From Bryobacteraceae bacterium (GTDB taxonomy: Bacteria > Acidobacteriota > Terriglobia > Bryobacterales > Bryobacteraceae), in NCBI GenBank assembly GCA_026129905.1, contig JAHCHE010000002.1, positions 1-64,000 of the forward strand: a stretch of 64,000 bases of DNA. Direction: 5' to 3'. Positions 1-64,000 of the stretch are shown one piece after another. A program made the position numbers and the translations under genes. Numbering within the stretch: the first letter of the stretch is position 1; every line of letters starts with the position of its first letter. The notes beneath the pieces are model-generated. The model had not been told where the DNA came from. It made no database searches and saw only the letters and a list, made by a program, of their open reading frames with translations.

Positions 1-2
1 GG

Positions 3-152
3 CGACGGCATGAGCGCTTGCGCAACTGCAAATACCCGCCATCTGCCGCCATCTCGAACCCTATCAGCATGCTCGGGGTGGAGCGGGACCCGGTTTGCGG
101 AATCGCTGGGGAGTTTCTTCAGGCGCTTGAGAATCGACCCGCTTTGGACTAA
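3..152 (+). CDS. C-terminal fragment of an unidentified upstream gene
   Basis: An open frame enters from the left edge and stops with TAA at 150-152, giving 49 residues ending in ENRPALD. It ends 21 bases before the next gene's TTG start on the same strand, the spacing expected inside an operon. The fragment has two Cys residues and no motif I recognise. It could be the end of a real protein cut by the window, or a chance open frame; only sequence to the left would tell. Confidence 0.4.
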   Translation, partial: RRHERLRNCKYPPSAAISNPISMLGVERDPVCGIAGEFLQALENRPALD

Positions 153-173
153 GATGCCCGCCGGAGGTGACCG

Positions 174-1037
174 TTGCAGTTCGGAATTCATTCGCTGCTA
201 TTCACGGAGACGTTCCTCGAGAAAGACCTGCCGCTGTTGGACAAGTGCAAGGCGATGGGGTTCGACGCCGTCGAGATCATACCGTTCGATCCGGATAATT
301 TTCCCGCCCGGAAAGTGAAAACCGCCGCGGGGGATCTTGGGCTGACCATCAATACCGGCTACGGCATGCCGGCGGAGTACAACATCATCTCGCCTGAGCC
401 GGCGGTGCGGCGGCGCGGGATCGATTTCTCGAAGAAGCTGATCGACCTGAGCAACGAGGCGGGCGCCCGGGTCTTCGGGGGCATGATCTATTGCGGTTGG
501 GGCTACCTGACGGGCCGGATGCGTACGGCGGAGGAGTGGCAGTGGGGCGTCGAGGGCTACCGGGAGATTGCGTCCTACGCCGAGGGATGCTCCGATCTCG
601 TTCTCGGCATCGAGCCGGTGAACCGGTTCGAGTCCCACTTCATCAATATCGCCGCCGACGCGGTGCGCTTCATCGAGGACGTCGGCTCGGAGAACGTGAA
701 GGTTCACCTGGACACCTTTCACATGATCCGGGAGGAGGACGACATCCCGTCGGCGGTGCGGGGGGCCGGCGCCCACATCGGGTATGTGCACGCGTGCGAG
801 AACCAGCGCGGGATTCCGGGGCGCGGGCAAGTTCCGTGGGCGGCGTTCTTCCAGGCGCTGAAGGATGCGGGCTACGACGGCTGCGTCACGATCGAGTCGT
901 TCGACCCTAACATGGAGAAGATCGCCAAGCTGTGCTGCATCTGGCGGAAGCTGGCGGACTCGCCGGAACAGCTTGCGACCGAGGGGCTGCGGTATTTGCG
1001 AGGCGTCCACCGGCAGGTGGCGGAAGTGGGTAGCTAA
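174..1037 (+). CDS. Sugar phosphate isomerase/epimerase (TIM barrel)
   Basis: 287 aa with the look of the xylose-isomerase-like TIM-barrel family that interconverts ketoses or sugar derivatives (D-tagatose 3-epimerase/hydroxypyruvate isomerase group). Expected metal-site segments are present: GIEPVNRFE mid-protein, VHLDTFHM, a later VHACEN segment, and TIESFDP near the C-terminus, supplying the Glu/Asp/His/Glu set. The start is a TTG; it is chosen because a strong Shine-Dalgarno GGAGGTGA lies at 163-170, with six bases between its GGAGG core and the TTG, and the frame begins MQFGIHSLLF, typical of this family. There is no signal peptide, so it should be cytoplasmic. The substrate cannot be read from sequence. 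Its 3' end overlaps the convergent PIN gene by four bases. Confidence 0.85.
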   Translation: MQFGIHSLLFTETFLEKDLPLLDKCKAMGFDAVEIIPFDPDNFPARKVKTAAGDLGLTINTGYGMPAEYNIISPEPAVRRRGIDFSKKLIDLSNEAGARVFGGMIYCGWGYLTGRMRTAEEWQWGVEGYREIASYAEGCSDLVLGIEPVNRFESHFINIAADAVRFIEDVGSENVKVHLDTFHMIREEDDIPSAVRGAGAHIGYVHACENQRGIPGRGQVPWAAFFQALKDAGYDGCVTIESFDPNMEKIAKLCCIWRKLADSPEQLATEGLRYLRGVHRQVAEVGS

Positions 1038-1465
1038 AGAGTTCCCAGCCAGCGGACGGGGAACCGCGCCGCCAGCGCGTTCACCAGCCGTTCGTCCGCC
1101 GTTAACAGCGTCGCGCCAATGGCGCCAGCCAGCGCCACGTAGAGCGAATCATAGACCGTCCGATCGAACGCGGCGGCAATAGCGAAAGCGTCCTCCAACA
1201 GCGGTGTGGATGGGTACGTGGGGATCTCCTGCTCCGCCAGCAGACGGGCGGCATCTTCGGCGGAACGGCGGGACATTCGCCCTGTGCGGGCGGCTTTCCA
1301 CAGGATGTTCGCCACCTCAGCCCAGAACAGGTCCGGCGCCGCCAGGCGCACGCGACCGGCGGCCCAGTGATCGAACAGAGTCAGCGATTCCGCGCGCAAC
1401 GTCTCTTGCGGTCCGGGCAAGTACCATTTCGCGGCGATGCTGGCATCGAGGACAAACGCGCTCAC
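1034..1465 (-). CDS. vapC: PIN-domain toxin of a VapBC pair
   Basis: 143 aa. The acidic PIN residues are in place: Asp7 in the N-terminal LDAS motif, a Glu in FWAEVANIL, an Asp in VYDSLYVALA and the C-terminal LTADERL Asp. PIN proteins are Mg-dependent ribonucleases, and VapC toxins commonly cut tRNA or rRNA. The start overlaps the stop of the antitoxin gene by four bases (1462-1465), the usual translational coupling of such pairs. RNA target unknown. Confidence 0.85.
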   Translation of the reverse strand: MSAFVLDASIAAKWYLPGPQETLRAESLTLFDHWAAGRVRLAAPDLFWAEVANILWKAARTGRMSRRSAEDAARLLAEQEIPTYPSTPLLEDAFAIAAAFDRTVYDSLYVALAGAIGATLLTADERLVNALAARFPVRWLGTL

Positions 1466-1713
1466 CGGCCGCGGTCCTCGCGCTGCATCTCCTCCGCAGA
1501 GAGGAACGGACCGCCCGAAGGGGGCGTGCCGGAGCGCAGTTGCCTGGCCCGGTTGACCAGCCGTTTCCGGCGGGCCAATTCGTTCGCGGTCGGGATGTTC
1601 TCGATCAACAGCTCGATCACTTCCGCGGCGATCGATTTACGGTTCTGGCGGGCGCGCGCGCGGAGGGCGGCGTAGAGGTCGTCCGGGACATTCTCGACGT
1701 ACAGTGTCGGCAT
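1462..1713 (-). CDS. vapB: VapB/FitA-like ribbon-helix-helix antitoxin
   Basis: 83 aa. The N-terminal half (about residues 3-45) has the beta strand plus two-helix pattern of Arc/MetJ-type DNA-binding proteins: TLYVENVPDDLYAALRARA then a helix ending AEVIELLIEN. The C-terminal tail, rich in Arg and with a PFLSAEEM segment, would be the toxin-neutralising part. It lies immediately upstream of and overlaps the PIN toxin. Two small inverted repeats over and just before its start codon are the likely autoregulatory operator. Confidence 0.85.
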   Translation of the reverse strand: MPTLYVENVPDDLYAALRARARQNRKSIAAEVIELLIENIPTANELARRKRLVNRARQLRSGTPPSGGPFLSAEEMQREDRGR

Positions 1714-1736
1714 AGGGAATTCCTATGACAATCATA
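1711..1736 (-). promoter_or_regulatory. Candidate vapBC operator
   Basis: Two inverted repeats lie at and just upstream of the vapB start: CATAGG-N5-CCTATG at 1711-1727, covering the start codon, and TATGA-CAA-TCATA at 1724-1736. FitA/VapB antitoxins normally repress their own promoter through such short palindromes. Position and symmetry are visible; binding is inferred. Confidence 0.5.
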
Positions 1737-1762
1737 GTACATCCATAGCGGGCGGCGATTGC

Positions 1763-2220
1763 TCACGAAATTTTCGCCGGCACGTTGCCGTAGGACCAGG
1801 GCTGGACGCCGATGCCGCCCTCGCCGGGCCGAAGGGCGGGGCTTTCGGGGGCTCGGGGACGGGGCCGGGGGTGAAGCGGGCGACGAGCGCAAGACCCGCG
1901 TCGTTGCGTTGGCGGCCGGCGGAGGGTTCGAGGTTGGAGTAGCTGGTCAGGCGAGTTTCATAGCCGCCGCCGGTTTTGCCGAGCGCTTCCTCGGTGGGCA
2001 CACAGCCGACGCTGCCGTTGGCGTACGCGACGGGGAAGGTGAAGAGGAACGGGCTCCGCGCTTTCAGGTCGAGGCCGAAGTCCACGAACATCTCGCCGGG
2101 ACTTGCGATGAAGACCGCGGGTCCCACCTGCACGGCTTGCGACTCGACGGCGGCAACGGGTTGTTTTTTCAGGATGGCATCGAGCAGCACGATCTCCTTG
2201 GCGAAGGTTCACTCGGTGTC
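1763..2220 (-). pseudogene. Truncated duplicate of the ceramidase-like gene's 3' end
   Basis: This segment repeats the last ~458 bases of the intact ceramidase-like gene (5973-6430) in the same orientation, at a constant offset of about 4210 bases and with few substitutions by eye. The N-terminal two thirds are missing, and one G is lost near 1830 (CGGGCC against CGGGGCC), which shifts the frame so that the C-terminal GKGGIGVQPWSYG segment is no longer read. The homologous frame opens internally (MLLDAILKKQPVAAVE) without a convincing ribosome site. It is therefore a gene remnant left by a duplication or rearrangement. Confidence 0.8.
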
Positions 2221-2290
2221 GGCCGCGAAACGGCCTGACTTACAGTCACCGGGGCCATCGTCAACACGAGCCTTCAGGAGCGCTTAATGT

Positions 2291-5206
2291 TCAGTTGCCC
2301 GCCAGATGGGCCAGCCAGACATTGCCGGTGGTTTCGCCATTCACGAAAACGAGCATGTCGCGCGCCACTTCCAGACCCGCGTACACCGGATTGACGTTGA
2401 GGAGTGAAGAACGAGTATCGTGTGAATGGTAGACCGCGAATGGCGGCCCTAGGGGACGTTTCGTCAGATGATCGAGCCGCTGGCCCCAGATGCACCGGAA
2501 GCCATCGCGGTCGGAGAGGAAGTATAGGAGACTCGAATCCGGCGACCAGCGGGGCCTGTCATCCCAGCGGCTCCCGTCGGTCAGCGGATGCCAGTCGGAT
2601 CGTGGAATGGGGGAGACGCCAAACCGTGCCAGCCAGATGCGAGAAACTCCCGGGGCCGTTTCCTGGAAGACGACCCAGCGATGATCCGGCGAGATCCGCG
2701 CTTCTGTGAACGTCCCCCGTACTTCCACAAGGGGCGTCTTTTCTCCGGTCGTGAGGTCCAGCAACCCCAAACCATTGGCGGTTCGGTGGATCAGCTTCGA
2801 GCCGTCGGGAGAGAAGCCGCAAGGCCGCCCGCAGTCGGCGCAGACGAGTTGCGGATCCCCAATCTGGTCCAGTGAGGCCACCGAGACGGTATAGATTCCT
2901 CCCTTTGCGTAGGCTATGCGGCGGCCGTCCGGGCTGAGCAGCGGCGTCGCTAAGACTGGGATCGCCGCCTCGCGGCCGGATGAGAGGTCGCGAATGACAA
3001 TGCTGTAAACCCCGCCGAAGCCAGCCTGACCTTGCCCATAGCGGGTGGAGACATAAGCAAGGCGGGAGCCGTCGCCGGCAAGAGATGGCCAGTCGTTGAT
3101 ACCGCCGCCAGCCACCTGTTTCGTTGTCCCGCGCGTCTTGCCCTGGTTGGCGTCTAGTGCGATACTCCAGATTTCGTAACTCCGCGTCAGACCGACAAAC
3201 GGAAGGAGCCGCCCGACAGGTTGGAATGGCATTTCTCTCCCGCTTCCGCTGGTGAGGCGATGGATTTCGCCGCTCAGGCGCGGGGGATTCCCGGAAACGG
3301 CTGCCTGATACAGATTCGCGACGCCGCTTCCCAGCGCGCTGAATACCATCGACTGGTTAACCGGCATCCAACGCACGGGTGTGGGCCATGTCGCTGCAAG
3401 CAGCGTCTTAAGGTGCGCGAATCCCATCGGTTGCGGCTTGCCGGCAACGCCCGTTTCCGCGTCAAACGACGCCGCCCAAACTTCGGTCCGAGATGTCCGA
3501 AATCCCCCCGGCGCGATCACAGCCACCCAGCGTCCGTCGGCGGACCAGACGGGCGCCGCGGCCCTCGCGAGTTCGGAAAAGATCTCCCTCGGCGCACCGC
3601 CACCGCTCGAGGGCAGGACATACGCGCGGCCGCCAAACTCCCCGGCCCCCACTCCGACCCAGTAAGCGATCCATCTTCCGTCCGGTGAGAACTGCGGCGC
3701 CCGGCCCAATGGCGCCAGCCTCCTCAGGACTCCTCCGGCCGTTTGGGTGACGTAGACGCCGCCGCCATCCTTCTCCGACCGGAAAGCGATGCGTGTCCCG
3801 TCCGGAGAGAAGCAGGGTTCGTGTTCGTCGACCGGATCACCCGTTAGGCGGGTCGGCAGGCCGCCCTTGAGCGACTGGATCCAGAGATCGAGATTGGCGT
3901 TTCCCGCGCGGTCCGAAGCGTAGACGATCATCTCACCGTCAGGCGAGATTGCGGGATCGGTGGTAAGTCCGGCGTCGCGTGTCACTGCCTCGATCGTGAC
4001 CTCCTCCATTGGATTCCGGACCTGCATCAACCGCCACACGCCGGCCGTCACCATAGCCAGAACCGCCAGCCCCGTCACCGCCCACATTCGTCTGAAGCGG
4101 AATCGATTCGGCTCCCTCGCGACGCGTGTGGCCGGCTCCGGGTTGGAGGGCTGCGACAGGGCTTGAAGAGCGATCTTCAAGTCACTTACGTTCTGAAATC
4201 GGCCAGCCGGGTCACACTGAAGGCATTTTGCAATAATACTTTCCAATTGGCGCCGCTTCTTTCTCGAAAGGCCGCCAGGCCGGGAATTGCCGGTGACCAT
4301 ATCCCGGAGGACCACGCCCAGAGAATAAATATCGGATCTCCGGTCGAGCGCGTCGCCTCTGACTTGCTCCGGTGAAAGGTAGCCGGGTGTGCCGGTATTC
4401 TGAGTACTGGAAACGCCGGCGGGAAGCGCGATTCCGAAATCCGTCAACTTCACCTGCCAGTCGGAGCTGACAAACAGGTTACCGGGCTTGACGTCGGCGT
4501 GGACGATACCGCGGGCGTGCGCCGCCTCCAGCGCCTCCGCTGCCTGCATCGCGATCTCGACCGCCCGTCCAACCGGGAGTGGCCCATTTTCCAGGATGCG
4601 GCTCAGCGGTTGTCCTTCCAGATACTCCATCACAAGACAGAGGCGCCCTTCGTGCTCTTCGAGGCCGAACAGCGTGCAGATTCGGGGGTGGTTGAGGAGC
4701 GCCGCAATTCGGGCTTCACCTCGGAGCCGTTCGAGCGCAGGCGGGTGACGGGCCAGTTCTTCAGGCAGGAACTTCAGCGCCACGGTGCGGCCGAGCCGGA
4801 GATCCTCCGCGCGGTAAACCACTCCCATTGCGCCATGTCCGGCTTCGCCCAGGATGCGGAAGCGCGGGCCGGCGATGAGGTCCAAGATAGCTTGCGCCTG
4901 GGCCAGGAAACGGTACCCGCGGCGGGGCAGGGTCTCAACAAAGTGCGGCGCCCTGGCGGAGTCTCCGAGAACCTCCCGCAACCGGGCCACCGCCGAGTTG
5001 ACGCCGTGCTCGAAATCGACGATGGTACCGTTGGGCCAAAGCCTGTCGCGGATCTCCTCGCGGGAGATCACCTCACCCGGACGCTGCAGGAGCATGGTGA
5101 GGATCTCCAGCGACTGGTCGGGCACGCGCAGCCGGATTCCCCGCTTACGCAGTTCCCGTGCGCCGAGATCGAGTTCGAACGCGCCGAACCTGATGCCCGC
5201 GCTCAT
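2291..5206 (-). CDS. Winged-helix/Ser-Thr kinase/beta-propeller fusion protein
   Basis: 971 aa. Residues ~5-98 form an OmpR/PhoB-type winged helix (RVPDQSLEILTMLLQRPGEV, then ETLPRRGYRF). Residues ~115-350 are a Hanks-type kinase: glycine loop GEAGHGAMGVVY, Lys145 in VALKF, catalytic loop HADVKPGN (Asp238), DFG at 256-258. A membrane helix lies at ~374-396, and the remaining ~570 residues carry repeated SPDG/PD40 blades of a TolB-like propeller, presumably outside the membrane. This layout is typical of acidobacterial signalling proteins. The HRD arginine is replaced by Ala237, so it is a non-RD kinase whose activation may not depend on activation-loop phosphorylation. Having the DNA-binding domain on the same chain suggests kinase or sensor state directly alters transcription, but no target is visible beyond a nearby inverted repeat. 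Confidence 0.88.
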   Translation of the reverse strand: MSAGIRFGAFELDLGARELRKRGIRLRVPDQSLEILTMLLQRPGEVISREEIRDRLWPNGTIVDFEHGVNSAVARLREVLGDSARAPHFVETLPRRGYRFLAQAQAILDLIAGPRFRILGEAGHGAMGVVYRAEDLRLGRTVALKFLPEELARHPPALERLRGEARIAALLNHPRICTLFGLEEHEGRLCLVMEYLEGQPLSRILENGPLPVGRAVEIAMQAAEALEAAHARGIVHADVKPGNLFVSSDWQVKLTDFGIALPAGVSSTQNTGTPGYLSPEQVRGDALDRRSDIYSLGVVLRDMVTGNSRPGGLSRKKRRQLESIIAKCLQCDPAGRFQNVSDLKIALQALSQPSNPEPATRVAREPNRFRFRRMWAVTGLAVLAMVTAGVWRLMQVRNPMEEVTIEAVTRDAGLTTDPAISPDGEMIVYASDRAGNANLDLWIQSLKGGLPTRLTGDPVDEHEPCFSPDGTRIAFRSEKDGGGVYVTQTAGGVLRRLAPLGRAPQFSPDGRWIAYWVGVGAGEFGGRAYVLPSSGGGAPREIFSELARAAAPVWSADGRWVAVIAPGGFRTSRTEVWAASFDAETGVAGKPQPMGFAHLKTLLAATWPTPVRWMPVNQSMVFSALGSGVANLYQAAVSGNPPRLSGEIHRLTSGSGREMPFQPVGRLLPFVGLTRSYEIWSIALDANQGKTRGTTKQVAGGGINDWPSLAGDGSRLAYVSTRYGQGQAGFGGVYSIVIRDLSSGREAAIPVLATPLLSPDGRRIAYAKGGIYTVSVASLDQIGDPQLVCADCGRPCGFSPDGSKLIHRTANGLGLLDLTTGEKTPLVEVRGTFTEARISPDHRWVVFQETAPGVSRIWLARFGVSPIPRSDWHPLTDGSRWDDRPRWSPDSSLLYFLSDRDGFRCIWGQRLDHLTKRPLGPPFAVYHSHDTRSSLLNVNPVYAGLEVARDMLVFVNGETTGNVWLAHLAGN

Positions 5207-5222
5207 ACGCCACTTCTATCAG

Positions 5223-5240
5223 ATATTTTGGTCCAAATAT
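5223..5240 (-). promoter_or_regulatory. AT-rich inverted repeat upstream of the kinase gene
   Basis: ATATTT-N6-AAATAT sits 16 bases upstream of the kinase start in an otherwise GC-rich background. It is well placed to be an operator or part of the promoter of the kinase gene or of the divergent secreted-protein gene. The symmetry is seen; that the fusion protein's own winged helix binds it is only a guess. Confidence 0.35.
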
Positions 5241-5378
5241 TTTCTAAATTCAAGCGATTGCGTTGTGTAGTGCATGTGAGATCTGGCGCATTGCTTGAAG
5301 AAAGGGCTTGGCGCATCATGCGGTTCGGAGGACGGCGCCCTCGCGGGCCCGCGCTCCGAAGATGAAAGGAGAGAGTTT

Positions 5379-5951
5379 ATGCGACGCAGTACCGTGATTG
5401 CATTAGCCGGCGTCTTGGCCGGAGGTATTCAAAGCTTCGCGCAGGGACTCGGCAACGGCTGTACCCCGGCTGGAACCTGGTACGGAGGACAAGAGAACGG
5501 CGCCAAGTACTTGCTGACCATCGTCCCTAGCGGCGTCAAGTGGACCGTCACACCCTTCCCGCGACTCACGACTGTCTACACGATCGTATATCAGGCGGCG
5601 TTCAAGCCGAGGGTCCAGGTCCTGACCCGGTTCACCGGGGAGATGGTGAACGAAGGTGGAGCGAATTATCGGAGCCAGATTATCGCTCTGGTGAATCAGA
5701 GCGATCTACCCCCTGGGCCTAACTCTCCCGCGAACTCCCCGGAGGTCTCGGCGATCCGGGAACGTGGGTCCATGGTGGACTGCAACACGATGAAGTTCGA
5801 AATTGATTTCTTCGCGATGTATTCGTGGGCAAGCAACAAAGTGCCCTTCAAGGATCCGCCGGATTCCTCCAGACTGGCGCCGGGCGCGGTCATTCAGGAG
5901 ACATATCGCCGGATGGCAACGGAATGCGCTCAGTGCCCTTCCGGCAATTGA
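5379..5951 (+). CDS. Secreted protein of unknown function
   Basis: 190 aa from ATG 5379, chosen because GGAGAG lies just upstream and translation then opens with a standard signal peptide (MRRSTVIALAGVLAGGIQSFAQ, cleavage near residue 22). The mature part begins with GNGCTPAGTWYGG and looks like a small all-beta lipocalin-like fold with GTWYGG as first strand; it has a CAQCPSG end and four Cys in total. I do not recognise the family. It is divergent from the kinase gene, so the two may be co-regulated. Confidence 0.7.
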   Translation: MRRSTVIALAGVLAGGIQSFAQGLGNGCTPAGTWYGGQENGAKYLLTIVPSGVKWTVTPFPRLTTVYTIVYQAAFKPRVQVLTRFTGEMVNEGGANYRSQIIALVNQSDLPPGPNSPANSPEVSAIRERGSMVDCNTMKFEIDFFAMYSWASNKVPFKDPPDSSRLAPGAVIQETYRRMATECAQCPSGN

Positions 5952-5973
5952 CGTACAGCGTCGCCATTGGATC

Positions 5974-7530
5974 TCACGAAATTTCCGCCGGCACGTTGCC
6001 GTAGGACCAGGGCTGGACGCCGATGCCGCCCTTGCCGGGGCCGAAGGGCGGGGCTTTCGGGGGCTCGGGGACCGGGCCGGGCGTGAAGCGGGCGACGAGC
6101 GCAAGACCCGCGTCGTTGAGTTGCCGGCCGGCGGAGGGTTCGAGGTTGGAGTAGCTGGTCAGGCGGGTCTCGTAGCCGCCGCCGGTTTTGCCGAGCGCTT
6201 CCTCGGTGGGCACATAGCCGGCGCTGCCGTTGGCGTAGGCGACGGGGAAGGTGAAAGGGAACGGGCTCCGCGCTTTCAGGTCGAGGCCGAAGTCCACGAA
6301 CATCTCGCCGGGGCTGGCGATGAAGACCGCGGGGCCCACCTGCACGGCTTGCGCCTCGACGGCGGCGACGGGCTGTTTTGTCAGGATGGCGTCGAGCAGC
6401 ACGATCTCCTTGGCGAAAGTCCACTCGGTATCGCTCGCCTTGGCGGGAGTCTGCCGGACCAGCTCGTAGCAGCGCTTGACGCGTTCGGGATCGGGGACCC
6501 GGCGCTTGATGTTTAGGGTGGCGGAGGCGCCGGCGACGGGGGCGAGCGGGCCGGGATGCATCGAGAGCAGCGTCTTGACGGCTTCGGCGCCGACCCGGCC
6601 GCCGAGCAACTGCGCCCAACGCTCGCCGGAAGGGTGGCGGTACGGGCTGAGGTTGTCCACCTGCGTAATGTCGCCGCAGTGTCCCTGGAGGAAGACCACG
6701 ACGACGTCGGGGCCGAGGACGCCGCGGACGGCCTGCTCCATGTAGTAGATCCAGTTGGCCGAGGCGCCTCCGGGGCTGGTGGTGGCATGGCAGGCGTAGT
6801 TGACGACGCAGCCGGTCAGCTTCCCGTCTTTGTCCCACGCGCCGATGACGCCGACTTGCGGATCGACCGGGCCCGCCGGGCCGAGAACGTCGGGATTGCC
6901 CTGGCCGGGGTGGGTGTAGGTGAGGCCGTTTCGCATGCGAAAGCGGCGATTGAAGGCGACCTTGTCCTCCAGCCCGATGCCCACGCCGCACATCGATTCC
7001 GCGCGCGCGTCATCGGCCCGGCGCACCGCATCGACGATGCCGGCCTCGACCTGCTTGAAGTAGCGGGGATCGATGGCGGTGGAATGTTCGTAGGCCAGTT
7101 TGCGCACGAACTCGGAAGCGTGGTCGAACTCGCCCGGCAGAACGCCGTCGATGGGGCCGGAGGAGTGGGAATGGGAAGCTCCGATGAGGACTCCGGCCGG
7201 CTCGATGCCGCACCGTTCGTGAATGAGTTTGCGGCAGGAAGCGACCAGGACGTCAGGGACGCCGAGGGCATCGACGCCAACGAGGGCCACGCGGCGAGCG
7301 CCGTCGTCGAATACCGCCGCGCGGGCCTTGCAGGGGTCGTGGATGTCTTTGAGATACGCCTTGCCGTAGCCGCCGGGCTGTTCCATGCCGGGCTCCGGCG
7401 TGATGTCCGCCTCGGCGAAGCCGGCTTTAGGAAGAGGGGTACCTTCGTACGACGGCCGCTTGAACGCGGAGGGCGACGACGCGGCGGCGGACGCCGCAAA
7501 CGTCCCGGCGAGAAAATGCCTGCGTTTCAC
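5974..7530 (-). CDS. Neutral/alkaline ceramidase-like exported hydrolase
   Basis: 518 aa with a twin-arginine leader (KRRHFLAGTFAAS). The body has hallmarks of the neutral ceramidase superfamily: the early AGFAEADITP strand, VGVDALGVPD, and the metal-binding GASHSHSSGP motif near residue 120. Related acidobacterial proteins usually lack the full ceramidase length (>650 aa), so the substrate may be another amide or ester. The gene is followed by a DUF1080 gene upstream on the same strand (13-base gap), suggesting co-transcription. A frameshifted copy of its last ~458 bases lies 4.2 kb to the left. Confidence 0.75.
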   Translation of the reverse strand: MKRRHFLAGTFAASAAASSPSAFKRPSYEGTPLPKAGFAEADITPEPGMEQPGGYGKAYLKDIHDPCKARAAVFDDGARRVALVGVDALGVPDVLVASCRKLIHERCGIEPAGVLIGASHSHSSGPIDGVLPGEFDHASEFVRKLAYEHSTAIDPRYFKQVEAGIVDAVRRADDARAESMCGVGIGLEDKVAFNRRFRMRNGLTYTHPGQGNPDVLGPAGPVDPQVGVIGAWDKDGKLTGCVVNYACHATTSPGGASANWIYYMEQAVRGVLGPDVVVVFLQGHCGDITQVDNLSPYRHPSGERWAQLLGGRVGAEAVKTLLSMHPGPLAPVAGASATLNIKRRVPDPERVKRCYELVRQTPAKASDTEWTFAKEIVLLDAILTKQPVAAVEAQAVQVGPAVFIASPGEMFVDFGLDLKARSPFPFTFPVAYANGSAGYVPTEEALGKTGGGYETRLTSYSNLEPSAGRQLNDAGLALVARFTPGPVPEPPKAPPFGPGKGGIGVQPWSYGNVPAEIS

Positions 7531-7543
7531 GATTCACTCCTTC

Positions 7544-8662
7544 TCAAAGCCGCTTAATGCGGATTTTCTTGAACTCGGTCCACTTACCCTGCTGGTGGGC
7601 CTGCAACTCGATGTGGCCCGTCTCGAGGTTCGTCAGCTCATCGTATTCCAGCACGGTTTCGCCGTTGATGCGAACCAGGCACCGCGGACCTTCGACGCGG
7701 AGCTGCATCAGGTACCACTTGTAGTCCTCGATTCGCGGGTAGCGCGCGCGTTTGAAGTAATAGAGGGAGCCGGTGGGATAGTGCGCCTCGGGCACGTTGT
7801 GCAACTGGATCTCGTAGTGACGCTCGCTTTTCAGCCCTTTCCCGGAAGTGCGGAACAGCACGCCGCCGTTGTGATGCCGGTCCGCGCGGATGTACATGTG
7901 GAGTTCGAAGTCGCGGTACTGGCGCTTGCTGGCGATATGGCCGATGCCGTCGCCGTAAATGACCTCGTTCACCGGCTCGAAGCCCGGCGATCCTTCGGAG
8001 ACAAACCAGTTGTCGAAATCCTCGGGCTTTTCGTAGAGGATTTCCCATTTTTCCTTCGGCGGCAGCTCGCGGATACGAAGGTTGCGGAACCGGACGGGGT
8101 AGGAGAGCGATTCGAGTCCGATGAAGCCGCTTCGCAGCCGGTAGCGCAGTTCCGGCACGGATTCGACGTCAAGGTCGTGGATCGGCTCATCGTTCACCCA
8201 GACGCGGAGTTGCGGCCAGTCCATCAGAATCCGCATGGGGTTCCATTCGCCCTCGCGCACGTTGACGAGCTTCGGGGCAACCAGCGGGAAGATGGCGCCC
8301 ATCGATTCGGGCTTCGGCTTTTCGTCGCGCTGGTGGAAGATATTGAGCTTCATACCGGTGGCCGAAGGCGGGCCGTGCTCGGCCGCGTGCAGATAAATGC
8401 CGGAATCGGACCAGCCTTTCAGGAAGAATTCGCAACGAAAGTCGAAGTTCTCGAAGGCGCGATCCGCGCTCAGCCAGGCGGGGTAGTTCGATCCGCGGTG
8501 GACCACGATGGCGCCGTCATCGACATAGAAGGCGGTGGACGGACCTTCGCGAATCGTCCAGCCGCGGAGCGTTCGTCCGTCGAACAGGTCCTCGAATCCG
8601 TTTTGCGCCGCGCGCGCCAGCCAGGGCGCGGGCAGGGCGAGAAGAAAGCCACGACGAAGCAT
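7544..8662 (-). CDS. Exported tandem DUF1080 (3-keto-disaccharide hydrolase-like) protein
   Basis: 372 aa from ATG 8662; the longer frame to 8743 is rejected because 8662 begins a clean signal peptide (MLRRGFLLALPAPWLARAAQ). Two DUF1080 jelly-roll units follow: the first starts FEDLFDGRTLRGW with the SGIYLHA strand, the second around FDNWFVSEGSPG with NGGVLFRTSGKG. DUF1080 proteins are concanavalin-like lectin/glucanase folds; some hydrolyse 3-keto-glycosides. It is divergent from the GH3 gene with only 94 bases between starts, which fits a shared role in glycoside breakdown. Confidence 0.8.
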   Translation of the reverse strand: MLRRGFLLALPAPWLARAAQNGFEDLFDGRTLRGWTIREGPSTAFYVDDGAIVVHRGSNYPAWLSADRAFENFDFRCEFFLKGWSDSGIYLHAAEHGPPSATGMKLNIFHQRDEKPKPESMGAIFPLVAPKLVNVREGEWNPMRILMDWPQLRVWVNDEPIHDLDVESVPELRYRLRSGFIGLESLSYPVRFRNLRIRELPPKEKWEILYEKPEDFDNWFVSEGSPGFEPVNEVIYGDGIGHIASKRQYRDFELHMYIRADRHHNGGVLFRTSGKGLKSERHYEIQLHNVPEAHYPTGSLYYFKRARYPRIEDYKWYLMQLRVEGPRCLVRINGETVLEYDELTNLETGHIELQAHQQGKWTEFKKIRIKRL

Positions 8663-8677
8663 AGGTGCAACAGGCCT

Positions 8678-8687
8678 GATTATAATC
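8678..8687. promoter_or_regulatory. Palindromic -10 element between divergent genes
   Basis: GATTATAATC is a perfect palindrome, so a consensus TATAAT can be read on both strands in the gap between the DUF1080 and GH3 genes. For the GH3 gene it would give a leader of about 60 bases; for the DUF1080 gene the leader would be very short. No good -35 box is evident on either side. Confidence 0.35.
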
Positions 8688-8756
8688 CTGATCTGCGATA
8701 ACCTAGGGAGTCCGACCGCCCCGCAGCGGGCGGAGCGCTTCATTGGAGATCATTTT

Positions 8757-11081
8757 ATGCTTTCAAAACTTCGCTTATTGATTCCAACGCTGCTTGCCCT
8801 GCTGGCGCTTTGCGGCGCTGCCGCGGCGCAAGATAAGCCGCTCTATCTGGATTCGTCGCAACCGGTGGAAAAACGGGTGGAAGACCTGCTCCGGCGAATG
8901 ACGATCGAGGAGAAAATCGGGCAGATCAACATGCCGTGCGTGTACCTGCCGGAGATGGGCAAGGACGTACCGGCCAAGCTGGAAGGGTGCCGCCGCTTCA
9001 CGGAAGGCACGTACGCGCCGAGCGTGGGCCCTGGAGGCGGTTTCTTCACGCTGGCCGACAACGCGCTTCCGGGCGGTCCGCGCCAGCAGGCGGAATTCTT
9101 CAATGAGCTTCAAAAGATCGCGCTGGAGAAGACGCGCCTGAAGATCCCGCTGCTCCAAACGGAAGAAGGGACGCACGGGCTGATGTGTTCCGGGGGAACG
9201 ATTTTTCCGGAGGGCCCGACGCTCGGCAGCGCGTGGAACATTCCGATGATCGAGCGCATCTACGCGGCGGTGGCGGCCGAGGCGCGGGCGGTGGGCATTC
9301 ACCAGCTTTTCACGCTGGTGATCGAGCCGATCCGCGACCCGCGGCTTGGCCGGAACGAGGAGGCCTATTCGGAAGATCCGTACCTGTCCTCGCGCATCGC
9401 GGTGGCTATTGTGCGCGGCGTGCAAGGCGACGATGTCTCCGCGCCGGACAAAGCCGTGGCGGGGTTGTGCCACTATCCCGGCCAGAGCCAGCCGGTGAGC
9501 GGGTTGGAACGGGGCGCGATGGACATCTCCGAACGCATGCTCCGAGAGGTGTTTCTGCCTCCGTGGGTGGCGGGCATCAAGCACGCGGGCGCGCTGGGCG
9601 TGATGGCGACGTACCCCGCGATCGACGGCGTACCGGCCCACGCCTCCGACAAGATCCTGACGAAGATCCTCCGGGAGGAACTCGGCTTCCAGGGCCTGGT
9701 GCTCGGCGAAGGAGGCGGCATCGGCACGCTGGTGTACGAACAGGTGGCCGCGGATCAAAAAGAGGCCGGTCAGCAGGCGCTGAAGGCGGGGCTGGACGTG
9801 GGCATTTCGTACGAATCCGGCTACATGAAAGACATGGTGGAGAGCGTGAGGGAGGGGCGGGCGTCGATGGCGCTGATCGACCGGTCCGTCCGGCGCGTGC
9901 TGACGCAGAAATTCCGCCTCGGGCTGTTCGAGAGGCCCTACGTCGATGTGGAGGCGGCGGTCAGCGGGCCGCCCAGGGACAAGCACCGCGAACTGGCGCT
10001 GGAGGCGGCGCGGGAAGGCATCGTGCTTCTGAAGAACGAAGGCAATCTCCTGCCGCTCGGCAAATCGATCGGCTCGATCGCGCTGATCGGTCCGAACGCC
10101 GACCACGGACGGAACCTGCTGGGGGACTACACGTCCAAAACAATTCTCCAGCATATTGTTACAATCCTCGAAGGGGTGAAGGCCAAGGTTTCGCCGTCCA
10201 CGAAGGTGACCTACGTGAAAGGGTGCAACGTGATCGGCGACGCAGTGAACGAAATCGACAAGGCGGCCGCGGCCGCCAGAGCCGCCGACGTGGCGGTGGT
10301 GGTGGTGGGCGAGAACGAGCGCCGCGCGCCGGACGGGACCAACGGCGAGGGCAAGGACGTCGCGTCGCTGGACCTGACCGGGATGCAGGAGGAGCTGGTG
10401 AAGGCGGTTCACCGGACGCGAACGCCGACGGTGGTGGTGCTGGTGAACGGCCGGCCGCTGTCCACCCCCTGGATCGCCAAGAACGTACCGGCGGTGGTGG
10501 AAGCCTGGCTGCCGGGCGAGCAGGGCGGCCACGCGGTGGCGGACATCCTGTTCGGCGATGTGAACCCGAGCGGCAAGCTTTCGGTGACAATTCCGCGGCA
10601 CTCCGGGCAACTTCCGGCCTATTACAACTACAAGCCGTCCAAATCGTACTGGATTACCCGGAGCCAGTACGTCGACATGGAGAGCGGGCCGCTGTATCCG
10701 TTCGGACACGGGCTGAGCTATACGGCCTTCGAGTACGGGAACCTCCGGATCGCGCCCAAAGAAATCCGCCCGGAAGCGAATGTCGAAGTCCGGGTGGACG
10801 TGAAGAACACGGGTGCGCGAGCCGGCGCCGAGGTGGTCCAGCTCTATCTCGAAGACGTGATCAGCTCGGTGACCACGCCGGTGAAGGAGTTGAAGGGTTT
10901 CGAGAAGATCCGGCTGGATCCGGGCCAACAGCGGACGGTCCAGTTCACGTTGACGCCGGATCACCTGGCGCTGCTCGACAAGGACCTGCACCGGGTGGTG
11001 GAACCCGGGACGTTTAACGTGATGGTGGGGAGTTCCTCGGAAGACATCCGGCTGAGAGGCAGCTTCGAGGTTGTCCGGTAG
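8757..11081 (+). CDS. Glycoside hydrolase family 3 (beta-glucosidase-type), exported
   Basis: 774 aa from ATG 8757, preceded by GGAG and opening with a signal peptide (MLSKLRLLIPTLLALLALCGAAAAQ). Domain order is that of GH3 beta-glucosidases: N-terminal barrel ~30-375, alpha/beta sandwich ~410-640 (EGIVLLKNEGNLLPL), fibronectin-like C-terminal domain from ~680 (EVRVDVKNTG). Substrate-site landmarks DPRLGRNEE and IDGVPAHA are present. Two usually conserved positions differ: the Lys-His pair reads CH (238-239), and the segment that should hold the nucleophile Asp reads VLGEGGG, putting Glu318 there. So activity or mechanism may be altered. Four bases separate it from the following glycosyltransferase gene. 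Confidence 0.85.
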   Translation: MLSKLRLLIPTLLALLALCGAAAAQDKPLYLDSSQPVEKRVEDLLRRMTIEEKIGQINMPCVYLPEMGKDVPAKLEGCRRFTEGTYAPSVGPGGGFFTLADNALPGGPRQQAEFFNELQKIALEKTRLKIPLLQTEEGTHGLMCSGGTIFPEGPTLGSAWNIPMIERIYAAVAAEARAVGIHQLFTLVIEPIRDPRLGRNEEAYSEDPYLSSRIAVAIVRGVQGDDVSAPDKAVAGLCHYPGQSQPVSGLERGAMDISERMLREVFLPPWVAGIKHAGALGVMATYPAIDGVPAHASDKILTKILREELGFQGLVLGEGGGIGTLVYEQVAADQKEAGQQALKAGLDVGISYESGYMKDMVESVREGRASMALIDRSVRRVLTQKFRLGLFERPYVDVEAAVSGPPRDKHRELALEAAREGIVLLKNEGNLLPLGKSIGSIALIGPNADHGRNLLGDYTSKTILQHIVTILEGVKAKVSPSTKVTYVKGCNVIGDAVNEIDKAAAAARAADVAVVVVGENERRAPDGTNGEGKDVASLDLTGMQEELVKAVHRTRTPTVVVLVNGRPLSTPWIAKNVPAVVEAWLPGEQGGHAVADILFGDVNPSGKLSVTIPRHSGQLPAYYNYKPSKSYWITRSQYVDMESGPLYPFGHGLSYTAFEYGNLRIAPKEIRPEANVEVRVDVKNTGARAGAEVVQLYLEDVISSVTTPVKELKGFEKIRLDPGQQRTVQFTLTPDHLALLDKDLHRVVEPGTFNVMVGSSSEDIRLRGSFEVVR

Positions 11082-11084
11082 GGT

Positions 11085-12065
11085 ATGCACGCCAACCCGG
11101 GCCCGGCGGCGCCTACTCCGGAAATGTCGGTCGTGCTGACGACGATGGACGTCTACGAGTCGCTCCGCGCGACCATCGGTCATCTCCGGCGGCAAACCGC
11201 GCGGGACCGGCTGGAGATCGTGATCGTCGCGCCGGCGGCCGCCACGCTCCAGATCGACGAGGGGGAGTTAAGCGTCTTCTGGGGATTTCAGACGGTGCGG
11301 CCGGATGCGATCCCGTCCATCGGCGCGGCCAACGCCACCGCGGTTCGTCTGGCGCGCGCGCCGCTGGTTGCGATCGGAGAAGATCATTCGTTTCCCGAGC
11401 CCGACTGGGCTCAGGCCCTGATCGAGGCGCATCGCGAAGGCTATGCCGCGGTGGGGCCTGTGATCAAGAACGCCAATCCGGCGACGCTGATCAGTTGGGC
11501 GGACCTGTTTCTCGCATACGCGCCCTGGCTCGACCCGGCGCCTTCGGGCTTGCGGGATCACCTTCCGGGTCACAACAGCAGCTACAAGCGCGAGGCGCTG
11601 TTGGGATATGGGCCGCGGCTGGAGGAGATGATGATCGCCGAATCGGTACTGCACTGGGACTTGCGAGCCAAGGGCCAACGGTTGTATCTGGAGTCGCGAG
11701 CGAAAACGCGCCACACGAATTTCAGCCGTCCGTCCTCGTGGTTCCGCGCAACGTTCTACAGCGGCCGGGTCTTCGCGGCGTCGCGCAGCCGGCATTGGTC
11801 CGGGACAAAGCGACTGCTCTACGCCGGAGCTTCGGGCGTGATTCCGTGGGTGCGCCTGGCGAGGATTGTGCGCCAGGCGATCGATGCGCGGCAGAGTCCG
11901 CGGCTGGTTTTGAAGGTCGCGCCGCTGCTCTGGCTTGGACTCGCGGTGAGCGCGCTGGGGGAGATGATGGGTTACGCGACGGGCGCCGGAGAGGCGGGGC
12001 GAAAACTTGCGCCGTTGGAAGTGCAGCGCACGCGGCACCTGAGCAGCCGCGACCGGGTGAAGTGA
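11085..12065 (+). CDS. Family 2 glycosyltransferase
   Basis: 326 aa. The N-terminus has the GT-A pattern MSVVLTTMDVYESLRATIGHL, followed by APLVAIGEDHSFPEPDW, where the usual DxD position is occupied by the ED/D residues. A hydrophobic segment near the C-terminus (about 270-300, VLKVAPLLWLGLAVSALG) could anchor it to the inner membrane. It starts four bases after the GH3 stop and its TGA overlaps the next ATG by one base, so three genes form one transcription unit. Acceptor unknown. Confidence 0.75.
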   Translation: MHANPGPAAPTPEMSVVLTTMDVYESLRATIGHLRRQTARDRLEIVIVAPAAATLQIDEGELSVFWGFQTVRPDAIPSIGAANATAVRLARAPLVAIGEDHSFPEPDWAQALIEAHREGYAAVGPVIKNANPATLISWADLFLAYAPWLDPAPSGLRDHLPGHNSSYKREALLGYGPRLEEMMIAESVLHWDLRAKGQRLYLESRAKTRHTNFSRPSSWFRATFYSGRVFAASRSRHWSGTKRLLYAGASGVIPWVRLARIVRQAIDARQSPRLVLKVAPLLWLGLAVSALGEMMGYATGAGEAGRKLAPLEVQRTRHLSSRDRVK

Positions 12066-13126
12066 TGCCGCAAAACAACGCGAAGACAATTGGCGTGGGG
12101 ATTGTGGGCTGCGGTTGGGCGGCGCGCGACCTCCACCTTCCGGCGCTGCGGTCGCTGCCGGGCGTTCGCGTTGTGGCGCTCGCCGACAGCGACGCTCAGC
12201 GCGTCGAAAGTCTGGCCGCCGATGCCGGGGTGGACCGCCGGTACGCCTCCGCCGCCGCGCTGGCGGCCGATCCGGATATCGACGCCGTCGTCGTAGCCGT
12301 TCCGACGAAGTGGCACGTCGAAGCAGCCTGCGAAGCGCTCGCCGCGGGCAAGCACGTACTGGTGGAAAAGCCGCTCGCGGCGACGCTGGAAGAGTGCGAC
12401 GCGGCGATCCGCGCGCGAGAGAACGGATCGAGGAAAGCGATGGTCGGTTTCAACCTGCGCTGGAATGCGAACGTCCGGCAGGCTCGCGAACTGATCCGCC
12501 AGGGGCGCCTGGGAAGAATCGAGATGATCCGGAGCGCGCAGACCGGCTACCACGCGACGATCCCTTCCTGGCGCGCCAGGCGCGAGACGGGGGGCGGCGC
12601 GCTTTGGGAGATCGCTCCGCATCATGTCGATCTATGGCGTTTTCTGCTGGGTGATGAAGTCGCCGAGATCTTCGCCTCGACGGCGTCCGATGAGTGGGAC
12701 GACTGCTCAGCGTCGCTGAGCGGGCGAATGACCGGCGGCGCGGTTGTGAGCGCATGCTTCGGGCAGCGGACCACCAGCATGAACGAGATCGAGATCCTCG
12801 GACAGCGGGGCCGGCTGTGGGTATCGTGCTACCAGTTCGACGGGCTGCGGTTTGAGGAAGCGGGCGCGGTTCCGGGCAGCGCAGGCGCCCGGCTTCGATT
12901 CGCGGCCCTTGCGTTGCGCAAGCTCCCGGCCGGCCTTGCGCTAGCTCGGCAAGGGGGGATCCACAAGACGACATTCCGGGCGGAGTGGGAGCATTTTCTG
13001 GCCGCGATTCAGAGCGGCGCGGAGGTGGAGAGCGCGCTGGAGGACGGCCGGCGCGTCACCGAAGTGATCCTGGCCGCGCTTGAGTCGGCGGCGACGGGAC
13101 GGTTGGTCCGCGTCGATCGGGGATAA
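12065..13126 (+). CDS. Gfo/Idh/MocA family oxidoreductase
   Basis: 353 aa; start placed at the ATG that overlaps the preceding stop as TGATG. The Rossmann fold shows GIVGCGWAARDLHLPAL, a ADSDAQR acidic strand end, and the family signature EKPLAATLEE. The C-terminal half contains WEIAPHHVDLWRFLLG, the usual His region of the substrate domain. Members oxidise sugars or inositols with NAD(P). With a GH3 hydrolase and a glycosyltransferase in the same operon, a glycan-modifying or keto-sugar pathway is likely. Confidence 0.85.
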   Translation: MPQNNAKTIGVGIVGCGWAARDLHLPALRSLPGVRVVALADSDAQRVESLAADAGVDRRYASAAALAADPDIDAVVVAVPTKWHVEAACEALAAGKHVLVEKPLAATLEECDAAIRARENGSRKAMVGFNLRWNANVRQARELIRQGRLGRIEMIRSAQTGYHATIPSWRARRETGGGALWEIAPHHVDLWRFLLGDEVAEIFASTASDEWDDCSASLSGRMTGGAVVSACFGQRTTSMNEIEILGQRGRLWVSCYQFDGLRFEEAGAVPGSAGARLRFAALALRKLPAGLALARQGGIHKTTFRAEWEHFLAAIQSGAEVESALEDGRRVTEVILAALESAATGRLVRVDRG

Positions 13127-13129
13127 CAA

Positions 13130-15466
13130 CTACTCGGCCGGAATGGCGCGCGCGTTGCGGACGACGAAGGGCTCGCCGTTGGAAGACGTTCCGTCGAAGC
13201 GCACGTAGCGGATCTCCACCGGCGGAAAGATATCGGTTTGCGCGCCCCGCCACGGCCCGCGGCGGCGGTCGGCCAGCGGGAACCAGTTCTGGCCGTCGGC
13301 GGAGCCCTCGACGACGTAGCGCGCGAAGGGCGCCGGCTTCAGCCACCAGCCTGGCTCGTCGTATCGGACGAATTCCGGCAATTCGTAACGCAGGGCGCCG
13401 ATTATCGCGGCGCGTTCCAGATCGACGGCATTCGAGCCGCTCTCGCGGCCGGAGATGGCCCGGTCTTGCCCCTCGAGCGCCCTGGCGCCGTCGAGCAGAT
13501 AGCGCACCGTGCGCCGGTACAATTCCCGGTAGCGCGTATTCGCGGGGTCCACGAGTATGTTCGGGTAGTTCTCGCCGGAAGCGACGCCGAGCCGAAGGTT
13601 CTTGTGCACCGCCAGTCCCACCCGGTGAAAGGGCGTGGGATCGTACGCGTCGATGCCGAATTCGCGACCTTCGGGCGCGGCCTTATCGGAGCGGATCAGA
13701 ACGTCCCAGGCCCGCGGTTCGTAGAGGATGTCCACCTCGCCGCCCCACGGTCCGGAGACCTCGTCGCCGAGTTTGAGGCCGAGGCCGCGGACGACGGGAT
13801 GTTCCGTGTTGGAGACAACGGCTTTGCTGTCGGGAATCCAGTAGCCGACGGAGGTGTGGAAGGGATTCAGGTAGTCGATGGCGTCTCCGCGCCGCGGGTT
13901 GAGGATGGGCGCGTCCGGCGGGGCATCCGGGGGCAGCATGACAGGCGGGCGGAAATCGGACGGCTGATCGCCGAGGTGCGCCCAGATGTGACCGCGCTGC
14001 CAGATATAGCGCGGCTTATCCAGGGCCGGCAGATAGTCCACCATGACGGCGAACGAATCGCCGCCGTGAATCAGCACGCCGCCGCCGCGGCCGAGGTATG
14101 CGAGAAAACGGCGATAGCTCTCGCTGGTGGTGAACTCGCAGTGATTGCCGATCAGGACCAGGTTGTAGTCGTCCAGGCGGACGCGGCCGAGCGCGATATC
14201 GTGTTGCGCGGCATAGTCGATCGAGAAACCGTCCTGCGCTGCGAGCTGGTCGAAGTAACGGAAGTGATGAATGTCGTTATAGCGGTCGTAGAGGCTGTGA
14301 TAGAAATGATTCATCCGGCGACGGCGGCTGCTCATCAGCGTGGGGGCATAGCCGATGCTGCCGTCGTAGCCGGTGCGCCAGCCGTGATAGTCGTGCCCGC
14401 CGTTGGTGGCGTAGGCGAGCCACATGTCGGTGGGGACGACAAAGAGCACCGGAGCGACGGCCCGGCGAGGCCGGACGACGACATTGATCAGCTTCCTGTT
14501 CAGGTCGGCCACCGAGGGATCGATCGTCTCGCCGGGGGCGGCCAGCGTGACGCGGTAGAGGCTGGACTGCCAGTCGCCGACGTTCACCTCGACCCTGGTG
14601 ACGGGCAACGAGCACCGGAATGGGACGCGCGCAACCAGCTTCCGGCGGACGTCGTCGATGACGGCCAGTTCCATCGCCGCGCCGGCCTGGTTCGGCCCCG
14701 GTATCACCGTGACCATCTGCCGGTCGCCGGGCTGCCACCCGAGTTCGTCGGAGCCGAGAAGCGGGAAGAACGTGGCGGGGATGTTCTCATCGGCAGGGGC
14801 GCGGAACTGGTACCACTCGGCCCACCAGAACGTGGCGTCTTTCGGGCGGTAGGCAAAGAGAACGATCTCGAACGAGGGGCGGCCGGTCACGGTCATCAAT
14901 TGGAGCGTCGCGTCCCTGGTGAAGCGGGAGTAGCCGCGGCGGGCGCGCCGGGAAGGTTCGGCGCCGTTGAGTTGCGCGCCCACCGCGACATTGGCCTCGC
15001 GATTGTAGAAAAGCGAACCCCAATTGGTGAAGTGATTGTCGGGCATCCGGCCGTCGGGCAGATGCAGCGGCTGACCTTGCAGGGCGCCGGCGTCGAGAGT
15101 CATCGACTCGTTGTAGCTTTCCGGGAAGGTCCAGGTGAGCTTGATCTGCTCGCCCTGGCGGGCGGTCTCGGGCGTGGGCCGGATCGTGTAGAGATCGATG
15201 CCGCCTTGGCGGCGGCGGGAGACCTCCAGCGCGAGAAGAACATCCGGAATGGTGAGACGCGCGGATTGCCCGGAGGGGTCCTTCGCAACCTGAAACTCAA
15301 GGTTCTCGACGCCGAAGGTGAAGGCGGGGGCGGCGGGACTGAGCAACGGTTGCTCGTCAACCGTGGAGGCGCCGAAGACGCGTTGGAGGAAATTGCCGGG
15401 CGGTTGCCCCGCCGCGGGCCACGCGGCGAACACAAGCAGTGGGAGGAAAGTCCAGCGAGGCGGCAT
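13130..15466 (-). CDS. Exported DMF-amidase large-subunit-like protein
   Basis: 778 aa from ATG 15466 with a signal peptide (PRWTFLPLLVFAAWPAAGQ). The middle (~300-650) resembles the C-terminal part of N,N-dimethylformamidase beta subunit: MWLAYATNGGHDYHGW, then RYFDQLAAQDG, VLIGNHCEFTTSESYRRFLAYLGRGGGVLIHGG, a flavodoxin/amidotransferase-like fold with a strong His-rich first motif. Flanking regions, including a C-terminal ~120 residues that read like a galactose-binding F5/8-type domain (FVVRNARAIPAE end), look accessory. The enzyme activity is not assignable. It is convergent with the Gfo/Idh gene, ends three bases apart. Confidence 0.6.
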   Translation of the reverse strand: MPPRWTFLPLLVFAAWPAAGQPPGNFLQRVFGASTVDEQPLLSPAAPAFTFGVENLEFQVAKDPSGQSARLTIPDVLLALEVSRRRQGGIDLYTIRPTPETARQGEQIKLTWTFPESYNESMTLDAGALQGQPLHLPDGRMPDNHFTNWGSLFYNREANVAVGAQLNGAEPSRRARRGYSRFTRDATLQLMTVTGRPSFEIVLFAYRPKDATFWWAEWYQFRAPADENIPATFFPLLGSDELGWQPGDRQMVTVIPGPNQAGAAMELAVIDDVRRKLVARVPFRCSLPVTRVEVNVGDWQSSLYRVTLAAPGETIDPSVADLNRKLINVVVRPRRAVAPVLFVVPTDMWLAYATNGGHDYHGWRTGYDGSIGYAPTLMSSRRRRMNHFYHSLYDRYNDIHHFRYFDQLAAQDGFSIDYAAQHDIALGRVRLDDYNLVLIGNHCEFTTSESYRRFLAYLGRGGGVLIHGGDSFAVMVDYLPALDKPRYIWQRGHIWAHLGDQPSDFRPPVMLPPDAPPDAPILNPRRGDAIDYLNPFHTSVGYWIPDSKAVVSNTEHPVVRGLGLKLGDEVSGPWGGEVDILYEPRAWDVLIRSDKAAPEGREFGIDAYDPTPFHRVGLAVHKNLRLGVASGENYPNILVDPANTRYRELYRRTVRYLLDGARALEGQDRAISGRESGSNAVDLERAAIIGALRYELPEFVRYDEPGWWLKPAPFARYVVEGSADGQNWFPLADRRRGPWRGAQTDIFPPVEIRYVRFDGTSSNGEPFVVRNARAIPAE

Positions 15467-15600
15467 AGGTAAGGTATTGTACCCGCCTCGCCGCCCGGCG
15501 GCATCATCGCCACAGTCGCGCGGGCCGGAGCGGCCGGATCCCGGCGGTTGCAGCATTCCCCGGCGACGAGGCCCAGCTCAAAGGCGAGCTCGCTGTCTGA

Positions 15601-16119
15601 CTACGGCTTCAACTGGTAGTCCTCGCCGAGGGGCCCCGCGCCTGCCAGGTACTTCCGCGCCCGCACCACTTCCGCGATCTGCCGGATGTGCCCCAGATCG
15701 TGCAGCGCCCACTCGTGCAGCATCTGCGACAGCGTGATCTCGCCCGCCGCCTTGTGCAGGGCCTTCCGGTTCCCCGCCTCCGCCGGCAGCCCGCGCAGCA
15801 GATCGATGTTTGTCTCCCGCTGGTCCTCGAAGTGATCGAAGTCCGCCTCCGGGTCGCCGTTCTTGTACAGCTCCAGGTGCATCTGCGCCTCGTCGGGCTC
15901 GAGCTCCGGCGTCTCTTCCGCCAGGAAGCGATCCACTCGCGCCCGATAGCAGTGGCCTTCCGAATGCGACAGGTGCGCCAGCACCTCCGCGATCGAGAAC
16001 CGGTCCTCCGCAGGCTTCCAGCGCGCGTCCTCCTCGGAGAGTTCGGACATCAGCCCGCGCAGGATCGCAGGGGTCGCCGACAGCAGGTCGAGGCACGGCA
16101 GCGTGTCTGCGGGCATCAC
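15601..16119 (-). CDS. DinB-family four-helix protein
   Basis: 172 aa. The conserved His residues of the DinB/YfiT metal site are seen: HLSHSEGH near residue 50 and HEWALHDLGHIRQI near 140. Such proteins bind Ni, Zn or Mn in a four-helix bundle, and some are thiol-dependent S-transferases. No signal peptide. The start MMPADTLPCLD could be either Met. Divergent from the dehydrogenase gene. Confidence 0.8.
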   Translation of the reverse strand: MMPADTLPCLDLLSATPAILRGLMSELSEEDARWKPAEDRFSIAEVLAHLSHSEGHCYRARVDRFLAEETPELEPDEAQMHLELYKNGDPEADFDHFEDQRETNIDLLRGLPAEAGNRKALHKAAGEITLSQMLHEWALHDLGHIRQIAEVVRARKYLAGAGPLGEDYQLKP

Positions 16120-16256
16120 CCCTATCCTACGATGCTCTCGCCGCCGTCCAGCGCCCGCGCTTCACGGCCACAGTATCCGGCGCATCCATTCCATCGCTTC
16201 GGCTCCGCTGCAAGATTGCGGGAGCCGGCGCGGACACTCCGGCCCGAGCCATCCGC

Positions 16257-16303
16257 TTGCCTGCGACCCTCCGGGCTTACTACAATTCGCCTAATCAAGG
16301 AGG
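16257..16303 (+). promoter_or_regulatory. Promoter and ribosome site of the dehydrogenase gene
   Basis: TTGCCT at 16257-16262 and TACAAT at 16281-16286 with an 18-base spacer form a plausible sigma-70 promoter. A strong AAGGAGG lies at 16297-16303, five bases before a GTG codon. That ribosome site decides the start of the next gene in favour of GTG 16309. Confidence 0.5.
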
Positions 16304-16308
16304 TTCTG

Positions 16309-17325
16309 GTGTTCAGACGACTTATCGGTGGAATTGCGCTTCTTCTGCTCGCCAACATGCCCGCGGCGGCTCAGCGGAAGAAGATCCTGGTGACGGGCCT
16401 GTCGGCCGAAGCAGTGGCGGAACTCCAGGCTGCCTCGCCGGGCGCAACCATCGTCGGCGTTCAGGCCAACGAACTGCTGCATCAAGTCTCGGACGCGGAC
16501 GCCATCATCGGTACGATCAACCCCGAACTGGTGCGCGCCGGCAAGAAGCTTCAGTGGGTTCAGATCGGCAGCGCCGGCGTAGAGCGGTATCTGCACCTGT
16601 CCTCCCCGGAACTGCGCGACAGCCGGATCACCCTCACCAACGGCAAGATCATTCAAGGGCCGGAGATCGCCGACCACGCCTTCGCCCTTCTGCTCACCCT
16701 CACCCGCGGCACCAACCGCTTCCTCAAGGAACAGTCCCAGGAAGAATGGAGCCGAGGGCGCTACCCGCTCATCGAGCTGAAGGACAAAACCGCGGTGATC
16801 CTCGGCGTCGGCGGCATCGGCTCGCAGATCGCCGTCCGCGCCACAGCGTTCGGCATGAACGTGATCGGGGTTGACCCCAAGGACATTCCGTTCGCGCCGT
16901 TCCTCGACCGCGTGGTCAGGCCGGACCGGCTCGATTCCGTCTTGCCGGAAGCCGACGTCGTCTTCGTAGCCGCTCCCCACACCCCCGAATCGGACCAGAT
17001 GATGGGCTCCCGCCAGTTCGACCTGATGAAGAAGGATTCCTATTTCGTCGCGGTCTCCCGCGGCAGGCTCTACAGTATGGACGCCCTGGTGCGCGCGCTC
17101 GACTCCCGTAAACTGGCCGGCGCCGGCGTCGACGTGACCGACCCCGAGCCGCTGCCCAAAGGACACCCGCTCTGGAAATTCGATAACGTCGTCATCACGC
17201 CCCACGCCGCCGGAGGCTCCGACGGCATCGGCGGCCGGCGCATCGCGCTGTTCAAGGAGAACATCCGCCGGTTCGTCGCGGGCGAACCGCTGCTGAACGT
17301 GGTGGACAAGCAAAAGGGCTACTGA
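16309..17325 (+). CDS. D-2-hydroxyacid dehydrogenase with a signal peptide
   Basis: 338 aa from GTG 16309. The NAD-binding fold is intact: GVGGIGSQIAVRA for the dinucleotide loop, a conserved Arg in VSRGRLY, Glu in DPEPLPKGHPLW and the catalytic His in VITPHAAGG. Family members reduce 2-keto acids using NADH. Unusually the protein begins with a charged-hydrophobic-AAAQ leader (FRRLIGGIALLLLANMPAAAQ) that looks like a Sec signal peptide. Export of an NADH-dependent enzyme is odd; either it acts outside, or the leader is a membrane anchor. Alternative start: internal ATG at PAAAQ, but it lacks a ribosome site. Confidence 0.85.
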   Translation: MFRRLIGGIALLLLANMPAAAQRKKILVTGLSAEAVAELQAASPGATIVGVQANELLHQVSDADAIIGTINPELVRAGKKLQWVQIGSAGVERYLHLSSPELRDSRITLTNGKIIQGPEIADHAFALLLTLTRGTNRFLKEQSQEEWSRGRYPLIELKDKTAVILGVGGIGSQIAVRATAFGMNVIGVDPKDIPFAPFLDRVVRPDRLDSVLPEADVVFVAAPHTPESDQMMGSRQFDLMKKDSYFVAVSRGRLYSMDALVRALDSRKLAGAGVDVTDPEPLPKGHPLWKFDNVVITPHAAGGSDGIGGRRIALFKENIRRFVAGEPLLNVVDKQKGY

Positions 17326-17379
17326 CGCCCGGAGAGATTGCGCCGCCCGGGCCACCCGTTATATTGGGGTTTGCCCAAA

Positions 17380-18684
17380 ATGGCGTGGACGGATCTCTAC
17401 CGCTCGAAGCTTACCACCGCGGACGCGGCGCTGGCGGCGGTGCGCAGCGGCCAACGCGTCTTTCTGCACCAGGGCTGCGCCAAGCCGGACGCCCTGCTCG
17501 ACGCGCTAACCCGTCGGGCGCCCGAACTGCGCGACATCGAGATCGTGCACTTGGCCACCGCGGGACAGGCAGACTACACGAACGCGGAATTCGAAGGCCG
17601 CTTCCGCCATGCCGCCTTCTTCATCGCGAAGAACACGCGCCAGGCGGTGCGCGACGGGCGCGCCGATTATATCCCGATCTTCATTCGCGAGATCGAGGGA
17701 CTTTTCACCAGCGGCGCTATGCCCCTGGACGTGGCGCTGATCCAATGCACCCCGCCCGACGATTACGGCTACCTGAGCCTCGGTCCGTCCGTCGACATCG
17801 CCCTCACCGCGGCCCGCTGCGCCCGGACCCTCGTCGTCCAGGTGAACGACCGCATGCCCCGCACTATGGGCAACACCTTCCTGCACGTCTCCGAACCGCA
17901 CGCCATCGTCGAGCACTCGCAACCGTTGCCGGAGTTCCCCGGCGGCGCGATCACCGACACCCACCGCGCCATCGCCAGGCACATCGCGGCGATGATACCC
18001 GACGGCGCCACTTTGCAGGCGGGCATCGGCGCCATTCCCGACGCCGTTTTCGCGTGCCTGGCCAATCACAAGGACCTCGGCATTCACACCGAAATGCTTT
18101 CGGATAGCGCGCTCGAGTTGATCGCCTCCGGCGCCGTCAACAACCGGCGCAAGACGATCCATCCGGACAAAGCGCTGCTCAGCTTCGTCCTCGGAACCCA
18201 GCCGCTGTTCGACTTCATCCACAACAACCCGATATTCGAGTTCCGGACGATCGCTTATACCAACGACCCGTTCCTGATCGGCCGCAACGACAGTATGGTG
18301 GCCATCAATGCCGCCCTCCAGATCGACCTGACCGGCCAGGTCTGCTCCGATTCGATCGGCTGCGTTCCCTACAGCGGCGTGGGCGGTCAGGTGGATTTCA
18401 TCCGGGGAGCGGCCCTGTCGAAAGGCGGCGTCCCGATCATCGCGCTGCCGTCGACGGCGAAGAACGGTACGGTATCGCGCATCGCGCCGGCGCTCACCAC
18501 CGGGGCGGGCGTGGTAACCACCCGCGCCGACGTGCGCTGGGTGGTGACGGAATTCGGAGCCGTCAACCTGCACGGCCGCAATCTGCGCCAGCGCGCCGAA
18601 GCCCTGATTTCGATCGCCCACCCGTCGTTTCAGGCCGGCCTGGAACACGCCCTCCGCCGCAACCCCGCCGGCCTCCCAGCCTGA
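17380..18684 (+). CDS. Acetyl-CoA hydrolase/4-hydroxybutyrate CoA-transferase family
   Basis: 434 aa from ATG 17380 (MAWTDLYRSKLTTAD); a TTG nine bases earlier is an alternative and the longer frame to 17338 is less likely. Two-domain class I CoA-transferase: GAIPDAVF after TLQAGI, the active-site Glu in GIHTEMLSD, and the GVGGQVDFIRGA glycine-rich segment near the C-terminus. The reaction moves CoA between acetate or butyrate-type acids. It follows the dehydrogenase by 54 bases on the same strand, so a shared role in hydroxyacid metabolism is possible. Confidence 0.85.
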   Translation: MAWTDLYRSKLTTADAALAAVRSGQRVFLHQGCAKPDALLDALTRRAPELRDIEIVHLATAGQADYTNAEFEGRFRHAAFFIAKNTRQAVRDGRADYIPIFIREIEGLFTSGAMPLDVALIQCTPPDDYGYLSLGPSVDIALTAARCARTLVVQVNDRMPRTMGNTFLHVSEPHAIVEHSQPLPEFPGGAITDTHRAIARHIAAMIPDGATLQAGIGAIPDAVFACLANHKDLGIHTEMLSDSALELIASGAVNNRRKTIHPDKALLSFVLGTQPLFDFIHNNPIFEFRTIAYTNDPFLIGRNDSMVAINAALQIDLTGQVCSDSIGCVPYSGVGGQVDFIRGAALSKGGVPIIALPSTAKNGTVSRIAPALTTGAGVVTTRADVRWVVTEFGAVNLHGRNLRQRAEALISIAHPSFQAGLEHALRRNPAGLPA

Positions 18685-18735
18685 CGCCTTGTGGGGGCGT
18701 CTTCAGCCCTTCCTGCTCGATCCGGATCCGTGCCG

Positions 18736-19179
18736 CTACGTTTGACCCGGCTCATCCGGCGCGCAGGAGACCAGTTCGCGGACGATCCTCCCCAGCTCCA
18801 GGAATTCGTCGAGTGTAGAGGGCTTGCGAAAGAAGCTGGCGCCCAGTTCTTCGGCCCGCGCTCGCTGCTTCGGCGATTCCGAGGAGGACATCGCCAGCAC
18901 GGGCGCCTGGCCGCACCTGGGACTGCGCCGGAACCGCTCCAACGCCTCCTCGCCGCTTCGGCGGGGCAAATGGAGATCGAGCAGAAGGATATCCGGACAA
19001 GGCCGTTGGTCGTCGCGGTCCACCTCGTCGATGATGCGGATTGCTTTCTCTCCGTCCTCGACCACCTCGACCGCGACGTTCGGCACATGCAATCGCAGAG
19101 CCTCCCGTATCAGATACACGTCCGGTTCGCTGTCTTCGATCACCAGCACGTTGATCGTGCGCGCTGTATTGTCCATCAT
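18736..19179 (-). CDS. Single-domain response regulator (Rcp1-like)
   Basis: 147 aa, a receiver domain only. Phosphoacceptor Asp68 lies in ILLLDLHLPRRSG, the acidic pocket in VIEDSEPD (Glu15/Asp16), the switch Ser-Ser in LAMSSSES, and the conserved Lys in FFRKPSTLDEF. No output domain, so it probably signals by protein contact, as Rcp1-type partners of PAS/GAF kinases do. The start overlaps the kinase stop by four bases. Confidence 0.9.
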   Translation of the reverse strand: MMDNTARTINVLVIEDSEPDVYLIREALRLHVPNVAVEVVEDGEKAIRIIDEVDRDDQRPCPDILLLDLHLPRRSGEEALERFRRSPRCGQAPVLAMSSSESPKQRARAEELGASFFRKPSTLDEFLELGRIVRELVSCAPDEPGQT

Positions 19180-21836
19180 TCCCTCTCGCCCGGGCAGGGC
19201 AGAGTGAAGAAGAACGTCGAGCCCGCCCCAATCTCCGACTCTACCCAGATGCGCCCACCGTAACTCTCGACGATTTTCTGACAGATGGCCAACCCGATGC
19301 CGGTACCGGCGTATTTCCGGCCGCCGTGAAGGCGCTTGAACAAGCCGAATATCCGCTCCCGGTATTGGCGCTCGATGCCGATTCCGTTATCCCGCACGCT
19401 GAAAATCCACTCGGCGCCGGCGCGCTCCGCCCTCGCGTGAACTCGAGGCGGCTCCGCGTCGCGGCGGTATTTGATCGCATTGCCCACCAGGTTTTGAAAA
19501 AGCTGCACCAGGTGCACCTCGTGCGCCCAGACCGGCGGCAACGGATCGTGGGTGACTTCGGCCGCATTCTCCCGGATGGCCTCGCGCAGGTTGGAAAGAG
19601 CGAGTTGGAAGACGCGCTCGGCGTCCACAGGCTCGGACATTGCGCCCGTCACGTTCACCGCCTGCGTATAGGCGAGCAGATCGCGTACCAGCATCTCCAT
19701 CCGGCGGGCGCCGTCCATGACGCTTTTCATGAGCTCGTCCGCCTCGTTGTCGAACCGGCCCTCGCACTTGCGCCGCAGCAACTCGCTGTAAATGGAGATG
19801 TGCCGCAGCGGCTCCTGGAGATCGTGCGACGCCGAGTACGCAAACTGCTCCAGATCCTGGTTGGCGCGCCGCAGCTCGTCGTTCACGCGGCGGAGTTCCT
19901 GCCGGCCCCGCTCGACGCGGGCGAACAGGCGCGCATTGTCCAACGCCACGGCTGCCTGGGCCGCCAATCCGGCCACCAGCGCCTCGTCGTCCTCGGTGAA
20001 AACGCCGGCCTCGGGATGACCGAAGAAGAGCCCGCCCAGGGTCTCGCCGGATCGCAGCGTCACCGGAGCGGCCAGGTAGCTCCGCACCGGGAGGTGGCCG
20101 TCGGGAAGGCCGTAGTGCGGAGGCGCCTTTCCGTATCGCTCGTCCGCCAGCACGTCGCCGCAGCGAATGATTCCCTGCCCCGCGTACGTGGAATGGAACA
20201 GCGGCGTGTCCCGCGGTATCGCGAATCCTTCAAACGCGCCGCGGGTCGTTCCCGAAAGCGTATACAACGTTTCGGTCCGGCCGGCCGCGTCGATCGTATC
20301 GTAGAAAAACGCTCCGTAAGCGGCGCGGGTGAGCTGCGTCGCGATGTCGGTGATCTTCTGCGCCAGTTTCTCCCAGTCCAGTTCCGACGCCAGCGCCAGC
20401 CCCGCCTGGTTCAACAACTCCGCCGTCCGGCGAGCCGTCTGGGCGCGCTCGAGTAAGAGCATCCTCTCTCGCTCCGCCGCTTTGCGCCCGGTGATGTCGA
20501 CGAACACGCCGAGGCAGCCGCGCACCTTCCCGTCCTCGAACAGCGGCGCGGAGTACTCGATAAGATTCACCACCTTGCCATCGGCCTGCACCACCTCGTA
20601 TTCGAGGTCGCGCAGCACCGTCCCTTTCGTCGCGGACTGTTGCATCGGCAGGTCCTCGGGACTCACCTCCCGTCCTTCCCGCAGAACGCGGAACGGCAGT
20701 TCGGCGCCTTGCGGTCCGGACTTCGACGCGTTGATCACTGTGGGAATACCCAGCATCTCCGCGGCTGCGGGATTAACGGTGATGTCGCGGCACTCGGGAT
20801 CGTTCGCCAGCGCGATCCCCACAGGCGCGACCTCAAGCAGCGTTTCGAACTCCGTTACGCGCCGTTTCAGGTCCCGGTTCAGCGAGGCGATGCGTTCCTC
20901 CGCCTGCTTGCGCTCCGTTACGTCGGTAGTCAATGCGATCATCCGCAGCGGTTCCGCGGCGGCGTCATGGAAAAACCGGGCCCTGGTGTAGAGCCAGTGC
21001 AGCGCGCCATCGGGCCAGGCGACCCGGTACTCGTGTTCGTAGTCTCTCCGGTCCGCGGCGGCGCTTCGTAGCCCTTCTTCCGAGGCGACGCGGTCTTCAC
21101 AAAATATGCGGCTCGCCCAGGCTTCGTAGCCCGGCTCGCACGCTCCCGGGTCAAGCCCGAGCGCGCGAAAGTGCTCGTCGGACCACACGGAAGCGCCGCT
21201 CCGCAGATCCCAATCCCAGACGCCGACATGCCCGACGGCCAGCGCGAGCTGGCGCGTCTCCCCAAGCTGCGCCGGACGCTCGTCGCAAACACAGAGCGCG
21301 CCGCCAACGCGGCCCTGGTCGTCCCAGATCGGCGTCAATCGCAGATCGAAGCAACACTCCTCATTCCGCCGATTCCGCTCCATCGACAGCCGCACATCGG
21401 GGATGGTTAGCGCTTCGCCCCCGAAGACGCGTTCGAGCGCCGCCTCCAGCGCAGGTATCCGGGCCGGCCAATATGCGCGGGCGCTGCTGCCCAGCGCGGC
21501 CTCGTAACTTGCGCCGAGTATCGCGCGGCACCCGTCGTTGTGAAGCTGCAGGAGGTCTTCTCCCCACCAGGCAAACATGGGCTGGCGGGCCGAGACCAGG
21601 ATCTCGAAGACGGTTTTCAGGCTTTGCGGCCACAGCTCGCGAGGACCAAGTGGAGTGCCGGCCCACTGCGCGCACCGGAGGAGCGAGTCCACCGATCCCA
21701 CCGGCGTTTCCGGCGGCTTACATGTCGGCGCGTCGACGTTGTTCTCTTCCACAAGACATACCTCTCCGTTCCACGCAGTGGCGGGTTCCTCGTGGCGCTC
21801 CCGGTAGAATGCAGATCTTACCTGTGACTGTAACAT
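19176..21836 (-). CDS. Soluble PAS-PAS-PAS-GAF histidine kinase
   Basis: 886 aa without membrane segments. Domains in order: PAS-like ~70-185 (SARQPMFAWWGEDLLQL), PAS ~190-310 (HVGVWDWDL), PAS ~325-450 with the TERKQAEERI and ITGRKAAERER linkers, GAF ~475-640, HisKA ~660-735 with His671 in SASHDLQEPLRH, and HATPase ~770-880 (NLVGNAIKY, DNGIGI, GTGIGLAIC). The layout, together with the overlapping Rcp1-like receiver gene, resembles phytochrome-type kinases, but the GAF lacks an obvious bilin Cys. It senses a cytoplasmic ligand or redox/light cue, unspecified. Confidence 0.9.
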   Translation of the reverse strand: MLQSQVRSAFYRERHEEPATAWNGEVCLVEENNVDAPTCKPPETPVGSVDSLLRCAQWAGTPLGPRELWPQSLKTVFEILVSARQPMFAWWGEDLLQLHNDGCRAILGASYEAALGSSARAYWPARIPALEAALERVFGGEALTIPDVRLSMERNRRNEECCFDLRLTPIWDDQGRVGGALCVCDERPAQLGETRQLALAVGHVGVWDWDLRSGASVWSDEHFRALGLDPGACEPGYEAWASRIFCEDRVASEEGLRSAAADRRDYEHEYRVAWPDGALHWLYTRARFFHDAAAEPLRMIALTTDVTERKQAEERIASLNRDLKRRVTEFETLLEVAPVGIALANDPECRDITVNPAAAEMLGIPTVINASKSGPQGAELPFRVLREGREVSPEDLPMQQSATKGTVLRDLEYEVVQADGKVVNLIEYSAPLFEDGKVRGCLGVFVDITGRKAAERERMLLLERAQTARRTAELLNQAGLALASELDWEKLAQKITDIATQLTRAAYGAFFYDTIDAAGRTETLYTLSGTTRGAFEGFAIPRDTPLFHSTYAGQGIIRCGDVLADERYGKAPPHYGLPDGHLPVRSYLAAPVTLRSGETLGGLFFGHPEAGVFTEDDEALVAGLAAQAAVALDNARLFARVERGRQELRRVNDELRRANQDLEQFAYSASHDLQEPLRHISIYSELLRRKCEGRFDNEADELMKSVMDGARRMEMLVRDLLAYTQAVNVTGAMSEPVDAERVFQLALSNLREAIRENAAEVTHDPLPPVWAHEVHLVQLFQNLVGNAIKYRRDAEPPRVHARAERAGAEWIFSVRDNGIGIERQYRERIFGLFKRLHGGRKYAGTGIGLAICQKIVESYGGRIWVESEIGAGSTFFFTLPCPGERE

Positions 21837-21932
21837 TGTCGGCGCCGCGCCGAACGACCGCGTCGAGGCCCGACGACCGCTGCCGGCGCCTGTTGTTCGG
21901 GGCGCCCGGACTTGCTAATGTGGTGATCATTG

Positions 21933-24563
21933 ATGCGCCTGGGTCTAGCTCTTCTTGCCGCTTCTTTGGCTCTGGGTTCGGACGGGAAAGCCGGCGGCGA
22001 ATACTTCGAAATGAAGGTTCGACCAGCGCTGGCGAACAACTGTTTCTCCTGTCATACGTCGGCGAAGATGGGCGACCTTGTCATGGATTCGCGCGAGGCG
22101 TTGCTGCGCGGGGGCCAATCCGGACCCGCGGTGCGCCCGGGCGATCCCGATGGCAGCCTGCTGATCCAGGCCGTTCGGCAGACGCACGACCGCATCAAGA
22201 TGCCGCCCGGCGGCAGACTTCCCGCGAGCGACATCGAGGCGCTCGAGAGATGGATTCGCGACGGCGCCGAGTGGCCGGAACACGCCTCCGTCTCTCCGGC
22301 CCCGGCGGGCCTGAGAATCGGCGAAGAACAGCGAGCGTGGTGGGCGTTCCAGCCCGTGCGCAAGCCCGACCCGCCGCCGGTGAAAGACGAAGCCTGGGCG
22401 CGAACGACCATCGACCGGTTCGTCCTCGCGAGGCTGGAGCGCGAAAACCTTCGTCCCGTCCGTCCGGCGGACCGCCGCACGCTTATCCGCCGCGCCAGCT
22501 ACGACCTCACCGGCCTGCCGCCTACCCCCGCCGAAGTGGACGCCTTCGTCGCCGACCGCTCGGCCGAAGCGTTCGAGAAGGTGGTGGACCGCCTGCTGGC
22601 TTCTCCGCGCTACGGCGAACGCTGGGGCCGCTATTGGCTCGACATCGCGCGCTACTCCGATGACAAGCTCAACTCCACGCAGGACGAGCCGCAGCCGAAC
22701 GTCTGGCGCTACCGCGACTGGGTGATCCAGGCCTTCAACGACGACATGCCGTACGACCTGTTCGTGAAGGCGCAGATCGTCGGCGACCGGATGGGCGACA
22801 AGGAGAAATACGTCGCGGGCCTCGGCTTCTTCGCCAACAGCCCTCAGTTTCAGGAGGACCGCGTGGACGCGCTCGGCCGCGGCTTCCTCGCGCTGACGGT
22901 GGCCTGCGCGCAATGCCACGATCACAAGTTCGATCCGATACCGACGCGCGACTACTATTCGCTGCTCGGCATCTTCCGGAACACGCGGGCCGACAAGTTT
23001 CCCCTCGCGCCGCCCGAAGTGGTGGAAGCCTACGAGAGCCGCAAGAAAGCCGCGGACGAGCGAAGCAAGGCGGTGCGCGAGTTTGAAGATTCCCAAGCGA
23101 AGCAATTGGCGGAGATTCTGGCCGCGCAAAGCCCGCGTTACCTGAAAGCCGTCCGCGCGCTGGCCGATCTCGCGGACGAGCGGGCGATCGAGGAGGCCGC
23201 GCGGTCTCAATCGCTGGACCGCGAGACGCTGGCTCGATGGGCGCGCTACTTGGGCCTGGAAACCCACGAACACCCGTTTCTCCAAAGGTGGCGCGAAGCC
23301 GCGTTCGACGACGGCGCGTTCACCGCTCGCCTGCTGGCAGCCGTCGCCGAAAAGAAGCGGATCGACCGCGAAAACCTGATCCGGCTCGGCGGCAAGGACG
23401 ACGACGAAAGCGTGCGCGTCATCGAGGTCCTCTCGCTGGAACGCGACCAGTACTTCCTCTGGCGCGACCTGGTCTCCAACGAGCGATTCGGCAAGTTCGA
23501 TTCGGGAATCCTCTACTATCGCGGCGAGAAGATCGACCGCTTTCTCGCTCCCCAATGGAAGGAGCACCTGGCCGGACTTCGCGCCGAACGCGACCGTTTG
23601 AGCGACGAGCTTCCGGAAGAGTATCCCTTCCTGATGAGCATCGCCGACGTCGAGAAGCCGAAACCGATGCGGGTGCATCTCCGGGGCAGCGAGGACAATT
23701 TGGGCGAGGAGGCGCCGCCGCAGTTCCTGACGGTGCTTGGCGACGGCGAACCGCGGCCGTTCACCAACGGCAGCGGACGGCTGGAACTGGCCAACGCCAT
23801 CGCCAGCCCGGAGAACCCGCTCACCGCGCGCGTCGCCGTCAACCGAATCTGGGGCTATCACTTCGGCCGGCCCATCGTGGGCACGCCCGGCAACTTCGGC
23901 AAGCTAGGGGAAGCGCCCACGCACCCGGAACTCCTCGACTATCTGGCCGCCCGCCTCGTCGAGCTGAAGTGGTCCCAGAAGGCGCTGCACCGCGAAATCA
24001 TGCTGTCGAACGCCTACGCGCTCAGCGCCCAGTCCGTGGAACCGAACCGTACAAAGGATCCCGACAATAAGCTCGTGTGGCGCGCCAACCGCCAGCGGCT
24101 GGACGTGGAACCGATGCGCGACACGCTGCTGTTTGTCTCCGGCGAACTGGACGAGCGGCGCGGCGGTGAAGCGCTGGAGATCGGCGACGACTGCAACCTG
24201 CGCCGCACTGTCTACGGCTTCGTAAGCCGCCGCCGTCTGGATTCCACACTGGCGTTGTTCGATTTTCCCAACCCGGTGGCGACCAGCGACGCGCGCATCC
24301 ATACCGCGACGCCCCTGCAACAACTCTATTTTCTGAACAGCGAATTCATCCAGGAGCGCGCCGGCGCGTTCGCGCTGCGGTTGCGGAGTTCGGCTCGAGG
24401 CGACCGCGAGCGCATCCGGGAGGCGTACCGCATCCTGCTGCAGCGCGAACCGCTCGCGCCTGAACTGCGCCTGGGTCTGACGTACCTCGCCTCCGGCCAG
24501 GACGCCTGGCGGCGCTACGCTCAGGTTCTGCTTAGCTCCAACGAGCTGTTGTTCGTCGATTAG
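21933..24563 (+). CDS. PSCyt1-DUF1549-DUF1553 protein with a c-type heme motif
   Basis: 876 aa; ATG 21933 is preferred over the adjacent TTG at 21930. A signal peptide precedes a planctomycete-type cytochrome c domain with a CFSCH heme site near residue 38. DUF1549 follows from ~150 (TIDRFVLARLERENLRP, then RYGERWGRYWLDIARYSD) with a CAQCHDHKFDP motif, a second CxxCH. DUF1553 occupies the C-terminal third (ENPLTARVAVNRIWGYHFGRPIVGTPGNFG). These large secreted proteins occur next to DUF1501 genes, as here, and are tied to polysaccharide breakdown by association only. Confidence 0.9.
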   Translation: MRLGLALLAASLALGSDGKAGGEYFEMKVRPALANNCFSCHTSAKMGDLVMDSREALLRGGQSGPAVRPGDPDGSLLIQAVRQTHDRIKMPPGGRLPASDIEALERWIRDGAEWPEHASVSPAPAGLRIGEEQRAWWAFQPVRKPDPPPVKDEAWARTTIDRFVLARLERENLRPVRPADRRTLIRRASYDLTGLPPTPAEVDAFVADRSAEAFEKVVDRLLASPRYGERWGRYWLDIARYSDDKLNSTQDEPQPNVWRYRDWVIQAFNDDMPYDLFVKAQIVGDRMGDKEKYVAGLGFFANSPQFQEDRVDALGRGFLALTVACAQCHDHKFDPIPTRDYYSLLGIFRNTRADKFPLAPPEVVEAYESRKKAADERSKAVREFEDSQAKQLAEILAAQSPRYLKAVRALADLADERAIEEAARSQSLDRETLARWARYLGLETHEHPFLQRWREAAFDDGAFTARLLAAVAEKKRIDRENLIRLGGKDDDESVRVIEVLSLERDQYFLWRDLVSNERFGKFDSGILYYRGEKIDRFLAPQWKEHLAGLRAERDRLSDELPEEYPFLMSIADVEKPKPMRVHLRGSEDNLGEEAPPQFLTVLGDGEPRPFTNGSGRLELANAIASPENPLTARVAVNRIWGYHFGRPIVGTPGNFGKLGEAPTHPELLDYLAARLVELKWSQKALHREIMLSNAYALSAQSVEPNRTKDPDNKLVWRANRQRLDVEPMRDTLLFVSGELDERRGGEALEIGDDCNLRRTVYGFVSRRRLDSTLALFDFPNPVATSDARIHTATPLQQLYFLNSEFIQERAGAFALRLRSSARGDRERIREAYRILLQREPLAPELRLGLTYLASGQDAWRRYAQVLLSSNELLFVD

Positions 24564-24573
24564 GAGAGCCTCG

Positions 24574-25959
24574 ATGGCCGTTACCAGACGTGAAATGCTC
24601 GCCCGCGCCGGGGCCGGATTCGGCGCCTTCGGTGTGAACGCCCTGTTCGGCGCGCCGGCTAGGACGACGTCCGGCGCGTTGGCCCCGCGGACTCCGCACT
24701 TTGCCGCTCGCGCCACGCGCGTCGTCTACCTGTTCCTGAACGGCGGGCCCTCGCAGGTGGACACGTTCGACCCGAAGCCGATGCTCACGAAGCATCACGG
24801 CTCGCCGGCGCCGTCGGGCAACCTCAAGACGGAGCGGCTGACGGGCAATCTCCTGAAGTCGCCGTTCGAGTTCCGCCGCTGCGGACGCAGCGGGACCGAA
24901 GTGAGCGAGATCTTCCCCAAACTCGGCGAGCACATGGACGACATCTGCGTGATCCGCTCGATGCACGTCGAGCAGCCGTTTCACGAGCCGTCGCTGTTCA
25001 TGTTCAACTGCGGCCACCGGATCGCGGGCCATCCCTCGATGGGCGCCTGGCTCACCTACGGGCTTGGGACGGAGAACCAGAACCTGCCCGGGTTCCTTGT
25101 GCTTTGCCCCGGCTTTCCCGTGATCGGCCCGCAGCTATGGACCTCCGCGTATCTTCCCGCCATTCACCAGGGCGTCCATTTGCCGAACAACGAGCGGGAG
25201 CCGGAGAAACTGGTGCGGCACTTACAAAACCACGAGCTTTCGCCTGCGCAGCAGCGGGGGCAGCTTGACCTGCTGGAACGTCTGAACCGGCTTCACCTCG
25301 AGCGCGCCGGAGGCGACCCGCAATTGGAGGCTCGCATACAGTCGATGGAAGTCGCCTACCGGATGCAAAGCGAGGCGATGGACGCCTTCGACCTGAGCAA
25401 GGAGCCGCGCCATGTGCTGGACCGTTACGGCGAGGGCGATTTCGCCCGCGGGTGCCTGCTGGCGCGGCGCGCCATCGAACGCGGCGTCCGCATGGTGCAG
25501 GTCTACTACGGCAACGGGCAGCCGTGGGACAATCACGACGACATCCTGAAGCACCGCGAACTGGCCGCCGACTCGGACGCGCCGATCGGCGCGCTGCTCT
25601 CGGACCTGAAGTCGCTCGGGCTGCTCGACGAGACGATCGTCTTAATCGGAGGCGAGTTCGGCCGCACGCCTTCGGTGGAGGTGAGCGCCGTCGCCAAAGT
25701 GCACAACGGCCGCGATCACAACAACCACGGCTTCTCCATCCTGCTGGCAGGCGGTGGCATTAAGGGCGGGATCGCCTACGGTGCCACCGACGATTTCGGC
25801 TTCAAGGCGGTAGACAAGCCCGTTCACCCGCACGACGTGCACGCGACGATGCTCCACTTGCTGGGCCTGGACCACACGCGTCTCACCTTCCGCTACAGCG
25901 GCCGCGACTTCCGGCTGACCGACGTCGGCGGCCGCGTGATTGAAGAAATCCTCGCGTAG
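24574..25959 (+). CDS. DUF1501 sulfatase-like protein, Tat-exported
   Basis: 461 aa. The leader TRREMLARAGAGFGAFG is a twin-arginine signal. The body shows the DUF1501 marks YLFLNGGPSQVDTFDPKP near residue 50, then VQVYYGNGQPWDNHDD, GGEFGRTPSVE and GRDHNNHGFSILLAGGG, which give the alkaline-phosphatase/sulfatase-like metal residues (Asp, His). GGAGAG lies seven bases upstream of the ATG. It starts 10 bases after the cytochrome/DUF1549 gene and is its standard partner. Confidence 0.9.
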   Translation: MAVTRREMLARAGAGFGAFGVNALFGAPARTTSGALAPRTPHFAARATRVVYLFLNGGPSQVDTFDPKPMLTKHHGSPAPSGNLKTERLTGNLLKSPFEFRRCGRSGTEVSEIFPKLGEHMDDICVIRSMHVEQPFHEPSLFMFNCGHRIAGHPSMGAWLTYGLGTENQNLPGFLVLCPGFPVIGPQLWTSAYLPAIHQGVHLPNNEREPEKLVRHLQNHELSPAQQRGQLDLLERLNRLHLERAGGDPQLEARIQSMEVAYRMQSEAMDAFDLSKEPRHVLDRYGEGDFARGCLLARRAIERGVRMVQVYYGNGQPWDNHDDILKHRELAADSDAPIGALLSDLKSLGLLDETIVLIGGEFGRTPSVEVSAVAKVHNGRDHNNHGFSILLAGGGIKGGIAYGATDDFGFKAVDKPVHPHDVHATMLHLLGLDHTRLTFRYSGRDFRLTDVGGRVIEEILA

Positions 25960-25969
25960 GCGCCAGGCT

Positions 25970-26482
25970 CTATTTCGCCAGCGTCTTTTCGATCGCTTCG
26001 ACGAGTTCCGGCGACTCGGGCGTCACCTTCGACTCGAACCGCGCCACCACTTTACCGTTGCCGTCCACCAGGAACTTCGTGAAGTTCCACTTCACGTCGC
26101 CGCCGGTGGCCGGGTTGGCCTGCGAATCGGTGAGGAACTGGTAAAGCGGCGCCTGGTCGTCGCCTTTGACGGAGATCTTGGCGAACATGGGGAACGTGAC
26201 GTTGTAAGTCCGGGTACAGAAGGACTTGATTTCCTCGTTGGTCCCCGGCTCCTGCGCGCCGAAGTTGTTGGCCGGGAACCCGAGCACGACGAACCCCTGA
26301 TCCTTGTACTTCTTGTAGAGAGCCTCCAGCCCCTGGTACTGCGGGGTGTAGCCGCACTTGCTGGCGACGTTCACCAGCAGCGCCGTTTTGCCCGTGTACT
26401 CGGCCAGCGGCGTCGGCCGGCCGTCGATGGAATTGAGCGTAAACTCGTGCACGCTGCTCGCCCCGAAGAGCATGGTGGACAT
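25970..26482 (-). CDS. Glutathione peroxidase family
   Basis: 170 aa from ATG 26482, chosen because GGGAG lies eight bases upstream. Peroxidatic Cys43 is in NVASKCGYTPQY (not selenocysteine), Gln in FPANNFGAQEPG, Trp-Asn in VKWNFTKF. Such Cys enzymes usually use thioredoxin and reduce peroxides. An upstream TTG at 26512 would add a hydrophobic stretch (PGRILGVFAMSTMLFGASS) resembling a signal peptide, so an exported form is possible; ATG 26599 and 26635 have no ribosome site. Confidence 0.85.
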   Translation of the reverse strand: MSTMLFGASSVHEFTLNSIDGRPTPLAEYTGKTALLVNVASKCGYTPQYQGLEALYKKYKDQGFVVLGFPANNFGAQEPGTNEEIKSFCTRTYNVTFPMFAKISVKGDDQAPLYQFLTDSQANPATGGDVKWNFTKFLVDGNGKVVARFESKVTPESPELVEAIEKTLAK

Positions 26483-26636
26483 GGCAAAGACTCCCAGAAT
26501 GCGCCCGGGCAAGGCCGTCCGGTCGGCCGCCCGCCTGATAAACCCGCCCGCCGTCCCGCCCGGGGCGGACCGCTCGCTCAAAACTCGCGCTCGTCTCATG
26601 GACGATTGGATGAAAACGACAGGCCGGGGTTTCATC

Positions 26637-26642
26637 TAAAAT
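26637..26642 (+). promoter_or_regulatory. Probable -10 box of the tRNA-Lys gene
   Basis: TAAAAT lies 16 bases before the first base of the tRNA, the right distance for transcription to begin just upstream. No clear -35 is seen in the GC-rich flank. Confidence 0.35.
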
Positions 26643-26658
26643 AGGAGAAGCCTTCCCC

Positions 26659-26734
26659 GAGCCGGTAGCTCAGTCGGTAGAGCATCTGCCTTTTAAGCAG
26701 AGGGTCCCGGGTTCGAGTCCCGGCCGGCTCACCA
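26659..26734 (+). tRNA. tRNA-Lys (TTT)
   Basis: 76 bases including an encoded CCA (26732-26734). The acceptor stem GAGCCGG pairs with CCGGCTC; the D arm has AGCTCAGTCGGTAGAGC; the anticodon stem TCTGC/GCAGA holds loop CTTTTAA with anticodon TTT; the T arm is CCGGG-TTCGAGT-CCCGG. Its 3' half is also the left attachment site of the integrated element that follows, and the gene is left intact. Confidence 0.95.
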
Positions 26735-26736
26735 TT
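26689..26736 (+). repeat. attL (tRNA-Lys 3' end)
   Basis: 48-bp core running from CCTTTTAAGCAG through the T arm and CCA to ATT. It matches 35240-35287 at 47 of 48 positions and lies in the functional tRNA copy. The shared stretch starts at the anticodon loop, a typical crossover region for P4-type integrases. Confidence 0.9.
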
Positions 26737-26771
26737 CAAAACAAAGGACTTCCACCAGCAAGAGAGAGGAT

Positions 26772-26795
26772 CCGGGACATACTGCGGGACATACT
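26772..26795 (+). repeat. Tandem CGGGACATACT repeats near attL
   Basis: CGGGACATACT occurs twice with a 12-base period (26773-26783 and 26785-26795), about 36 bases inside attL. The same word recurs in the same orientation near attR. Paired short repeats inside both ends are what arm-type binding sites of a tyrosine integrase look like; function is inferred. Confidence 0.55.
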
Positions 26796-26797
26796 GT

Positions 26798-26974
26798 TCA
26801 GCCCCGCTTCCGCGCCCGCTTGGCCGGTGGCGCGGCGGCCTTGACGCCCTGCCGTTCCATCGGGAGCCCGAGCGCCCGGCGCACGTAGTTCGATAGCGTC
26901 AGATCTTCCGCCAGCGCCTTGCTCCGTAGGGTCTTGTGGTCGGCGTCGCTCATGTTGACGATGAGCCTTTTCAT
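26798..26974 (-). CDS. Small ribbon-helix-helix protein
   Basis: 58 aa, beginning MKRLIVNMSDADHKTLRSK. A short beta strand (RLIVNM) followed by two helices (ADHKTLRSKALAEDL, then TLSNYVRRALGL) is the CopG/Arc fold; the tail is Lys/Arg/Ala-rich. It is the leftmost gene of the element and is transcribed divergently from the next small gene, so it is a good candidate for a repressor of the 78-base divergent region. Not long enough for typical gene callers. Confidence 0.75.
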   Translation of the reverse strand: MKRLIVNMSDADHKTLRSKALAEDLTLSNYVRRALGLPMERQGVKAAAPPAKRARKRG

Positions 26975-27052
26975 GCTTCGATTCTAACACATGTGTCCAT
27001 AGGTGCATATTTTCTCTTGACATGTCCCTATGTCCCTATGCATACTGGAGCC
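26975..27052. promoter_or_regulatory. Divergent promoter/operator region in the element
   Basis: A 78-base AT-richer gap between divergent genes. TTGACA at 27017-27022 and CATACT at 27041-27046 (18-base spacer) give a rightward promoter. It contains the palindrome ACACATGTGT and a tandem ATGTCCCT/ATGTCCCT array overlapping the promoter, with a related ATGTGTCCAT to the left. Such repeats suit a ribbon-helix-helix repressor. Confidence 0.5.
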
Positions 27053-27280
27053 ATGAGCAAACCCAAGGTAGTCAGAATACGAATCGCCGTCGCTCTCGAC
27101 GCGGAAGGCAACTGGAGCGCCGCCGGCTGGAGCGGCGCATCGGACCGCGATGCAATGGAAACCGCGGTGGACGCCGGCGCGGATCTCGCCGGAATGTATC
27201 GCCCGTGCTACGTAACGGTCGAAATTCCGTTCCCCAAGCCGACGGAGCTTGTCGGCCAGGTGGAAGAGGAAGAGGAATGA
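27053..27280 (+). CDS. Small acidic-tailed protein, unknown
   Basis: 75 aa from ATG 27053 with TGGAG just upstream. The N-terminal half (VVRIRIAVALDAEGNWSAAGW) predicts two beta strands; the C-terminus is a run of Glu (QVEEEEE). No family recognised. It is followed 72 bases later by another small gene on the same strand, and these two are the only rightward genes in the element. Confidence 0.65.
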   Translation: MSKPKVVRIRIAVALDAEGNWSAAGWSGASDRDAMETAVDAGADLAGMYRPCYVTVEIPFPKPTELVGQVEEEEE

Positions 27281-27352
27281 ACAACCCGGGAAGCGGGCGG
27301 GCCGTTCCAGCGACCCGCCCCGGTCCCGAATCCCAACATGGAGGTTAACCCG

Positions 27353-27613
27353 ATGAAGGAAACGAAACCGAGGTACAGTGTACCGCGAAAGCGCAAAGCG
27401 CCCCCAACGAAGTCGCGGCAGGCCATGACGACTCCCGCGCGCCGCCAGCCCGACATGGCTGATGCCGTCTTGGAAATCGTCGCCCTGCGCCGCCAGGCGG
27501 TGGAAAGCGCCGCCGCGGTGGTGGGTGAACTCGAACGGCTCGAAGCCGTTATCGCGACGTGGGGCCAACAGATCATGGAAACGCTGCGAAGGAGGTCGAA
27601 GAGTAAAGAGTAA
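27353..27613 (+). CDS. Small helical protein, unknown
   Basis: 86 aa from ATG 27353, chosen for GGAGGT at 27340-27345. The first 35 residues are basic and Pro/Arg-rich; residues ~38-80 form one long predicted helix (MADAVLEIVALRRQAVESA onward). A rho-independent terminator follows the stop by 17 bases. Unknown role; a basic tail plus helix could bind nucleic acid or a protein partner. Confidence 0.6.
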   Translation: MKETKPRYSVPRKRKAPPTKSRQAMTTPARRQPDMADAVLEIVALRRQAVESAAAVVGELERLEAVIATWGQQIMETLRRRSKSKE

Positions 27614-27630
27614 CCCGCCCCGCGCGATCA

Positions 27631-27658
27631 GGCCGGCCTTCGGGTCGGCCTTTTTTTT
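27631..27658 (+). terminator. Rho-independent terminator, rightward
   Basis: GGCCGGCC-TTCG-GGTCGGCC forms an 8-bp stem (one G-T pair) with a UUCG tetraloop, followed by eight Ts. It closes the two-gene rightward unit. Confidence 0.9.
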
Positions 27659-27661
27659 CGC

Positions 27662-27706
27662 AAAAAAACGGGGCGCCCGGACAAACGAGTTAAAGCCGGG
27701 CGCCCC
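27662..27706 (-). terminator. Rho-independent terminator, leftward
   Basis: GGGGCGCCCGG (27670-27680) and CCGGGCGCCCC (27696-27706) form an 11-bp perfect stem. Read on the minus strand it is followed by C/G then seven Ts (27662-27668). It would end leftward transcription of the capsid operon, about 130 bases past the capsid stop. Confidence 0.85.
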
Positions 27707-27718
27707 CAGCTAGGAGCA

Positions 27719-27825
27719 GGGCGGGTGAAAGCCTCGCGCGGAAGGACGGCCGCGCGGGGAAAAGCCCGCCCGCGGCAGGGGTAGGAGCAACCCCGCCGCT
27801 TCGGGCGCGCCAAGTAAACGCGCCC
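27719..27825. ncRNA. Candidate structured RNA downstream of the capsid gene
   Basis: Dense perfect helices with no open frame: GGGCGGG (27719-27725) pairs with CCCGCCC (27765-27771) and encloses CGCGCGG/CCGCGCG (27735-27741/27750-27756); GCGGC-A-GGGGT (27772-27782) pairs with ACCCC-GCCGC (27790-27799); GGGCGCG (27803-27809) pairs with CGCGCCC (27819-27825). The word TAGGAGCA appears twice (27711-27718 and 27782-27789), the second time in a loop. On the minus strand it would be the capsid mRNA 3' UTR ahead of the terminator; a separate RNA on either strand is possible. GC-rich DNA makes chance stems common, but four in ~107 bases is notable. Confidence 0.5.
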
Positions 27826-27833
27826 AAAGGTCG

Positions 27834-28928
27834 TTACGCCGAAATCGGCGAACTGGACAGCGAACCGCTGATGAAGCCCTCCGGCCTCAAGAGCGTGATG
27901 CAGAACCGTTCCTCGGCGAGAATCGTCGCCAAATTCGATGTGAAATTCTGGTTGTGTTCGTAGCTGATCGCAACGGTCGTCGCCATGCGCTGGCGAATCG
28001 CGGCCATCGACGCATCGCCGACGAGGAACGTCGTCTCGCTGATCTCGGGCGATTCAACTAGCTCGATGCCTTGCAAAGGCGAGTTTGTGAGGTATTGGCC
28101 CTCGCCGTCCTTTTGCGTGCGAATGTGAAACGCATCGCGCGGATGCACAACCGCGAACGACGGCGCGAATCCCGACTCCCGCAGTTGTGTGACCGCGGCC
28201 GCAAGCACGTCAACTTTGTGCCAGCCGGAGACGGCCGGAAGAATCGTGGTGTCGAATGCCGTAGCGGTCGGAATCAAGCCGGTGAGGTGAACGCCCGTCG
28301 AATCGCCGGCCAGGATCTCTTCCTCGGCGCGCTTTTCGAGCGCCCATCGCAGCGTACTCTCCAGAAAAGGACCCATCGCCGAAATATCGTCGAGCGCCTG
28401 CCGCGAAATGTGAACGAAACTGGCAATGGTCTGAATCGGGATCGAGGTCGCGGTGAACGTGAACGCGGATTCGTGCTTCCCCTGCCCTTCTACTTGTGGC
28501 GAAGCAACCGCGCTTTCCGACGTGCTCCGCGGAACGAAAATGCTCGCGGCCGTCGTCGGGATCGTCCTGAAGAGTGAGCGCAGGCGGCCGTAGCGCCACT
28601 TGCCCTCGCCGTAGAGGCCGGTCGGCTGCGCGGGCGTCGTCAATCCGGTGCTCACAATGGTCGCCTTGCTCTCGCCCAGCAGAGACGGGATCTCGAAAGA
28701 AACTCTGCCGTGGCGCGTCAGGCCCTCTTTGTTTTGCGCGAAGGCGTCCGCGAACGCCTTGAAGCTGTCGCCGCCGCGGTCGGCAGGCGGGATGCGGCCC
28801 AGCTCCGCGAGCGCCTTGGATTGCTCGCGCAGTTCGGATTCCAATTCGGCAATTCGCGCGTCGCGATTGGCGGCGAACGATTTGAGGATGGTGCTCAATT
28901 CTTTGAATTGACCTTCAATGTCGAACAT
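27834..28928 (-). CDS. HK97-family major capsid protein
   Basis: 364 aa. Residues ~1-60 are a coiled-coil delta-like domain (EGQFKELSTILKSFAANRDAR, ESELREQSKALAELG). The coat domain follows: SLFRTIPTTAASIFVPRS, an E-loop/beta region FTFTATSIPIQTIASFVHISRQALDD, SFAVVHPRDAFHIRTQKDGEG and the terminal EERFCITLLRPEGF. This is the standard order for HK97 capsids, which form the shell after the delta domain acts as scaffold. No maturation protease gene is nearby, so the delta domain may be kept or removed by a helper's protease. GGAG precedes the start. It is the last gene of the leftward operon. Confidence 0.9.
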   Translation of the reverse strand: MFDIEGQFKELSTILKSFAANRDARIAELESELREQSKALAELGRIPPADRGGDSFKAFADAFAQNKEGLTRHGRVSFEIPSLLGESKATIVSTGLTTPAQPTGLYGEGKWRYGRLRSLFRTIPTTAASIFVPRSTSESAVASPQVEGQGKHESAFTFTATSIPIQTIASFVHISRQALDDISAMGPFLESTLRWALEKRAEEEILAGDSTGVHLTGLIPTATAFDTTILPAVSGWHKVDVLAAAVTQLRESGFAPSFAVVHPRDAFHIRTQKDGEGQYLTNSPLQGIELVESPEISETTFLVGDASMAAIRQRMATTVAISYEHNQNFTSNLATILAEERFCITLLRPEGFISGSLSSSPISA

Positions 28929-28931
28929 AAA

Positions 28932-29129
28932 TTACTCCAAATGTGAATGAATTTCTTCGCGCGTGAGTGCGGCTGCGGCTCGGCGTGCGGTCAGTAGCGG
29001 CTCGGTGGACCTGTCGTCGGCTCGCCGCCCCGCCAGAGTGCGTCCCGCGGCTCTGGCGGCCGCAGGCGAGTGACTGCGGCGGTCCATGAGTGCTGTAAAC
29101 ATTCTACGCCCGTCGCGTTTGAAACACAA
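28932..29129 (-). CDS. Possible small protein between two element genes
   Basis: 65 aa in the 200-base gap before the capsid gene. Its ATG abuts the TGA of the preceding gene, and its stop lies three bases before the capsid ATG, so the reading frame exactly fills the gap. The end (LLTARRAAAALTREEIHSHLE) reads as helical; the rest is Arg/Ala-rich, as random GC-rich frames often are. GAGGTGA sits immediately before the ATG, rather close. Unknown; real coding is uncertain. Confidence 0.4.
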   Translation of the reverse strand: MCFKRDGRRMFTALMDRRSHSPAAARAAGRTLAGRRADDRSTEPLLTARRAAAALTREEIHSHLE

Positions 29130-29441
29130 TCACCTCGCGGTGTCAGTCTCGCCGCCGGCCTCCGGTTCGCTCGCCCGCCGGTACAGCCGCTCAAGCTGCT
29201 CAATTTCCGCCCGCGCTCGGGCGGTGAGCGGTTCGAGGTCCGGCAGCGCAGCCCGGGCGTCACCCGTGATCTCGGCGATCACATCGAACGCGAGACGCAC
29301 CAGGCGAAACAGGCCCTCGGTCTGCGCCTGAAGGCCGGCCAGCGCCTTCGCCGCTTGCTGGAGCGCCTCCTGCTGGCCCCGGAGCATGCCAACGATGCTC
29401 TCGTCCAGTTCCCGCCGTTTGGCGGTGTAAGTCTCGCTCAT
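29130..29441 (-). CDS. Small coiled-coil protein, unknown
   Basis: 103 aa, nearly all predicted helix with heptad-like leucines (MLRGQQEALQQAAKALAGLQ, then ARAEIEQLERLYRRASE). AAGGAG lies upstream of ATG 29441. Its place between small terminase and capsid genes suggests a scaffold, size-determination or packaging accessory, as satellites often encode, but there is no sequence evidence for a particular role. Confidence 0.7.
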   Translation of the reverse strand: MSETYTAKRRELDESIVGMLRGQQEALQQAAKALAGLQAQTEGLFRLVRLAFDVIAEITGDARAALPDLEPLTARARAEIEQLERLYRRASEPEAGGETDTAR

Positions 29442-29456
29442 TGGGTCTCCTTTCTC

Positions 29457-29987
29457 TCACATCGAAAAAACGTTCGTGGGTCCGCACGTCTCGGCGGCCG
29501 GCGGTTCGTCGCCCTCCAATTCCGTCGACAGGAACACCCGCTCCTTCTCCGTCATCGGGTACCCGTTGGTTTTCCACCAGCGCCCCCGATGCACGGCCAG
29601 GCGGCGGTAGTACCACGGGACGGGCGTGGGCGGGAGTCGGGGCGGGTCAAACGGGACTCGGGGCGGATTGACCCGCAACATGGCGAGGAACTCAGTCTCC
29701 GGCCGCTTGAATATGTCCCGAATCGCGTACTCATGGGACCCTGGGTGCTCGTTTAGCGGGTCGGTGAACACGGCCCACAGTTCCCAGAATTTCCGGGGGT
29801 ACATGAATTGAAACGCGGCCCGCTCCTCAGGCTCCGGGAACGTCTCGAAAAACAGCACGTCCTCAAGGCAGATCCACGCCGGTCCGATTATCGGCCCGCC
29901 GGACGCCTGAACCTTTCGCCTCACGGCCTCCCGCGCCGATAGAGCGCAATTGCCGTGAAATTTCCGCTTGCCGCGCTTGTCAGACAT
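29457..29987 (-). CDS. Unknown protein of the packaging operon
   Basis: 176 aa, rich in aromatic residues (FFETFPEPEERAAFQFMY, KFWELWAVF, PWYYRRLAVHRGRWWK). No signal peptide, membrane segment or motif I recognise. Its ATG overlaps the small terminase stop by eight bases, so it is translationally coupled to terS. It could be a terminase or capsid-interacting factor; that is inferred from place only. Confidence 0.7.
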   Translation of the reverse strand: MSDKRGKRKFHGNCALSAREAVRRKVQASGGPIIGPAWICLEDVLFFETFPEPEERAAFQFMYPRKFWELWAVFTDPLNEHPGSHEYAIRDIFKRPETEFLAMLRVNPPRVPFDPPRLPPTPVPWYYRRLAVHRGRWWKTNGYPMTEKERVFLSTELEGDEPPAAETCGPTNVFSM

Positions 29988-30282
29988 CCTGAAGCTCCGC
30001 TACATCCAAGTCGAGCGCCTTGATCGACGCCAGCAAGCCGGCCCGCGCCTCTTTTTCCACTTGTGTCGCCGGGTGCGGTTTCGGCTGCCCGAAGCGGTCC
30101 GTTAACACGATGCCTTCCGCCGCGAGAATCCCTTGCGCCTGCCGCAGCCGGTCGAGCGCTTGGCAGGCCGTCAGCAGCGTGAGCAACCCGGCCGCGTCGT
30201 GAATATTCCAGTCGTGCTTCACCCGGTCGTAGAATTTCCGGGCCTCTAGGCTGAGTTTCTTGAACTGGTCGCTTCTACTCAT
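29980..30282 (-). CDS. terS: P27-family small terminase subunit
   Basis: 100 aa. The P27 pattern is visible: a tyrosine-rich helix (SLEARKFYDRVKHDW), an all-helical middle (AAGLLTLLTACQALDRLRQAQ), ILAAEGIVLTDRFGQPKPHPA, and a final helix KALDLDVAEL. TerS recognises the pac or cos site and recruits the large subunit to load DNA. No large subunit is in the element; encoding TerS alone is how phage satellites divert a helper's packaging motor to their own DNA. Overlaps both neighbours by eight bases. Confidence 0.8.
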   Translation of the reverse strand: MSRSDQFKKLSLEARKFYDRVKHDWNIHDAAGLLTLLTACQALDRLRQAQGILAAEGIVLTDRFGQPKPHPATQVEKEARAGLLASIKALDLDVAELQDV

Positions 30283-30718
30283 CGGAATTTTCCAAATGCG
30301 AAAGTGTACCCTCGCGCGAAAAAAATGGCGACGCCGGTTCCAACCCGTTGATTCCAGAGATCTTATCCGCCCTACCCGTCTCGGTCAGACCGAAGGCGCG
30401 CCGGTATTCGGACCGCGCGATCTTCAACTCCATGTCCGCGGCGAGTCTCTCGCTCGCCGGAACGAAGCAGCGTGTACCTCGCCAGGCTACGCGGGCTACG
30501 CGGGCCTCGGCCTCTGCCAATCGCCGTGCGGCGGCCGCGATGCGCTCGCTCGTCTCGTCAACGAACTGTCCGCGCCGAACGTCGCCAGGATCCGGGCCTT
30601 CGTCGCCGTCGAGTAGATCCAGGTCCTCGTCCCGGGGCCGGTCGGCGCCGATCAACCTCGGCCCGACCTTGCAGCCAGGCGGCCGTCCGCGCCGTCGCGG
30701 TGTGGCGGCCGGCGTCAC
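30275..30718 (-). CDS. Unknown basic protein with an AT-hook-like N-terminus
   Basis: 147 aa. It opens with TPRRRGRPPGCK, whose RGRP core matches the AT-hook minor-groove motif. A long helix follows (SERIAAAARRLAEAEARVARV). Terminal segment is Ser/Glu-rich. It overlaps terS by eight bases and the upstream gene by four. DNA binding near packaging or replication is plausible but not shown. Confidence 0.65.
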   Translation of the reverse strand: MTPAATPRRRGRPPGCKVGPRLIGADRPRDEDLDLLDGDEGPDPGDVRRGQFVDETSERIAAAARRLAEAEARVARVAWRGTRCFVPASERLAADMELKIARSEYRRAFGLTETGRADKISGINGLEPASPFFSREGTLSHLENSDE

Positions 30719-30960
30719 GATGGCCTCCTGGTGGCCTCAGGCGGCCCAGGAGCGCTCGCGGGCGGGTCCGGGTGGGTTACCCTTGCCGGCGCGCTGATCG
30801 TCGCTGCCGCCGCGCAGCGGGGGCAGCAATGGCCGTGGTAGATCGCCGTGCAGTCTTCCGCGACGTGCGCGTCCGAATGGATGAACGTATGGCAGCGGTA
30901 ACACAGGCCGGCCACGCCCCGCACGGGAAGGCAGCGCTCGCGGGTCATCGGCCCACCCAT
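30715..30960 (-). CDS. Small Cys/His zinc-binding-like protein
   Basis: 81 aa. Residues ~18-50 hold a dense metal-ligand set: CYRCH, then HSDAH, a Cys, and HGHCCPRC. Two CxxC pairs with intervening His suggest one or two structural zinc sites. The last 30 residues are Pro/Ala-rich. It is the first gene of the packaging operon and lies just left of the iteron cluster, so transcription of the operon should begin in or near that cluster. No family recognised. Confidence 0.65.
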   Translation of the reverse strand: MGGPMTRERCLPVRGVAGLCYRCHTFIHSDAHVAEDCTAIYHGHCCPRCAAAATISAPARVTHPDPPASAPGPPEATRRPS

Positions 30961-30996
30961 TTGTCAGTAGTGTTCATGTCCAAAACCGTTCCTTTC

Positions 30997-31121
30997 CTGA
31001 CGGGTTTTGGGTTTCCTGACGGGTTCTGACGGGTTTTCTTCAAAAGTCCCTATACGCGCGCGGTGAAAAAAGTTTTGAGGAAAACCCGTCATAACCCGTC
31101 AGCCGTCAGCCAACCCGTCAG
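30997..31121. other. Iteron cluster, candidate replication origin of the element
   Basis: CTGACGGGTT occurs three times at 30997-31006, 31016-31025 and 31026-31035; its inverse complement AACCCGTCA(G/T) occurs three times at 31083-31091, 31093-31102 and 31112-31121, with a partial CCGTCAG at 31103-31109. The two arrays face each other around a 47-base core that contains an A-rich run (GAAAAAAGTTTTGAGGAAAA). The right array overlaps the last bases of the helicase gene. Iterons flanking an AT-rich stretch beside a primase-helicase is the layout of SaPI and P4-type origins. Confidence 0.75.
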
Positions 31122-32556
31122 CCCGAAGCCCAATCCCGCAGTAAACCTTGCCGTGCTCGGTGTGGCTCCGGTCGAAGCCCTTGTCCGCCATCCGGCGGCC
31201 GAACGCCGTTTCGGTGATCGAGTGCTCTCCGCTCTCGTCGGCCCACTTGCGGTATGCCTGATACAGTGATCGCGCCTTGATCTGGGCGAAGTCGCCTACG
31301 ATGCAACACTCTGCGATGAAGCGCCCGAACTGATCCATTTCCTCGCGGTAATCACGAACGGCCTCGTCTACTTCCGGCGGCCGTCCGAGGCCCTCGGCGT
31401 ACCAGCGGACCGCGCCGGCCGCGGCCCAGGCGAGTATGCCCTCCGCTTCCGCCAGCAACTTGCTCTTGAGGTCGCGGTCTATCTCATCATCGGCAATCGT
31501 CACCGTGAAGGGGATCAGGTGAAGGCGATTCCAAATCGCGTTATCCGTTCCCTTGACGATTGGCCGGTGATTGCAGTCCATCCATAGCTTGTGGCTCTCG
31601 GAAAACTCGATAGGGTTCTCATACTTGCGAACCGCTTTGATGCGGCCCATGCCCTGAGTGATTCGCTTGAGCTTGCCTTCCGCGAGTCTTTGGCCTTCCT
31701 CTGTCTCGGAAGTCATCACAAACCGCGCGCCACGGAGGTCCGCGAGGTCGGCCTGAGTATTGTTGCTCTCTTGCCGAACCATGAGAGTGTCGATTTGGAG
31801 CAATACCGAATACTCGGGAGCCAGGTCGCGGAAAAGAGACAGCAGTGTCGTCTTACCGTTGTTCCCGCCGCCGTAGCACAAGAAAACGGCTTTTTCGGAC
31901 GTGTTTCCGGTGAGCGAATAACCGAAGGCCTTTTGCAAATAGCGCATCAGGCTATCAGCACGGGAAAGTGCTTGCTCGCTCGCGCCGCCATTAACGCCCA
32001 TGATGCGCGCCAGGAATTGCAGAAACATCGGACACTGAGCGCCAGCATGATAGTCGTAATCGACCAACTTTGTAATGAAGTGCTGCCGATGGTGGCGCGA
32101 CAACTCACCAGTCCGAAGGTCGAGAGTCCCGTTTGCGACATTGAGCAAGTGGGGATGCGCGTCGAGCGATTCAGGAGCGATAGGCAACTCGCAATGTGCG
32201 GATGACAACATGGTGCTGATGCGCCGGTCGTCGAGAGTTTGCTTTGCAAACTTCTCAATTTCCTTGTTGCCTATTCGCATGGACTGACTGACAAACTCAA
32301 GCGCGGTTTCCTTTGCGAGCTTTTCGGCGCGCCCGCCGTCGTCAACGGCCCAGCGCCGCCCGTCCCACACCAGCCACTTGCGGAAGGCGTAGCAGTACCG
32401 GAGGTCCGCGCCATGCAGCGCGATCAACCGCTCCGCGTTCCCGTGATCGTTGAGCAACTGGGACAGGAGATTCGGCTGCTTGACCTTCACCTGTCGGAGC
32501 AACTGCGAGACGGTTTCCGGCGAGTCGGCCTCCCGGAAGGACTCAAGCGGCTGCAT
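31099..32556 (-). CDS. P4-type D5_N/SF3 helicase
   Basis: 485 aa. Residues ~90-230 correspond to the D5_N domain (HLLNVANGTLDLRTGEL), and the SF3 helicase follows with Walker A YGGGNNGKTTL, an SETEEGQRLAEGKLKRITQG motif B region, and the motif C segment HKLWMDCNHRPIV. A winged-helix-like C-terminal region ends the protein. Members unwind and initiate replication of phages, plasmids and satellites. The TOPRIM primase domain usual in P4 alpha is absent; the zinc finger is on the overlapping upstream gene. An iteron cluster lies over its 3' end. Confidence 0.9.
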   Translation of the reverse strand: MQPLESFREADSPETVSQLLRQVKVKQPNLLSQLLNDHGNAERLIALHGADLRYCYAFRKWLVWDGRRWAVDDGGRAEKLAKETALEFVSQSMRIGNKEIEKFAKQTLDDRRISTMLSSAHCELPIAPESLDAHPHLLNVANGTLDLRTGELSRHHRQHFITKLVDYDYHAGAQCPMFLQFLARIMGVNGGASEQALSRADSLMRYLQKAFGYSLTGNTSEKAVFLCYGGGNNGKTTLLSLFRDLAPEYSVLLQIDTLMVRQESNNTQADLADLRGARFVMTSETEEGQRLAEGKLKRITQGMGRIKAVRKYENPIEFSESHKLWMDCNHRPIVKGTDNAIWNRLHLIPFTVTIADDEIDRDLKSKLLAEAEGILAWAAAGAVRWYAEGLGRPPEVDEAVRDYREEMDQFGRFIAECCIVGDFAQIKARSLYQAYRKWADESGEHSITETAFGRRMADKGFDRSHTEHGKVYCGIGLRADGLADG

Positions 32557-33091
32557 CCGCCCCCCAGGTCGAAATCAGCGCCTCCAACTGGGCGCGCCGC
32601 CGCCGCTCCGCTCTCCGGCCGGCCTTCACCATGCCCGCCGTGAAGGTCGGCTCCCGGTAGCGCCAGTCGCGGTACTCATCCAGCAGCCCGAATCCCGTCC
32701 GCGCGATGCGCCGCAAGCGGGTGTACGTCGCCCGCTCCGGGGCGTTCCAGGCCAGCCGCTCGAGCGATTCTTCCGCCAGCGCCCCCAGCGCTATGCCGAA
32801 GCACTTCGCCTCTCGCTCATCCAGCCGCCGCGCCGCCTGATCTTCCGCCCACTGGCGCCGCTCTGCCGGTGAGAAGTCGCGCCGCTCCGGTTCGGGCCAT
32901 AGGCCCCGCTGGCGCAACGCCTCAATAACCGCAGCCTGCGCGCAGCCGCCGAAACAGTGGACCAACAGGCGGCCGTCTCGCTCCGCGAGGGTGAGCGAGG
33001 GTGAGCGGTCGTCATGCGCCGGGCAGCGCGCGGACCATCCGGCGCCGCTCTTGCGGCCGTTCAACGCGCGGGCGATCTCGCGTGCGGTCAC
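32543..33091 (-). CDS. CHC2 zinc-finger primase-like protein
   Basis: 182 aa. The N-terminal ~60 residues are a CHC2-type zinc finger: CPAHDDRSPSLTL then VHCFGGCAQAAVIEALR. No TOPRIM motif follows; the remaining ~110 residues are Arg-rich helices. The gene overlaps the helicase by 14 bases, so both halves of a primase-helicase are made as separate coupled chains. Priming activity may need a host or helper primase, or an unrecognised catalytic part. Confidence 0.8.
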   Translation of the reverse strand: MTAREIARALNGRKSGAGWSARCPAHDDRSPSLTLAERDGRLLVHCFGGCAQAAVIEALRQRGLWPEPERRDFSPAERRQWAEDQAARRLDEREAKCFGIALGALAEESLERLAWNAPERATYTRLRRIARTGFGLLDEYRDWRYREPTFTAGMVKAGRRAERRRRAQLEALISTWGADAAA

Positions 33092-33313
33092 TTACGCCTC
33101 CAGCCAGTACCTGACGGCGGCCCCGAAGTACCGATACCGCGGATATCCCGCCCCTGCCTCAGTCCGGCCGGCCTTCCTGTCTTTCCAGCGCCAGTTGGCC
33201 AGAGTAAATGGCGATAGTCCGGTATGCACGGAGTAAGTCGCCGCCGTCACCCAGCGCCCGGTGACTTGCGGCGGCGCATCTGCCATTGCCCTGAGTTGTG
33301 CTTGATTCATCAC
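33092..33313 (-). CDS. AlpA/excisionase-like helix-turn-helix protein
   Basis: 73 aa. WVTAATYSVHTGLSPFTLANWRWKDRKAG and the YPRYRYFGAAVRYWLEA end follow the winged-helix excisionase/AlpA pattern (helix-turn-helix, then a strand pair). Either Met 33313 or 33310 may start. It is directly upstream of the CHC2 gene (stop and start adjacent) and downstream of a GTTACC repeat cluster that would contain its operator. Confidence 0.75.
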   Translation of the reverse strand: MMNQAQLRAMADAPPQVTGRWVTAATYSVHTGLSPFTLANWRWKDRKAGRTEAGAGYPRYRYFGAAVRYWLEA

Positions 33314-33329
33314 ACACTCAGAGTAGAGT

Positions 33330-33438
33330 GTTACCTTGTTACCTTCAATGGTTGTTACCTGAGGTAACGAGGTAAGGCGTTGAAAACGCGGATCTTCGGA
33401 TGATGAAAAAACAGTCTAAAAGGTAACAGGCGTTACCT
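33330..33438. repeat. GTTACC/GGTAAC repeat cluster
   Basis: Tandem GTTACCTT at 33330-33337 and 33338-33345; palindrome GTTACC-TGA-GGTAAC at 33354-33368; AGGTAAG shortly after; palindrome AGGTAAC-AGGC-GTTACCT at 33421-33438. A T/A-rich run (TGATGAAAAAACAGTCTAAA) lies between. The cluster fills the gap ahead of the AlpA-like replication operon. Operator for a regulator or a second replication site are both possible. Confidence 0.65.
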
Positions 33439-33465
33439 CAAGGTCGCAAGGTACTCGACGGGCGT

Positions 33466-33939
33466 TCACCTCACCGGCTGCCGCGGCGGCGAAACGCTCG
33501 ATATCCACTTCGAGACGCTGGGACGGTTCTTTCGATACGCCGCCGACCAGGACTCGGCGGCGGCCCATGCCGCATTTTTCGGCCGTGGCCGATTGCCCAG
33601 ACGGGCGCAGATCTCCCGGTGAGTCAGTTTCGCTGCCCGCCACTCTCGGATCTCGCGTTTGATCTTCTCTATCTCCCGGTCGCGGCCTTGTTGCTTACCT
33701 CCCGACGAAAACGCGCCCCTCACCTTCGCCCGTTCCAGCAATCGCAAAGGCATATAGTCGGGATCGCCGCGCTCTACCAAGCGGTGTTGCAATGCCCACT
33801 CCTCTATCGTGATCCGAGCCTCCCTTTCGGTGGCGTCGCGCGGTATGCCGAGATGCTTTCGTATCTCGGCGAGCGCCCGCAACTCGGCGAAGTGATCCTG
33901 CATGTTTTCCCAGATCTTCCTCGGCGATTGTTCATCCAT
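33466..33939 (-). CDS. Unknown HTH-like protein coupled to the integrase
   Basis: 157 aa from ATG 33939, which overlaps the integrase stop by eight bases; the longer frame to 33981 is within the integrase coding end and less likely. Helical and charged. Residues ~105-130 (EIREWRAAKLTHREICARLGN) resemble a recognition helix pair. It follows the integrase in one operon, the place of an excision or immunity regulator, and ends beside the GTTACC cluster, which it may bind. No family recognised. Confidence 0.65.
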   Translation of the reverse strand: MDEQSPRKIWENMQDHFAELRALAEIRKHLGIPRDATEREARITIEEWALQHRLVERGDPDYMPLRLLERAKVRGAFSSGGKQQGRDREIEKIKREIREWRAAKLTHREICARLGNRPRPKNAAWAAAESWSAAYRKNRPSVSKWISSVSPPRQPVR

Positions 33940-35092
33940 GACTGTTGCTTTCTCCCAGGATCTTCGCGTACCGCGCCGCAACCGCGTTAATGACCGGCCT
34001 CAGACTCTCCACCACAAGCGGCGCCGTGATATACCCTCGGCTCACGTCGCCGCCAAGGCTGTGACCCATAAGCAACCGCGCCTGGTCGGGAGTCGCCCCG
34101 AGTTCCGCAAGCGTTGTTCGGAAGGTGTGTCTCAGGTGGTGAGCGGACAGAACGCCCCGCTTATCATCGCGAACGTTCACCAGATGAGACTCGGGATTGA
34201 CCGGCGAGGGGAAGCACCATTCACTCGGCGGGACTTCGCCGCTATCCCGGTAGCCCGTCAGCAGCTCGGCCAGCTTGTCGGCCATCGGGACGATGTACGG
34301 CCGGTCGCCTTTGGTCACTCTGAAGGTGATGGTCCGCTTCTCGAAGTCCACGTCAGCCCACTTCAGCGCTTCGATACTGCCCCGGCGAGCGCCGGTGAAC
34401 AGACAGGCGAGCCACCACGTTCTTTTGATCGGGTTCAACGGTTTTACGCCCGCCCACCATTTATGAAGGTCGGCCGGCGCAAGCGCCCAGTCGCGGGCCT
34501 TCATCTCGGGCAGGTCCACTGCTACGGTCGGACTTTCCGGGAGGTCCGCGTCCACCTTCCGCGCGTAGCGGTACACAGCGGAGAACATCCGCATGGTTTG
34601 AGACGCGCTCGCCTTGCCGTGCTTGCGAGCGATTGCATGGTAGAGCGAGCGCAGGCCGGAACGGTCTCTTCCGATGTCCTCAAGTGCGCGTGGCGTCCAG
34701 TCGGCGAGGTAGCGTTCGACGTTGTACTTGTAGATCTCGCGGGTTCGCTCGCCGAGCTTGTCCCGCTCGAGGAACTCCTCAAAGGCGAGCTGGAACGTCT
34801 TACGCCCGCCGGCCGGAACAGGCTTCATCCGAGTCCAGCGTTTCGCCGCCTCCGCGCGTGCCGCTTTAAGAGTGATCTCGCCCAGGATCCCGCGGGCGAG
34901 ACGGCCACGGACGCGCCGTTGCACGAAAAACGACTTGCTCCGTGCTCTCGCGCGGACGTACAGCCCCGGTACGCCGCCCACGCGCCACGTCCCAGAATTG
35001 TACGGCAGGTCGTCTACGGCCTTCTGATTGGACGCGACGATTTTCTCTTGCGGCCCGGCCTTGCGCCGGATCGGTACGACCTTCTGCTTCAT
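33932..35092 (-). CDS. int: Tyrosine-type site-specific integrase
   Basis: 386 aa from ATG 35092, preceded by GGAGG; the frame to 35134 adds 14 residues without support. N-terminal arm-binding region ~1-90, core-binding helices ~95-190 (FEEFLERDKLGERTREIYKYNV), catalytic domain after ~215 with Arg in TGARRGSIEALKW, Lys in VTKGDRPY, HHLRHTF, GHSLGGDVSRGYI supplying His and the nucleophile Tyr. It resembles P4/CP4-type integrases that recombine at tRNA 3' ends, fitting the 48-bp att repeats. It reads away from attR, with arm-type repeats just upstream. Confidence 0.95.
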   Translation of the reverse strand: MKQKVVPIRRKAGPQEKIVASNQKAVDDLPYNSGTWRVGGVPGLYVRARARSKSFFVQRRVRGRLARGILGEITLKAARAEAAKRWTRMKPVPAGGRKTFQLAFEEFLERDKLGERTREIYKYNVERYLADWTPRALEDIGRDRSGLRSLYHAIARKHGKASASQTMRMFSAVYRYARKVDADLPESPTVAVDLPEMKARDWALAPADLHKWWAGVKPLNPIKRTWWLACLFTGARRGSIEALKWADVDFEKRTITFRVTKGDRPYIVPMADKLAELLTGYRDSGEVPPSEWCFPSPVNPESHLVNVRDDKRGVLSAHHLRHTFRTTLAELGATPDQARLLMGHSLGGDVSRGYITAPLVVESLRPVINAVAARYAKILGESNSHG

Positions 35093-35105
35093 GGCAGTTG
35101 AACCT

Positions 35106-35128
35106 CCGGGACATCTCCGGGACATACT
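35106..35128 (+). repeat. Tandem CCGGGACAT repeats near attR
   Basis: CCGGGACAT at 35106-35114 and CCGGGACATACT at 35117-35128, an 11-base period, just upstream of the integrase start codon. They match the pair near attL. They could serve as integrase arm sites and also let the integrase repress its own promoter. Confidence 0.55.
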
Positions 35129-35239
35129 TTTCACCCCGAAACGTCCGGTTATCCCGGATTATAGCAGAACAGCCAAGATGATGATACTGCGGGATGAACG
35201 ACTTACGGCGGGTGATATCGGGTGAACCGATGGACGCTA

Positions 35240-35287
35240 CCTTTTAAGCAGAGGGTCCCGGGCTCGAGTCCCGGCCGGCTCACCATT
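35240..35287 (+). repeat. attR (tRNA-Lys 3' end copy)
   Basis: Second copy of the 48-bp attachment core, 8551 bases from attL and 147 bases beyond the integrase start. The only difference is C for T at the first T-loop base (CTCGAGT instead of TTCGAGT). No 5' half of a tRNA precedes it, so it is not a tRNA gene. Confidence 0.9.
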
Positions 35288-35405
35288 GTTATGAAAGACT
35301 TCCGATACAGGCGCCCCGGAAGCTGCCGCTCGTCGTCAAGGACGACGCGGAGCGTCCGATCGCCGGACTTCTCTCAGACCCGGTGCGCTGGTAACGGCGA
35401 GGGCT

Positions 35406-35573
35406 TTAGCCTTTCGCCGCTGGGGCCTCCTCGCCCACCGGTTTCATCTGTTTGCCGCAGCAGATCTCTGCATGCGCATGCGCACCGCCTTCGGGACAGG
35501 GACATGGCTTCTCATAGACGAGCACTGCCCCGCAATTCTCACAGGAATAACGTTCACCGACGTTACGAGCCAC
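35406..35573 (-). CDS. Small Cys-rich metal-binding protein
   Basis: 55 aa from GTG 35573, with GGAGG six bases upstream. The start reads ARNVGERYSCENCGAVLVYE, then CPCP, HAHAE, ICCGKQM. Two CxxC pairs and a final CC resemble the desulforedoxin/rubredoxin-like knuckle, which holds one Fe or Zn by four Cys. Strong ribosome site and conserved-looking ligand spacing argue for a real gene although it is very short. It sits outside the element, 119 bases past attR. Function unknown. Confidence 0.7.
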   Translation of the reverse strand: MARNVGERYSCENCGAVLVYEKPCPCPEGGAHAHAEICCGKQMKPVGEEAPAAKG

Positions 35574-35806
35574 TGGAAACCTCCATTCAAGACTTTACCG
35601 CAGAGGGCGGCCCCAGGCGGCCCGCCTTCACGGACCTCCGGCGGCGTTGAAGCTTCCTCCGGCGCAATGATTCGGCGCACCCATGCCCACAGCGAACGCG
35701 CGGAGCCTCTGTGCTGTTTTTGCCTCGGCTGTAGTCAATGCGGTGAACGCCCCGTTCGGGGCGAACTGGCGATCTGCGCTGCCTCCTGCGATAACATGAC
35801 ATCACC

Positions 35807-36787
35807 ATGCCGAAGCGATATCTGTTGTCCGCCATTGCCGCACTGCTACTCACTTGCCCGGCTTTCCCGCAGCAGGCGCCCGACGTCCGGCAACCTGGCA
35901 TCAGGCTGAGCGTGGATGAACTCAGGGCGCAGATTCGCGTCTCCGCGGGGCAGCGCCTGCGTCCGACATCGTGGCCGAATGGCGCGCGCGTGGCCGTGGC
36001 CCTAAGCTTCGACGTTGACAACATGTCAACGTCCTTGCTGCGGGGCGAACTCGGCCCCGGCGTTCTCTCGCGCGGCGCATATGGCGCGGTGGACGGGTTG
36101 CCGCGCATTCTGCGCCTGCTCGACAAGCACCAGGTTCCGGCTTCGTTTTTCATCCCGGCGATCAACACGCTGCTGCATCCGCAAGCGGTAGGCGACATCC
36201 TGGCGAGCGGGCGGCATGAAGTGGGCGTGCATGGCTGGATTCATGAGGATCTGCCGTCGCTCAACAACGAAGCCGAAGAGCAGCGCCTGCTGAACCAGGC
36301 CATCGAGCAACTCACGAAAGCCACGGGCAAACGGCCGGTAGGATACCGCGCTCCGTCCTGGGCGTTCAGCCCGTACACGATGGGGCAGGTTGTTAAGGCG
36401 GGCTTCCTCTATGACAGCAGCCTGATGGCCAGCGACGATGCCTATGAGGCGCTTCTGGATGGTAAGCCGACCGGCGTGATCGAGCTGCCCATTGAATGGA
36501 TTCTGGACGATTACCCGGCGCTCCACCTGCCCGGCGCGGCGATGCCTTCGCCGGAACTGGTGAATCAAGTCTTCCAATCGGAATTCGACGTGGCGTACGA
36601 AGAAGGCGGCTTGTTCATCCTGACGATGCATCCGCACGTGACCGGACATCGCTCGCGGGTGGCGGCGCTGGAGAAGCTGATTCTGCACATGAAGTCTCGG
36701 CCCGGCGTGTGGTTTGCGACGCACGAACAGGTCGCGCAGTACGTCAAGGAACAGAGCCCTCTGTCGAAAGCGGTAAAGGCGAAGTAG
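35807..36787 (+). CDS. Exported polysaccharide deacetylase (NodB-like)
   Basis: 326 aa. Signal peptide KRYLLSAIAALLLTCPAFPQQ. The NodB fold is marked by ALSFDVDN (catalytic and metal Asp), HEVGVHGWIHED (the His pair that binds metal), YRAPSWAFSP, and FILTMHPHVTGH near the C-terminus. It removes acetyl or similar groups from cell wall or other N-acyl substrates in the periplasm. The substrate could also be a small amide, as in the allantoinase-like branch (PuuE), which shares the late HPHVTGH motif. Confidence 0.85.
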   Translation: MPKRYLLSAIAALLLTCPAFPQQAPDVRQPGIRLSVDELRAQIRVSAGQRLRPTSWPNGARVAVALSFDVDNMSTSLLRGELGPGVLSRGAYGAVDGLPRILRLLDKHQVPASFFIPAINTLLHPQAVGDILASGRHEVGVHGWIHEDLPSLNNEAEEQRLLNQAIEQLTKATGKRPVGYRAPSWAFSPYTMGQVVKAGFLYDSSLMASDDAYEALLDGKPTGVIELPIEWILDDYPALHLPGAAMPSPELVNQVFQSEFDVAYEEGGLFILTMHPHVTGHRSRVAALEKLILHMKSRPGVWFATHEQVAQYVKEQSPLSKAVKAK

Positions 36788-36797
36788 CGAGCCCGGT

Positions 36798-37082
36798 TTA
36801 GCCGCGCCTGCTTCTGCGTCTTGCCGCTCCTCCGCCAACGATCCCAAGATCGACCAACACGGCAACCACGACGACGATCGCCTGGAACCCAGCCACTTCC
36901 CCTCTGGAATTGATCGCCCAGGCATAGGAAAGCGTGGTCCAGGGTAGAAACAGCCATCCCACCAAAGGCAGCAGAAAGGCGCCGCCAAACGCGCGGCCAA
37001 GATAGTTGGAAAACAGCGCCATCGCGACCATCGCCACACGCGGCCCAAGAAAGAGGATCAGCAGAATTGCGCAACACGGCAT
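36798..37082 (-). CDS. Small inner-membrane protein, unknown
   Basis: 94 aa with three hydrophobic segments: ~4-24 (AILLILFLGPRVAMVAMALF), ~32-52 (AFGGAFLLPLVGWLFLPW) and ~65-84 (FQAIVVVVAVLVDLG), then an Arg-rich cytoplasmic tail. No signal or catalytic motif. Short uncharacterised three-pass proteins of this kind are frequent. It is convergent with the deacetylase gene, ends ten bases apart. Confidence 0.65.
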   Translation of the reverse strand: MPCCAILLILFLGPRVAMVAMALFSNYLGRAFGGAFLLPLVGWLFLPWTTLSYAWAINSRGEVAGFQAIVVVVAVLVDLGIVGGGAARRRSRRG

Positions 37083-37314
37083 GGAACAAGCTTAATGCGG
37101 TGGATCTCTACCCGGTTGGGCTGATTCACCGCGCCACCGGAACGGCCCCGCGTGGCGCCGCGTGGTCCCCAATCCGTCGGTAAGAGAGCCTAAGCGGAGC
37201 CGGTCAGGACTTTGATCCCGTGGAGGGCCGCTAGATCGGCCTCCGGGAGAGACCGGCGGGAAGAACGTTGAGAGATCACTTTGCACCCCGCGGGTGCGCC
37301 CGTAGAATAGATAG

Positions 37315-38732
37315 GTGCAGAAGGCCCGCAAACCCCCTACCGAACAGCCGCTGCTGATCGAGATCGATCCGGAGCCGTTGCCGGAAACACTCACCGCGCT
37401 GGGCGGCGTGCCTCTGTTGGTGCAGACATTCCGCTCCTTGGGGCTGCCCGTAAGCGTGCGACAGCACGTGCACGTCAGAGAGCGTGATCGGGGCTACGAC
37501 GAAGCGACGATGGTGGAAAGCTTCGTGATTCTGAAACGCGGTGCGCGGCGAGTGCTTCGACGATCTCCAGCGGTTGCGGGAAGATCCGGGATTGAGCGTA
37601 CGATTGGCACGGATTCTCCCGGAAGGGCCCGTCAGTTCCTGTATCAGTTTCAATGATGGAGAAGAAGATCGAGGAGGCCAAGCAGCGGCGGAGCGGGGGT
37701 GAAATCGCCTATATCCCGGAGGAGACCGAGGCGCTGCAGGGTTTGGGGTTGGTGAATCGGGCGTTGGTGCAGGAAGTGGGCGACGCTGCCCGGATCAGCG
37801 GATCGCGACGGTGGATCAGGATGCGACCATCATCGAGAGCCGCAAGCAGAAGCGCTGCGCACCTACGAAGGGGAACGGGGCTACCAACCGATGCTGGCGG
37901 TGTGGGCGGAGACGAACCTGAAAGGGCTGGACGAGTTCCGGACGGGAATGTGCCGGCGATGATGGATCCGCTGACGGTGGCCAAGGCGTTTCGTGGCGCT
38001 GCCGGAGACGGTGACGACGTACTACTACCGGGGCGATTCGCCCGCTGGGGCGAAAGTGATCTGATCAATTGGCTGCGGACGACAATCGCGCGGAGGGGCC
38101 GCGTGGACGCATCGGATTCGCGATCAGCGCACGGATGAGCGAGGCGTTGCACAAGGCGATTGGGAAGGTGCCGGAAGCGGCGTGGACGGGATATGGGCAA
38201 CCGCATCCGGTGGAGATTCGCGAATGCGCGGAAGTGAGTTTTGTGCCGGGAGAAGTCCGAGCACAAGGACACGCAACCCTTTTGCGCTACGTCGCCATCC
38301 GGATTCGGCAGCGCCCGAGAGCCTGTTTGCCGATGGCAGCAAGGTGAACATTTCGCGGCGGTGAGCAACATCTGGGAATGGAAGGCGAGCCGGCTGGATC
38401 GAGGGCATCGGGAGAAGGCGGGAACCGTGGAAGGTGGCGCATGACGTTTGAAGAACGAACTGTGGGGCGGGGGTGATGCCGTCGAAGTACTTCGAACGAA
38501 CGCGGCGCGGCTGCGCTTGGCGGCGATTTCGCACAACGTAAATGACGGCGCTGAAGAGGTTGGCGCTGCCGGCCGAGTTGCTCACGGCGCGGCCGAAGCG
38601 CTTGCGGTTCCTCATCTTGAATACGCCGGGCCGGCTGGTGCATCACGCGCGAAGGATCGTGCTGCGTTTATGACGGCGGCCCGACTGGCCGAGTGGCTGG
38701 AGGCGCTGAAGCTGCTGCCGCTCCGCGTCTAA
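37315..38732 (+). pseudogene. IS1380-type transposase, frameshifted relic
   Basis: Stretches in all three rightward frames spell out one IS1380-family transposase: EPLPETLTALGGVPLLVQTF and VRQHVHVRERDRGYDEATMV at the start; after a frameshift GGECFDDLQRLREDPG; GYQPMLAVWAETNLKGLDEF mid-way; TVTTYYYRGDSP; then ALKRLALPAELLTARPKRLR and the end ARRIVLRL followed by LEALKLLPLRV. Several frameshifts and at least one stop break the frame, so it is dead. Terminal inverted repeats could not be found. Confidence 0.8.
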
Positions 38733-39050
38733 AGCAAAACCCACCTCAGGATCCTTATCGACGGATTTGCAGGCCCTTTCTTGCCTCGGGGGCAGAGGCG
38801 TCGTTGGCCCAACTTCCACAGATGTGGAAGTTCGGTTGGGCGCGGCACTTCCATCATCGCCGCAGCGGAAAGGATCACCCTTCAGTCTTCGCCGAAGCCA
38901 GCGCACCCGAACTGGGGCTATTTCTTCACCGCCGTAGCTCCGTTCCAGCGCCGGCCCTCGCATGATGACAGCTACCGACGGATTGGGGCGTGGTGAAGGG
39001 GTATTGCGCACGCATCGCGTTTATCATACTGTAGGCAGATTCGATCAGAT
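38733..39050. other. Noncoding gap after the transposase relic
   Basis: 318 bases with no gene I can support. It may hold the right end of the IS and the promoter of the following FMN enzyme. The one clear structure is a 10-bp perfect palindrome, listed separately. Confidence 0.5.
38811..38832. repeat. Perfect 10-bp inverted repeat
   Basis: AACTTCCACA-GA-TGTGGAAGTT, a 10-bp arm with a 2-base centre. It lies 219 bases upstream of the FMN enzyme gene. It could be an operator, or a hairpin tied to the dead IS. Confidence 0.6.
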
Positions 39051-40274
39051 ATGACGACAGATATCGCACGCCGGATCAGCCGCAGGCGTTTCCTCGAATA
39101 CGTTCGGCAATCGCCGCTCTTCGCTCCGCTGGCGGCGGCCGCGGGCCTGTCCGGCCGGGCCGGCGCGGCCGAACCGGTCATCGGCGACCCGGTGGAAGCG
39201 ATCAACGTCTTCGATTTCATGCCCCCGGCGCAGAAGAAATTATCGGCGGCGCACTGGGCATATCTGATGACGGGCGTGGACGATAACCGGACGGTAGAGG
39301 CCAACTCGGAAGGTTTCCGGCTATTCCAGATCCGGCCGCGGGGATTCGTGAATGTGGAAACCGTGGACACGTCGGTGGAGCTTTACGGGACGCGGCTGGA
39401 GTCGCCGATTGTGCTGGCGCCGGTCGGCCACCAGCGGGCCTTTCATCCGGAAGCGGAACTGGCGGTGGCCCGGGCCGCGCGAGAGAAAGGCCACCAGGTG
39501 ATGTTGTCCACCTTTTCGTCGGTTCACGTGCGGGAGGTCGCCGAGGCGCACGGCGCTCCGCTCTGGTTCCAGCTTTATCCGACGTCGGAGTGGAGCGTGA
39601 CGGAGCAGGTGCTGCGGCGAGCCGAGGATGCGGGTTGTCCGGTGGTGGCGCTGACGATCGACGCGCCGGCGGGCTCGAACCGGGAGACGCTCCGGCGGCT
39701 GGGCAATCGGGACAAGAATCCGCAGTGCGGCGCCTGCCACAGGCCCGGAGCGGAACGCTTTGTCGCGGGGCATCCGACCTTTGCCGGGATCGATTATTCG
39801 CGGGTGCGGAGCGGGCTGCGGTCGATTACGCTCGAACTGGTGGAGCGCGTGCGCCGCGCCACGAAGATGAAGATCGTGGCCAAGGGCGTGATGACGGCCG
39901 AGGACGCGGAACTGTGCGTGAAGGAAGGTCTCGACGGCATTGTGGTCTCCAACCACGGAGGACGGCAGGCCGAAAGCCTCCTGAGCACGATCGAGGCGCT
40001 TCCGGAAGTGACCGCGACGGTGAACGGCAAGATCCCGGTACTGATCGATGGAGGGTTTCGGCGCGGGACGGATGTGTTCAAGGCGCTGGCGATCGGGGCG
40101 GATGCGATTTGCATCGGCCGGCCATACCTGTGGGGGCTGAGCGCGTTTGGTCAAGCGGGCGTTGAGCGGGTGCTGGAACTCCTCCAGGCCGAACTCGTGA
40201 CGACGATGAAGCAGAGCGGCGCCAATTCGCTGGACATGATCACTTCGGCGTACGTAAAGCGCCGTTCGGCGTGA
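39051..40274 (+). CDS. Tat-exported FMN-dependent alpha-hydroxyacid oxidase/dehydrogenase with CxxCH
   Basis: 407 aa. Leader ISRRRFLEYVRQSPLFAPLAAAA is twin-arginine-like. FMN-dependent hydroxyacid dehydrogenase marks: PIVLAPVGHQRAFHPEAE, FQLYPTSEWSV, TIDAPAGSN, the catalytic His in VVSNHGGRQ, and DGGFRRGTDVFKALAIGA. Family enzymes oxidise L-lactate, glycolate or mandelate. An insertion around 226-230 carries CGACH, a c-type heme attachment motif, unusual for this fold. If heme is attached in the periplasm the enzyme could pass electrons directly to cytochrome carriers, like a minimal flavocytochrome; otherwise the Cys may bind another metal. Confidence 0.88.
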   Translation: MTTDIARRISRRRFLEYVRQSPLFAPLAAAAGLSGRAGAAEPVIGDPVEAINVFDFMPPAQKKLSAAHWAYLMTGVDDNRTVEANSEGFRLFQIRPRGFVNVETVDTSVELYGTRLESPIVLAPVGHQRAFHPEAELAVARAAREKGHQVMLSTFSSVHVREVAEAHGAPLWFQLYPTSEWSVTEQVLRRAEDAGCPVVALTIDAPAGSNRETLRRLGNRDKNPQCGACHRPGAERFVAGHPTFAGIDYSRVRSGLRSITLELVERVRRATKMKIVAKGVMTAEDAELCVKEGLDGIVVSNHGGRQAESLLSTIEALPEVTATVNGKIPVLIDGGFRRGTDVFKALAIGADAICIGRPYLWGLSAFGQAGVERVLELLQAELVTTMKQSGANSLDMITSAYVKRRSA

Positions 40275-40277
40275 TGT

Positions 40278-40308
40278 CCGTTTCCTACAGGAACGGCCGG
40301 GCTTGTTT
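40278..40308 (+). terminator. Weak hairpin after the FMN enzyme gene
   Basis: CCGTTTCC-TACA-GGAACGG makes a 7-bp stem with one bulged T, five bases past the stop. The T-rich run (TTGTTTT) comes six bases after the stem rather than directly, so termination is uncertain. Confidence 0.35.
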
Positions 40309-40503
40309 TGGGCTACGTCGAACCGCTAGGATAGAATCTGTTCGTCGAACCTTGCTGCCGGAAATGGCGCCGGTTTGCGCCCGCCCGCCGCAGCCGGCAA
40401 GAAGGCGACTGGCGGAATGAAGATGCGGGGCGTGTAACCCCGCGGGAAAAGTAACATCGATAAGAGCAGGTCGCCGATGGCTGACCGATGGGAGGTGAAA
40501 CGG

Positions 40504-41052
40504 ATGTGGAGCAGACGAAAAGAAGACGACGCCACGCCGAAATCCTCATCTACGATTCCAAGTTCAGCAGATTTGGCCCGGGAGGGCATACCCATGTCTA
40601 CGATCCCTACACGAATTTCCGAGCCCGGAGGGGGCGCCGCGGCCGTTGGCAAGTCGGTCATCGTCAAAGGCCAGATCTTCAGCCGCGAGGATCTGTACGT
40701 GGACGGCGAAGTGGAGGGGAGCATCGAGGTTCAGGAACACCGGCTGACGGTTGGGCCGAACGGAAAGGTGCACGCCAACGTGATCGCCAGGGAGATCATC
40801 GTGCAGGGGACCGTCCATGGGAACATGGAGGCCGGCGATAAGATTGAAATCCGAAAAGAGGCCAAGCTGGTGGGGGACATTATCACTTCGCGCATCGTCA
40901 TCGAAGATGGCGCTTACTTCAAAGGCAGCATCGACATTGCGCGGCAGGAGACTCCGAAGCCGGCGCCCGCCCCGCGGCCGGCCATGACGCCCCCGCCGCC
41001 GCGGCCGGAACCCGCGAGAACCAGCGTCGCCGGAGTTGAGCACAAGCCCTAA
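40504..41052 (+). CDS. bacA: Bactofilin (polymer-forming cytoskeletal protein)
   Basis: 182 aa from ATG 40504; chosen because GGAGGTGA lies seven bases upstream, rejecting the frame to 40477. The core (~residues 45-145) is a right-handed beta-helix with the repeated pattern VIVKGQIFSREDLYVDGEVEGSIE, KVHANVIAREIIVQGTVHGN and ITSRIVIEDGAYFKGSIDI. The C-terminus is Pro-rich and disordered. Bactofilins form membrane-linked filaments for cell shape, stalks or chromosome segregation. Confidence 0.9.
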   Translation: MWSRRKEDDATPKSSSTIPSSADLAREGIPMSTIPTRISEPGGGAAAVGKSVIVKGQIFSREDLYVDGEVEGSIEVQEHRLTVGPNGKVHANVIAREIIVQGTVHGNMEAGDKIEIRKEAKLVGDIITSRIVIEDGAYFKGSIDIARQETPKPAPAPRPAMTPPPPRPEPARTSVAGVEHKP

Positions 41053-41105
41053 CGGTGCGGCCGCGGGATGCCGGAAGCGTTGCCGCGGCCGCCGGAGCCG
41101 AATCG

Positions 41106-41699
41106 ATGCCACAGGACCCACAAGTCAAGCGAAGCCTCGGGCTGGCTCATTTCGTCTCGTCGATCGCCGACAATTCCGGACTCTCAATCCTGGATTTAGG
41201 AGAGATCTCTCAGCCGAACGTGACGTTCATCACGACGTTGGGACACCGGTTGTATTCGGAAGATCTGCTGCGGACGCTGGATTCACATATGCTGGACGGG
41301 GATCTCGCCGGCGGTCCGGCGCAACCCGACCGGATCGAGGGGTTCCTGCACGAGTGTCTCGGATTCCCGGCGAGTTCGCTGGACGGCGCCCTGGTTTGGG
41401 ACACGCTGCAATACGTGTCACGGCCGCTGCTGCTGGCGATCGTGGAGCGGCTGCACGAGGTGCTGAAGCCCGGGGCGTGCCTGCTGACGCTGTTTCACGC
41501 TTCGGAGCGCCCTCAGGAACTACCGCTGTTTTCCTACCGCATCGCAAGTCCCGAAACGTTGCACCTGGTTTCCCGCGGAACGCGCCAGTCCATTCAGTTC
41601 TTCAACAACCGGGGAATTGAGAAGCTGTTCGAGCGGTTCTCCTCGGTGAAGTTCTTCCTCACCCGAGACAACATCCGGGAAGTGATCGTCAGCCGATAG
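41106..41699 (+). CDS. Methyltransferase-like protein next to bactofilin
   Basis: 197 aa from ATG 41106 (GGAG nine bases upstream); GTG 41055 could add 17 residues. The layout suggests a degenerate SAM-methyltransferase fold: LSILDLGEISQPNVTFITTLGHRLY at the cofactor loop where GxGxG is missing, then ALVWDTLQYV and RLHEVLKPGACLLTLFHASE. The fold is recognisable but the glycine loop is poor, so binding of SAM is doubtful. It follows the bactofilin gene by 53 bases and probably is co-expressed with it. Confidence 0.6.
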   Translation: MPQDPQVKRSLGLAHFVSSIADNSGLSILDLGEISQPNVTFITTLGHRLYSEDLLRTLDSHMLDGDLAGGPAQPDRIEGFLHECLGFPASSLDGALVWDTLQYVSRPLLLAIVERLHEVLKPGACLLTLFHASERPQELPLFSYRIASPETLHLVSRGTRQSIQFFNNRGIEKLFERFSSVKFFLTRDNIREVIVSR

Positions 41700-41717
41700 G
41701 GCGAGCCGCGCGGTTTC

Positions 41718-42542
41718 TCAGCCCGCCAGCGCGTCGAGAACGCCGCGCATGTAGGCGAGGGACTTCATCATGCCGGGCAGCGGATTGTCGGCATGAATTT
41801 CGTATTCGAGCATGACGCCGCCCTGGTAGTTCATCGCGCGAAGCTGGCGGAAGATGGCGACGATCGGCATGGCGCCGTCGCCCACCGCGACCTGGCTGTC
41901 CTTGCCCAGCAGGTCGCGCAGATCCTTGATGTGCACGTCGAACAGGCGAGGGCCCGCGCGTTTCATCCACTCGACGACGTCGGCCCCGGTGCGGGTGGTG
42001 TGGCCCGCGTCGATGCACAGCCCCATGCGGGGATCGCGGTTCTTCACCGCCTCGAGGACGCTTTCGGGCGTGGGAAAATGCCGGTCTTCCGGCCCGTGGT
42101 TGTGGATGGCGGTCTTGATATCGTACTCGCCGACAAGTTTCTCGACGGCGTCGAGCGTGGCGTGGCTGGGAGCGCAGACCATCATCGGCATGCCGCTGTT
42201 GCGGGCGTACTCGAACATGGCCCGGAGTTCCGCCGGCTTGGTAAGGTCGATGTTGCCGCCGCTCAGGACATCGACCCCGGCATCGCGGAATTCCTGGCTG
42301 CCGGCCTTTAATTCCGCTGCCGGCGCCTCGTAGGGCAAGTGGAACGACTTGATGCTGACGTACTTCACGCCGAGCTCTTTCAGCATCCCGATGGCGTCGG
42401 CGCGCGAAAACTTGCGCAATGAATAGCTGGCGACGCCGAGCCGCAACTCTCCGGGCGCGGTCCGGCCGCCGTGAGCGCCCGCCGCGGCCGCCAACGCCGC
42501 AGCCCCTCCGAAAAAACCTCGCCGGGTGGTCACGTGTCGCAT
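41718..42542 (-). CDS. Tat-exported sugar phosphate isomerase/epimerase-like protein
   Basis: 274 aa from ATG 42542, preceded by AGGGA; an upstream Met at 42563 is less likely. Leader TTRRGFFGGAAALAAAAG is a twin-arginine signal. TIM-barrel family marks: GVASYSLRKFSRADAIGMLKELG, AIHNHGPED, LCIDAGHTTRTG with Asp/His metal ligands, and MLEYEIHADNPLPGM. Exported members of this family with unknown substrates are numerous in acidobacteria and planctomycetes. Confidence 0.85.
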   Translation of the reverse strand: MRHVTTRRGFFGGAAALAAAAGAHGGRTAPGELRLGVASYSLRKFSRADAIGMLKELGVKYVSIKSFHLPYEAPAAELKAGSQEFRDAGVDVLSGGNIDLTKPAELRAMFEYARNSGMPMMVCAPSHATLDAVEKLVGEYDIKTAIHNHGPEDRHFPTPESVLEAVKNRDPRMGLCIDAGHTTRTGADVVEWMKRAGPRLFDVHIKDLRDLLGKDSQVAVGDGAMPIVAIFRQLRAMNYQGGVMLEYEIHADNPLPGMMKSLAYMRGVLDALAG

Positions 42543-42648
42543 CGCGTTCCCTATATGTAGCATTCGGGCGCGGCCGGGTCAAACCGCGTTTGCCCGGAGC
42601 ACGCCGCCAAGGCTAGAGTAGAAGATTACGCTGTCCGTATTTCCCTAA

Positions 42649-43413
42649 GTGATCCTGCCCGGAACCACAATCACTCTTCTCCTGGTCATGGCGCTGGTAC
42701 TGGCCGGCGCGGCGGCGGGCATCTGGTTCGGTTCGGCTCGAAGCTCGTCCGTGCGCTTGGTGTCGCTGAGCGGCGGGGTGCTGGTGGGGCTGTCGCTGTT
42801 CTGGATCTTTCCGGAGGTGGGCAGCCGCTACGGGTGGGGCGCCGGGGCCGCGATGGTCAGCGCGGGAGCGGGTCTGGTCTGGCTGATCGACCGTTACGTC
42901 TATCCGGTTTGTCCCACCTGCGCGCACAGCCACGACCACGAGGCGTGTGCTACGCGCCTGCACGGCTTCGCCGGACCACTGGTGGCCGCCGTGGCGATCC
43001 ACAGCCTGGTGGACGGATTCGGCATCGCGGTGGGACACGATCCGCACTCGGGCGAACTCGGCCGGGCGGTTTTCTGGGCGCTCGCGCTGCACAAAGTGCC
43101 GGAAGGGCTGGCGCTGGGGGTGATGCTTCGCGCTTCGATGCGGACGTGGCAGCGGGCGCTGGCCGCGTGCCTGGCGGCGCAGTCGCCGATGCTGGCGGGC
43201 GGCCTGCTACAGAGCATCTTCGCGCCGTTCATGAGCGGCATCGGGCTGGCGATGCTGGCTGGGCTGGCGGCGGGCAGCTTTCTCTATCTCGGAGTGCACG
43301 CCGTGCATACGGAATGGAAGCAGCGGCGCGCGGCGCCGGCCTTCGCGGCGGCTTTAGCGGGAGCGGCGCTGGCGGCCCTGCTCGAGCGGCTGATGGCAGG
43401 CTTGCGGCTGTAA
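42649..43413 (+). CDS. ZIP-family metal transporter
   Basis: 254 aa from a GTG start. Eight membrane segments are predicted. Family signatures HSLVDGFGIAVG (helix IV) and HKVPEGLALGVML (helix V) provide the metal-site His and Glu. The loop before helix IV is a Cys/His cluster, CPTCAHSHDHEAC, likely binding Zn or Fe. ZIP proteins import divalent metals. There is no strong ribosome site, and GTG 42649 is chosen as the first in-frame start, so a few residues are uncertain. Confidence 0.85.
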   Translation: MILPGTTITLLLVMALVLAGAAAGIWFGSARSSSVRLVSLSGGVLVGLSLFWIFPEVGSRYGWGAGAAMVSAGAGLVWLIDRYVYPVCPTCAHSHDHEACATRLHGFAGPLVAAVAIHSLVDGFGIAVGHDPHSGELGRAVFWALALHKVPEGLALGVMLRASMRTWQRALAACLAAQSPMLAGGLLQSIFAPFMSGIGLAMLAGLAAGSFLYLGVHAVHTEWKQRRAAPAFAAALAGAALAALLERLMAGLRL

Positions 43414-43421
43414 GTTCGCGC

Positions 43422-44849
43422 TCAGGTTGTCGCGGGCGGCCTGCGGCGGTGCCAGTCGGTCGCCTGCTGGAACTCGCGCCCGACGGCGAGCAGGGTGTTT
43501 TCGTAAAACGGGCGCCCCACGAGGCTGATGCCCAGCGGCAGGCCGCCGTCGAAACCGCAGGGGAGCGAGAGGGCGGGCAATCCGGCCAGGTTGCCGGCGG
43601 GGATCAGGTCGCGCAACCCGCGGGACTTGGGCTTGGCGTCGCCGGCGCCGCCGAGCCGTTCTTCCACCTTGGAGGCGGGACCGAAGCGGGAAGGCGTCAC
43701 GAGCACGTTGACGTCGACGAACAGCTTGCGAAATTCGTCCTGGATCAGGCGGCGGATCCGCATCGCGCGGAGGTAGTCTTTGGCCGGAATCTCGAGTCCG
43801 GCTTTGAGGCCGGCGATCTGGTCCTTGTCGGCAAGCCGATCCACCTGGCCGCCGGCGATCAACGGCTCGAACACGGCCGAGCCTTCCGCGCGGATGATCG
43901 TTCCCGTGACCGCTCCGTAGGGAAAATCGGGCAATTCCACTTCCTTTAGCCGAAAACCCATGTCTTTAATGACCCGCCACGCCTCTCTGAGAGCGGGGCG
44001 GCTGGATTCCGCGGCGGACTCCTCGAAATCCGACGGAGCGTATCCGACCGTGAGGTCGGCGAATTTGCGGACGAATTGCGGCGCGTAGTAGAAGCGCTTG
44101 CCGGCCGAGCCCGGATCTTTGCCGTCGCCGCCGGAGATCTCCTGGAGCGTGAGACCGCAGTCTTCGGCGGAGCGGCACAGCGTTCCGATCTTGTCCATCG
44201 TCCAGGAAAGCGCCATCGCTCCGTAGCGGCTGACATAGCCGTAAGTGGGCCGCAACCCGGTTACGCCGCAGAAGGCGGCCGGCGTCATGATGGAGCCGGA
44301 GGTTTCCGAGCCGATCGCGAAGACCGTCAGGCCGGCTGCCACGGCGGCGCCGGAGCCGCTGGAGGAGCCGCCGGACCAGCGGGTTACGTCCCACGGATTG
44401 AGGCCCGGACCGGTCATCGAGGCGGAGGGATAGCGATAGCCGCCTCCGCCCGCCAGTTCCACCATTGCAAGCTTCCCGGTCAGTACGGCGCCGGCGCCCT
44501 CCAGCTTGTCGATCACCGTCGCGTCGTAATCGAAGACCTGGCCGGCGTAGGGCTCCGCGCCCCACGTCGTGGGCTTTCCGGCGACGGTGAGAAGATCCTT
44601 CACGGCGAACGGGATGCCTTGCAGCGGACCGCGAAACCGCTCCCGCCGGAGATCGTCGTCCACGTCCGCTGCCTTGCGCATCGCCAAGTCCCGCAGCGAG
44701 AGGGCCAGCGCGTTGTACTTCGGACCGGTCTTTTCCAGCCGGTCGCAGAAAGCCGCCGCCAGTTCGCGCGCGCTGAATTCCCGCTTTTTCAGACGCGCGT
44801 TCAATTCCGCGATTGTCGAGAAAAAGATGTCTTCGCCGAATTGCGCCAT
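43422..44849 (-). CDS. Amidase-signature enzyme
   Basis: 475 aa. The Ser-cisSer-Lys triad region is clear: Lys in GIPFAVKDLLTVAG, the cis Ser in WSGGSSSGSGAAVAAG, and the nucleophile Ser in GSETSGSIMTPAAFCGVTGLRP. No leader sequence. Family members hydrolyse amides or transfer ammonia (GatA). It is not GatA since no gatB or gatC is nearby. It is the last gene of an operon led by aroDE and a small Tat protein. Confidence 0.88.
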   Translation of the reverse strand: MAQFGEDIFFSTIAELNARLKKREFSARELAAAFCDRLEKTGPKYNALALSLRDLAMRKAADVDDDLRRERFRGPLQGIPFAVKDLLTVAGKPTTWGAEPYAGQVFDYDATVIDKLEGAGAVLTGKLAMVELAGGGGYRYPSASMTGPGLNPWDVTRWSGGSSSGSGAAVAAGLTVFAIGSETSGSIMTPAAFCGVTGLRPTYGYVSRYGAMALSWTMDKIGTLCRSAEDCGLTLQEISGGDGKDPGSAGKRFYYAPQFVRKFADLTVGYAPSDFEESAAESSRPALREAWRVIKDMGFRLKEVELPDFPYGAVTGTIIRAEGSAVFEPLIAGGQVDRLADKDQIAGLKAGLEIPAKDYLRAMRIRRLIQDEFRKLFVDVNVLVTPSRFGPASKVEERLGGAGDAKPKSRGLRDLIPAGNLAGLPALSLPCGFDGGLPLGISLVGRPFYENTLLAVGREFQQATDWHRRRPPATT

Positions 44850-44864
44850 GTTGCTACCCGAGGA

Positions 44865-45068
44865 TTACGGCTTGAAGACGAACGACGGTTCCTTGCTCAT
44901 CTCCAGCGGAAACGCGGCGAGCTCGCCGGCCGCTTCGCGGACGCTTCGGCGAGCCTCCTCAAGCGGATCCTGAGCCTTGGTCTCCTGCTGGGGAGGCACA
45001 GCCGCAAGCGCCGGCGCGGCGGCCAGCAACGCGGCGCCCACTTCTCTTCGCGTGTACGCTGCGCGCAT
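44865..45068 (-). CDS. Small Tat-type secreted protein coupled to the amidase
   Basis: 67 aa. Leader AAYTRREVGAALLAAAPALAA is twin-arginine-like; the mature part is only ~45 residues, charged, ending FPLEMSKEPSFVFKP. A short C-terminal EPxFxFKP tail of this type is a conserved feature I associate with small acidobacterial genes beside amidases (from memory, unchecked). It sits 15 bases before the amidase and 5 after aroDE, in one operon. Role unknown. Confidence 0.65.
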   Translation of the reverse strand: MRAAYTRREVGAALLAAAPALAAVPPQQETKAQDPLEEARRSVREAAGELAAFPLEMSKEPSFVFKP

Positions 45069-45073
45069 ACGAA

Positions 45074-46594
45074 CTACATTATAGACTCCGGCTGCGGCCC
45101 CAGCGCCTCTTGCACGGCGCGTTCCATGGCGGCGCGGGGCGCGGAACTTCCGGTCCAGGTTTCGAACTGGCGGACGGCCTGTTCGACGAACATCCGCGCG
45201 CCCGGGATTACGGTTCGTTTGCCTTCCCGGGCGCGCCGGATCAACTCGGTCTCCATGGGGTTATAGACCATGTCGAAGACGACGTCGGCCGGAATGTCGT
45301 GATCGAAGAAACACTCGCCGACGCGCGGGTGCATGCCCAGAGGGGTGGCGTGGACGAGGGCGTCGAAATGCCGGGACGTCAGGTTCTCGCGGGGAACGGC
45401 CTCGCCGCCGCAAGCCCGGGCCAGGGCGCGGGCGCGCTCGATGTTGCGGGCGACCACCGATACCTTCGCGCCCTGCTCGGCGAGAGCGAAGACGGCGGCC
45501 CGGGCAGCGCCGCCGTTGCCGGCCACTAGGACCGAGGACTTCGGCAACCGGATCTGTTTGGCGAGCGGGGCGACAATGCCCTCCACGTCGGTATTGGCGC
45601 CGCGCCATTTTCCGGCTTTGCGCCAGACGGTATTTACGGCGCCGATGCGGCGCGCCAGCGGGTCGACGACGTCAAGGTAGCGGATCACCTTCTGCTTGTG
45701 CGGAATGGTGACGCTGAAGCCGGCGACGGGGAGCTTTTCGGCGAGCAGGAAGAAATCCTTGAGCTGGGCGGCCGGAACCCGGAAGGGAACGTAGACGGCG
45801 TCGATGCGGCGCGACTGGAAGGCGCGATTGTGAACATACGGCGAGATGGAATGGCCGACCGGATCGGCGATAACGCCGTAGATGGCGGTGGAGCGGCTGA
45901 GTTTTTCCACTCGGTACAGGTGACGCAACTGCTTGATGGAGACCTGCCCGGCGGCGGTTCCTTCCGCCGCGGCCGGGGCCGCGTACGTGTAGATCCCGCC
46001 GTAGACGGGCGACAGGACGCGGGAGGGAAATCCAATTTCGCCCATGGCGAGCACGATGAGGGGCACGCGCGAAGCGGATCGCCCCAGACAAAGCACGCGA
46101 AAAATGTCCGATGGTCTCCGCGCCGTCGTGACGATTTTGTAGGCGGCGGCGGGGATTTTCATCATCCGGCGGAGAATCGTCTCCACGCCCGCGCTGCCGG
46201 AGAAGTTGTGGTAAGAAACGATCAGTTGCGATCCGGCCCGCAATCGTTCGAGGCTTTCGACCGCGGATTCGGCGCTTTCGATTTCCAGGTCGATCGCTTT
46301 GGCGCCGGCCAGGACGGCGTTTTCCAGCAACCGGATCTGTTCCTCGATGCTGCCGTCGAACCGGCCCTTGTTCTGATGCCGGCGGCAGGTGCAAAGCACG
46401 AGGCAATCCGGATATTCCGCGTGAAAACGGCGGATCGCTTCCAGCCCCTGCTCGGGACGCTGCAGGTAATCGAGGCGGAATTCGAGAAAGCTTCCGCCGG
46501 AATCGGCCTCGCGGCGCGCGTGGGAGATCAACTCTTCCGCGTCGTCAAAGCCAAGCGCGATGCAGATCCTTGGAAAAATGGGCCGGCGAGGCAT
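45074..46594 (-). CDS. aroDE: Bifunctional 3-dehydroquinate dehydratase/shikimate dehydrogenase
   Basis: 506 aa. Residues ~1-225 are a type I dehydroquinase: Glu38 in LEFRLDYL, His129 in VSYHNF, Schiff-base Lys153 in YKIVTT. Residues ~235-500 are shikimate dehydrogenase: YGVIADPVGHSISPYVHN, Lys in VTIPHKQKV, NTVWRKAGKWRGANTDVEG, NADP loop VAGNGGAARAAVFALAEQG, and ATPLGMHP. The fusion performs steps three and four of the shikimate pathway, passing dehydroshikimate between domains. Such fusions occur in plants and some bacteria. Confidence 0.95.
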   Translation of the reverse strand: MPRRPIFPRICIALGFDDAEELISHARREADSGGSFLEFRLDYLQRPEQGLEAIRRFHAEYPDCLVLCTCRRHQNKGRFDGSIEEQIRLLENAVLAGAKAIDLEIESAESAVESLERLRAGSQLIVSYHNFSGSAGVETILRRMMKIPAAAYKIVTTARRPSDIFRVLCLGRSASRVPLIVLAMGEIGFPSRVLSPVYGGIYTYAAPAAAEGTAAGQVSIKQLRHLYRVEKLSRSTAIYGVIADPVGHSISPYVHNRAFQSRRIDAVYVPFRVPAAQLKDFFLLAEKLPVAGFSVTIPHKQKVIRYLDVVDPLARRIGAVNTVWRKAGKWRGANTDVEGIVAPLAKQIRLPKSSVLVAGNGGAARAAVFALAEQGAKVSVVARNIERARALARACGGEAVPRENLTSRHFDALVHATPLGMHPRVGECFFDHDIPADVVFDMVYNPMETELIRRAREGKRTVIPGARMFVEQAVRQFETWTGSSAPRAAMERAVQEALGPQPESIM

Positions 46595-46642
46595 TGGTAT
46601 GCGTCAGTCAGAATAGCACGGGACGCATTAGGATAAAAGAGA

Positions 46643-48196
46643 ATGAGGACTTCGCGGCGCGAGGCCGCCCGCGGAGGGACGCTCGCTTCCATGACCCACA
46701 ACATCTCTCACGCGCTCGCGCTGGCAGGCAGCGGATTCCGGAAGGCGGCGGCGCCGCTGCTGATCGCCGCCTGGTGTTGGCATTGCGCCGCGGCGTACGG
46801 CGCCCAGGCGCAGGAGATCCTCCAGGAGCGGGTGGCGCTCTCGTATCCGGAGGATGTAGCGGTAAAGGTGCTGTTTGCGCCGACGCACCGGGCGCCTGGC
46901 GCGGCGGGCCGAGCCGAGGCGAGGAGGAGGCCGGGTCGGACCGAAATCAACCTGGACGTCCAGGCCATGAAGCCGGCAATCTCGTTCGGCGGCGACCTGA
47001 ACACTTACATCCTGTGGACTCTCTCGCCCGAGGGCGACGCTTTCAACCTCGGCGAAATCGTGCTGCGCGGCGCGAAAGGTCAGTTACGGGTCACGACGCC
47101 GCTGACCACGTTCGGCATGCTGGTCACGGCCGAACCACACTTTCTGGTGGACCGGCCCAGCGAGTTCGTGGTGCTGGAGAACACCGCCGCGGGCGTTCCG
47201 CAGGACGAGGGCGTCGATGTAATCAATTACCGGTATGCCGCGTGGAAGGCGGACTATCGCGCGGCGAAGGAGACGCTCGCCGACGCGCCGTTGGGGGAGG
47301 GCGGAATTCGGACGGACCGCTACCAGGCCATCGTGGCCGTGCGATTGGCGGACCAAGCCGGGGCGCAGCAGTACGCCCCTGAAGAACTGAGCCTCGCGCA
47401 GTCCGTGCTCAGCGCCACGCAACAGCGATTCGCGCAGAAAGCGGACGAACGGCAGGTGGCGCTCCAGGCGCGCCGCACCGTGTCGCTGGCCGTTCACGCG
47501 CAGCGGATGGCGCGCGAGCGCGCGGAGCAGGCGGCGCGGGCGAAAGAGCGTCGCGAGCACAAGGCCCAGATCGACCAACTCACGCAGGCGCGGGAGGCGG
47601 CCGAGGCCGCCGAGGCGCGCGCCAAGGACGAAACGCGGCGGACGCGCGAACAGACGCAGAAGTCGCAGGCCCTGGTCGATCAGATGGAGCAGAAGATGCT
47701 CGCGGCAAACCAGGAGGCGGACCGTCTCGCTCGACTGAAAGCCAAGGCCGAAGCGGACGCCCGCTCCGCGCAGGACCAGACTTCGGCCATGTACGTACGG
47801 CTTCAGAACGCGCTGAGCCGCGTGGCGGCCACGCAGGAAACCGAACGCGGATTGGTGGTGAACCTTCCGGACATTCTCTTCGACTCCGGTCAGGCCACGC
47901 TGCGGCCAAAAGCGCGGGAGGTGTTGAGCAGCATCGCCGGCGTGCTGCTGGTGGCGCCGGACTATCGCATCAGCATCGAAGGCCACACCGACAACTCCGG
48001 CCGGCCGCAACTGAACCAGCGCCTATCCGAACGGCGGGCGGCGGCGGTGCGAGCCTACCTGGAAAGCGCGCAGATCTCGCCCGCGGCCATGACGGTGCGA
48101 GGCTTCGGAGAATCGCGGCCGGTGGCGGCCAACCGGACCGCGGCCGGACGGCAGCAGAACCGGCGGGTGGAACTGATCATCGAAGGGCTCAGGTAG
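46643..48196 (+). CDS. OmpA-domain outer-membrane/periplasmic protein with coiled coil
   Basis: 517 aa. The N-terminus is ambiguous: the first Met at 46643 precedes a stretch of ~16 residues; ATG 46691 starts a hydrophobic leader (HALALAGSGFRKAAAPLLIAAWCWHCAAAYGA). A beta-rich region ~60-210 follows, then a long helical coiled coil ~240-390 (EREHKAQIDQL-like heptads rich in Ala/Glu/Arg), then an OmpA/Pal domain ~400-515 with LPDILFDSGQATLRPKAREVL, IEGHTDNSGRPQLNQRLSERR and RRVELIIEG. It binds peptidoglycan and probably links it to the envelope. Confidence 0.85.
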   Translation: MRTSRREAARGGTLASMTHNISHALALAGSGFRKAAAPLLIAAWCWHCAAAYGAQAQEILQERVALSYPEDVAVKVLFAPTHRAPGAAGRAEARRRPGRTEINLDVQAMKPAISFGGDLNTYILWTLSPEGDAFNLGEIVLRGAKGQLRVTTPLTTFGMLVTAEPHFLVDRPSEFVVLENTAAGVPQDEGVDVINYRYAAWKADYRAAKETLADAPLGEGGIRTDRYQAIVAVRLADQAGAQQYAPEELSLAQSVLSATQQRFAQKADERQVALQARRTVSLAVHAQRMARERAEQAARAKERREHKAQIDQLTQAREAAEAAEARAKDETRRTREQTQKSQALVDQMEQKMLAANQEADRLARLKAKAEADARSAQDQTSAMYVRLQNALSRVAATQETERGLVVNLPDILFDSGQATLRPKAREVLSSIAGVLLVAPDYRISIEGHTDNSGRPQLNQRLSERRAAAVRAYLESAQISPAAMTVRGFGESRPVAANRTAAGRQQNRRVELIIEGLR

Positions 48197-48213
48197 GTCC
48201 GGAGACGACGCGC

Positions 48214-48942
48214 TCAGGAGGCGTGCGCGGCGGCCGCGAGCCGCTGCTTCCAGGCGTCGAGGATGGCGGCGGTGGCCGTGGCACCGAAGCGCGAGCAACC
48301 CGCTTCATAGACCTGGATCGCCTTGTCCAGGTCGCGAACGCCGCCGGCGGCCTTAACCTGGACGTTTGGAGCGCAGTGCTCGTACATCAGCCGCAGGTCC
48401 TCCAGCGTCGCGCCCGAGGGGGCGAAACCCGTCGACGTTTTCGTGAAATCCACCCCGGCTCGCTTGGAGATCTTGCAGGCAATGATCTTCAGCTCCTCCG
48501 TCAAGTAGGCATTTTCGAAGATCACTTTCAGGATCGCGCCCTGCTCGTGACAGGCGTCGGCCATCTGGAAGAGCTCCGATTCGACGTACTTGAACTGCCT
48601 CGACAGGAGCTTGCCGATGTTGAGCACCATGTCGATCTCCTTGACCCCTCGGCGGAGCAGATCGCGGGCCTCGTAGAGCTTCACCGGCGTGGTGTGCGAG
48701 CCATGGGGAAAACCGACCACGCTGCCGACGACGACGCCGGTGTCCTTGGTCAGCGTTACGGCCAGATCGGCGTCCGAGGGACGGACGGTGACGTTGGCGA
48801 CGTTGTACTCGACAGCGAGCTTGCATCCGTCGATCACGCGCGCCTCGTCCAATTCCGGCCGCAGCAGCGAGTGGTCGATCATTTTGGCCAGTTGCTCGTA
48901 GGTGGTTAAAGGCGGTCTTACATCGTCCATAATGTTTTCCAA
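48214..48942 (-). CDS. deoC: Deoxyribose-phosphate aldolase
   Basis: 242 aa. TIM barrel with the Schiff-base Lys in VDFTKTSTGFAPSGAT, second Lys in VQVKAAGGVRDLD, and EIDMVLNIGKL around the first conserved Asp. Starts: Met 48942 or 48930. The enzyme splits deoxyribose-5-phosphate to glyceraldehyde-3-phosphate and acetaldehyde. The usual Cys of the Cys-x-x-Pro motif is Thr here (VTVRPSD), as in some DeoC branches. It lies downstream of the cpoB gene (64-base gap) on the same strand. Confidence 0.9.
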   Translation of the reverse strand: MENIMDDVRPPLTTYEQLAKMIDHSLLRPELDEARVIDGCKLAVEYNVANVTVRPSDADLAVTLTKDTGVVVGSVVGFPHGSHTTPVKLYEARDLLRRGVKEIDMVLNIGKLLSRQFKYVESELFQMADACHEQGAILKVIFENAYLTEELKIIACKISKRAGVDFTKTSTGFAPSGATLEDLRLMYEHCAPNVQVKAAGGVRDLDKAIQVYEAGCSRFGATATAAILDAWKQRLAAAAHAS

Positions 48943-49006
48943 TGCCGCAGTCCGGTTGAGGCGGCGAGCGGCAGGAAGCGTTGGGGCGCCGCCGGCCGCG
49001 CGGATG

Positions 49007-49849
49007 CTACAACCCTAATTCCTTGAGCCGGCTTCGCGCTTTTCCGGCGACCTCGCCGTCGGGGTATTTCTTCAGCAGCGCGCGCAGTTCCCTGCCAGCC
49101 GACGCTTTGTCGCCGGCTTTGGCGAAGCTCATCGCCTTCATGTACATTGCGTCGGGCGTTTTTTGATTCTCGGGGTACTTTTCGAGAACCAGGTCGAATG
49201 CCTCGATGGCAGCCTGCAAATCCCCTTTGGCGTAGTGGATCTCGCCGATGTGGAACTCCGCCTGGGGCGCCAGGTCGGCGTTGGGGAAGTTCCGGACGAA
49301 CTCCTGATATTGAGCGAGAGCAAGGTCGAGCTGGCCGCCAGTCTGGTCGCGTCTTGCATTGTTGTAAAGCAAATCCGCCGACATGGCCGGCGAGCCTCCG
49401 CCCGAAGGGGTCGCGTACCCGCCGGGAGGGGGCGCCGGGGGCGCCGCCAGGACATCCACCGCCGACTTGAGATCCCCGACCTGGGTCTGGAGCTTGCCCA
49501 ACCTGCCGTTTAGATCCGCCACCGATTCGCGCACGAAACGGAACTCGTTGGACATGGAATCGACCTTGGAGCCGAGAGCGGCCACGGGGGCCACCAGGAC
49601 CTTCTCCTGATCGCGGAGAGTCTCCTTGACGTTCTTGTCGAGAACGACGACCGACGTGTTCGCGCTGTTCACCCTGTCGAGAACCTGTTCCACCAGGAGC
49701 GTGAGAGACGCCAGCTTGTCGTTGGTGGAGCGGATCTGATCCTGGAGAAGGGCCATATCTCGCTGCAGCTCTTGGATTTGCTGCCTCTGCGCCACCAGTG
49801 TGACGGGGGCTAGAAGGAGCAATAGACGGCACGCAAAGGCAACACGCAT
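49007..49849 (-). CDS. cpoB: Tol-Pal system coordinator (CpoB/YbgF)
   Basis: 280 aa from ATG 49849, chosen for GGAGG five bases upstream; a frame to 49888 is rejected. Signal peptide RVAFACRLLLLLAPVTLVAQ. The N-terminal coiled coil ~25-130 (QIQELQRDMALLQDQIRST) is followed by a Pro/Gly linker and TPR repeats from ~160 (LLYNNARRDQTGGQLDLALAQ, GEIHYAKGDLQAAIEAFDLV). CpoB coordinates peptidoglycan synthesis with outer-membrane constriction. Last gene of the tol-pal cluster. Confidence 0.9.
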   Translation of the reverse strand: MRVAFACRLLLLLAPVTLVAQRQQIQELQRDMALLQDQIRSTNDKLASLTLLVEQVLDRVNSANTSVVVLDKNVKETLRDQEKVLVAPVAALGSKVDSMSNEFRFVRESVADLNGRLGKLQTQVGDLKSAVDVLAAPPAPPPGGYATPSGGGSPAMSADLLYNNARRDQTGGQLDLALAQYQEFVRNFPNADLAPQAEFHIGEIHYAKGDLQAAIEAFDLVLEKYPENQKTPDAMYMKAMSFAKAGDKASAGRELRALLKKYPDGEVAGKARSRLKELGL

Positions 49850-49871
49850 CTGTACCTCCAGCGTAAACGAT

Positions 49872-49916
49872 CTGGGAGCGTTCGTCACCCCCGTCAGGGT
49901 TAGACGGCGCTCCCAG
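49872..49916 (-). promoter_or_regulatory. Hairpin between pal and cpoB
   Basis: CTGGGAGCG (49872-49880) and CGCTCCCAG (49908-49916) form a 9-bp perfect stem around a 27-base loop, lying in the 88-base pal-cpoB gap. No T-run follows, so partial processing or mRNA stabilisation between the two genes is more likely than termination. Confidence 0.45.
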
Positions 49917-49937
49917 CGATGATGTTGCCGGTTCGGA

Positions 49938-50714
49938 CTACTGCCCGGCCGAGAAGTGCGCGCGACGGTTCCGCTGCCAGCAGGACTCGTTCGACTCGGT
50001 GCACTGCGGCCGCTCTTTGCCGTAACTGATCGTTCGCAGTTGCGACTCCGGAACTCCCAACTGCACCAGGAACTCCTTCGCCGCAGTCGCGCGACGGTCG
50101 CCCAAGCCGAGGTTGTATTCGGCCGAGCCGCGCTCGTCGCAGTGACCTTCGACGGTGATCACCGCGCCCGAGAAGTCGTTAAGAATCGCCCTCAGGGCGC
50201 TTGCGTTGTTGGTCAGGACAGACCGTTGATCGTCACGGATGTCGTACTTGTCGTAATCGAAGTAGGCGTCCCGAACCTCCTCCTCCAGCCGCTGCATCAG
50301 CGACTTCTTGGGCGGCGGCGCAGCCGGCGGCGGAGGCGGCGGTGGTTGCGAGACCGTTACTGTCGCCGACGCCGAGTCTGCCCCGCCCGGCCCCTTCGCG
50401 GTCAACCGGTACGTCGTCGTGCTGCTGGGGAATACCTGCCGGTTCCCGCTGGGTTGCACGGAACCGATTCCGGGTTCGATGGAAACCTCGGTCGCGTTGC
50501 TGACAGACCAGCGCAGCGTCGAAGACTGGCCACGCTGAATCGTAGACGGCTCAGCTACGAACGTCGAAATCGACGGTTTGGCGGGCGGCGCCGGTTTCGG
50601 CTCCGCTGGCGGGGGCGGAGGCGGTGGCGCCGGCGGTTTCTTTCTGCAGCCGGCCGAAACCATCACAAGGGAAAACGCCAGAACAACTACAGCGGTGATT
50701 TTTCGCTTTCTCAT
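49938..50714 (-). CDS. pal: Peptidoglycan-associated lipoprotein
   Basis: 258 aa. Lipobox VSAGC gives an acylated Cys23 after KITAVVVLAFSLVM. A Pro-rich spacer (PPPPPPPAEPKPAP) and an Ig-like beta domain ~45-125 precede the OmpA domain ~145-255 (AYFDYDKYDIRDDQRSVL, VEGHCDERGSAEYNLGLGDRR). The Ig-like insert makes it longer than E. coli Pal (173 aa). Pal binds peptidoglycan and TolB. Confidence 0.93.
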   Translation of the reverse strand: MRKRKITAVVVLAFSLVMVSAGCRKKPPAPPPPPPPAEPKPAPPAKPSISTFVAEPSTIQRGQSSTLRWSVSNATEVSIEPGIGSVQPSGNRQVFPSSTTTYRLTAKGPGGADSASATVTVSQPPPPPPPAAPPPKKSLMQRLEEEVRDAYFDYDKYDIRDDQRSVLTNNASALRAILNDFSGAVITVEGHCDERGSAEYNLGLGDRRATAAKEFLVQLGVPESQLRTISYGKERPQCTESNESCWQRNRRAHFSAGQ

Positions 50715-50760
50715 CCTCTATTTTGCTCCTGGAATCATGATTAGTTGATGAAATTTTATG

Positions 50761-52134
50761 CTATCGGCTCCACACAGGCTTTTCATTATTGCGCTGCGTT
50801 GTGAGCGGCTTGACCTGAGTCCCATCCGCCAGCATCGTATAGATCTGCGTGGACCCGCTCCGGTTGGACGAGAAGACGATATGGCGCCCATCCGGGGCCC
50901 AGCACGGGTTCTCGTTGCGGCCCGCGCCGTGGGTGAGCTGCACGTACTCTCTCGTCGTCACGTCCATCACGAAAACATTATAGTTACCGGGATCATACCC
51001 CTTCGTCCAGCTAAATGCAATATGCTGCCCGTCCGGGTGCCACGACGGATTCACGGCTTCGCCTTCTCCGCTGCTCAAGCGAACCACGTCCGCGCCGTCA
51101 ATATTCATCCGGTAAATCTGCGGGAGCCCGGAGCGCCCCGACACGAAGACAATATCGCTCCCGGTCCTCGGATTCACGGTGGGCTCGACGTCAATGGCGT
51201 TGGAATGCGTGAGCCGGCGAAGTTCCGTGCCGTCGGGCTTGCAGGCATAGAGCTGAGCGAACGGGCCGGCCGCGGTCGACGAGAACAGCACGGTCTGTCC
51301 GTCCGGCGTGTACTCCGCGGTGGCGTTCATCGAAGCTCTCTGATTGTAGAACGGGAGCCGCCGTCCCGTCTCCAGCGAGTGCAGATAGATCATCGGATAC
51401 CCGCTGGCATAGGTCGTGAACAGAAGTTTCGTCCCATCCGGCGAGACCGCGGGGAACGTCGACGTGGAACCGTAGCGCGTAAGCTGCCGCTGACTGTTCC
51501 CGTCGTGGTTCATTTCCCAGATCTCCTTGGCGCCGGTCCGGTCCGACACGAAGTAGACCTTGGTTCCCGCGAGACTCTTGAAACCAAATTGTCCCAGAAT
51601 ATCGGCCGCGAAGTCATGCGCCACCTTACGGGCGCCGCCTTCGTCGAGGTCGCCGAAGTAGAGCTTGCCGAACACCTGGGCGTTGGCCAGGTCCGTTTGA
51701 TTGACGTTGTACAGCCAGCCGAACAGGACCAGCCGGCCGCCCTGTTCGGCGGCGTAGCCGATGGTCAGGTAGTTGGCGTTGGCCGGCGGGCCCGACCAGT
51801 CGGTGAGCCAGGGGCCCTTGCGAATGGGCGGGGCGCCCGCGCGCGGGGCCGGCTGAGGCGCCACGAAATCCTGGGGGCGTTGCGGGACCTCGACCGGATA
51901 CATGCTTTTGGGGACCATGCGGAACAATCCGGATTCCTGCAAGTCGCTGAACAGGGTTTCGTTGACGAAGCGGCCAAGAGGCGCCGAAGCGCCCGCGCCC
52001 CGCATGTCGGGAACCGCGATCGCGGCGCGCTCTCCCTGGGTGAGCTTTATGGTGATGTCGCTCTGCTGCGCGTGGAGCAATCCCGCGGCGGCCCCCAAGA
52101 CCACAACATAAATGATCGGATTTGTCTTGTTCAT
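50761..52134 (-). CDS. tolB: Tol-Pal system beta-propeller protein TolB
   Basis: 457 aa from ATG 52134; a longer frame upstream lies in tolA. Signal peptide MNKTNPIIYVVVLGAAAGLLHAQ. An N-terminal D1-like domain ~35-165 is followed by a propeller with SPDGTKLLFTTYASG, TPDGQTVLFSSTAAG, WHPDGQHIAFSWTKG and WAPDGRHIVFSSNRSG blades. Periplasmic TolB shuttles between Pal and TolA. Start overlaps tolA stop by four bases. Confidence 0.95.
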   Translation of the reverse strand: MNKTNPIIYVVVLGAAAGLLHAQQSDITIKLTQGERAAIAVPDMRGAGASAPLGRFVNETLFSDLQESGLFRMVPKSMYPVEVPQRPQDFVAPQPAPRAGAPPIRKGPWLTDWSGPPANANYLTIGYAAEQGGRLVLFGWLYNVNQTDLANAQVFGKLYFGDLDEGGARKVAHDFAADILGQFGFKSLAGTKVYFVSDRTGAKEIWEMNHDGNSQRQLTRYGSTSTFPAVSPDGTKLLFTTYASGYPMIYLHSLETGRRLPFYNQRASMNATAEYTPDGQTVLFSSTAAGPFAQLYACKPDGTELRRLTHSNAIDVEPTVNPRTGSDIVFVSGRSGLPQIYRMNIDGADVVRLSSGEGEAVNPSWHPDGQHIAFSWTKGYDPGNYNVFVMDVTTREYVQLTHGAGRNENPCWAPDGRHIVFSSNRSGSTQIYTMLADGTQVKPLTTQRNNEKPVWSR

Positions 52135-52928
52135 CTCTTCAACTGAAAGTGGAATTCCACCGTCACCGCGTTGCGCTCGAAACCTCTCGGCAGCGGCGGA
52201 AACGGGCTCGCTTCCATAATCGCGCGCATCGCCGAATAGTCCAGAGTCGAGACCCCGCTCCGCTGCAAGAGCCGGACGTTTCGCGCGCCGCCGTCGCGCT
52301 GAATGTCGAAAATGACGATGACCATAGGCGCCGTCTGCAGCCGCGCGTCCACTTGGCTGGTGTTCCACTTGGAAGCCACCATCTGACGAATGATCGCCAC
52401 GTACGAGCCGAACCGGTCGCCGAAGGGATTGCCCTCGCCGATGCCCACGGTGCCGGAACCGGTAGCCGTGCTGCCGAACATCGGCGTCACGGCGGCGGCG
52501 CCGCCCGGATTGTACAACTGGTTGTCCGCGTCTTCGCCCCGCCGGGATGAGGAGGCGCGCTGCGGCCGCCGCGCCGATTCCGCTTTACGGCTCTTGAGCG
52601 GAATCGCGTCGGGTTCGTCCTTTACGGCGGGTTTGGGCTTGGGCTGAGGCTTGGCTTGCGCCGGCGGAGCGGGGACCTGGGATTCGGTGTCGTTCGCCAC
52701 CGGATTCACGCGCCCGGCGCGCGGCGGCAGCGGAATCTTGCTTACCGGCGTCACCGCCACCGAGCCGCCGCCAAGCGAGTTCGGGTCGCCCCATCGCAAC
52801 ACGGCGGACGCCGGCAGCATGCCGTACACGACGACCGCGGCGGCCAGCCCGACGTGCGCCGCCAGCGAGCCCAGCAAAGGGTTTCGCAGCGACTCCGGGC
52901 GGTCCAGAATGTCGTGACGGGCAATCAT
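52131..52928 (-). CDS. tolA: TolA/TonB-type energy-transducing protein
   Basis: 265 aa. One N-terminal membrane anchor (~20-42, GSLAAHVGLAAAVVVYGML), a Pro/Lys-rich extended middle (PAPPAQAKPQPKPKPAVK), and a C-terminal TonB-like domain ~175-265 (VASKWNTSQVDARLQTAPMVIV, RSGVSTLDYSAMRAI). By place it is the TolA of the cluster; the C-terminal domain is TonB-like rather than E. coli TolA-like, as in several non-proteobacteria. Confidence 0.88.
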   Translation of the reverse strand: MIARHDILDRPESLRNPLLGSLAAHVGLAAAVVVYGMLPASAVLRWGDPNSLGGGSVAVTPVSKIPLPPRAGRVNPVANDTESQVPAPPAQAKPQPKPKPAVKDEPDAIPLKSRKAESARRPQRASSSRRGEDADNQLYNPGGAAAVTPMFGSTATGSGTVGIGEGNPFGDRFGSYVAIIRQMVASKWNTSQVDARLQTAPMVIVIFDIQRDGGARNVRLLQRSGVSTLDYSAMRAIMEASPFPPLPRGFERNAVTVEFHFQLKR

Positions 52929-52956
52929 CCTTCCTAAAGTTATTATGGAGAAAACG

Positions 52957-53403
52957 TTAGCGGCCCTGCCGCGTGTCTTCTTCGGGCTGCGTCACCAGTC
53001 GGACCTCCATCTTCGCTTCCGACAATGCCGAGATGACCTGGGCGATGGGGTCGTACGTGGTCAGGCGGTCGGCGCGCACATAGACGGCCACTCCCGCGCC
53101 AAACCGTTCCGCCACGGCCTCGCCCAGCGTAGCCAGCTTCACAGGGTTCTCGTTCAGGTAGACCTCGCCGCTGCGGGTGATGCTCACCACCGGCAGTTCC
53201 TCGCTGGTGTTTCTCACCTGCCTGACGCGCGGCACCTCGATTTCGAGGCCGAACTCCATCACATGGGCGGTGAGCATGAAGATCACCAGCAGCACCAGCA
53301 CGACGTCCACCAGCGGGATGACGTTCATCTCCGCCATGGGCGATACGCCGCGAAACCTGCGGCGCGGGCCGCCGCCGTTGATGCTTCCAGCGGTAAACGC
53401 CAT
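52957..53403 (-). CDS. tolR: TolR/ExbD-type membrane protein
   Basis: 148 aa. One membrane helix ~30-50 (MNVIPLVDVVLVLLVIFML) holding the conserved Asp in LVDVVLV that carries protons, then the periplasmic domain ending in EVRLVTQPEEDTRQ. Functions with TolQ as a proton-driven motor. Four bases after the tolQ stop. Confidence 0.92.
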   Translation of the reverse strand: MAFTAGSINGGGPRRRFRGVSPMAEMNVIPLVDVVLVLLVIFMLTAHVMEFGLEIEVPRVRQVRNTSEELPVVSITRSGEVYLNENPVKLATLGEAVAERFGAGVAVYVRADRLTTYDPIAQVISALSEAKMEVRLVTQPEEDTRQGR

Positions 53404-53407
53404 CGCG

Positions 53408-54130
53408 CTAGTCTCCGAAGCTCCGCTCGGCGAAGTTCATGAACTCGAGCGAAAAGTCCTCCATGCGAGCGCCCATTTCGCGGATGACGTGGCCGAAGTA
53501 GTTATAGAAGATAGCGGCCGGGATGGCGGCCAGCAGTCCCATCGCCGTCGCAAACAGCGCTTCCGAGAGCCCGGGCGCGACCGCCCGGAGCGTGGCGCTG
53601 CCGGCCAGGCCGAGGGCCGAAAAGGCGTCGATGATGCCCCAAACCGTCCCGAACAGGCCGATAAACGGGGACACCGTGGCGGTGGTGGCGAGCCAGTTCA
53701 TGTTGCGTTCCAACTTCGTCAGCTCTTCACTGATGGCGAGCTGGAGCGTCCGCTCCAACGCCAGCTTGTTCATCAGCGTGCCCCTCGCGGCAACCTGCCG
53801 TTCGACCTCTTCATAGCCGAAATCGAACACGGTTACGAGCGGAGAAATGCGGAACTGCTCGACCGCCAGCGCGACGGCCTCGAGGCCGTTGGCCTTACGG
53901 AACGCGCGCAGGAACTGGTGATTGGCGATGCGGGCTTTGCGGAAGACATTCCACTTGGAAAATACGATGGCCCAGGCCGCGACGGAAAAGATAACCAGGA
54001 TGACCATTGTGGCGATCGGTATCGGCTTGGCCTGGCTGAGGAGTTCCCACAGGCTGACCTGCAGGAGAGGCGGCAAGAAGAACAATATCGGCGGACTCCT
54101 TTCTGAAGGGAAGTCAGAAGACGAGGCCAA
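53408..54130 (-). CDS. tolQ: TolQ/ExbB-type proton channel protein
   Basis: 240 aa with three membrane helices: ~37-57 (PIATMVILVIFSVAAWAIVF), ~135-155 and ~180-205. Family features are FRKARIANHQFLRAF, WLATTATVSPFIGLFGTVWGIIDAF and LSEALFATAMGLLAAIPAAIFYN with the essential Thr/Gly residues. First gene of the six-gene tol-pal cluster. Confidence 0.92.
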   Translation of the reverse strand: MASSSDFPSERSPPILFFLPPLLQVSLWELLSQAKPIPIATMVILVIFSVAAWAIVFSKWNVFRKARIANHQFLRAFRKANGLEAVALAVEQFRISPLVTVFDFGYEEVERQVAARGTLMNKLALERTLQLAISEELTKLERNMNWLATTATVSPFIGLFGTVWGIIDAFSALGLAGSATLRAVAPGLSEALFATAMGLLAAIPAAIFYNYFGHVIREMGARMEDFSLEFMNFAERSFGD

Positions 54131-54216
54131 TGACTTCTTTCAGCAAGTGTAGCAGCGAATCGGCGAGGGCCGAAACGATGCGCAGACGAGAGCCGGCGCA
54201 AGCCGCGCGGCCCGCC

Positions 54217-55752
54217 TCAGACTTGCGCGATCTTGTTCGCCGCGAGTTCCCCCGAGGGGCTTCGGGTGAACGCGTAGGCTTCCTTGAGCGACGCCTGACC
54301 GCTGTTGGTGTAGACGAGCATGCGGTTGCCGTCGGTGCGGACCTTCACCGTGCCGAACGCCGCCCGGCGGAACGCGAAAAAGCGCCGCGGCGGCGCGTTG
54401 CTGCCTCCCGCGTCCGCCTCCTTCGGGGACACGAAGCCAATGACCTCGAAGAAAGCAACCATCTCGGTGACGAAGATCATCGGCCGATCCACGCGCGAGA
54501 AGCGCCCTAGGCTCCCCATCAGGTTGGCGCGTGGATGGATGTACTCTTTCTGCTTGTTCTCGTCTCCGGACGAGACGACCGACACCACCGGAGCGACCGC
54601 TTTGAGAAAGGCGGGCGAGAAATCGGACGAACCGTGGTGCGGGACTTTCAACACCTCCGCTTCGAGCGACAACCGGCCTTCCCGGTGTTCCCGCGCCAGG
54701 CGCCGCTCAGCTTCTTCGTTGAGATCGCCCGCCAGCAGGAACCGCAGGTTGCCATACTGGATGCGTAATACGACCGAATGGCCGTTAATCGTGTGCGAAG
54801 CCGAGTAGCCGCCCCTGGGCCGCCGCGTCAGATCGAGGCTCATCTGCTCCTCATCCAGCCGCGGTAGGCCGGACGGGGCCTTCAACATCGGCAGCGCAGG
54901 GCGTCCGTCGATCTCCTCCACCAGGGGCGCCAGGACCTGCACGTCAACCGGAAGCGGCTCGCTCTCCGACAGGAAGGCGAACTGCGCGTCATCGCCTCTG
55001 GCCAGGCGCGCGCACCGGATCGGGCCTCGCAAGGCGTAGGTTTGCAGGACGCGCTTCCAACGCTGGAAGGGCTGGTTCATCTCCTTTTCACAGGCGATGA
55101 GGTCGTCTTCCAGTTCGGTCAGGTACAGCCGCCCTTCGCGCGTCGCCGTGGCGCCGAACAGCTCTTCATCGCGGCGTCCGGTAGACGGCCGCTTCAGAAT
55201 TCCGTTGTGGAATACGCGGCGGGGGTGGATGAACAGCCGTTTGCGCAGGTCCGGATGGTCCTCGGACGGAAGGATCTTCGTGAGTCCCAGAAAGTGGTCG
55301 GCGTCGCCGTGGGTGACAAGAATGCAGTCGATGTCTTTCCATCCGCTGTCGATTTTGGTTGTTCCGGGGTAGCGGGCCGCAAGATAGCGCGCAAAGAGCT
55401 GATTGTCGCCGCCATCGATCAACATTACCTTGCCACGGGGCGTCTCGAGTACCGCCGCGTCACCCTGCTGGACATCCACGAAGTCCAGCTTCAGTACCCG
55501 GTTGCTTTCCAGCGGCGCGAGCGCCTTTTGGGCCGAGGCGAGGATGTAGCCCGTCCGGGGTTCAATCACGACGTTGCCATCGGAATCCTGGCGGAACGTC
55601 GTCAGCTCGATGGTGACGTGATTGGGAGCTTCGGCGACGACCTTCACCTTGTCGCCCCAGGCGAGCGTTGCCAGCAGCCTTCGTCCGGCGGTTGCGGTCC
55701 GGTCGAACACTCTCGCCAGATCCACGGCGATCGCGTGCGTCAACTCGTCCAT
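54217..55752 (-). CDS. Metallo-beta-lactamase-fold hydrolase (ComEC-like)
   Basis: 511 aa from ATG 55752, preceded by AAGGAG; the ORF's earlier extension overlaps the enolase gene and is rejected. The MBL fold has VDVQQGDAAVLETPRGKVMLIDGGDNQLF, then the HGDADHFLG metal motif, LRFLLAGDLN, KVPHHGSSDFSPAFL, and a second His late. An inserted region ~190-330 is long and Arg-rich. Similar to the C-terminal domain of ComEC-type proteins. There is no membrane part, so a soluble nuclease or phosphoesterase is more likely than DNA uptake. Confidence 0.82.
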   Translation of the reverse strand: MDELTHAIAVDLARVFDRTATAGRRLLATLAWGDKVKVVAEAPNHVTIELTTFRQDSDGNVVIEPRTGYILASAQKALAPLESNRVLKLDFVDVQQGDAAVLETPRGKVMLIDGGDNQLFARYLAARYPGTTKIDSGWKDIDCILVTHGDADHFLGLTKILPSEDHPDLRKRLFIHPRRVFHNGILKRPSTGRRDEELFGATATREGRLYLTELEDDLIACEKEMNQPFQRWKRVLQTYALRGPIRCARLARGDDAQFAFLSESEPLPVDVQVLAPLVEEIDGRPALPMLKAPSGLPRLDEEQMSLDLTRRPRGGYSASHTINGHSVVLRIQYGNLRFLLAGDLNEEAERRLAREHREGRLSLEAEVLKVPHHGSSDFSPAFLKAVAPVVSVVSSGDENKQKEYIHPRANLMGSLGRFSRVDRPMIFVTEMVAFFEVIGFVSPKEADAGGSNAPPRRFFAFRRAAFGTVKVRTDGNRMLVYTNSGQASLKEAYAFTRSPSGELAANKIAQV

Positions 55753-55838
55753 CGCTACTCCTTGGAGTCGCCGCCGAGCCGCGGCGGTAGCGGGCCCGCA
55801 CTCCGGCGGGCGCCGCAAGCGACAAGGCCGAAGGTCCG

Positions 55839-57053
55839 CTAAGCCTCCGTGACCCGGCGGACGACCTTCGGATGGTCCCAGACTTCGGGTTTCACCTGCA
55901 TGCCGAAACCCGGCAGGTCCGGAGCGGTAACCACGCCGTCCCGGGGGACGATCGGGTTCGCGAGCATGGCCGGCCAATCCTTTTCGTAGAAGCGCTGGCA
56001 GCTCTCCTGGATCCACACGTTGGTGGCGGCGGTGGTCAGGTGCGTGGAAGCGTAGAACAGCAGCGGTCCGCCGGCCGTGTGGGGCGCGATGGGAAGCTGG
56101 TAGGTTTCCGCCATGGCGGCGATTTTGCGGGCCTCGCTCAATCCGCCGCACCAGCAAACGTCGAACATGACGTACTTGGCGGCGCGCGTCTCCAGCAATT
56201 GCTGGAAGGCCATGCGGCCGCCCATGCGTTCGCCGATCGTCAGCGGGATCGGGGTGGCCTCGGCGAGCTGCCGGTACTGGTGGAAATTGCCCGGCATCAA
56301 CATGTCTTCGAGCCACATCGGCCGGTAGGGCTCCACCGCTTTGGCGATCCGGATGGCCGAGGTCAGGTTCCAGTTGCTGTGAAATTCCAGCAGAATCTCG
56401 ATGTTGCTTCCGAAGTTCTCGCGAAGCTTACGGAGCGGAAACAGCGCCGCGTCGATGTCGGCGTCGGTGATGAACTGGCGTTGGTTGCGGCGCGCCGCGC
56501 CGTCGAAGGGCCAGATCTTAATTGCCTGGACGCCGTAGGCTTCCTTCACCTCCCGCATGATCTGTTCCGGTTCCTTGTTGAAGTCGTACTTGTGCGGGAA
56601 GCAGGTATTGTAAATCCGGACCGACGGATTGGATTTTCCGCCGATCAGGCGGTAGACGGGCGCGTCCAGGAGCTTGCCCGTAAGGTCCCAGAGAGCGAGG
56701 TCGACGGCGCTGATGACGCGCATCTCCGTCCCGCCGGCGACGCGGTAGTCGAACTGGTGGTACATGTCCGCCCAGATGCGCTCGATGTCGGTGGGGTCCC
56801 TGCCCATCAGAAAGCGCGCCGCCTGGGTGTGGATGAGCGAAGCTTCGGTCTCTCCGTACGGATAGGTCTCGCCGATGCCGAAGTGGCCGGAGTCGGTGTG
56901 AACCCTGATCCACGTCCAGTGCGGCCAGAAGTCGGCGTCGTCGCGGCTCTGCCAATAGAACGTTTCGATCCGGGTAATTTTGGTGGATGGCGCCGCCCGG
57001 GCCGCTACGACAAGCGGCAGCGCCAGCGCCGGAAGAAACGCTCTCCTGCGCAT
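55839..57053 (-). CDS. Exported enolase-superfamily (mandelate racemase-like) enzyme
   Basis: 404 aa with a leader (RRRAFLPALALPLVVAARA). Residues match the MR/MLE subgroup: VDLALWDLTGKLLDAPVYRLIGG, KIWPFDG (Lys general base region), metal ligands in ILLEFHSNW, WLEDML and IGERMGG, and His in PIAPHTAGGP. Substrates are typically sugar acids (dehydration). The signal peptide is unusual for this family but common in this lineage. Neighbour RidA is eight bases away. Confidence 0.85.
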   Translation of the reverse strand: MRRRAFLPALALPLVVAARAAPSTKITRIETFYWQSRDDADFWPHWTWIRVHTDSGHFGIGETYPYGETEASLIHTQAARFLMGRDPTDIERIWADMYHQFDYRVAGGTEMRVISAVDLALWDLTGKLLDAPVYRLIGGKSNPSVRIYNTCFPHKYDFNKEPEQIMREVKEAYGVQAIKIWPFDGAARRNQRQFITDADIDAALFPLRKLRENFGSNIEILLEFHSNWNLTSAIRIAKAVEPYRPMWLEDMLMPGNFHQYRQLAEATPIPLTIGERMGGRMAFQQLLETRAAKYVMFDVCWCGGLSEARKIAAMAETYQLPIAPHTAGGPLLFYASTHLTTAATNVWIQESCQRFYEKDWPAMLANPIVPRDGVVTAPDLPGFGMQVKPEVWDHPKVVRRVTEA

Positions 57054-57061
57054 CGGACGCC

Positions 57062-57445
57062 TTATTTGGGCCGGTACGCCACGCAGTCGATTTCCACCTT
57101 CATGCCGGGGAGCACGAACCCGGCGACCACGGTAGTCCGCGCCGGCTTCTGCTCGCCGAAGAACTCCGCGTAGACTTCGTTCATGGCGGCGAAATCATCG
57201 GCGTCGGCGATGAAGACTCCGCACTTGACGACGTCGGAAAGCGACGAACCCACGCCCTCCAGGATGCGCTTGATATTCATCAACACCAGCCGCGTCTCGT
57301 GGCGGATATCGCCAAACGAAGACTGGTTGGTGGCGGGATCGATCGGCCCCTGTCCCGCGACGTAGATAAAATCGCCTGCGCGCACGGCCGGCGAATAGGG
57401 CCCCCGCGGCTCGACGACGCCGGCGGGCTTCAGTCTTTCGATCAT
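57062..57445 (-). CDS. RidA/YjgF-family protein
   Basis: 127 aa. The fold marks are PRGPYSPAVRAGDFIYVAGQGPIDP and the C-terminal ARTTVVAGFVLPGMKVEIDCVAY. RidA deaminates reactive enamine/imine intermediates; the Arg in ARTTV is the usual catalytic one. It overlaps the preceding NYN gene by four bases. Confidence 0.88.
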   Translation of the reverse strand: MIERLKPAGVVEPRGPYSPAVRAGDFIYVAGQGPIDPATNQSSFGDIRHETRLVLMNIKRILEGVGSSLSDVVKCGVFIADADDFAAMNEVYAEFFGEQKPARTTVVAGFVLPGMKVEIDCVAYRPK

Positions 57446-58620
57446 AGTCCTGCTTTCCTTCTCCGTCTTCTGCGAATGTTCCGAACGTGATCGGGTTCCT
57501 TTTCGCGAACCGGCTCGTGGCCTTCCGGCAGAGCCGGCGGGTAGAACTCCGCGCCGAGATAGACCAGCAGACCCTCTTCCTCGTCCGGCTCGACGCGGAC
57601 GACGGACTTGTCCTGCGCGAAGTTGAGCAGTTCGGCGAACTCGGTGAAGCCGTACTTCTGGAGATCGAATACCGGTTTCTCCTCGGCCATCCAGGTTTCC
57701 AGATCCTCGGCGACGCAGCCTTCTTCCACTTCCAGCCGGTGGTTCTCCAGCACGTCGCGCAACGGAGCGAGCGCCTCATCAGGCTTCACCATGGCCTTGG
57801 GCGGAGGCGCTTCGGCCGGCGTCTTGCTTTCGATGGTCGCCTGGCCGCCGGTGCCGCTTACCTTGAGATAGCCGGCGTCCCGGAGTTTCTCCACGAATTC
57901 GGAAAAGCTGCCCGCGCCGTACGCCTTTTCGCTGAACCTCGGGTCCAGTTGCAGCATGGTGGACTTCAGCAGCCCGAGTTGTGGCTGCACGCTGCGCCGT
58001 TCGAGCGCATTCAGCGCGCGCTCCACCAGCGGCACGGCGCGGTTCAGATCGAGCGCGGCGGCCCGGTGGCGCGCCGGGCGCTGTCCCTGGCCCTTGGCGT
58101 CTCCCGAGCCTTTGCCCTCGGCCTGTGCCCCCTTTGGGGCCGGCTTGGGCGTCTCGTCGATCAGCGATTCGTAGGAGATGAACTCGTGGCAGTTGCGTTG
58201 CAGGATGGTGCTGGTGAACGCCTTGCCGCCCACCACGAACACGGTTTTACCGTACTCCTTCAGTTTGTTCACCAGCGGCGTGAAGTCACTGTCGCCGCTG
58301 ACGATGGCAAAGGCGTTGATGTGATCGTGGGTGAACGCCATCTCCAGCGCGTCGAGCGCGAGGTTGATGTCGCCACCGTTTTTATCGCCGCGCGAGGACG
58401 GATGCCGCTGCACCATCTGTACCGCGTTTTCCGACATCTGCCGCGCGGCTCGCTCCTGGCGGCCCCAGTTGGCGTAAGCGAACTTCGCGACGATGTCGCC
58501 GCGCTCGCGGAGCGCGTCGAGCGTCACCGCGACGTCGAACTCGCGCCGCAGGGTCGATTTCACGCCGATTTCGATGTTGTCGTAATCGACGAATATGGCG
58601 ATGTTTAGTTTCTCTTCCAT
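57442..58620 (-). CDS. NYN-domain protein with two LOTUS/OST-HTH domains
   Basis: 392 aa from ATG 58620. The NYN nuclease-like domain ~1-160 holds the acidic set: IFVDYDNIE, GGDINLALDAL, and IVSGDSDFTPLV. Two OST-HTH/LOTUS domains follow at ~205-265 (LNALERRSVQPQLGLLKSTM, FVEKLRDAGYLKV) and ~295-360 (LRDVLENHRLEVEEG, FDLQKYGFTEFAELLNF). NYN proteins of this LabA-like type are RNA-targeting; LOTUS domains bind RNA or G-quadruplex RNA. Arg-rich C-terminus (RRRRRRK). Conserved acids imply an active RNase; target unknown. Confidence 0.85.
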   Translation of the reverse strand: MEEKLNIAIFVDYDNIEIGVKSTLRREFDVAVTLDALRERGDIVAKFAYANWGRQERAARQMSENAVQMVQRHPSSRGDKNGGDINLALDALEMAFTHDHINAFAIVSGDSDFTPLVNKLKEYGKTVFVVGGKAFTSTILQRNCHEFISYESLIDETPKPAPKGAQAEGKGSGDAKGQGQRPARHRAAALDLNRAVPLVERALNALERRSVQPQLGLLKSTMLQLDPRFSEKAYGAGSFSEFVEKLRDAGYLKVSGTGGQATIESKTPAEAPPPKAMVKPDEALAPLRDVLENHRLEVEEGCVAEDLETWMAEEKPVFDLQKYGFTEFAELLNFAQDKSVVRVEPDEEEGLLVYLGAEFYPPALPEGHEPVREKEPDHVRNIRRRRRRKAGL

Positions 58621-58661
58621 TACCTTCCGTCGGGGCCCAGGCAGTCTGCGCCCCGAAGCTA

Positions 58662-60809
58662 TTATAGAACGCGGGATTTTCGGCGGCGCGCCAGAAGCCA
58701 TACCGCGGCGACGGCGGCGGCGCTGACCAGCGACCCGGGAACCAGTCCCGGCGAGCGGTATTCGAAACGAATGCGGCGTTCCCCGGCCGGCGCCGCGATG
58801 GCTTGGAAGACGCCGTCGTGGCGCACGATCTCCACCGGCGCCCCGTCCACGGTCGCCCGCCAGCCGGGATAGAACTGCTCCGCCAGAACGAAGCGGCCGC
58901 CGTGTTCCGACCGGACGACGAATTCCCGAACGGCGGAACTCCAAGCGATTCGCTCTGCCGGGACGCCCGCCGAGGCGCCCGCGGGCTCCCAGCGGTAGGA
59001 CGGCTGCGGATCGCGCAGCTCGTACGCGTGGTGAAACCAGTCATCCTCGACCGATGGTTCGAGGAGCCGGTAATGAGGATTCGAAGCCAGAGCCCCGCTC
59101 GCGGCCCCCTTCTTGCCCGTAAGAAAATACCTGACGCCCAGCGAGCGCAGCAAAGCCTCCCGTCCGGGGTCGAGATCGAACATCCGGCTGTCGGACGGGC
59201 GCTGGAACTCCTTTAGTTTTTCGCTATACTGCGCCGGTAGCATCGGATCGAAACCCTGCGGGGTCCGCAAGCCGTATTGGCGCATCATGGTCGGGAACGG
59301 CGCGGTCGTGTCGAGCGCAACGCGAAAGTCCGGATGCGATCGGATCTCGTTGTACACCGTTTCGTCCAAGCCGCGGAACGGCATGCCAAAGACGTCCCGG
59401 TCGTACTTGCCAATGCTCGCGTTGAAGCGCTTGCTGGTTCCGAACGCCTTGTAATCGACGCCGGCGGCCAACAGCAGCGCCAACGCCAGACAGGAGCGGC
59501 GCCGCCCGGTCTCGGCCCTGAGCGCCAGCAATCCGGCCGTGAACAGGGCCAGAAAAACCGCCGGCTCGATCGCCGCCCGCCATCCGGAGGCGAACTCCGG
59601 GCCGCCGCGCCACCAGACGGCGATCAGCCTCACGCACCAGACGGCCATTGCTCCGATCGTGGCGGGCATCACCCATCGCGGAAACGCTCTCCCTCCGCGC
59701 GCGAGAAACGCGTCCAGTCCGGTCGCGGCGACCGGCGCGGCCGCCAGCGTGACGCCGGCGAGAAAATACCAATCGCGGCAGATCTCCGACAGGAGGGTGG
59801 AGCGCCGGACGATCTCCCAAACCAAGGAGAACGGATTGGTGAGGGCCACGCCGACGGCGGCCAACATCGCCAGCGCCGGCAACGACTCGCGAAACAGCCG
59901 GCGCCAGGCCCAGAACGCCAGTCCGGCGATCGCCGGCGCGCCAAGGTACAGATACTCGCCGAGCCTCACGTGAACGGAATCCAGCGCGAAATCGAAGTAA
60001 TTGGGCACGAAATAAGAGATATAAAACTCCGGATCCCTGATGCCGCTCCCGTATCGCGCCTCGTGGAACTTCATGGAGGAGGCCTCCAGGGCCGGCAGAA
60101 GCTGGACCATCGCCGCCGCCAGCGAGAGCGCCAGGGCCGCCCCGGTCCAGGCCCCCATGCGGCTCGGCCGCGCGCAGCCCAAAGCGTAGGCGCAGGCCGC
60201 CACCGCGAATACGAACCACGCCGGCGGGTAACCGGCCAGAAAGCAAAGCGCGGAAGCGGCCACCAGCTTCCACAGCGGACGCCAGTGGGCCGCGGCGGCG
60301 GCCTGGTCGATGCCCCACAGGCCAAGCGGCATCCAGGCATACCCGCACGCCAGACCGAAATGTTGCAACTGGAGCAGCATGTAACCGCTGAAGGCGAAGA
60401 CGCCTCCTCCGAACGCCGCCGCCAGCTTCGCCAGTCCTCTCCACCGCAGCCACGCGTAGCAGAGCAGGAATCCCAGCCACACGTGGAGGATCATGAAGAC
60501 CTCGAGCGTCCAGAACAGCAGCCGTTCGCGCCCCATGTTGGCCGCGAACAGCAGCCACGTAGGCGGATAGAACAGGCCCGTCTGCGGGTTCCCTACGAAA
60601 CTGATCCCGCAATAAATCGAAGGATCCCATTGCGGAAACTCGCCCTGCCGCAGCAGGCGGAACGCGTAGTCGAGCAAAGGGTAATGGTAGGAGCTTAAGT
60701 CGTAGGGAATGTGGACGACCTTGAACGGCGGCAGATATTCGAAGAAGAAGGCGTAGGTGAACGCCAGGGAGGCGAGCGCTACCCACCTCGTTTCCGAGCG
60801 GCTCGTCAC
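58662..60809 (-). CDS. Polytopic membrane protein, YfhO-like
   Basis: 715 aa with about 12-14 membrane segments. The N-terminal third holds WVALASLAFTYAFFFEYLPPF, WDPSIYCGISFVGNPQTGLFYPPTWLL and similar glycosyltransferase-like loops (DP-, GN- rich). The last ~180 residues are an extracytoplasmic beta domain with GWRATVDGAPVEIVRHDGVFQ, a YfhO feature. YfhO-type proteins belong to the GT-C group and move sugars onto lipids or teichoic acids in Gram-positives; role in a Gram-negative is open. Confidence 0.78.
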   Translation of the reverse strand: MTSRSETRWVALASLAFTYAFFFEYLPPFKVVHIPYDLSSYHYPLLDYAFRLLRQGEFPQWDPSIYCGISFVGNPQTGLFYPPTWLLFAANMGRERLLFWTLEVFMILHVWLGFLLCYAWLRWRGLAKLAAAFGGGVFAFSGYMLLQLQHFGLACGYAWMPLGLWGIDQAAAAAHWRPLWKLVAASALCFLAGYPPAWFVFAVAACAYALGCARPSRMGAWTGAALALSLAAAMVQLLPALEASSMKFHEARYGSGIRDPEFYISYFVPNYFDFALDSVHVRLGEYLYLGAPAIAGLAFWAWRRLFRESLPALAMLAAVGVALTNPFSLVWEIVRRSTLLSEICRDWYFLAGVTLAAAPVAATGLDAFLARGGRAFPRWVMPATIGAMAVWCVRLIAVWWRGGPEFASGWRAAIEPAVFLALFTAGLLALRAETGRRRSCLALALLLAAGVDYKAFGTSKRFNASIGKYDRDVFGMPFRGLDETVYNEIRSHPDFRVALDTTAPFPTMMRQYGLRTPQGFDPMLPAQYSEKLKEFQRPSDSRMFDLDPGREALLRSLGVRYFLTGKKGAASGALASNPHYRLLEPSVEDDWFHHAYELRDPQPSYRWEPAGASAGVPAERIAWSSAVREFVVRSEHGGRFVLAEQFYPGWRATVDGAPVEIVRHDGVFQAIAAPAGERRIRFEYRSPGLVPGSLVSAAAVAAVWLLARRRKSRVL

Positions 60810-60889
60810 GTCGAACCTCCTATTCTAACGGCGCGGCGGCTGAGGCGGTGATATGCTCGTCAGACCCGGACCGGCGCCGGGACGATGAC

Positions 60890-62095
60890 ATGGCGCGCTA
60901 CCTGATCGTCGTTTCCCTGTTCCTGCTGTCGCTGATCAACTACATCGACCGCGCGGCCATTTCGTCTTCGAAGGCGCCCATGTCGGCGGAGCTGTCGCTT
61001 TCCGACCAGGCGATGGGGGCGGTGTTCAGCGCCTTCGCCCTCGGATACGCGCTTGCGCAGATCCCCGCCGGATGGTTCGCGGATCGGTTCGGACCGCGCC
61101 TTGCCCTCACGCTGGTGACGATGGCGTGGAGCGTCTTCACGGCATTAACGGGCGCTGTGCGGAGCCTGGGCGCACTGCTGGCGGTGCGGTTCCTGTTCGG
61201 CGTCGCCGAGGCGGGGGCCTTTCCGGGCGCCGCCCGCGCCGTCTTCAATTGGCTGCCTGCCGGAGAGCGCGGCCGGGCCAACGGCATCCTGATGTCCGGC
61301 TCGCGGATCGGCGGCGCCGTCGCGTTCCCGTTGATGGCATGGCTGCTCGGCCGCTGGAGCTGGCGGAGCGCGTTCTACCTGCTTGCCCTGCCGGGCGTCG
61401 CCTGGGGGGCGCTGTGGGGCATCTTGTTCCGCAATCACCCGCGGAAGCCGCCGGCCCGCGAAGCGGCCTCTGCCCGCGCGGCGCTGCGGTTCCGGGACGT
61501 GCTCCGGTCGCGCGGCATGTTGCTGAACATGGTTCAGTATTTCTCCGGAAACTTCACATTCTTCATCTGTCTGTCCTGGATGCTGCCGTATCTCCAGAGC
61601 CGCTACGAGTTGTCGCTTGCGGACGCGGCCGCTTATTCGATGATTCCTCTTCTGGCGGGCGGGGCCGCGCAGTGGAGTTCCGGCTTCCTGGTCGATCTGC
61701 TCTACCACTCGCGGCTGCGGGCGTGGTCGCGGAGGCTGCCCGCGATGGCGGGCTTTCTCCTGGCGGCAGGGGCCATCTTTCTGGTGAGTTCGATGGAAAG
61801 CCCGGCGGCGGCGGTAGCGTGTTTTGCCGTCGCCACGTTTGGCGCCGACATGACGATCAGCCCCAGTTGGGTTTACTGCATCGACATCGGCGGGAGGAAC
61901 TCCGGCGCGGTCTCCGGATCGATGAACATGATCGGAAATCTCGGCTCGTTCGTCAGCGCCAGCGCGTTTCCTTTCCTTTACGGCCTCACCGGCGACGCAT
62001 TCGCCTACTTCGCCATCGCGGCGCTGCTCAACATGGTTTCCGTCTTCTGCTGGATCGCGATGCGGCCTCCGGCTTTGGCGCCGGGTCCGGCGTAA
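60890..62095 (+). CDS. MFS transporter (anion:cation symporter type)
   Basis: 401 aa from ATG 60890; the ORF's first Met at 60848 is 14 residues upstream and less likely. Twelve membrane segments. Signatures: RYLIVVSLFLLSLINYIDRAA, GWFADRFGPRLAL (loop 2-3), FLFGVAEAGAFPGAARA, then the late SGSMNMIGNLGSFVS. The pattern fits the hexuronate/glucarate ACS subfamily. Substrate is probably a sugar acid, in keeping with the enolase-like gene nearby. Confidence 0.88.
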   Translation: MARYLIVVSLFLLSLINYIDRAAISSSKAPMSAELSLSDQAMGAVFSAFALGYALAQIPAGWFADRFGPRLALTLVTMAWSVFTALTGAVRSLGALLAVRFLFGVAEAGAFPGAARAVFNWLPAGERGRANGILMSGSRIGGAVAFPLMAWLLGRWSWRSAFYLLALPGVAWGALWGILFRNHPRKPPAREAASARAALRFRDVLRSRGMLLNMVQYFSGNFTFFICLSWMLPYLQSRYELSLADAAAYSMIPLLAGGAAQWSSGFLVDLLYHSRLRAWSRRLPAMAGFLLAAGAIFLVSSMESPAAAVACFAVATFGADMTISPSWVYCIDIGGRNSGAVSGSMNMIGNLGSFVSASAFPFLYGLTGDAFAYFAIAALLNMVSVFCWIAMRPPALAPGPA

Positions 62096-62552
62096 CCGCC
62101 GCCTGGCCTTCACCGAACCGGCGGACCTCCGCCGCAAGTTCGCCGACCGCCACCAGCGCCATGGCGCGCCGGGATTCCTTGAAACGATTGACGATCGCTT
62201 CGCGGCTGTTCTCCAGCCGCGCCGACTTTCCGTCGGTGATCAGAAACCACTCGGTCCGGCCGGGGAAGTCCGGACCCAATGCGGCCGCCTCGCGCCGGAA
62301 CAGGCGCAGGGCGCGCCGGATCGCCGCCAGCGTAAACCGTTTGCGCCGCAGCGAACCGACGATCAGAACCGCCAGCGCCTCATCCGCCGCGTAGCGCCGC
62401 CGATTCGCGCGCCGGACCGGCGAGAGGAGGCCCTGTTGTCCCCAGTACTGCAACTGCCGCGGCGTGACGCCGGCCAGGCGGCAAACGTCTGTACTGGAGA
62501 ACAGCTCCTCGCCTTTCGCTCGCTTTGATGCCGTGGTCGCTTTGCCAAGCAT
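62028..62552 (-). CDS. MerR-type regulator
   Basis: 174 aa from ATG 62552; the long upstream frame overlaps the LptFG gene. The wHTH ~18-80 reads FSSTDVCRLAGVTPRQLQYWGQQGLLSPVRR, typical of MerR (YW-x-G). A helix and a disordered Arg-rich tail follow. No Cys cluster, so it is not a classical metal sensor. The 3' end overlaps the convergent MFS gene by 68 bases, so one stop or the overlap deserves care. Start is 11 bases after the LptFG stop. Confidence 0.82.
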   Translation of the reverse strand: MLGKATTASKRAKGEELFSSTDVCRLAGVTPRQLQYWGQQGLLSPVRRANRRRYAADEALAVLIVGSLRRKRFTLAAIRRALRLFRREAAALGPDFPGRTEWFLITDGKSARLENSREAIVNRFKESRRAMALVAVGELAAEVRRFGEGQAAVTPDPAPKPEAASRSSRRRKPC

Positions 62553-62563
62553 TTGCCGGATTC

Positions 62564-64000
62564 CTATGTCCGCATTTTGGTGAACAGGTACATTCCAATC
62601 AGCGAAAAGATGGCGCCCGGAGACCACGCCGCCATCGCCGCCGGGAGCTGGCTCAGGTTTCCCACCTGCTCGAAAACCTGGCTCACCGCCCAGTACGCAA
62701 CGGCGATCCCGAAGCTCACGCCGACGCCCGCCATCGCGCCGCGGCCGCCCGTCAGGAAAGCGAATGGGACTGCGATGAGGGCCATGATCAGGGCGAACAG
62801 CGGAACCGAGAATTTCTTGTGGAATTGCACGCGCAACCTGGCGGTATCGAAGCCGCTCTGCTGTAATTCCTGAATATACGATTCCAATTCGGAAAAATTC
62901 ATCTGCTGATCCTGCTTCACCTCTTTCAGGAAGTACCCCGGCGTCTCCGTGAGTTCCGGGAAGGTCCGCGTCTCGCCGGTGAAGTCGGTGAAATCCGACC
63001 GGCGATCCCCGGCGAGGGTCCGGCTCCATCCATTCTGGAACACCCAGGCCCCGAGCGAAGCCTCCCAGCGCGCGCGCTCGGCGGAGATGTGGCGCCGCAA
63101 CTGGAAGGTCCGCGGTTCCAGTTCGTACACGCTGACGCCGTACATCATCTGCCCGGCGGCGTCGAAATACCGGTAGTAATAAATGCGCGACCCGGCGCCG
63201 AAGATCCAGCGGCGGTCCGGCCGCAGGTACGTCTGCACCGGCCTCCCCTTGATTTCGTTGCGAATGGCGTCCTGAATCCGGTTCGCCTCGGGCACATAGT
63301 AGTGCTCAAATCCGAACAGCGCGGCGCTCAGCACGACGCTGGCTACCAACACGGGGGCGGAAAGGCGGTACAGGCTCACGCCGCAGGCTTTCATCGCCGT
63401 AACTTCGTTGTGCTTGGTCAGCACGCCGAACGTGAAGAGCACCGCCACCAGAACGATCACCGGGGCGGAATCGTAGATCAGCTTGGGCGTCAGAAAGATG
63501 TGGTACGTGAGCACGCGCGACATCGGAATGCCGTTCTTGACGACGTCGCTCAACAGCTCGAAAAACGTGAAGACGTGGGTCAGCGCCACCGCGCTTGCCA
63601 GCAGCATGGCGAAGTAGAACAGGAAGCTGCTCAGCACGTAGGTATCGACGATCTGGGGCAGGACCGGTATCAGTCTCCTGCCGCCTCCGCCGCCGGCCGG
63701 CGCCATCGGCAGGGCCCCGCGCACGCGGTGGTACGCGGCCCGCAGCCATGTTTGCAACTCGCCGACCGGATCGCGATCGCCCGGCCGTTCCAGCCTCGCG
63801 ATCAGAACGATTGCCGCCAGCGCCAGCGCGGCGTTCGGCGTCCACACCGCCAGTTCCACCGGGATGCGGCCCTGTTTGGCCATGCCGATCAGGCTGATCA
63901 TGCTCATGTAGTAAAGAAATGCGATGGACACCGTCAGCACGAACGCGCCCGACCGGCCCGCCTTCCGCGTCGAGACTCCCAGCGGCACGCCCACCAGCGC
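62564..64000 (-). CDS. LptF-LptG fusion permease, 5' end outside the window
   Basis: At least 478 aa; the frame is open to the right edge. The first ~95 residues seen are the C-terminal half of a YjgP/YjgQ permease (LGVSTRKAGRSGAFVLTVSIAFLYY, then AVWTPNAALALAAIVLI). Without a break a second complete permease begins: YVLSSFLFYFAMLLASAVALTHVF, THNEVTAMKACGVSLYRL-type middle, a periplasmic beta-jellyroll ~260-390, and C-terminal helices GRGAMAGVGVSFGIAVAYW. So the LptF and LptG halves of the lipopolysaccharide-export ABC transporter are probably one chain. Confidence 0.82.
   Translation of the reverse strand, partial: ALVGVPLGVSTRKAGRSGAFVLTVSIAFLYYMSMISLIGMAKQGRIPVELAVWTPNAALALAAIVLIARLERPGDRDPVGELQTWLRAAYHRVRGALPMAPAGGGGGRRLIPVLPQIVDTYVLSSFLFYFAMLLASAVALTHVFTFFELLSDVVKNGIPMSRVLTYHIFLTPKLIYDSAPVIVLVAVLFTFGVLTKHNEVTAMKACGVSLYRLSAPVLVASVVLSAALFGFEHYYVPEANRIQDAIRNEIKGRPVQTYLRPDRRWIFGAGSRIYYYRYFDAAGQMMYGVSVYELEPRTFQLRRHISAERARWEASLGAWVFQNGWSRTLAGDRRSDFTDFTGETRTFPELTETPGYFLKEVKQDQQMNFSELESYIQELQQSGFDTARLRVQFHKKFSVPLFALIMALIAVPFAFLTGGRGAMAGVGVSFGIAVAYWAVSQVFEQVGNLSQLPAAMAAWSPGAIFSLIGMYLFTKMRT

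What the first reader, a model, noticed from the sequence alone, without database searches (positions are those of the whole stretch)
26659..35287. Capsid- and TerS-encoding minimal phage satellite in tRNA-Lys
Seen: 48-bp direct repeats of a tRNA 3' end, an intact integrase, a P4-type helicase, a P27-type small terminase and an HK97 capsid gene, but no portal, protease, large terminase, tail or lysis gene in 8.6 kb. Established: PICIs and P4 use integrase, primase-helicase and TerS or capsid-size factors to exploit helper phages; capsid-forming PICIs carry more head genes than here. Inference: this is a reduced satellite type, in an acidobacterial-looking host where satellites are poorly known. 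If the capsid is its own, with a helper's portal and motor, it would be a minimal capsid-hijacking strategy. A decayed prophage is the main alternative, but every frame appears intact and genes are overlapping and coupled.
Basis: partly seen in the sequence, partly recalled or inferred. Interest (0 to 1): 0.88.

Follow-up and report, generated by a model that had tools for sequence, protein, structure and literature searches.

The report
Capsid-carrying phage satellite in Acidobacteria
An 8.6-kb island in a soil bacterium's tRNA gene looks like a small parasite of bacterial viruses: it carries its own replication genes, a DNA-packaging selector and one virus-shell protein but seems to need another virus for the rest, and relatives with the same reduced plan occur in at least two bacterial phyla.

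Summary
An 8.6-kb island sits in tRNA-Lys(TTT) between 51-bp direct repeats. It carries an integrase, a CHC2 zinc-ribbon protein, a P4-family helicase, a P27-type TerS (weak match) and an intact HK97-fold capsid gene. No portal, protease, TerL, tail or lysis gene was found.

Decay of a prophage is unlikely. I found 27 repeat-bounded elements of 8.3-11.9 kb (14 Acidobacteriota, 12 Alphaproteobacteria, 1 of unknown host) with integrase and capsid but no detected portal or TerL: 9 carry capsid alone, 18 capsid plus prohead protease. Capsids in satellite pairs show purifying selection (dN/dS 0.03-0.36, 6 of 7 pairs evaluable). 21 of 25 keep the HK97 cross-link triad.

The novelty claim is only partly right. 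Satellites with a capsid gene but no portal or TerL are known: SaPIbov5 Ccm, PmCI172, many Gram-negative PICIs. I read this as a PICI-like satellite whose TerS redirects a helper's motor and whose capsid homologue enters, and probably shrinks, the helper's head, as Ccm does. A shell made by the satellite alone remains possible. The helper is unknown. New here are the phylum, the HK97/P27 combination, the recurrence, and the portal-less protease-plus-capsid subtype.

The parts
26659..26734 (+). tRNA-Lys(TTT), integration target, intact copy
   Evidence: ARAGORN
26686..26736 (+). attachment-site repeat, left copy (tRNA 3' end)
   Evidence: 51-bp direct repeat, 96% identical, spacing 8551
35237..35287 (+). 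attachment-site repeat, right copy
33932..35092 (-). tyrosine integrase (an upstream GTG would extend it to 35134)
   Evidence: PF00589 1.1e-14, phrog_1 5e-44
33466..33939 (-). ORF of unknown function overlapping the integrase; possible regulator (inference)
   Evidence: open frame; no Pfam, PHROG, NCBIfam or PADLOC match
33330..33438 (.). six AGGTAAC repeats, probable operator region (inference)
   Evidence: 6 of the 7 copies in 64 kb; 1.5 expected in the whole window
33092..33313 (-). 73-aa ORF in the excisionase/AlpA position; function inferred from position and look only
   Evidence: no family match. The ORF in that place in L018 is HTH_17; homology of the two was not tested
32543..33091 (-). 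CHC2 zinc-ribbon primase piece
   Evidence: PF01807 2.4e-6
31099..32556 (-). P4/D5-family replicative helicase
   Evidence: TIGR01613 4.8e-78, PF08706 1.7e-32
30998..31120 (.). probable replication origin: three direct and three inverted TGACGGGTT iterons around an AT-richer core, at and just beyond the 3' end of the helicase gene
   Evidence: all 6 copies in the window lie here, 0.5 expected in 64 kb; sequence
30715..30960 (-). small ORF, unknown; coding status uncertain
   Evidence: not chosen by the in-house gene caller
30275..30718 (-). ORF, unknown
   Evidence: no family match
29980..30282 (-). small terminase subunit, P27 family
   Evidence: PF05119 3.3e-5 at cut-off, TIGR01558 5.7e-7 below cut-off, homologue in L018 4.7e-23
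29457..29987 (-). ORF, unknown
   Evidence: no family match
29130..29441 (-). 103-aa ORF directly upstream of the capsid; candidate scaffold or size factor (inference)
   Evidence: similar ORF in L019 (7.5e-6); a small ORF stands in this place in most acidobacterial elements
27834..28928 (-). HK97-fold major capsid protein, 364 aa, short N-terminal delta region, cross-link triad K151/N332/E339
   Evidence: PF05065 9.3e-30, TIGR01554 2.4e-26, model closest to HK97 prohead I, triad
27053..27613 (+). two small ORFs on the opposite strand, unknown cargo
26798..26974 (-). 58-aa ribbon-helix-helix-like ORF (weak)
   Evidence: NikA-like 0.001, below cut-off

Best explanation
A PICI-like phage satellite. 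Integrase and att sites put it into tRNA-Lys (shown by anatomy). A helper phage induces it, it excises, and it replicates from the iteron origin with its P4-type helicase (inferred from anatomy). Its P27 TerS binds a satellite pac site and recruits the helper's TerL (inferred). Its HK97-type capsid protein enters the helper's head assembly, most likely mixing with the helper's coat protein and enforcing a smaller shell, as Ccm of SaPIbov5 does (inferred). Portal, maturation protease, TerL, tail and lysis come from the helper (inferred from their absence).
For: Intact repeat-bounded island with its own replication module and probable origin. L018, in the same family but in tRNA-Arg, carries the same set: helicase, a homologue of the zinc-ribbon protein, TerS and a 42%-identical capsid, again with no portal, TerL or protease found. 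27 repeat-bounded elements of 8314-11853 bp show the same plan. Capsid dN/dS is 0.03-0.36 in 6 evaluable of 7 satellite pairs. The cross-link triad is kept in 21 of 25 satellite capsids, the window's included. The N-terminal delta region is short: 117 residues to an anchor against a phage median of 149, as Ccm's is against phi12 CP (PMC5052747, passages). CP and Ccm co-assemble at 24% identity (PMC8569155, passages), less than the 32-36% between the window capsid and four prophage capsids of the same family. The host genome has no match to PF04860 portal or PF03354 TerL.
Against: No helper, excision or particle was shown. The window capsid's own selection could not be measured (nearest relative 42% identical). 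In E. coli PICI EcCICFT073 neither the capsid nor the head-decoration deletion restored normal lambda plaquing (PMC6092414, passages), and PICI capsid genes are reported as not required for transfer (PMC10111431, passages). The delta-region difference is not corrected for relatedness, start codons are predicted, and the ranges overlap (satellites 110-205, phages mostly 117-242). 18 of 27 relatives carry a protease with the capsid, which fits a self-made shell better. TerS was detected in only 10 of 27.
Confidence: 0.5

Rival explanations
1. Brick-swap satellite: the satellite's coat protein builds the whole shell alone, of a size fitted to about 9-12 kb, and only portal, motor and tail come from the helper (and the protease, in capsid-only elements such as this one).
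For: 18 of 27 elements carry protease and capsid together. The cross-link triad is kept in 21 of 25. Element size is narrow. 14 satellite capsids (13 alphaproteobacterial, one from IMG/VR) form one clade apart from phage capsids.
Against: No portal means the shell must accept a foreign portal. SaPIbov5 Ccm, the only lone satellite capsid homologue whose structure I read about, cannot make complete capsids alone (PMC5052747, PMC8569155, passages). The window element lacks the protease.
Confidence: 0.25
2. Passenger capsid: the element is packaged as concatemers in full-size helper heads, and the capsid gene is a captured, dispensable late gene.
For: Capsid genes in PICIs were reported as not required for transfer, and an E. 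coli model PICI is packaged as phage-length concatemers (PMC10111431, passages). PICMIs lack capsid-remodelling genes (PMC10803314, start of abstract in the search listing).
Against: Purifying selection on satellite capsids, kept cross-link chemistry and repeated presence across two phyla.
Confidence: 0.12
3. Decayed prophage that lost portal, TerL and tail.
For: Capsid and TerS are phage genes. Some satellite capsids are close to phage capsids (L019, 67-68%). L259 is a broken remnant, so decay does occur.
Against: Same reduced set in repeat-bounded elements in many tRNA genes, open frames, narrow size, purifying selection.
Confidence: 0.03
4. Interference or decoy gene: the capsid only poisons helper head assembly to protect the host, with no role in the satellite's own spread.
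For: Ccm expressed from a plasmid lowered phi12 titres 1000- to 10000-fold (PMC5052747, passages). Relatives carry defence-like cargo.
Against: The co-occurring TerS, integrase and origin point to transfer. 18 relatives carry the protease as well.
Confidence: 0.07

Closest known systems
Gram-negative PICIs (EcCICFT073, PmCI172; PMC6092414)
   Same: Integrase, small regulator slot, primase-replicase with iterons 3' of it, one-directional gene order from the integrase, capsid gene and in some a TerS; PmCI172 carries a capsid homologue and makes small heads
   Different: Host phylum; HK97/PF05065 capsid with P27 TerS (not compared directly with PICI capsids); no AlpA family match; helper and induction unknown; three small left-end ORFs, two of them on the other strand
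SaPIbov5 Ccm (cos SaPIs; PMC8569155, PMC5052747)
   Same: Single HK97-fold capsid homologue in a satellite, N-terminal delta region shorter than that of most phage proteins, no protease found in the element
   Different: SaPIbov5 is cos-packaged; the window has a TerS; 18 relatives of the window also carry a protease. Ccm itself did not turn up in the sequence search of solved structures
Capsid-forming PICI (cfPICI; described in PMC10690885, passages; EcCI2 structure 9gyi)
   Same: Satellite-encoded HK97-fold capsid; the EcCI2 capsid matches weakly in sequence (5.4e-5) and in fold (Z 16.4)
   Different: cfPICIs carry capsid, protease, portal, connectors, both terminase subunits and HNH; in the window only capsid and TerS were found
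P4-like satellites (features recalled)
   Same: P4-family helicase, tRNA integration, about 10 kb
   Different: No sid, psu or delta family was hit; the zinc-ribbon piece and helicase are separate genes; has a capsid and TerS instead
Streptomyces satellites MulchRoom and MiniFlayer (PMC10690885, passages)
   Same: Satellites with their own capsid gene
   Different: They carry both terminase subunits, portal and scaffold, and no obvious replicase

Membership tests
Gram-negative PICI | Site-specific integration by its own integrase | tested here: met
   51-bp repeat at tRNA-Lys and tyrosine integrase; activity not shown
Gram-negative PICI | Att site never used by prophages of the species | not tested
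   tRNA-Lys sites of related genomes were not surveyed
Gram-negative PICI | One-directional transcription from the integrase | tested here: met
   Integrase to capsid all on the minus strand; two small plus-strand ORFs at the left end. In relative L018 the integrase is divergent
Gram-negative PICI | AlpA or MerR regulator | tested here: inconclusive
   73-aa ORF in the right place without a family match; the ORF in that place in L018 is HTH_17
Gram-negative PICI | Replication initiator with two iteron sets flanking an AT-rich core at its 3' end | tested here: met
   P4-family helicase and 3+3 TGACGGGTT at 30998-31120
Gram-negative PICI | PICI-exclusive genes related to those of known PICIs | not tested
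   No known PICI sequence was compared directly
Gram-negative PICI | Phage-dependent induction and packaging | not testable with these tools
   -
cfPICI | Full head and packaging set (capsid, protease, portal, connectors, TerL, TerS) | tested here: not met
   Only capsid and TerS found
Ccm-type capsid redirector | HK97-fold capsid homologue without portal or protease in a satellite | tested here: met
Ccm-type capsid redirector | Delta region shorter than the helper coat protein's | tested here: inconclusive
   117 versus phage median 149 residues, but the helper is unknown
Ccm-type capsid redirector | Forms pentamers in small heads | not testable with these tools
   -
P4-like satellite | sid/psu/delta module | tested here: inconclusive
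   No such family hit among the island ORFs scanned; several ORFs remain unknown
Encapsulin | Encapsulin as closest fold, and encapsulin family score over cut-off | tested here: not met
   HK97-type phage capsids Z 19.1-24.9, encapsulins Z 16.7 or less; Linocin_M18 24.1 bits, just under its cut-off of 24.3, against 104.4 for Phage_capsid; encap_f3 28.8 bits, cut-off 180

The most novel reading that the evidence does not exclude
A widespread, repeatedly arisen class of 8-12-kb satellites in Acidobacteriota and Alphaproteobacteria replaces only the brick of a virus head (capsid, often with its maturation protease) and borrows portal, motor and tail. The satellite coat protein alone builds a small cross-linked shell on a foreign portal. 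This would be a third way of capsid piracy, between Ccm-type mixing and full cfPICI head sets.
Probability: 0.28. Interest if true: 0.72.

Novelty: new variant of a known kind. Interest (0 to 1): 0.52.

Why it matters
It extends capsid-bearing phage satellites to Acidobacteriota; I saw none described there in the listings of two literature searches (20 of 23 papers listed, 10 of 134 listed). It also shows a recurrent reduced head module, capsid with or without protease but without detected portal or TerL, in two phyla. Named isolates such as Edaphobacter aggregans DSM 19364, Methylobacterium sp. WSM2598 and Aureimonas flava make the mixed-shell versus own-shell question testable. The gradient of capsid alone, capsid plus protease, and full cfPICI head set offers a way to study how a satellite gains or loses head genes.

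Tried and rejected
Decayed prophage: rejected on recurrence, repeat-bounded size and purifying selection. Encapsulin: rejected on fold ranking and family scores, though Linocin_M18 came within 0.2 bits of its cut-off. Resident HK97-type helper prophage: none found; the host genome has 0 matches to PF04860 and PF03354 and only this one PF05065 capsid at E 0.001. Two other P4-type helicases lie elsewhere in it, in regions I read as phage-like by eye; L062 has a GpA-type TerL. I did not test whether such a phage could help. Defence genes on the window island: of 10 ORFs only the zinc ribbon matched, over about 50 and 37 positions of two long DRT models (1.1e-5 and 0.0058); read as the shared zinc finger.

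Close relatives by back-translated search with the single capsid: none in genome contigs, one weak in viral contigs; the alignment query worked. An antisense reading of the 25-nt capsid repeat: no counterpart in the 21 other elements examined (longest match 14), so not pursued. Excised or packaged circular forms in IMG/VR: no exact terminal direct repeats of 20-300 bp in the 80 viral loci; many are cut stretches of longer contigs, so this is weak. Charybdis elements: unrelated, judged from the abstract.

Limits. The in-house HMMs were grown from loci fetched here and detect HK97-type portal and TerL only. Of the 48 loci with neither, I gave 34; the other 14 were repeat fetches of the same place, the window, or short contigs. 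Loci without a usable flanking repeat were then dropped: 13 of 34 and 7 of 12 (of these seven, L255 has the full module, L258 a portal, L259 is a broken remnant; L248, L251, L252, L253 are portal-less with integrase). L025 and L026 lie near contig ends, and L025 has a minor-tail-like ORF below cut-off; L025, L086, L117 and L123, which have no repeat, still count as satellites in the tree, delta-region and triad counts. Pfam and PHROG scans of 62 large element proteins (220 aa or more, integrase, capsid and protease left out) showed no portal or TerL among the first 25 of 42 and the first 25 of 104 matched families; the rest were not shown. One, in L214, is a tape-measure protein. For the 24-genome searches contigs carry numbers, so 'no hit inside an element' rests on positions and contig lengths plus the absence of in-house HMM hits in the fetched loci. 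The tree is a quick build with long branches. Two lines of my notebook are superseded: entry 5 puts the tape-measure protein in L250 (it is in L214; L250 has an MmeI-type enzyme) and says 10 of 12 loci (9 have integrase).
Full report
CHECK. tRNA-Lys(TTT) lies at 26659-26734. A 51-bp repeat of its 3' end recurs 8551 bases away at 96% identity. Between the copies lie integrase, an unknown ORF, a 73-aa ORF, a CHC2 zinc ribbon, a P4-family helicase, small ORFs, TerS, two more ORFs and an HK97 capsid, all on the minus strand, then two small plus-strand ORFs and one small minus-strand ORF at the left end. TerS is the weakest call: exactly at Pfam's cut-off, below NCBIfam's, but with a clear homologue in L018. 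No portal, protease, TerL, tail or lysis gene was found (14 ORFs with Pfam each with PHROGs and NCBIfam).

ORIGIN AND OPERATOR. Six TGACGGGTT copies, three direct and three inverted, sit at 30998-31120 at the end of the helicase gene and nowhere else in 64 kb, with 0.5 expected. Two iteron sets around an AT-rich core 3' of the replication gene is what PMC6092414 (section 6, read) gives for Gram-negative PICIs. Six of the window's seven AGGTAAC copies lie at 33330-33438, between the regulator-like ORFs.

HOST AND HELPER. The genome (8.57 Mb, 98% complete, 4.4% contamination) is in one family with Bryobacteraceae bacterium ACI1 and strain KBS 96, by kinship labels and matching contig lengths. 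It has no match to PF04860 portal or PF03354 TerL and no second PF05065 capsid. So no HK97-type helper is resident by these models. A region with a GpA-type TerL is present.

RELATIVES IN THE FAMILY. The capsid matched 14 of 237 genomes of the family, the window's own included. Two of these (G003, G004) were matches of 43-59 residues in long frames and were left out. Of the 13 loci fetched besides the window, 5 have portal and TerL (L020-L023, L027) and 8 have neither (L018, L019, L024-L026, L028-L030), of which L025 and L026 lie near contig ends. L018 repeats the window's set in tRNA-Arg within 8619 bases: HTH_17 protein, zinc-ribbon homologue, P4 helicase, TerS, two small ORFs and a 42%-identical capsid, but with a divergent integrase. 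L030 sits in tRNA-Lys(TTT) like the window, with a 51%-identical helicase but a very different capsid. The helicase itself matched 49 of 237 genomes, many in longer fused frames.

RELATIVES ELSEWHERE. With in-house HMMs, 178 loci (repeat fetches of one place included) carry the capsid: 118 with portal and TerL, 12 with one of them, 48 with neither, several of these cut by contig ends. A class-level search of 399 genomes, drawn evenly from a larger group, gave 16 with matches at E 1e-15, 7 of them from the family already searched. Of 12 new loci fetched, 9 have capsid, protease and integrase without portal or TerL (one, L252, repeats L086), 1 has the full module, 1 a portal and 1 is a broken remnant.

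THE 27 ELEMENTS. 21 of 34 loci, 5 of 12 and the window have flanking repeats, at a called tRNA in all but L024 (whose repeat only looks like a tRNA end). The shortest repeats are 20-30 bp (L111, L101, L254, L249, L100, L092, L081, L019). Sizes run from 8314 to 11853 bp, median 9974. The named hosts are Edaphobacter, KBS 96, ACI1, Methylobacterium, Haematobacter, Alteripontixanthobacter, Polymorphobacter, Rhizobium, Rhodoplanes, Sphingomonas, Aureimonas, Falsochrobactrum, Agrobacterium and a fen Bryobacterales MAG; that the proteobacterial ones are Alphaproteobacteria is recalled. Nine have the capsid alone, 18 capsid and prohead protease (17, L138; the integrase of L107 is also). TerS was detected in 10 of 27. 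In the acidobacterial elements that have it, the protease follows the capsid; in the proteobacterial ones it precedes it. A small ORF often lies just before the head genes; in 8 elements these form one sequence family. Of 24 genomes searched, 14 hold a PF04860 portal somewhere and 9 a PF03354 TerL; none of the hits appears to lie inside an element (limits under Tried and rejected). Cargo includes an MmeI-type restriction enzyme (L250), a Fic (L101) and a Schlafen AlbA domain (L257), a reverse-transcriptase match below cut-off (L100), and in L214 a tape-measure protein.

ARE THE CAPSIDS FUNCTIONAL? Six of seven satellite pairs could be evaluated: capsid dN/dS 0.030, 0.087, 0.122, 0.184, 0.213 and 0.358; the seventh was saturated, some dS values are high, one element (L100) is in two pairs, and three (L117, L126, L123) have no flanking repeat. 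Aureimonas flava holds two elements with 86%-identical capsids but integrases only 27% identical. The window's own capsid could not be tested this way. The HK97 cross-link residues K169, N356 and E363 (roles recalled) align with K151, N332 and E339. All three are kept in 21 of 25 satellite capsids and all three differ in L028, L029, L030 and L066; phage capsids keep K in 103, N in 106 and E in 105 of 109. The AlphaFold2 model (mean pLDDT 69.9, 73 residues under 50) matches HK97 prohead I best (Z 24.9, 2.3 A, 256 residues); encapsulins come at 16.7 or less.

HISTORY. In a quick tree of 136 capsids (26 satellite, 110 phage) the satellite label needs 8 changes, at least 7 forced by supported branches, against 24.2 when shuffled (0 of 500 as low). 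Fourteen satellite capsids (13 alphaproteobacterial, one from IMG/VR) form one clade (SH-aLRT 95). The window groups with L018, L028 and L029 on long branches. So capsid genes were probably taken up several times, and at least one satellite lineage then diversified. L019 looks like a more recent case, 67% identical to the capsid of a prophage in its own genome.

MECHANISM. Shown: island anatomy, gene set, recurrence, selection on relatives. Inferred: excision, replication, TerS steering of a helper TerL, and a role of the capsid in head assembly. The best-known precedent is Ccm of SaPIbov5, a capsid homologue with a short delta region that takes the pentamers of a T=4 head while the helper protein takes the hexamers, at 24% identity between them (PMC8569155, abstract and passages; PMC5052747, passages). 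The window capsid has a short N-terminal region too: 117 residues to an anchor, phage median 149, satellite median 137 (25 against 109 rows, p 0.002, not corrected for relatedness). The protease-plus-capsid subtype fits a shell built by the satellite alone. Sequence does not decide between the two. By my own scaling estimate, about 9-12 kb would suit a T=3-like head if the helper packs 40 kb in T=7.

KNOWN OR NEW. PMC10111431 (passages) states that 21 of 29 reference Gram-negative PICIs carry a major capsid gene and that these were not required for transfer; PMC6092414 (section 6 and passages) describes PmCI172 with a capsid homologue and small heads, without proving that the homologue makes them. 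The kind is therefore known. cfPICIs as described in PMC10690885 (passages) carry the full head set, which fails here. I saw no description of such elements in Acidobacteriota, nor of the portal-less protease-plus-capsid subtype, in the listings (titles and starts of abstracts) of searches; three of these lists were cut (20 of 23, 20 of 53, 10 of 134). The library lacks most subscription papers, including the cfPICI and SatelliteFinder papers that I know only from recall, so this is not proof of absence.

Noticed in passing
28277-28301 and 33455-33479: A perfect 25-nt inverted repeat: a piece of a highly conserved capsid motif recurs in reverse complement at the end of the ORF beside the integrase, so a minus-strand transcript of that region would be antisense to capsid mRNA. 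None of 21 other elements has more than 14 nt of such a match.
   Followed up: partly
L028, L029, L030, L066 capsids: All three HK97 cross-link residues differ in four satellite capsids and are kept together in the other 21.
   Followed up: partly
L111 and L138 (Aureimonas flava): One genome holds two satellites in different tRNA genes with 86%-identical capsids and very different integrases.
   Followed up: no
L114 genome (G248): TerL and portal hits with near-equal scores occur at three places on one contig; one may lie 12-14 kb from the satellite if it is the same contig. Candidate helpers.
   Followed up: no
L214:6272-8281: A tape-measure protein (TMP_3, 1.2e-51) inside a portal-less protease-plus-capsid element: a satellite that might also set tail length.
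   Followed up: no
L250:5718-8624 and L100:11341-12960: MmeI-type restriction enzyme, and a reverse-transcriptase-like ORF (below cut-off), carried in portal-less satellites.
   Followed up: no
L062 and L063 (same genome as the window): Two further regions with P4-type helicases in the host genome; L062 carries a GpA-type TerL.
   Followed up: partly
L019:2810, 5402, 15554: Three copies of a repeat of the tRNA-Glu end suggest two islands in tandem at one tRNA gene.
   Followed up: no
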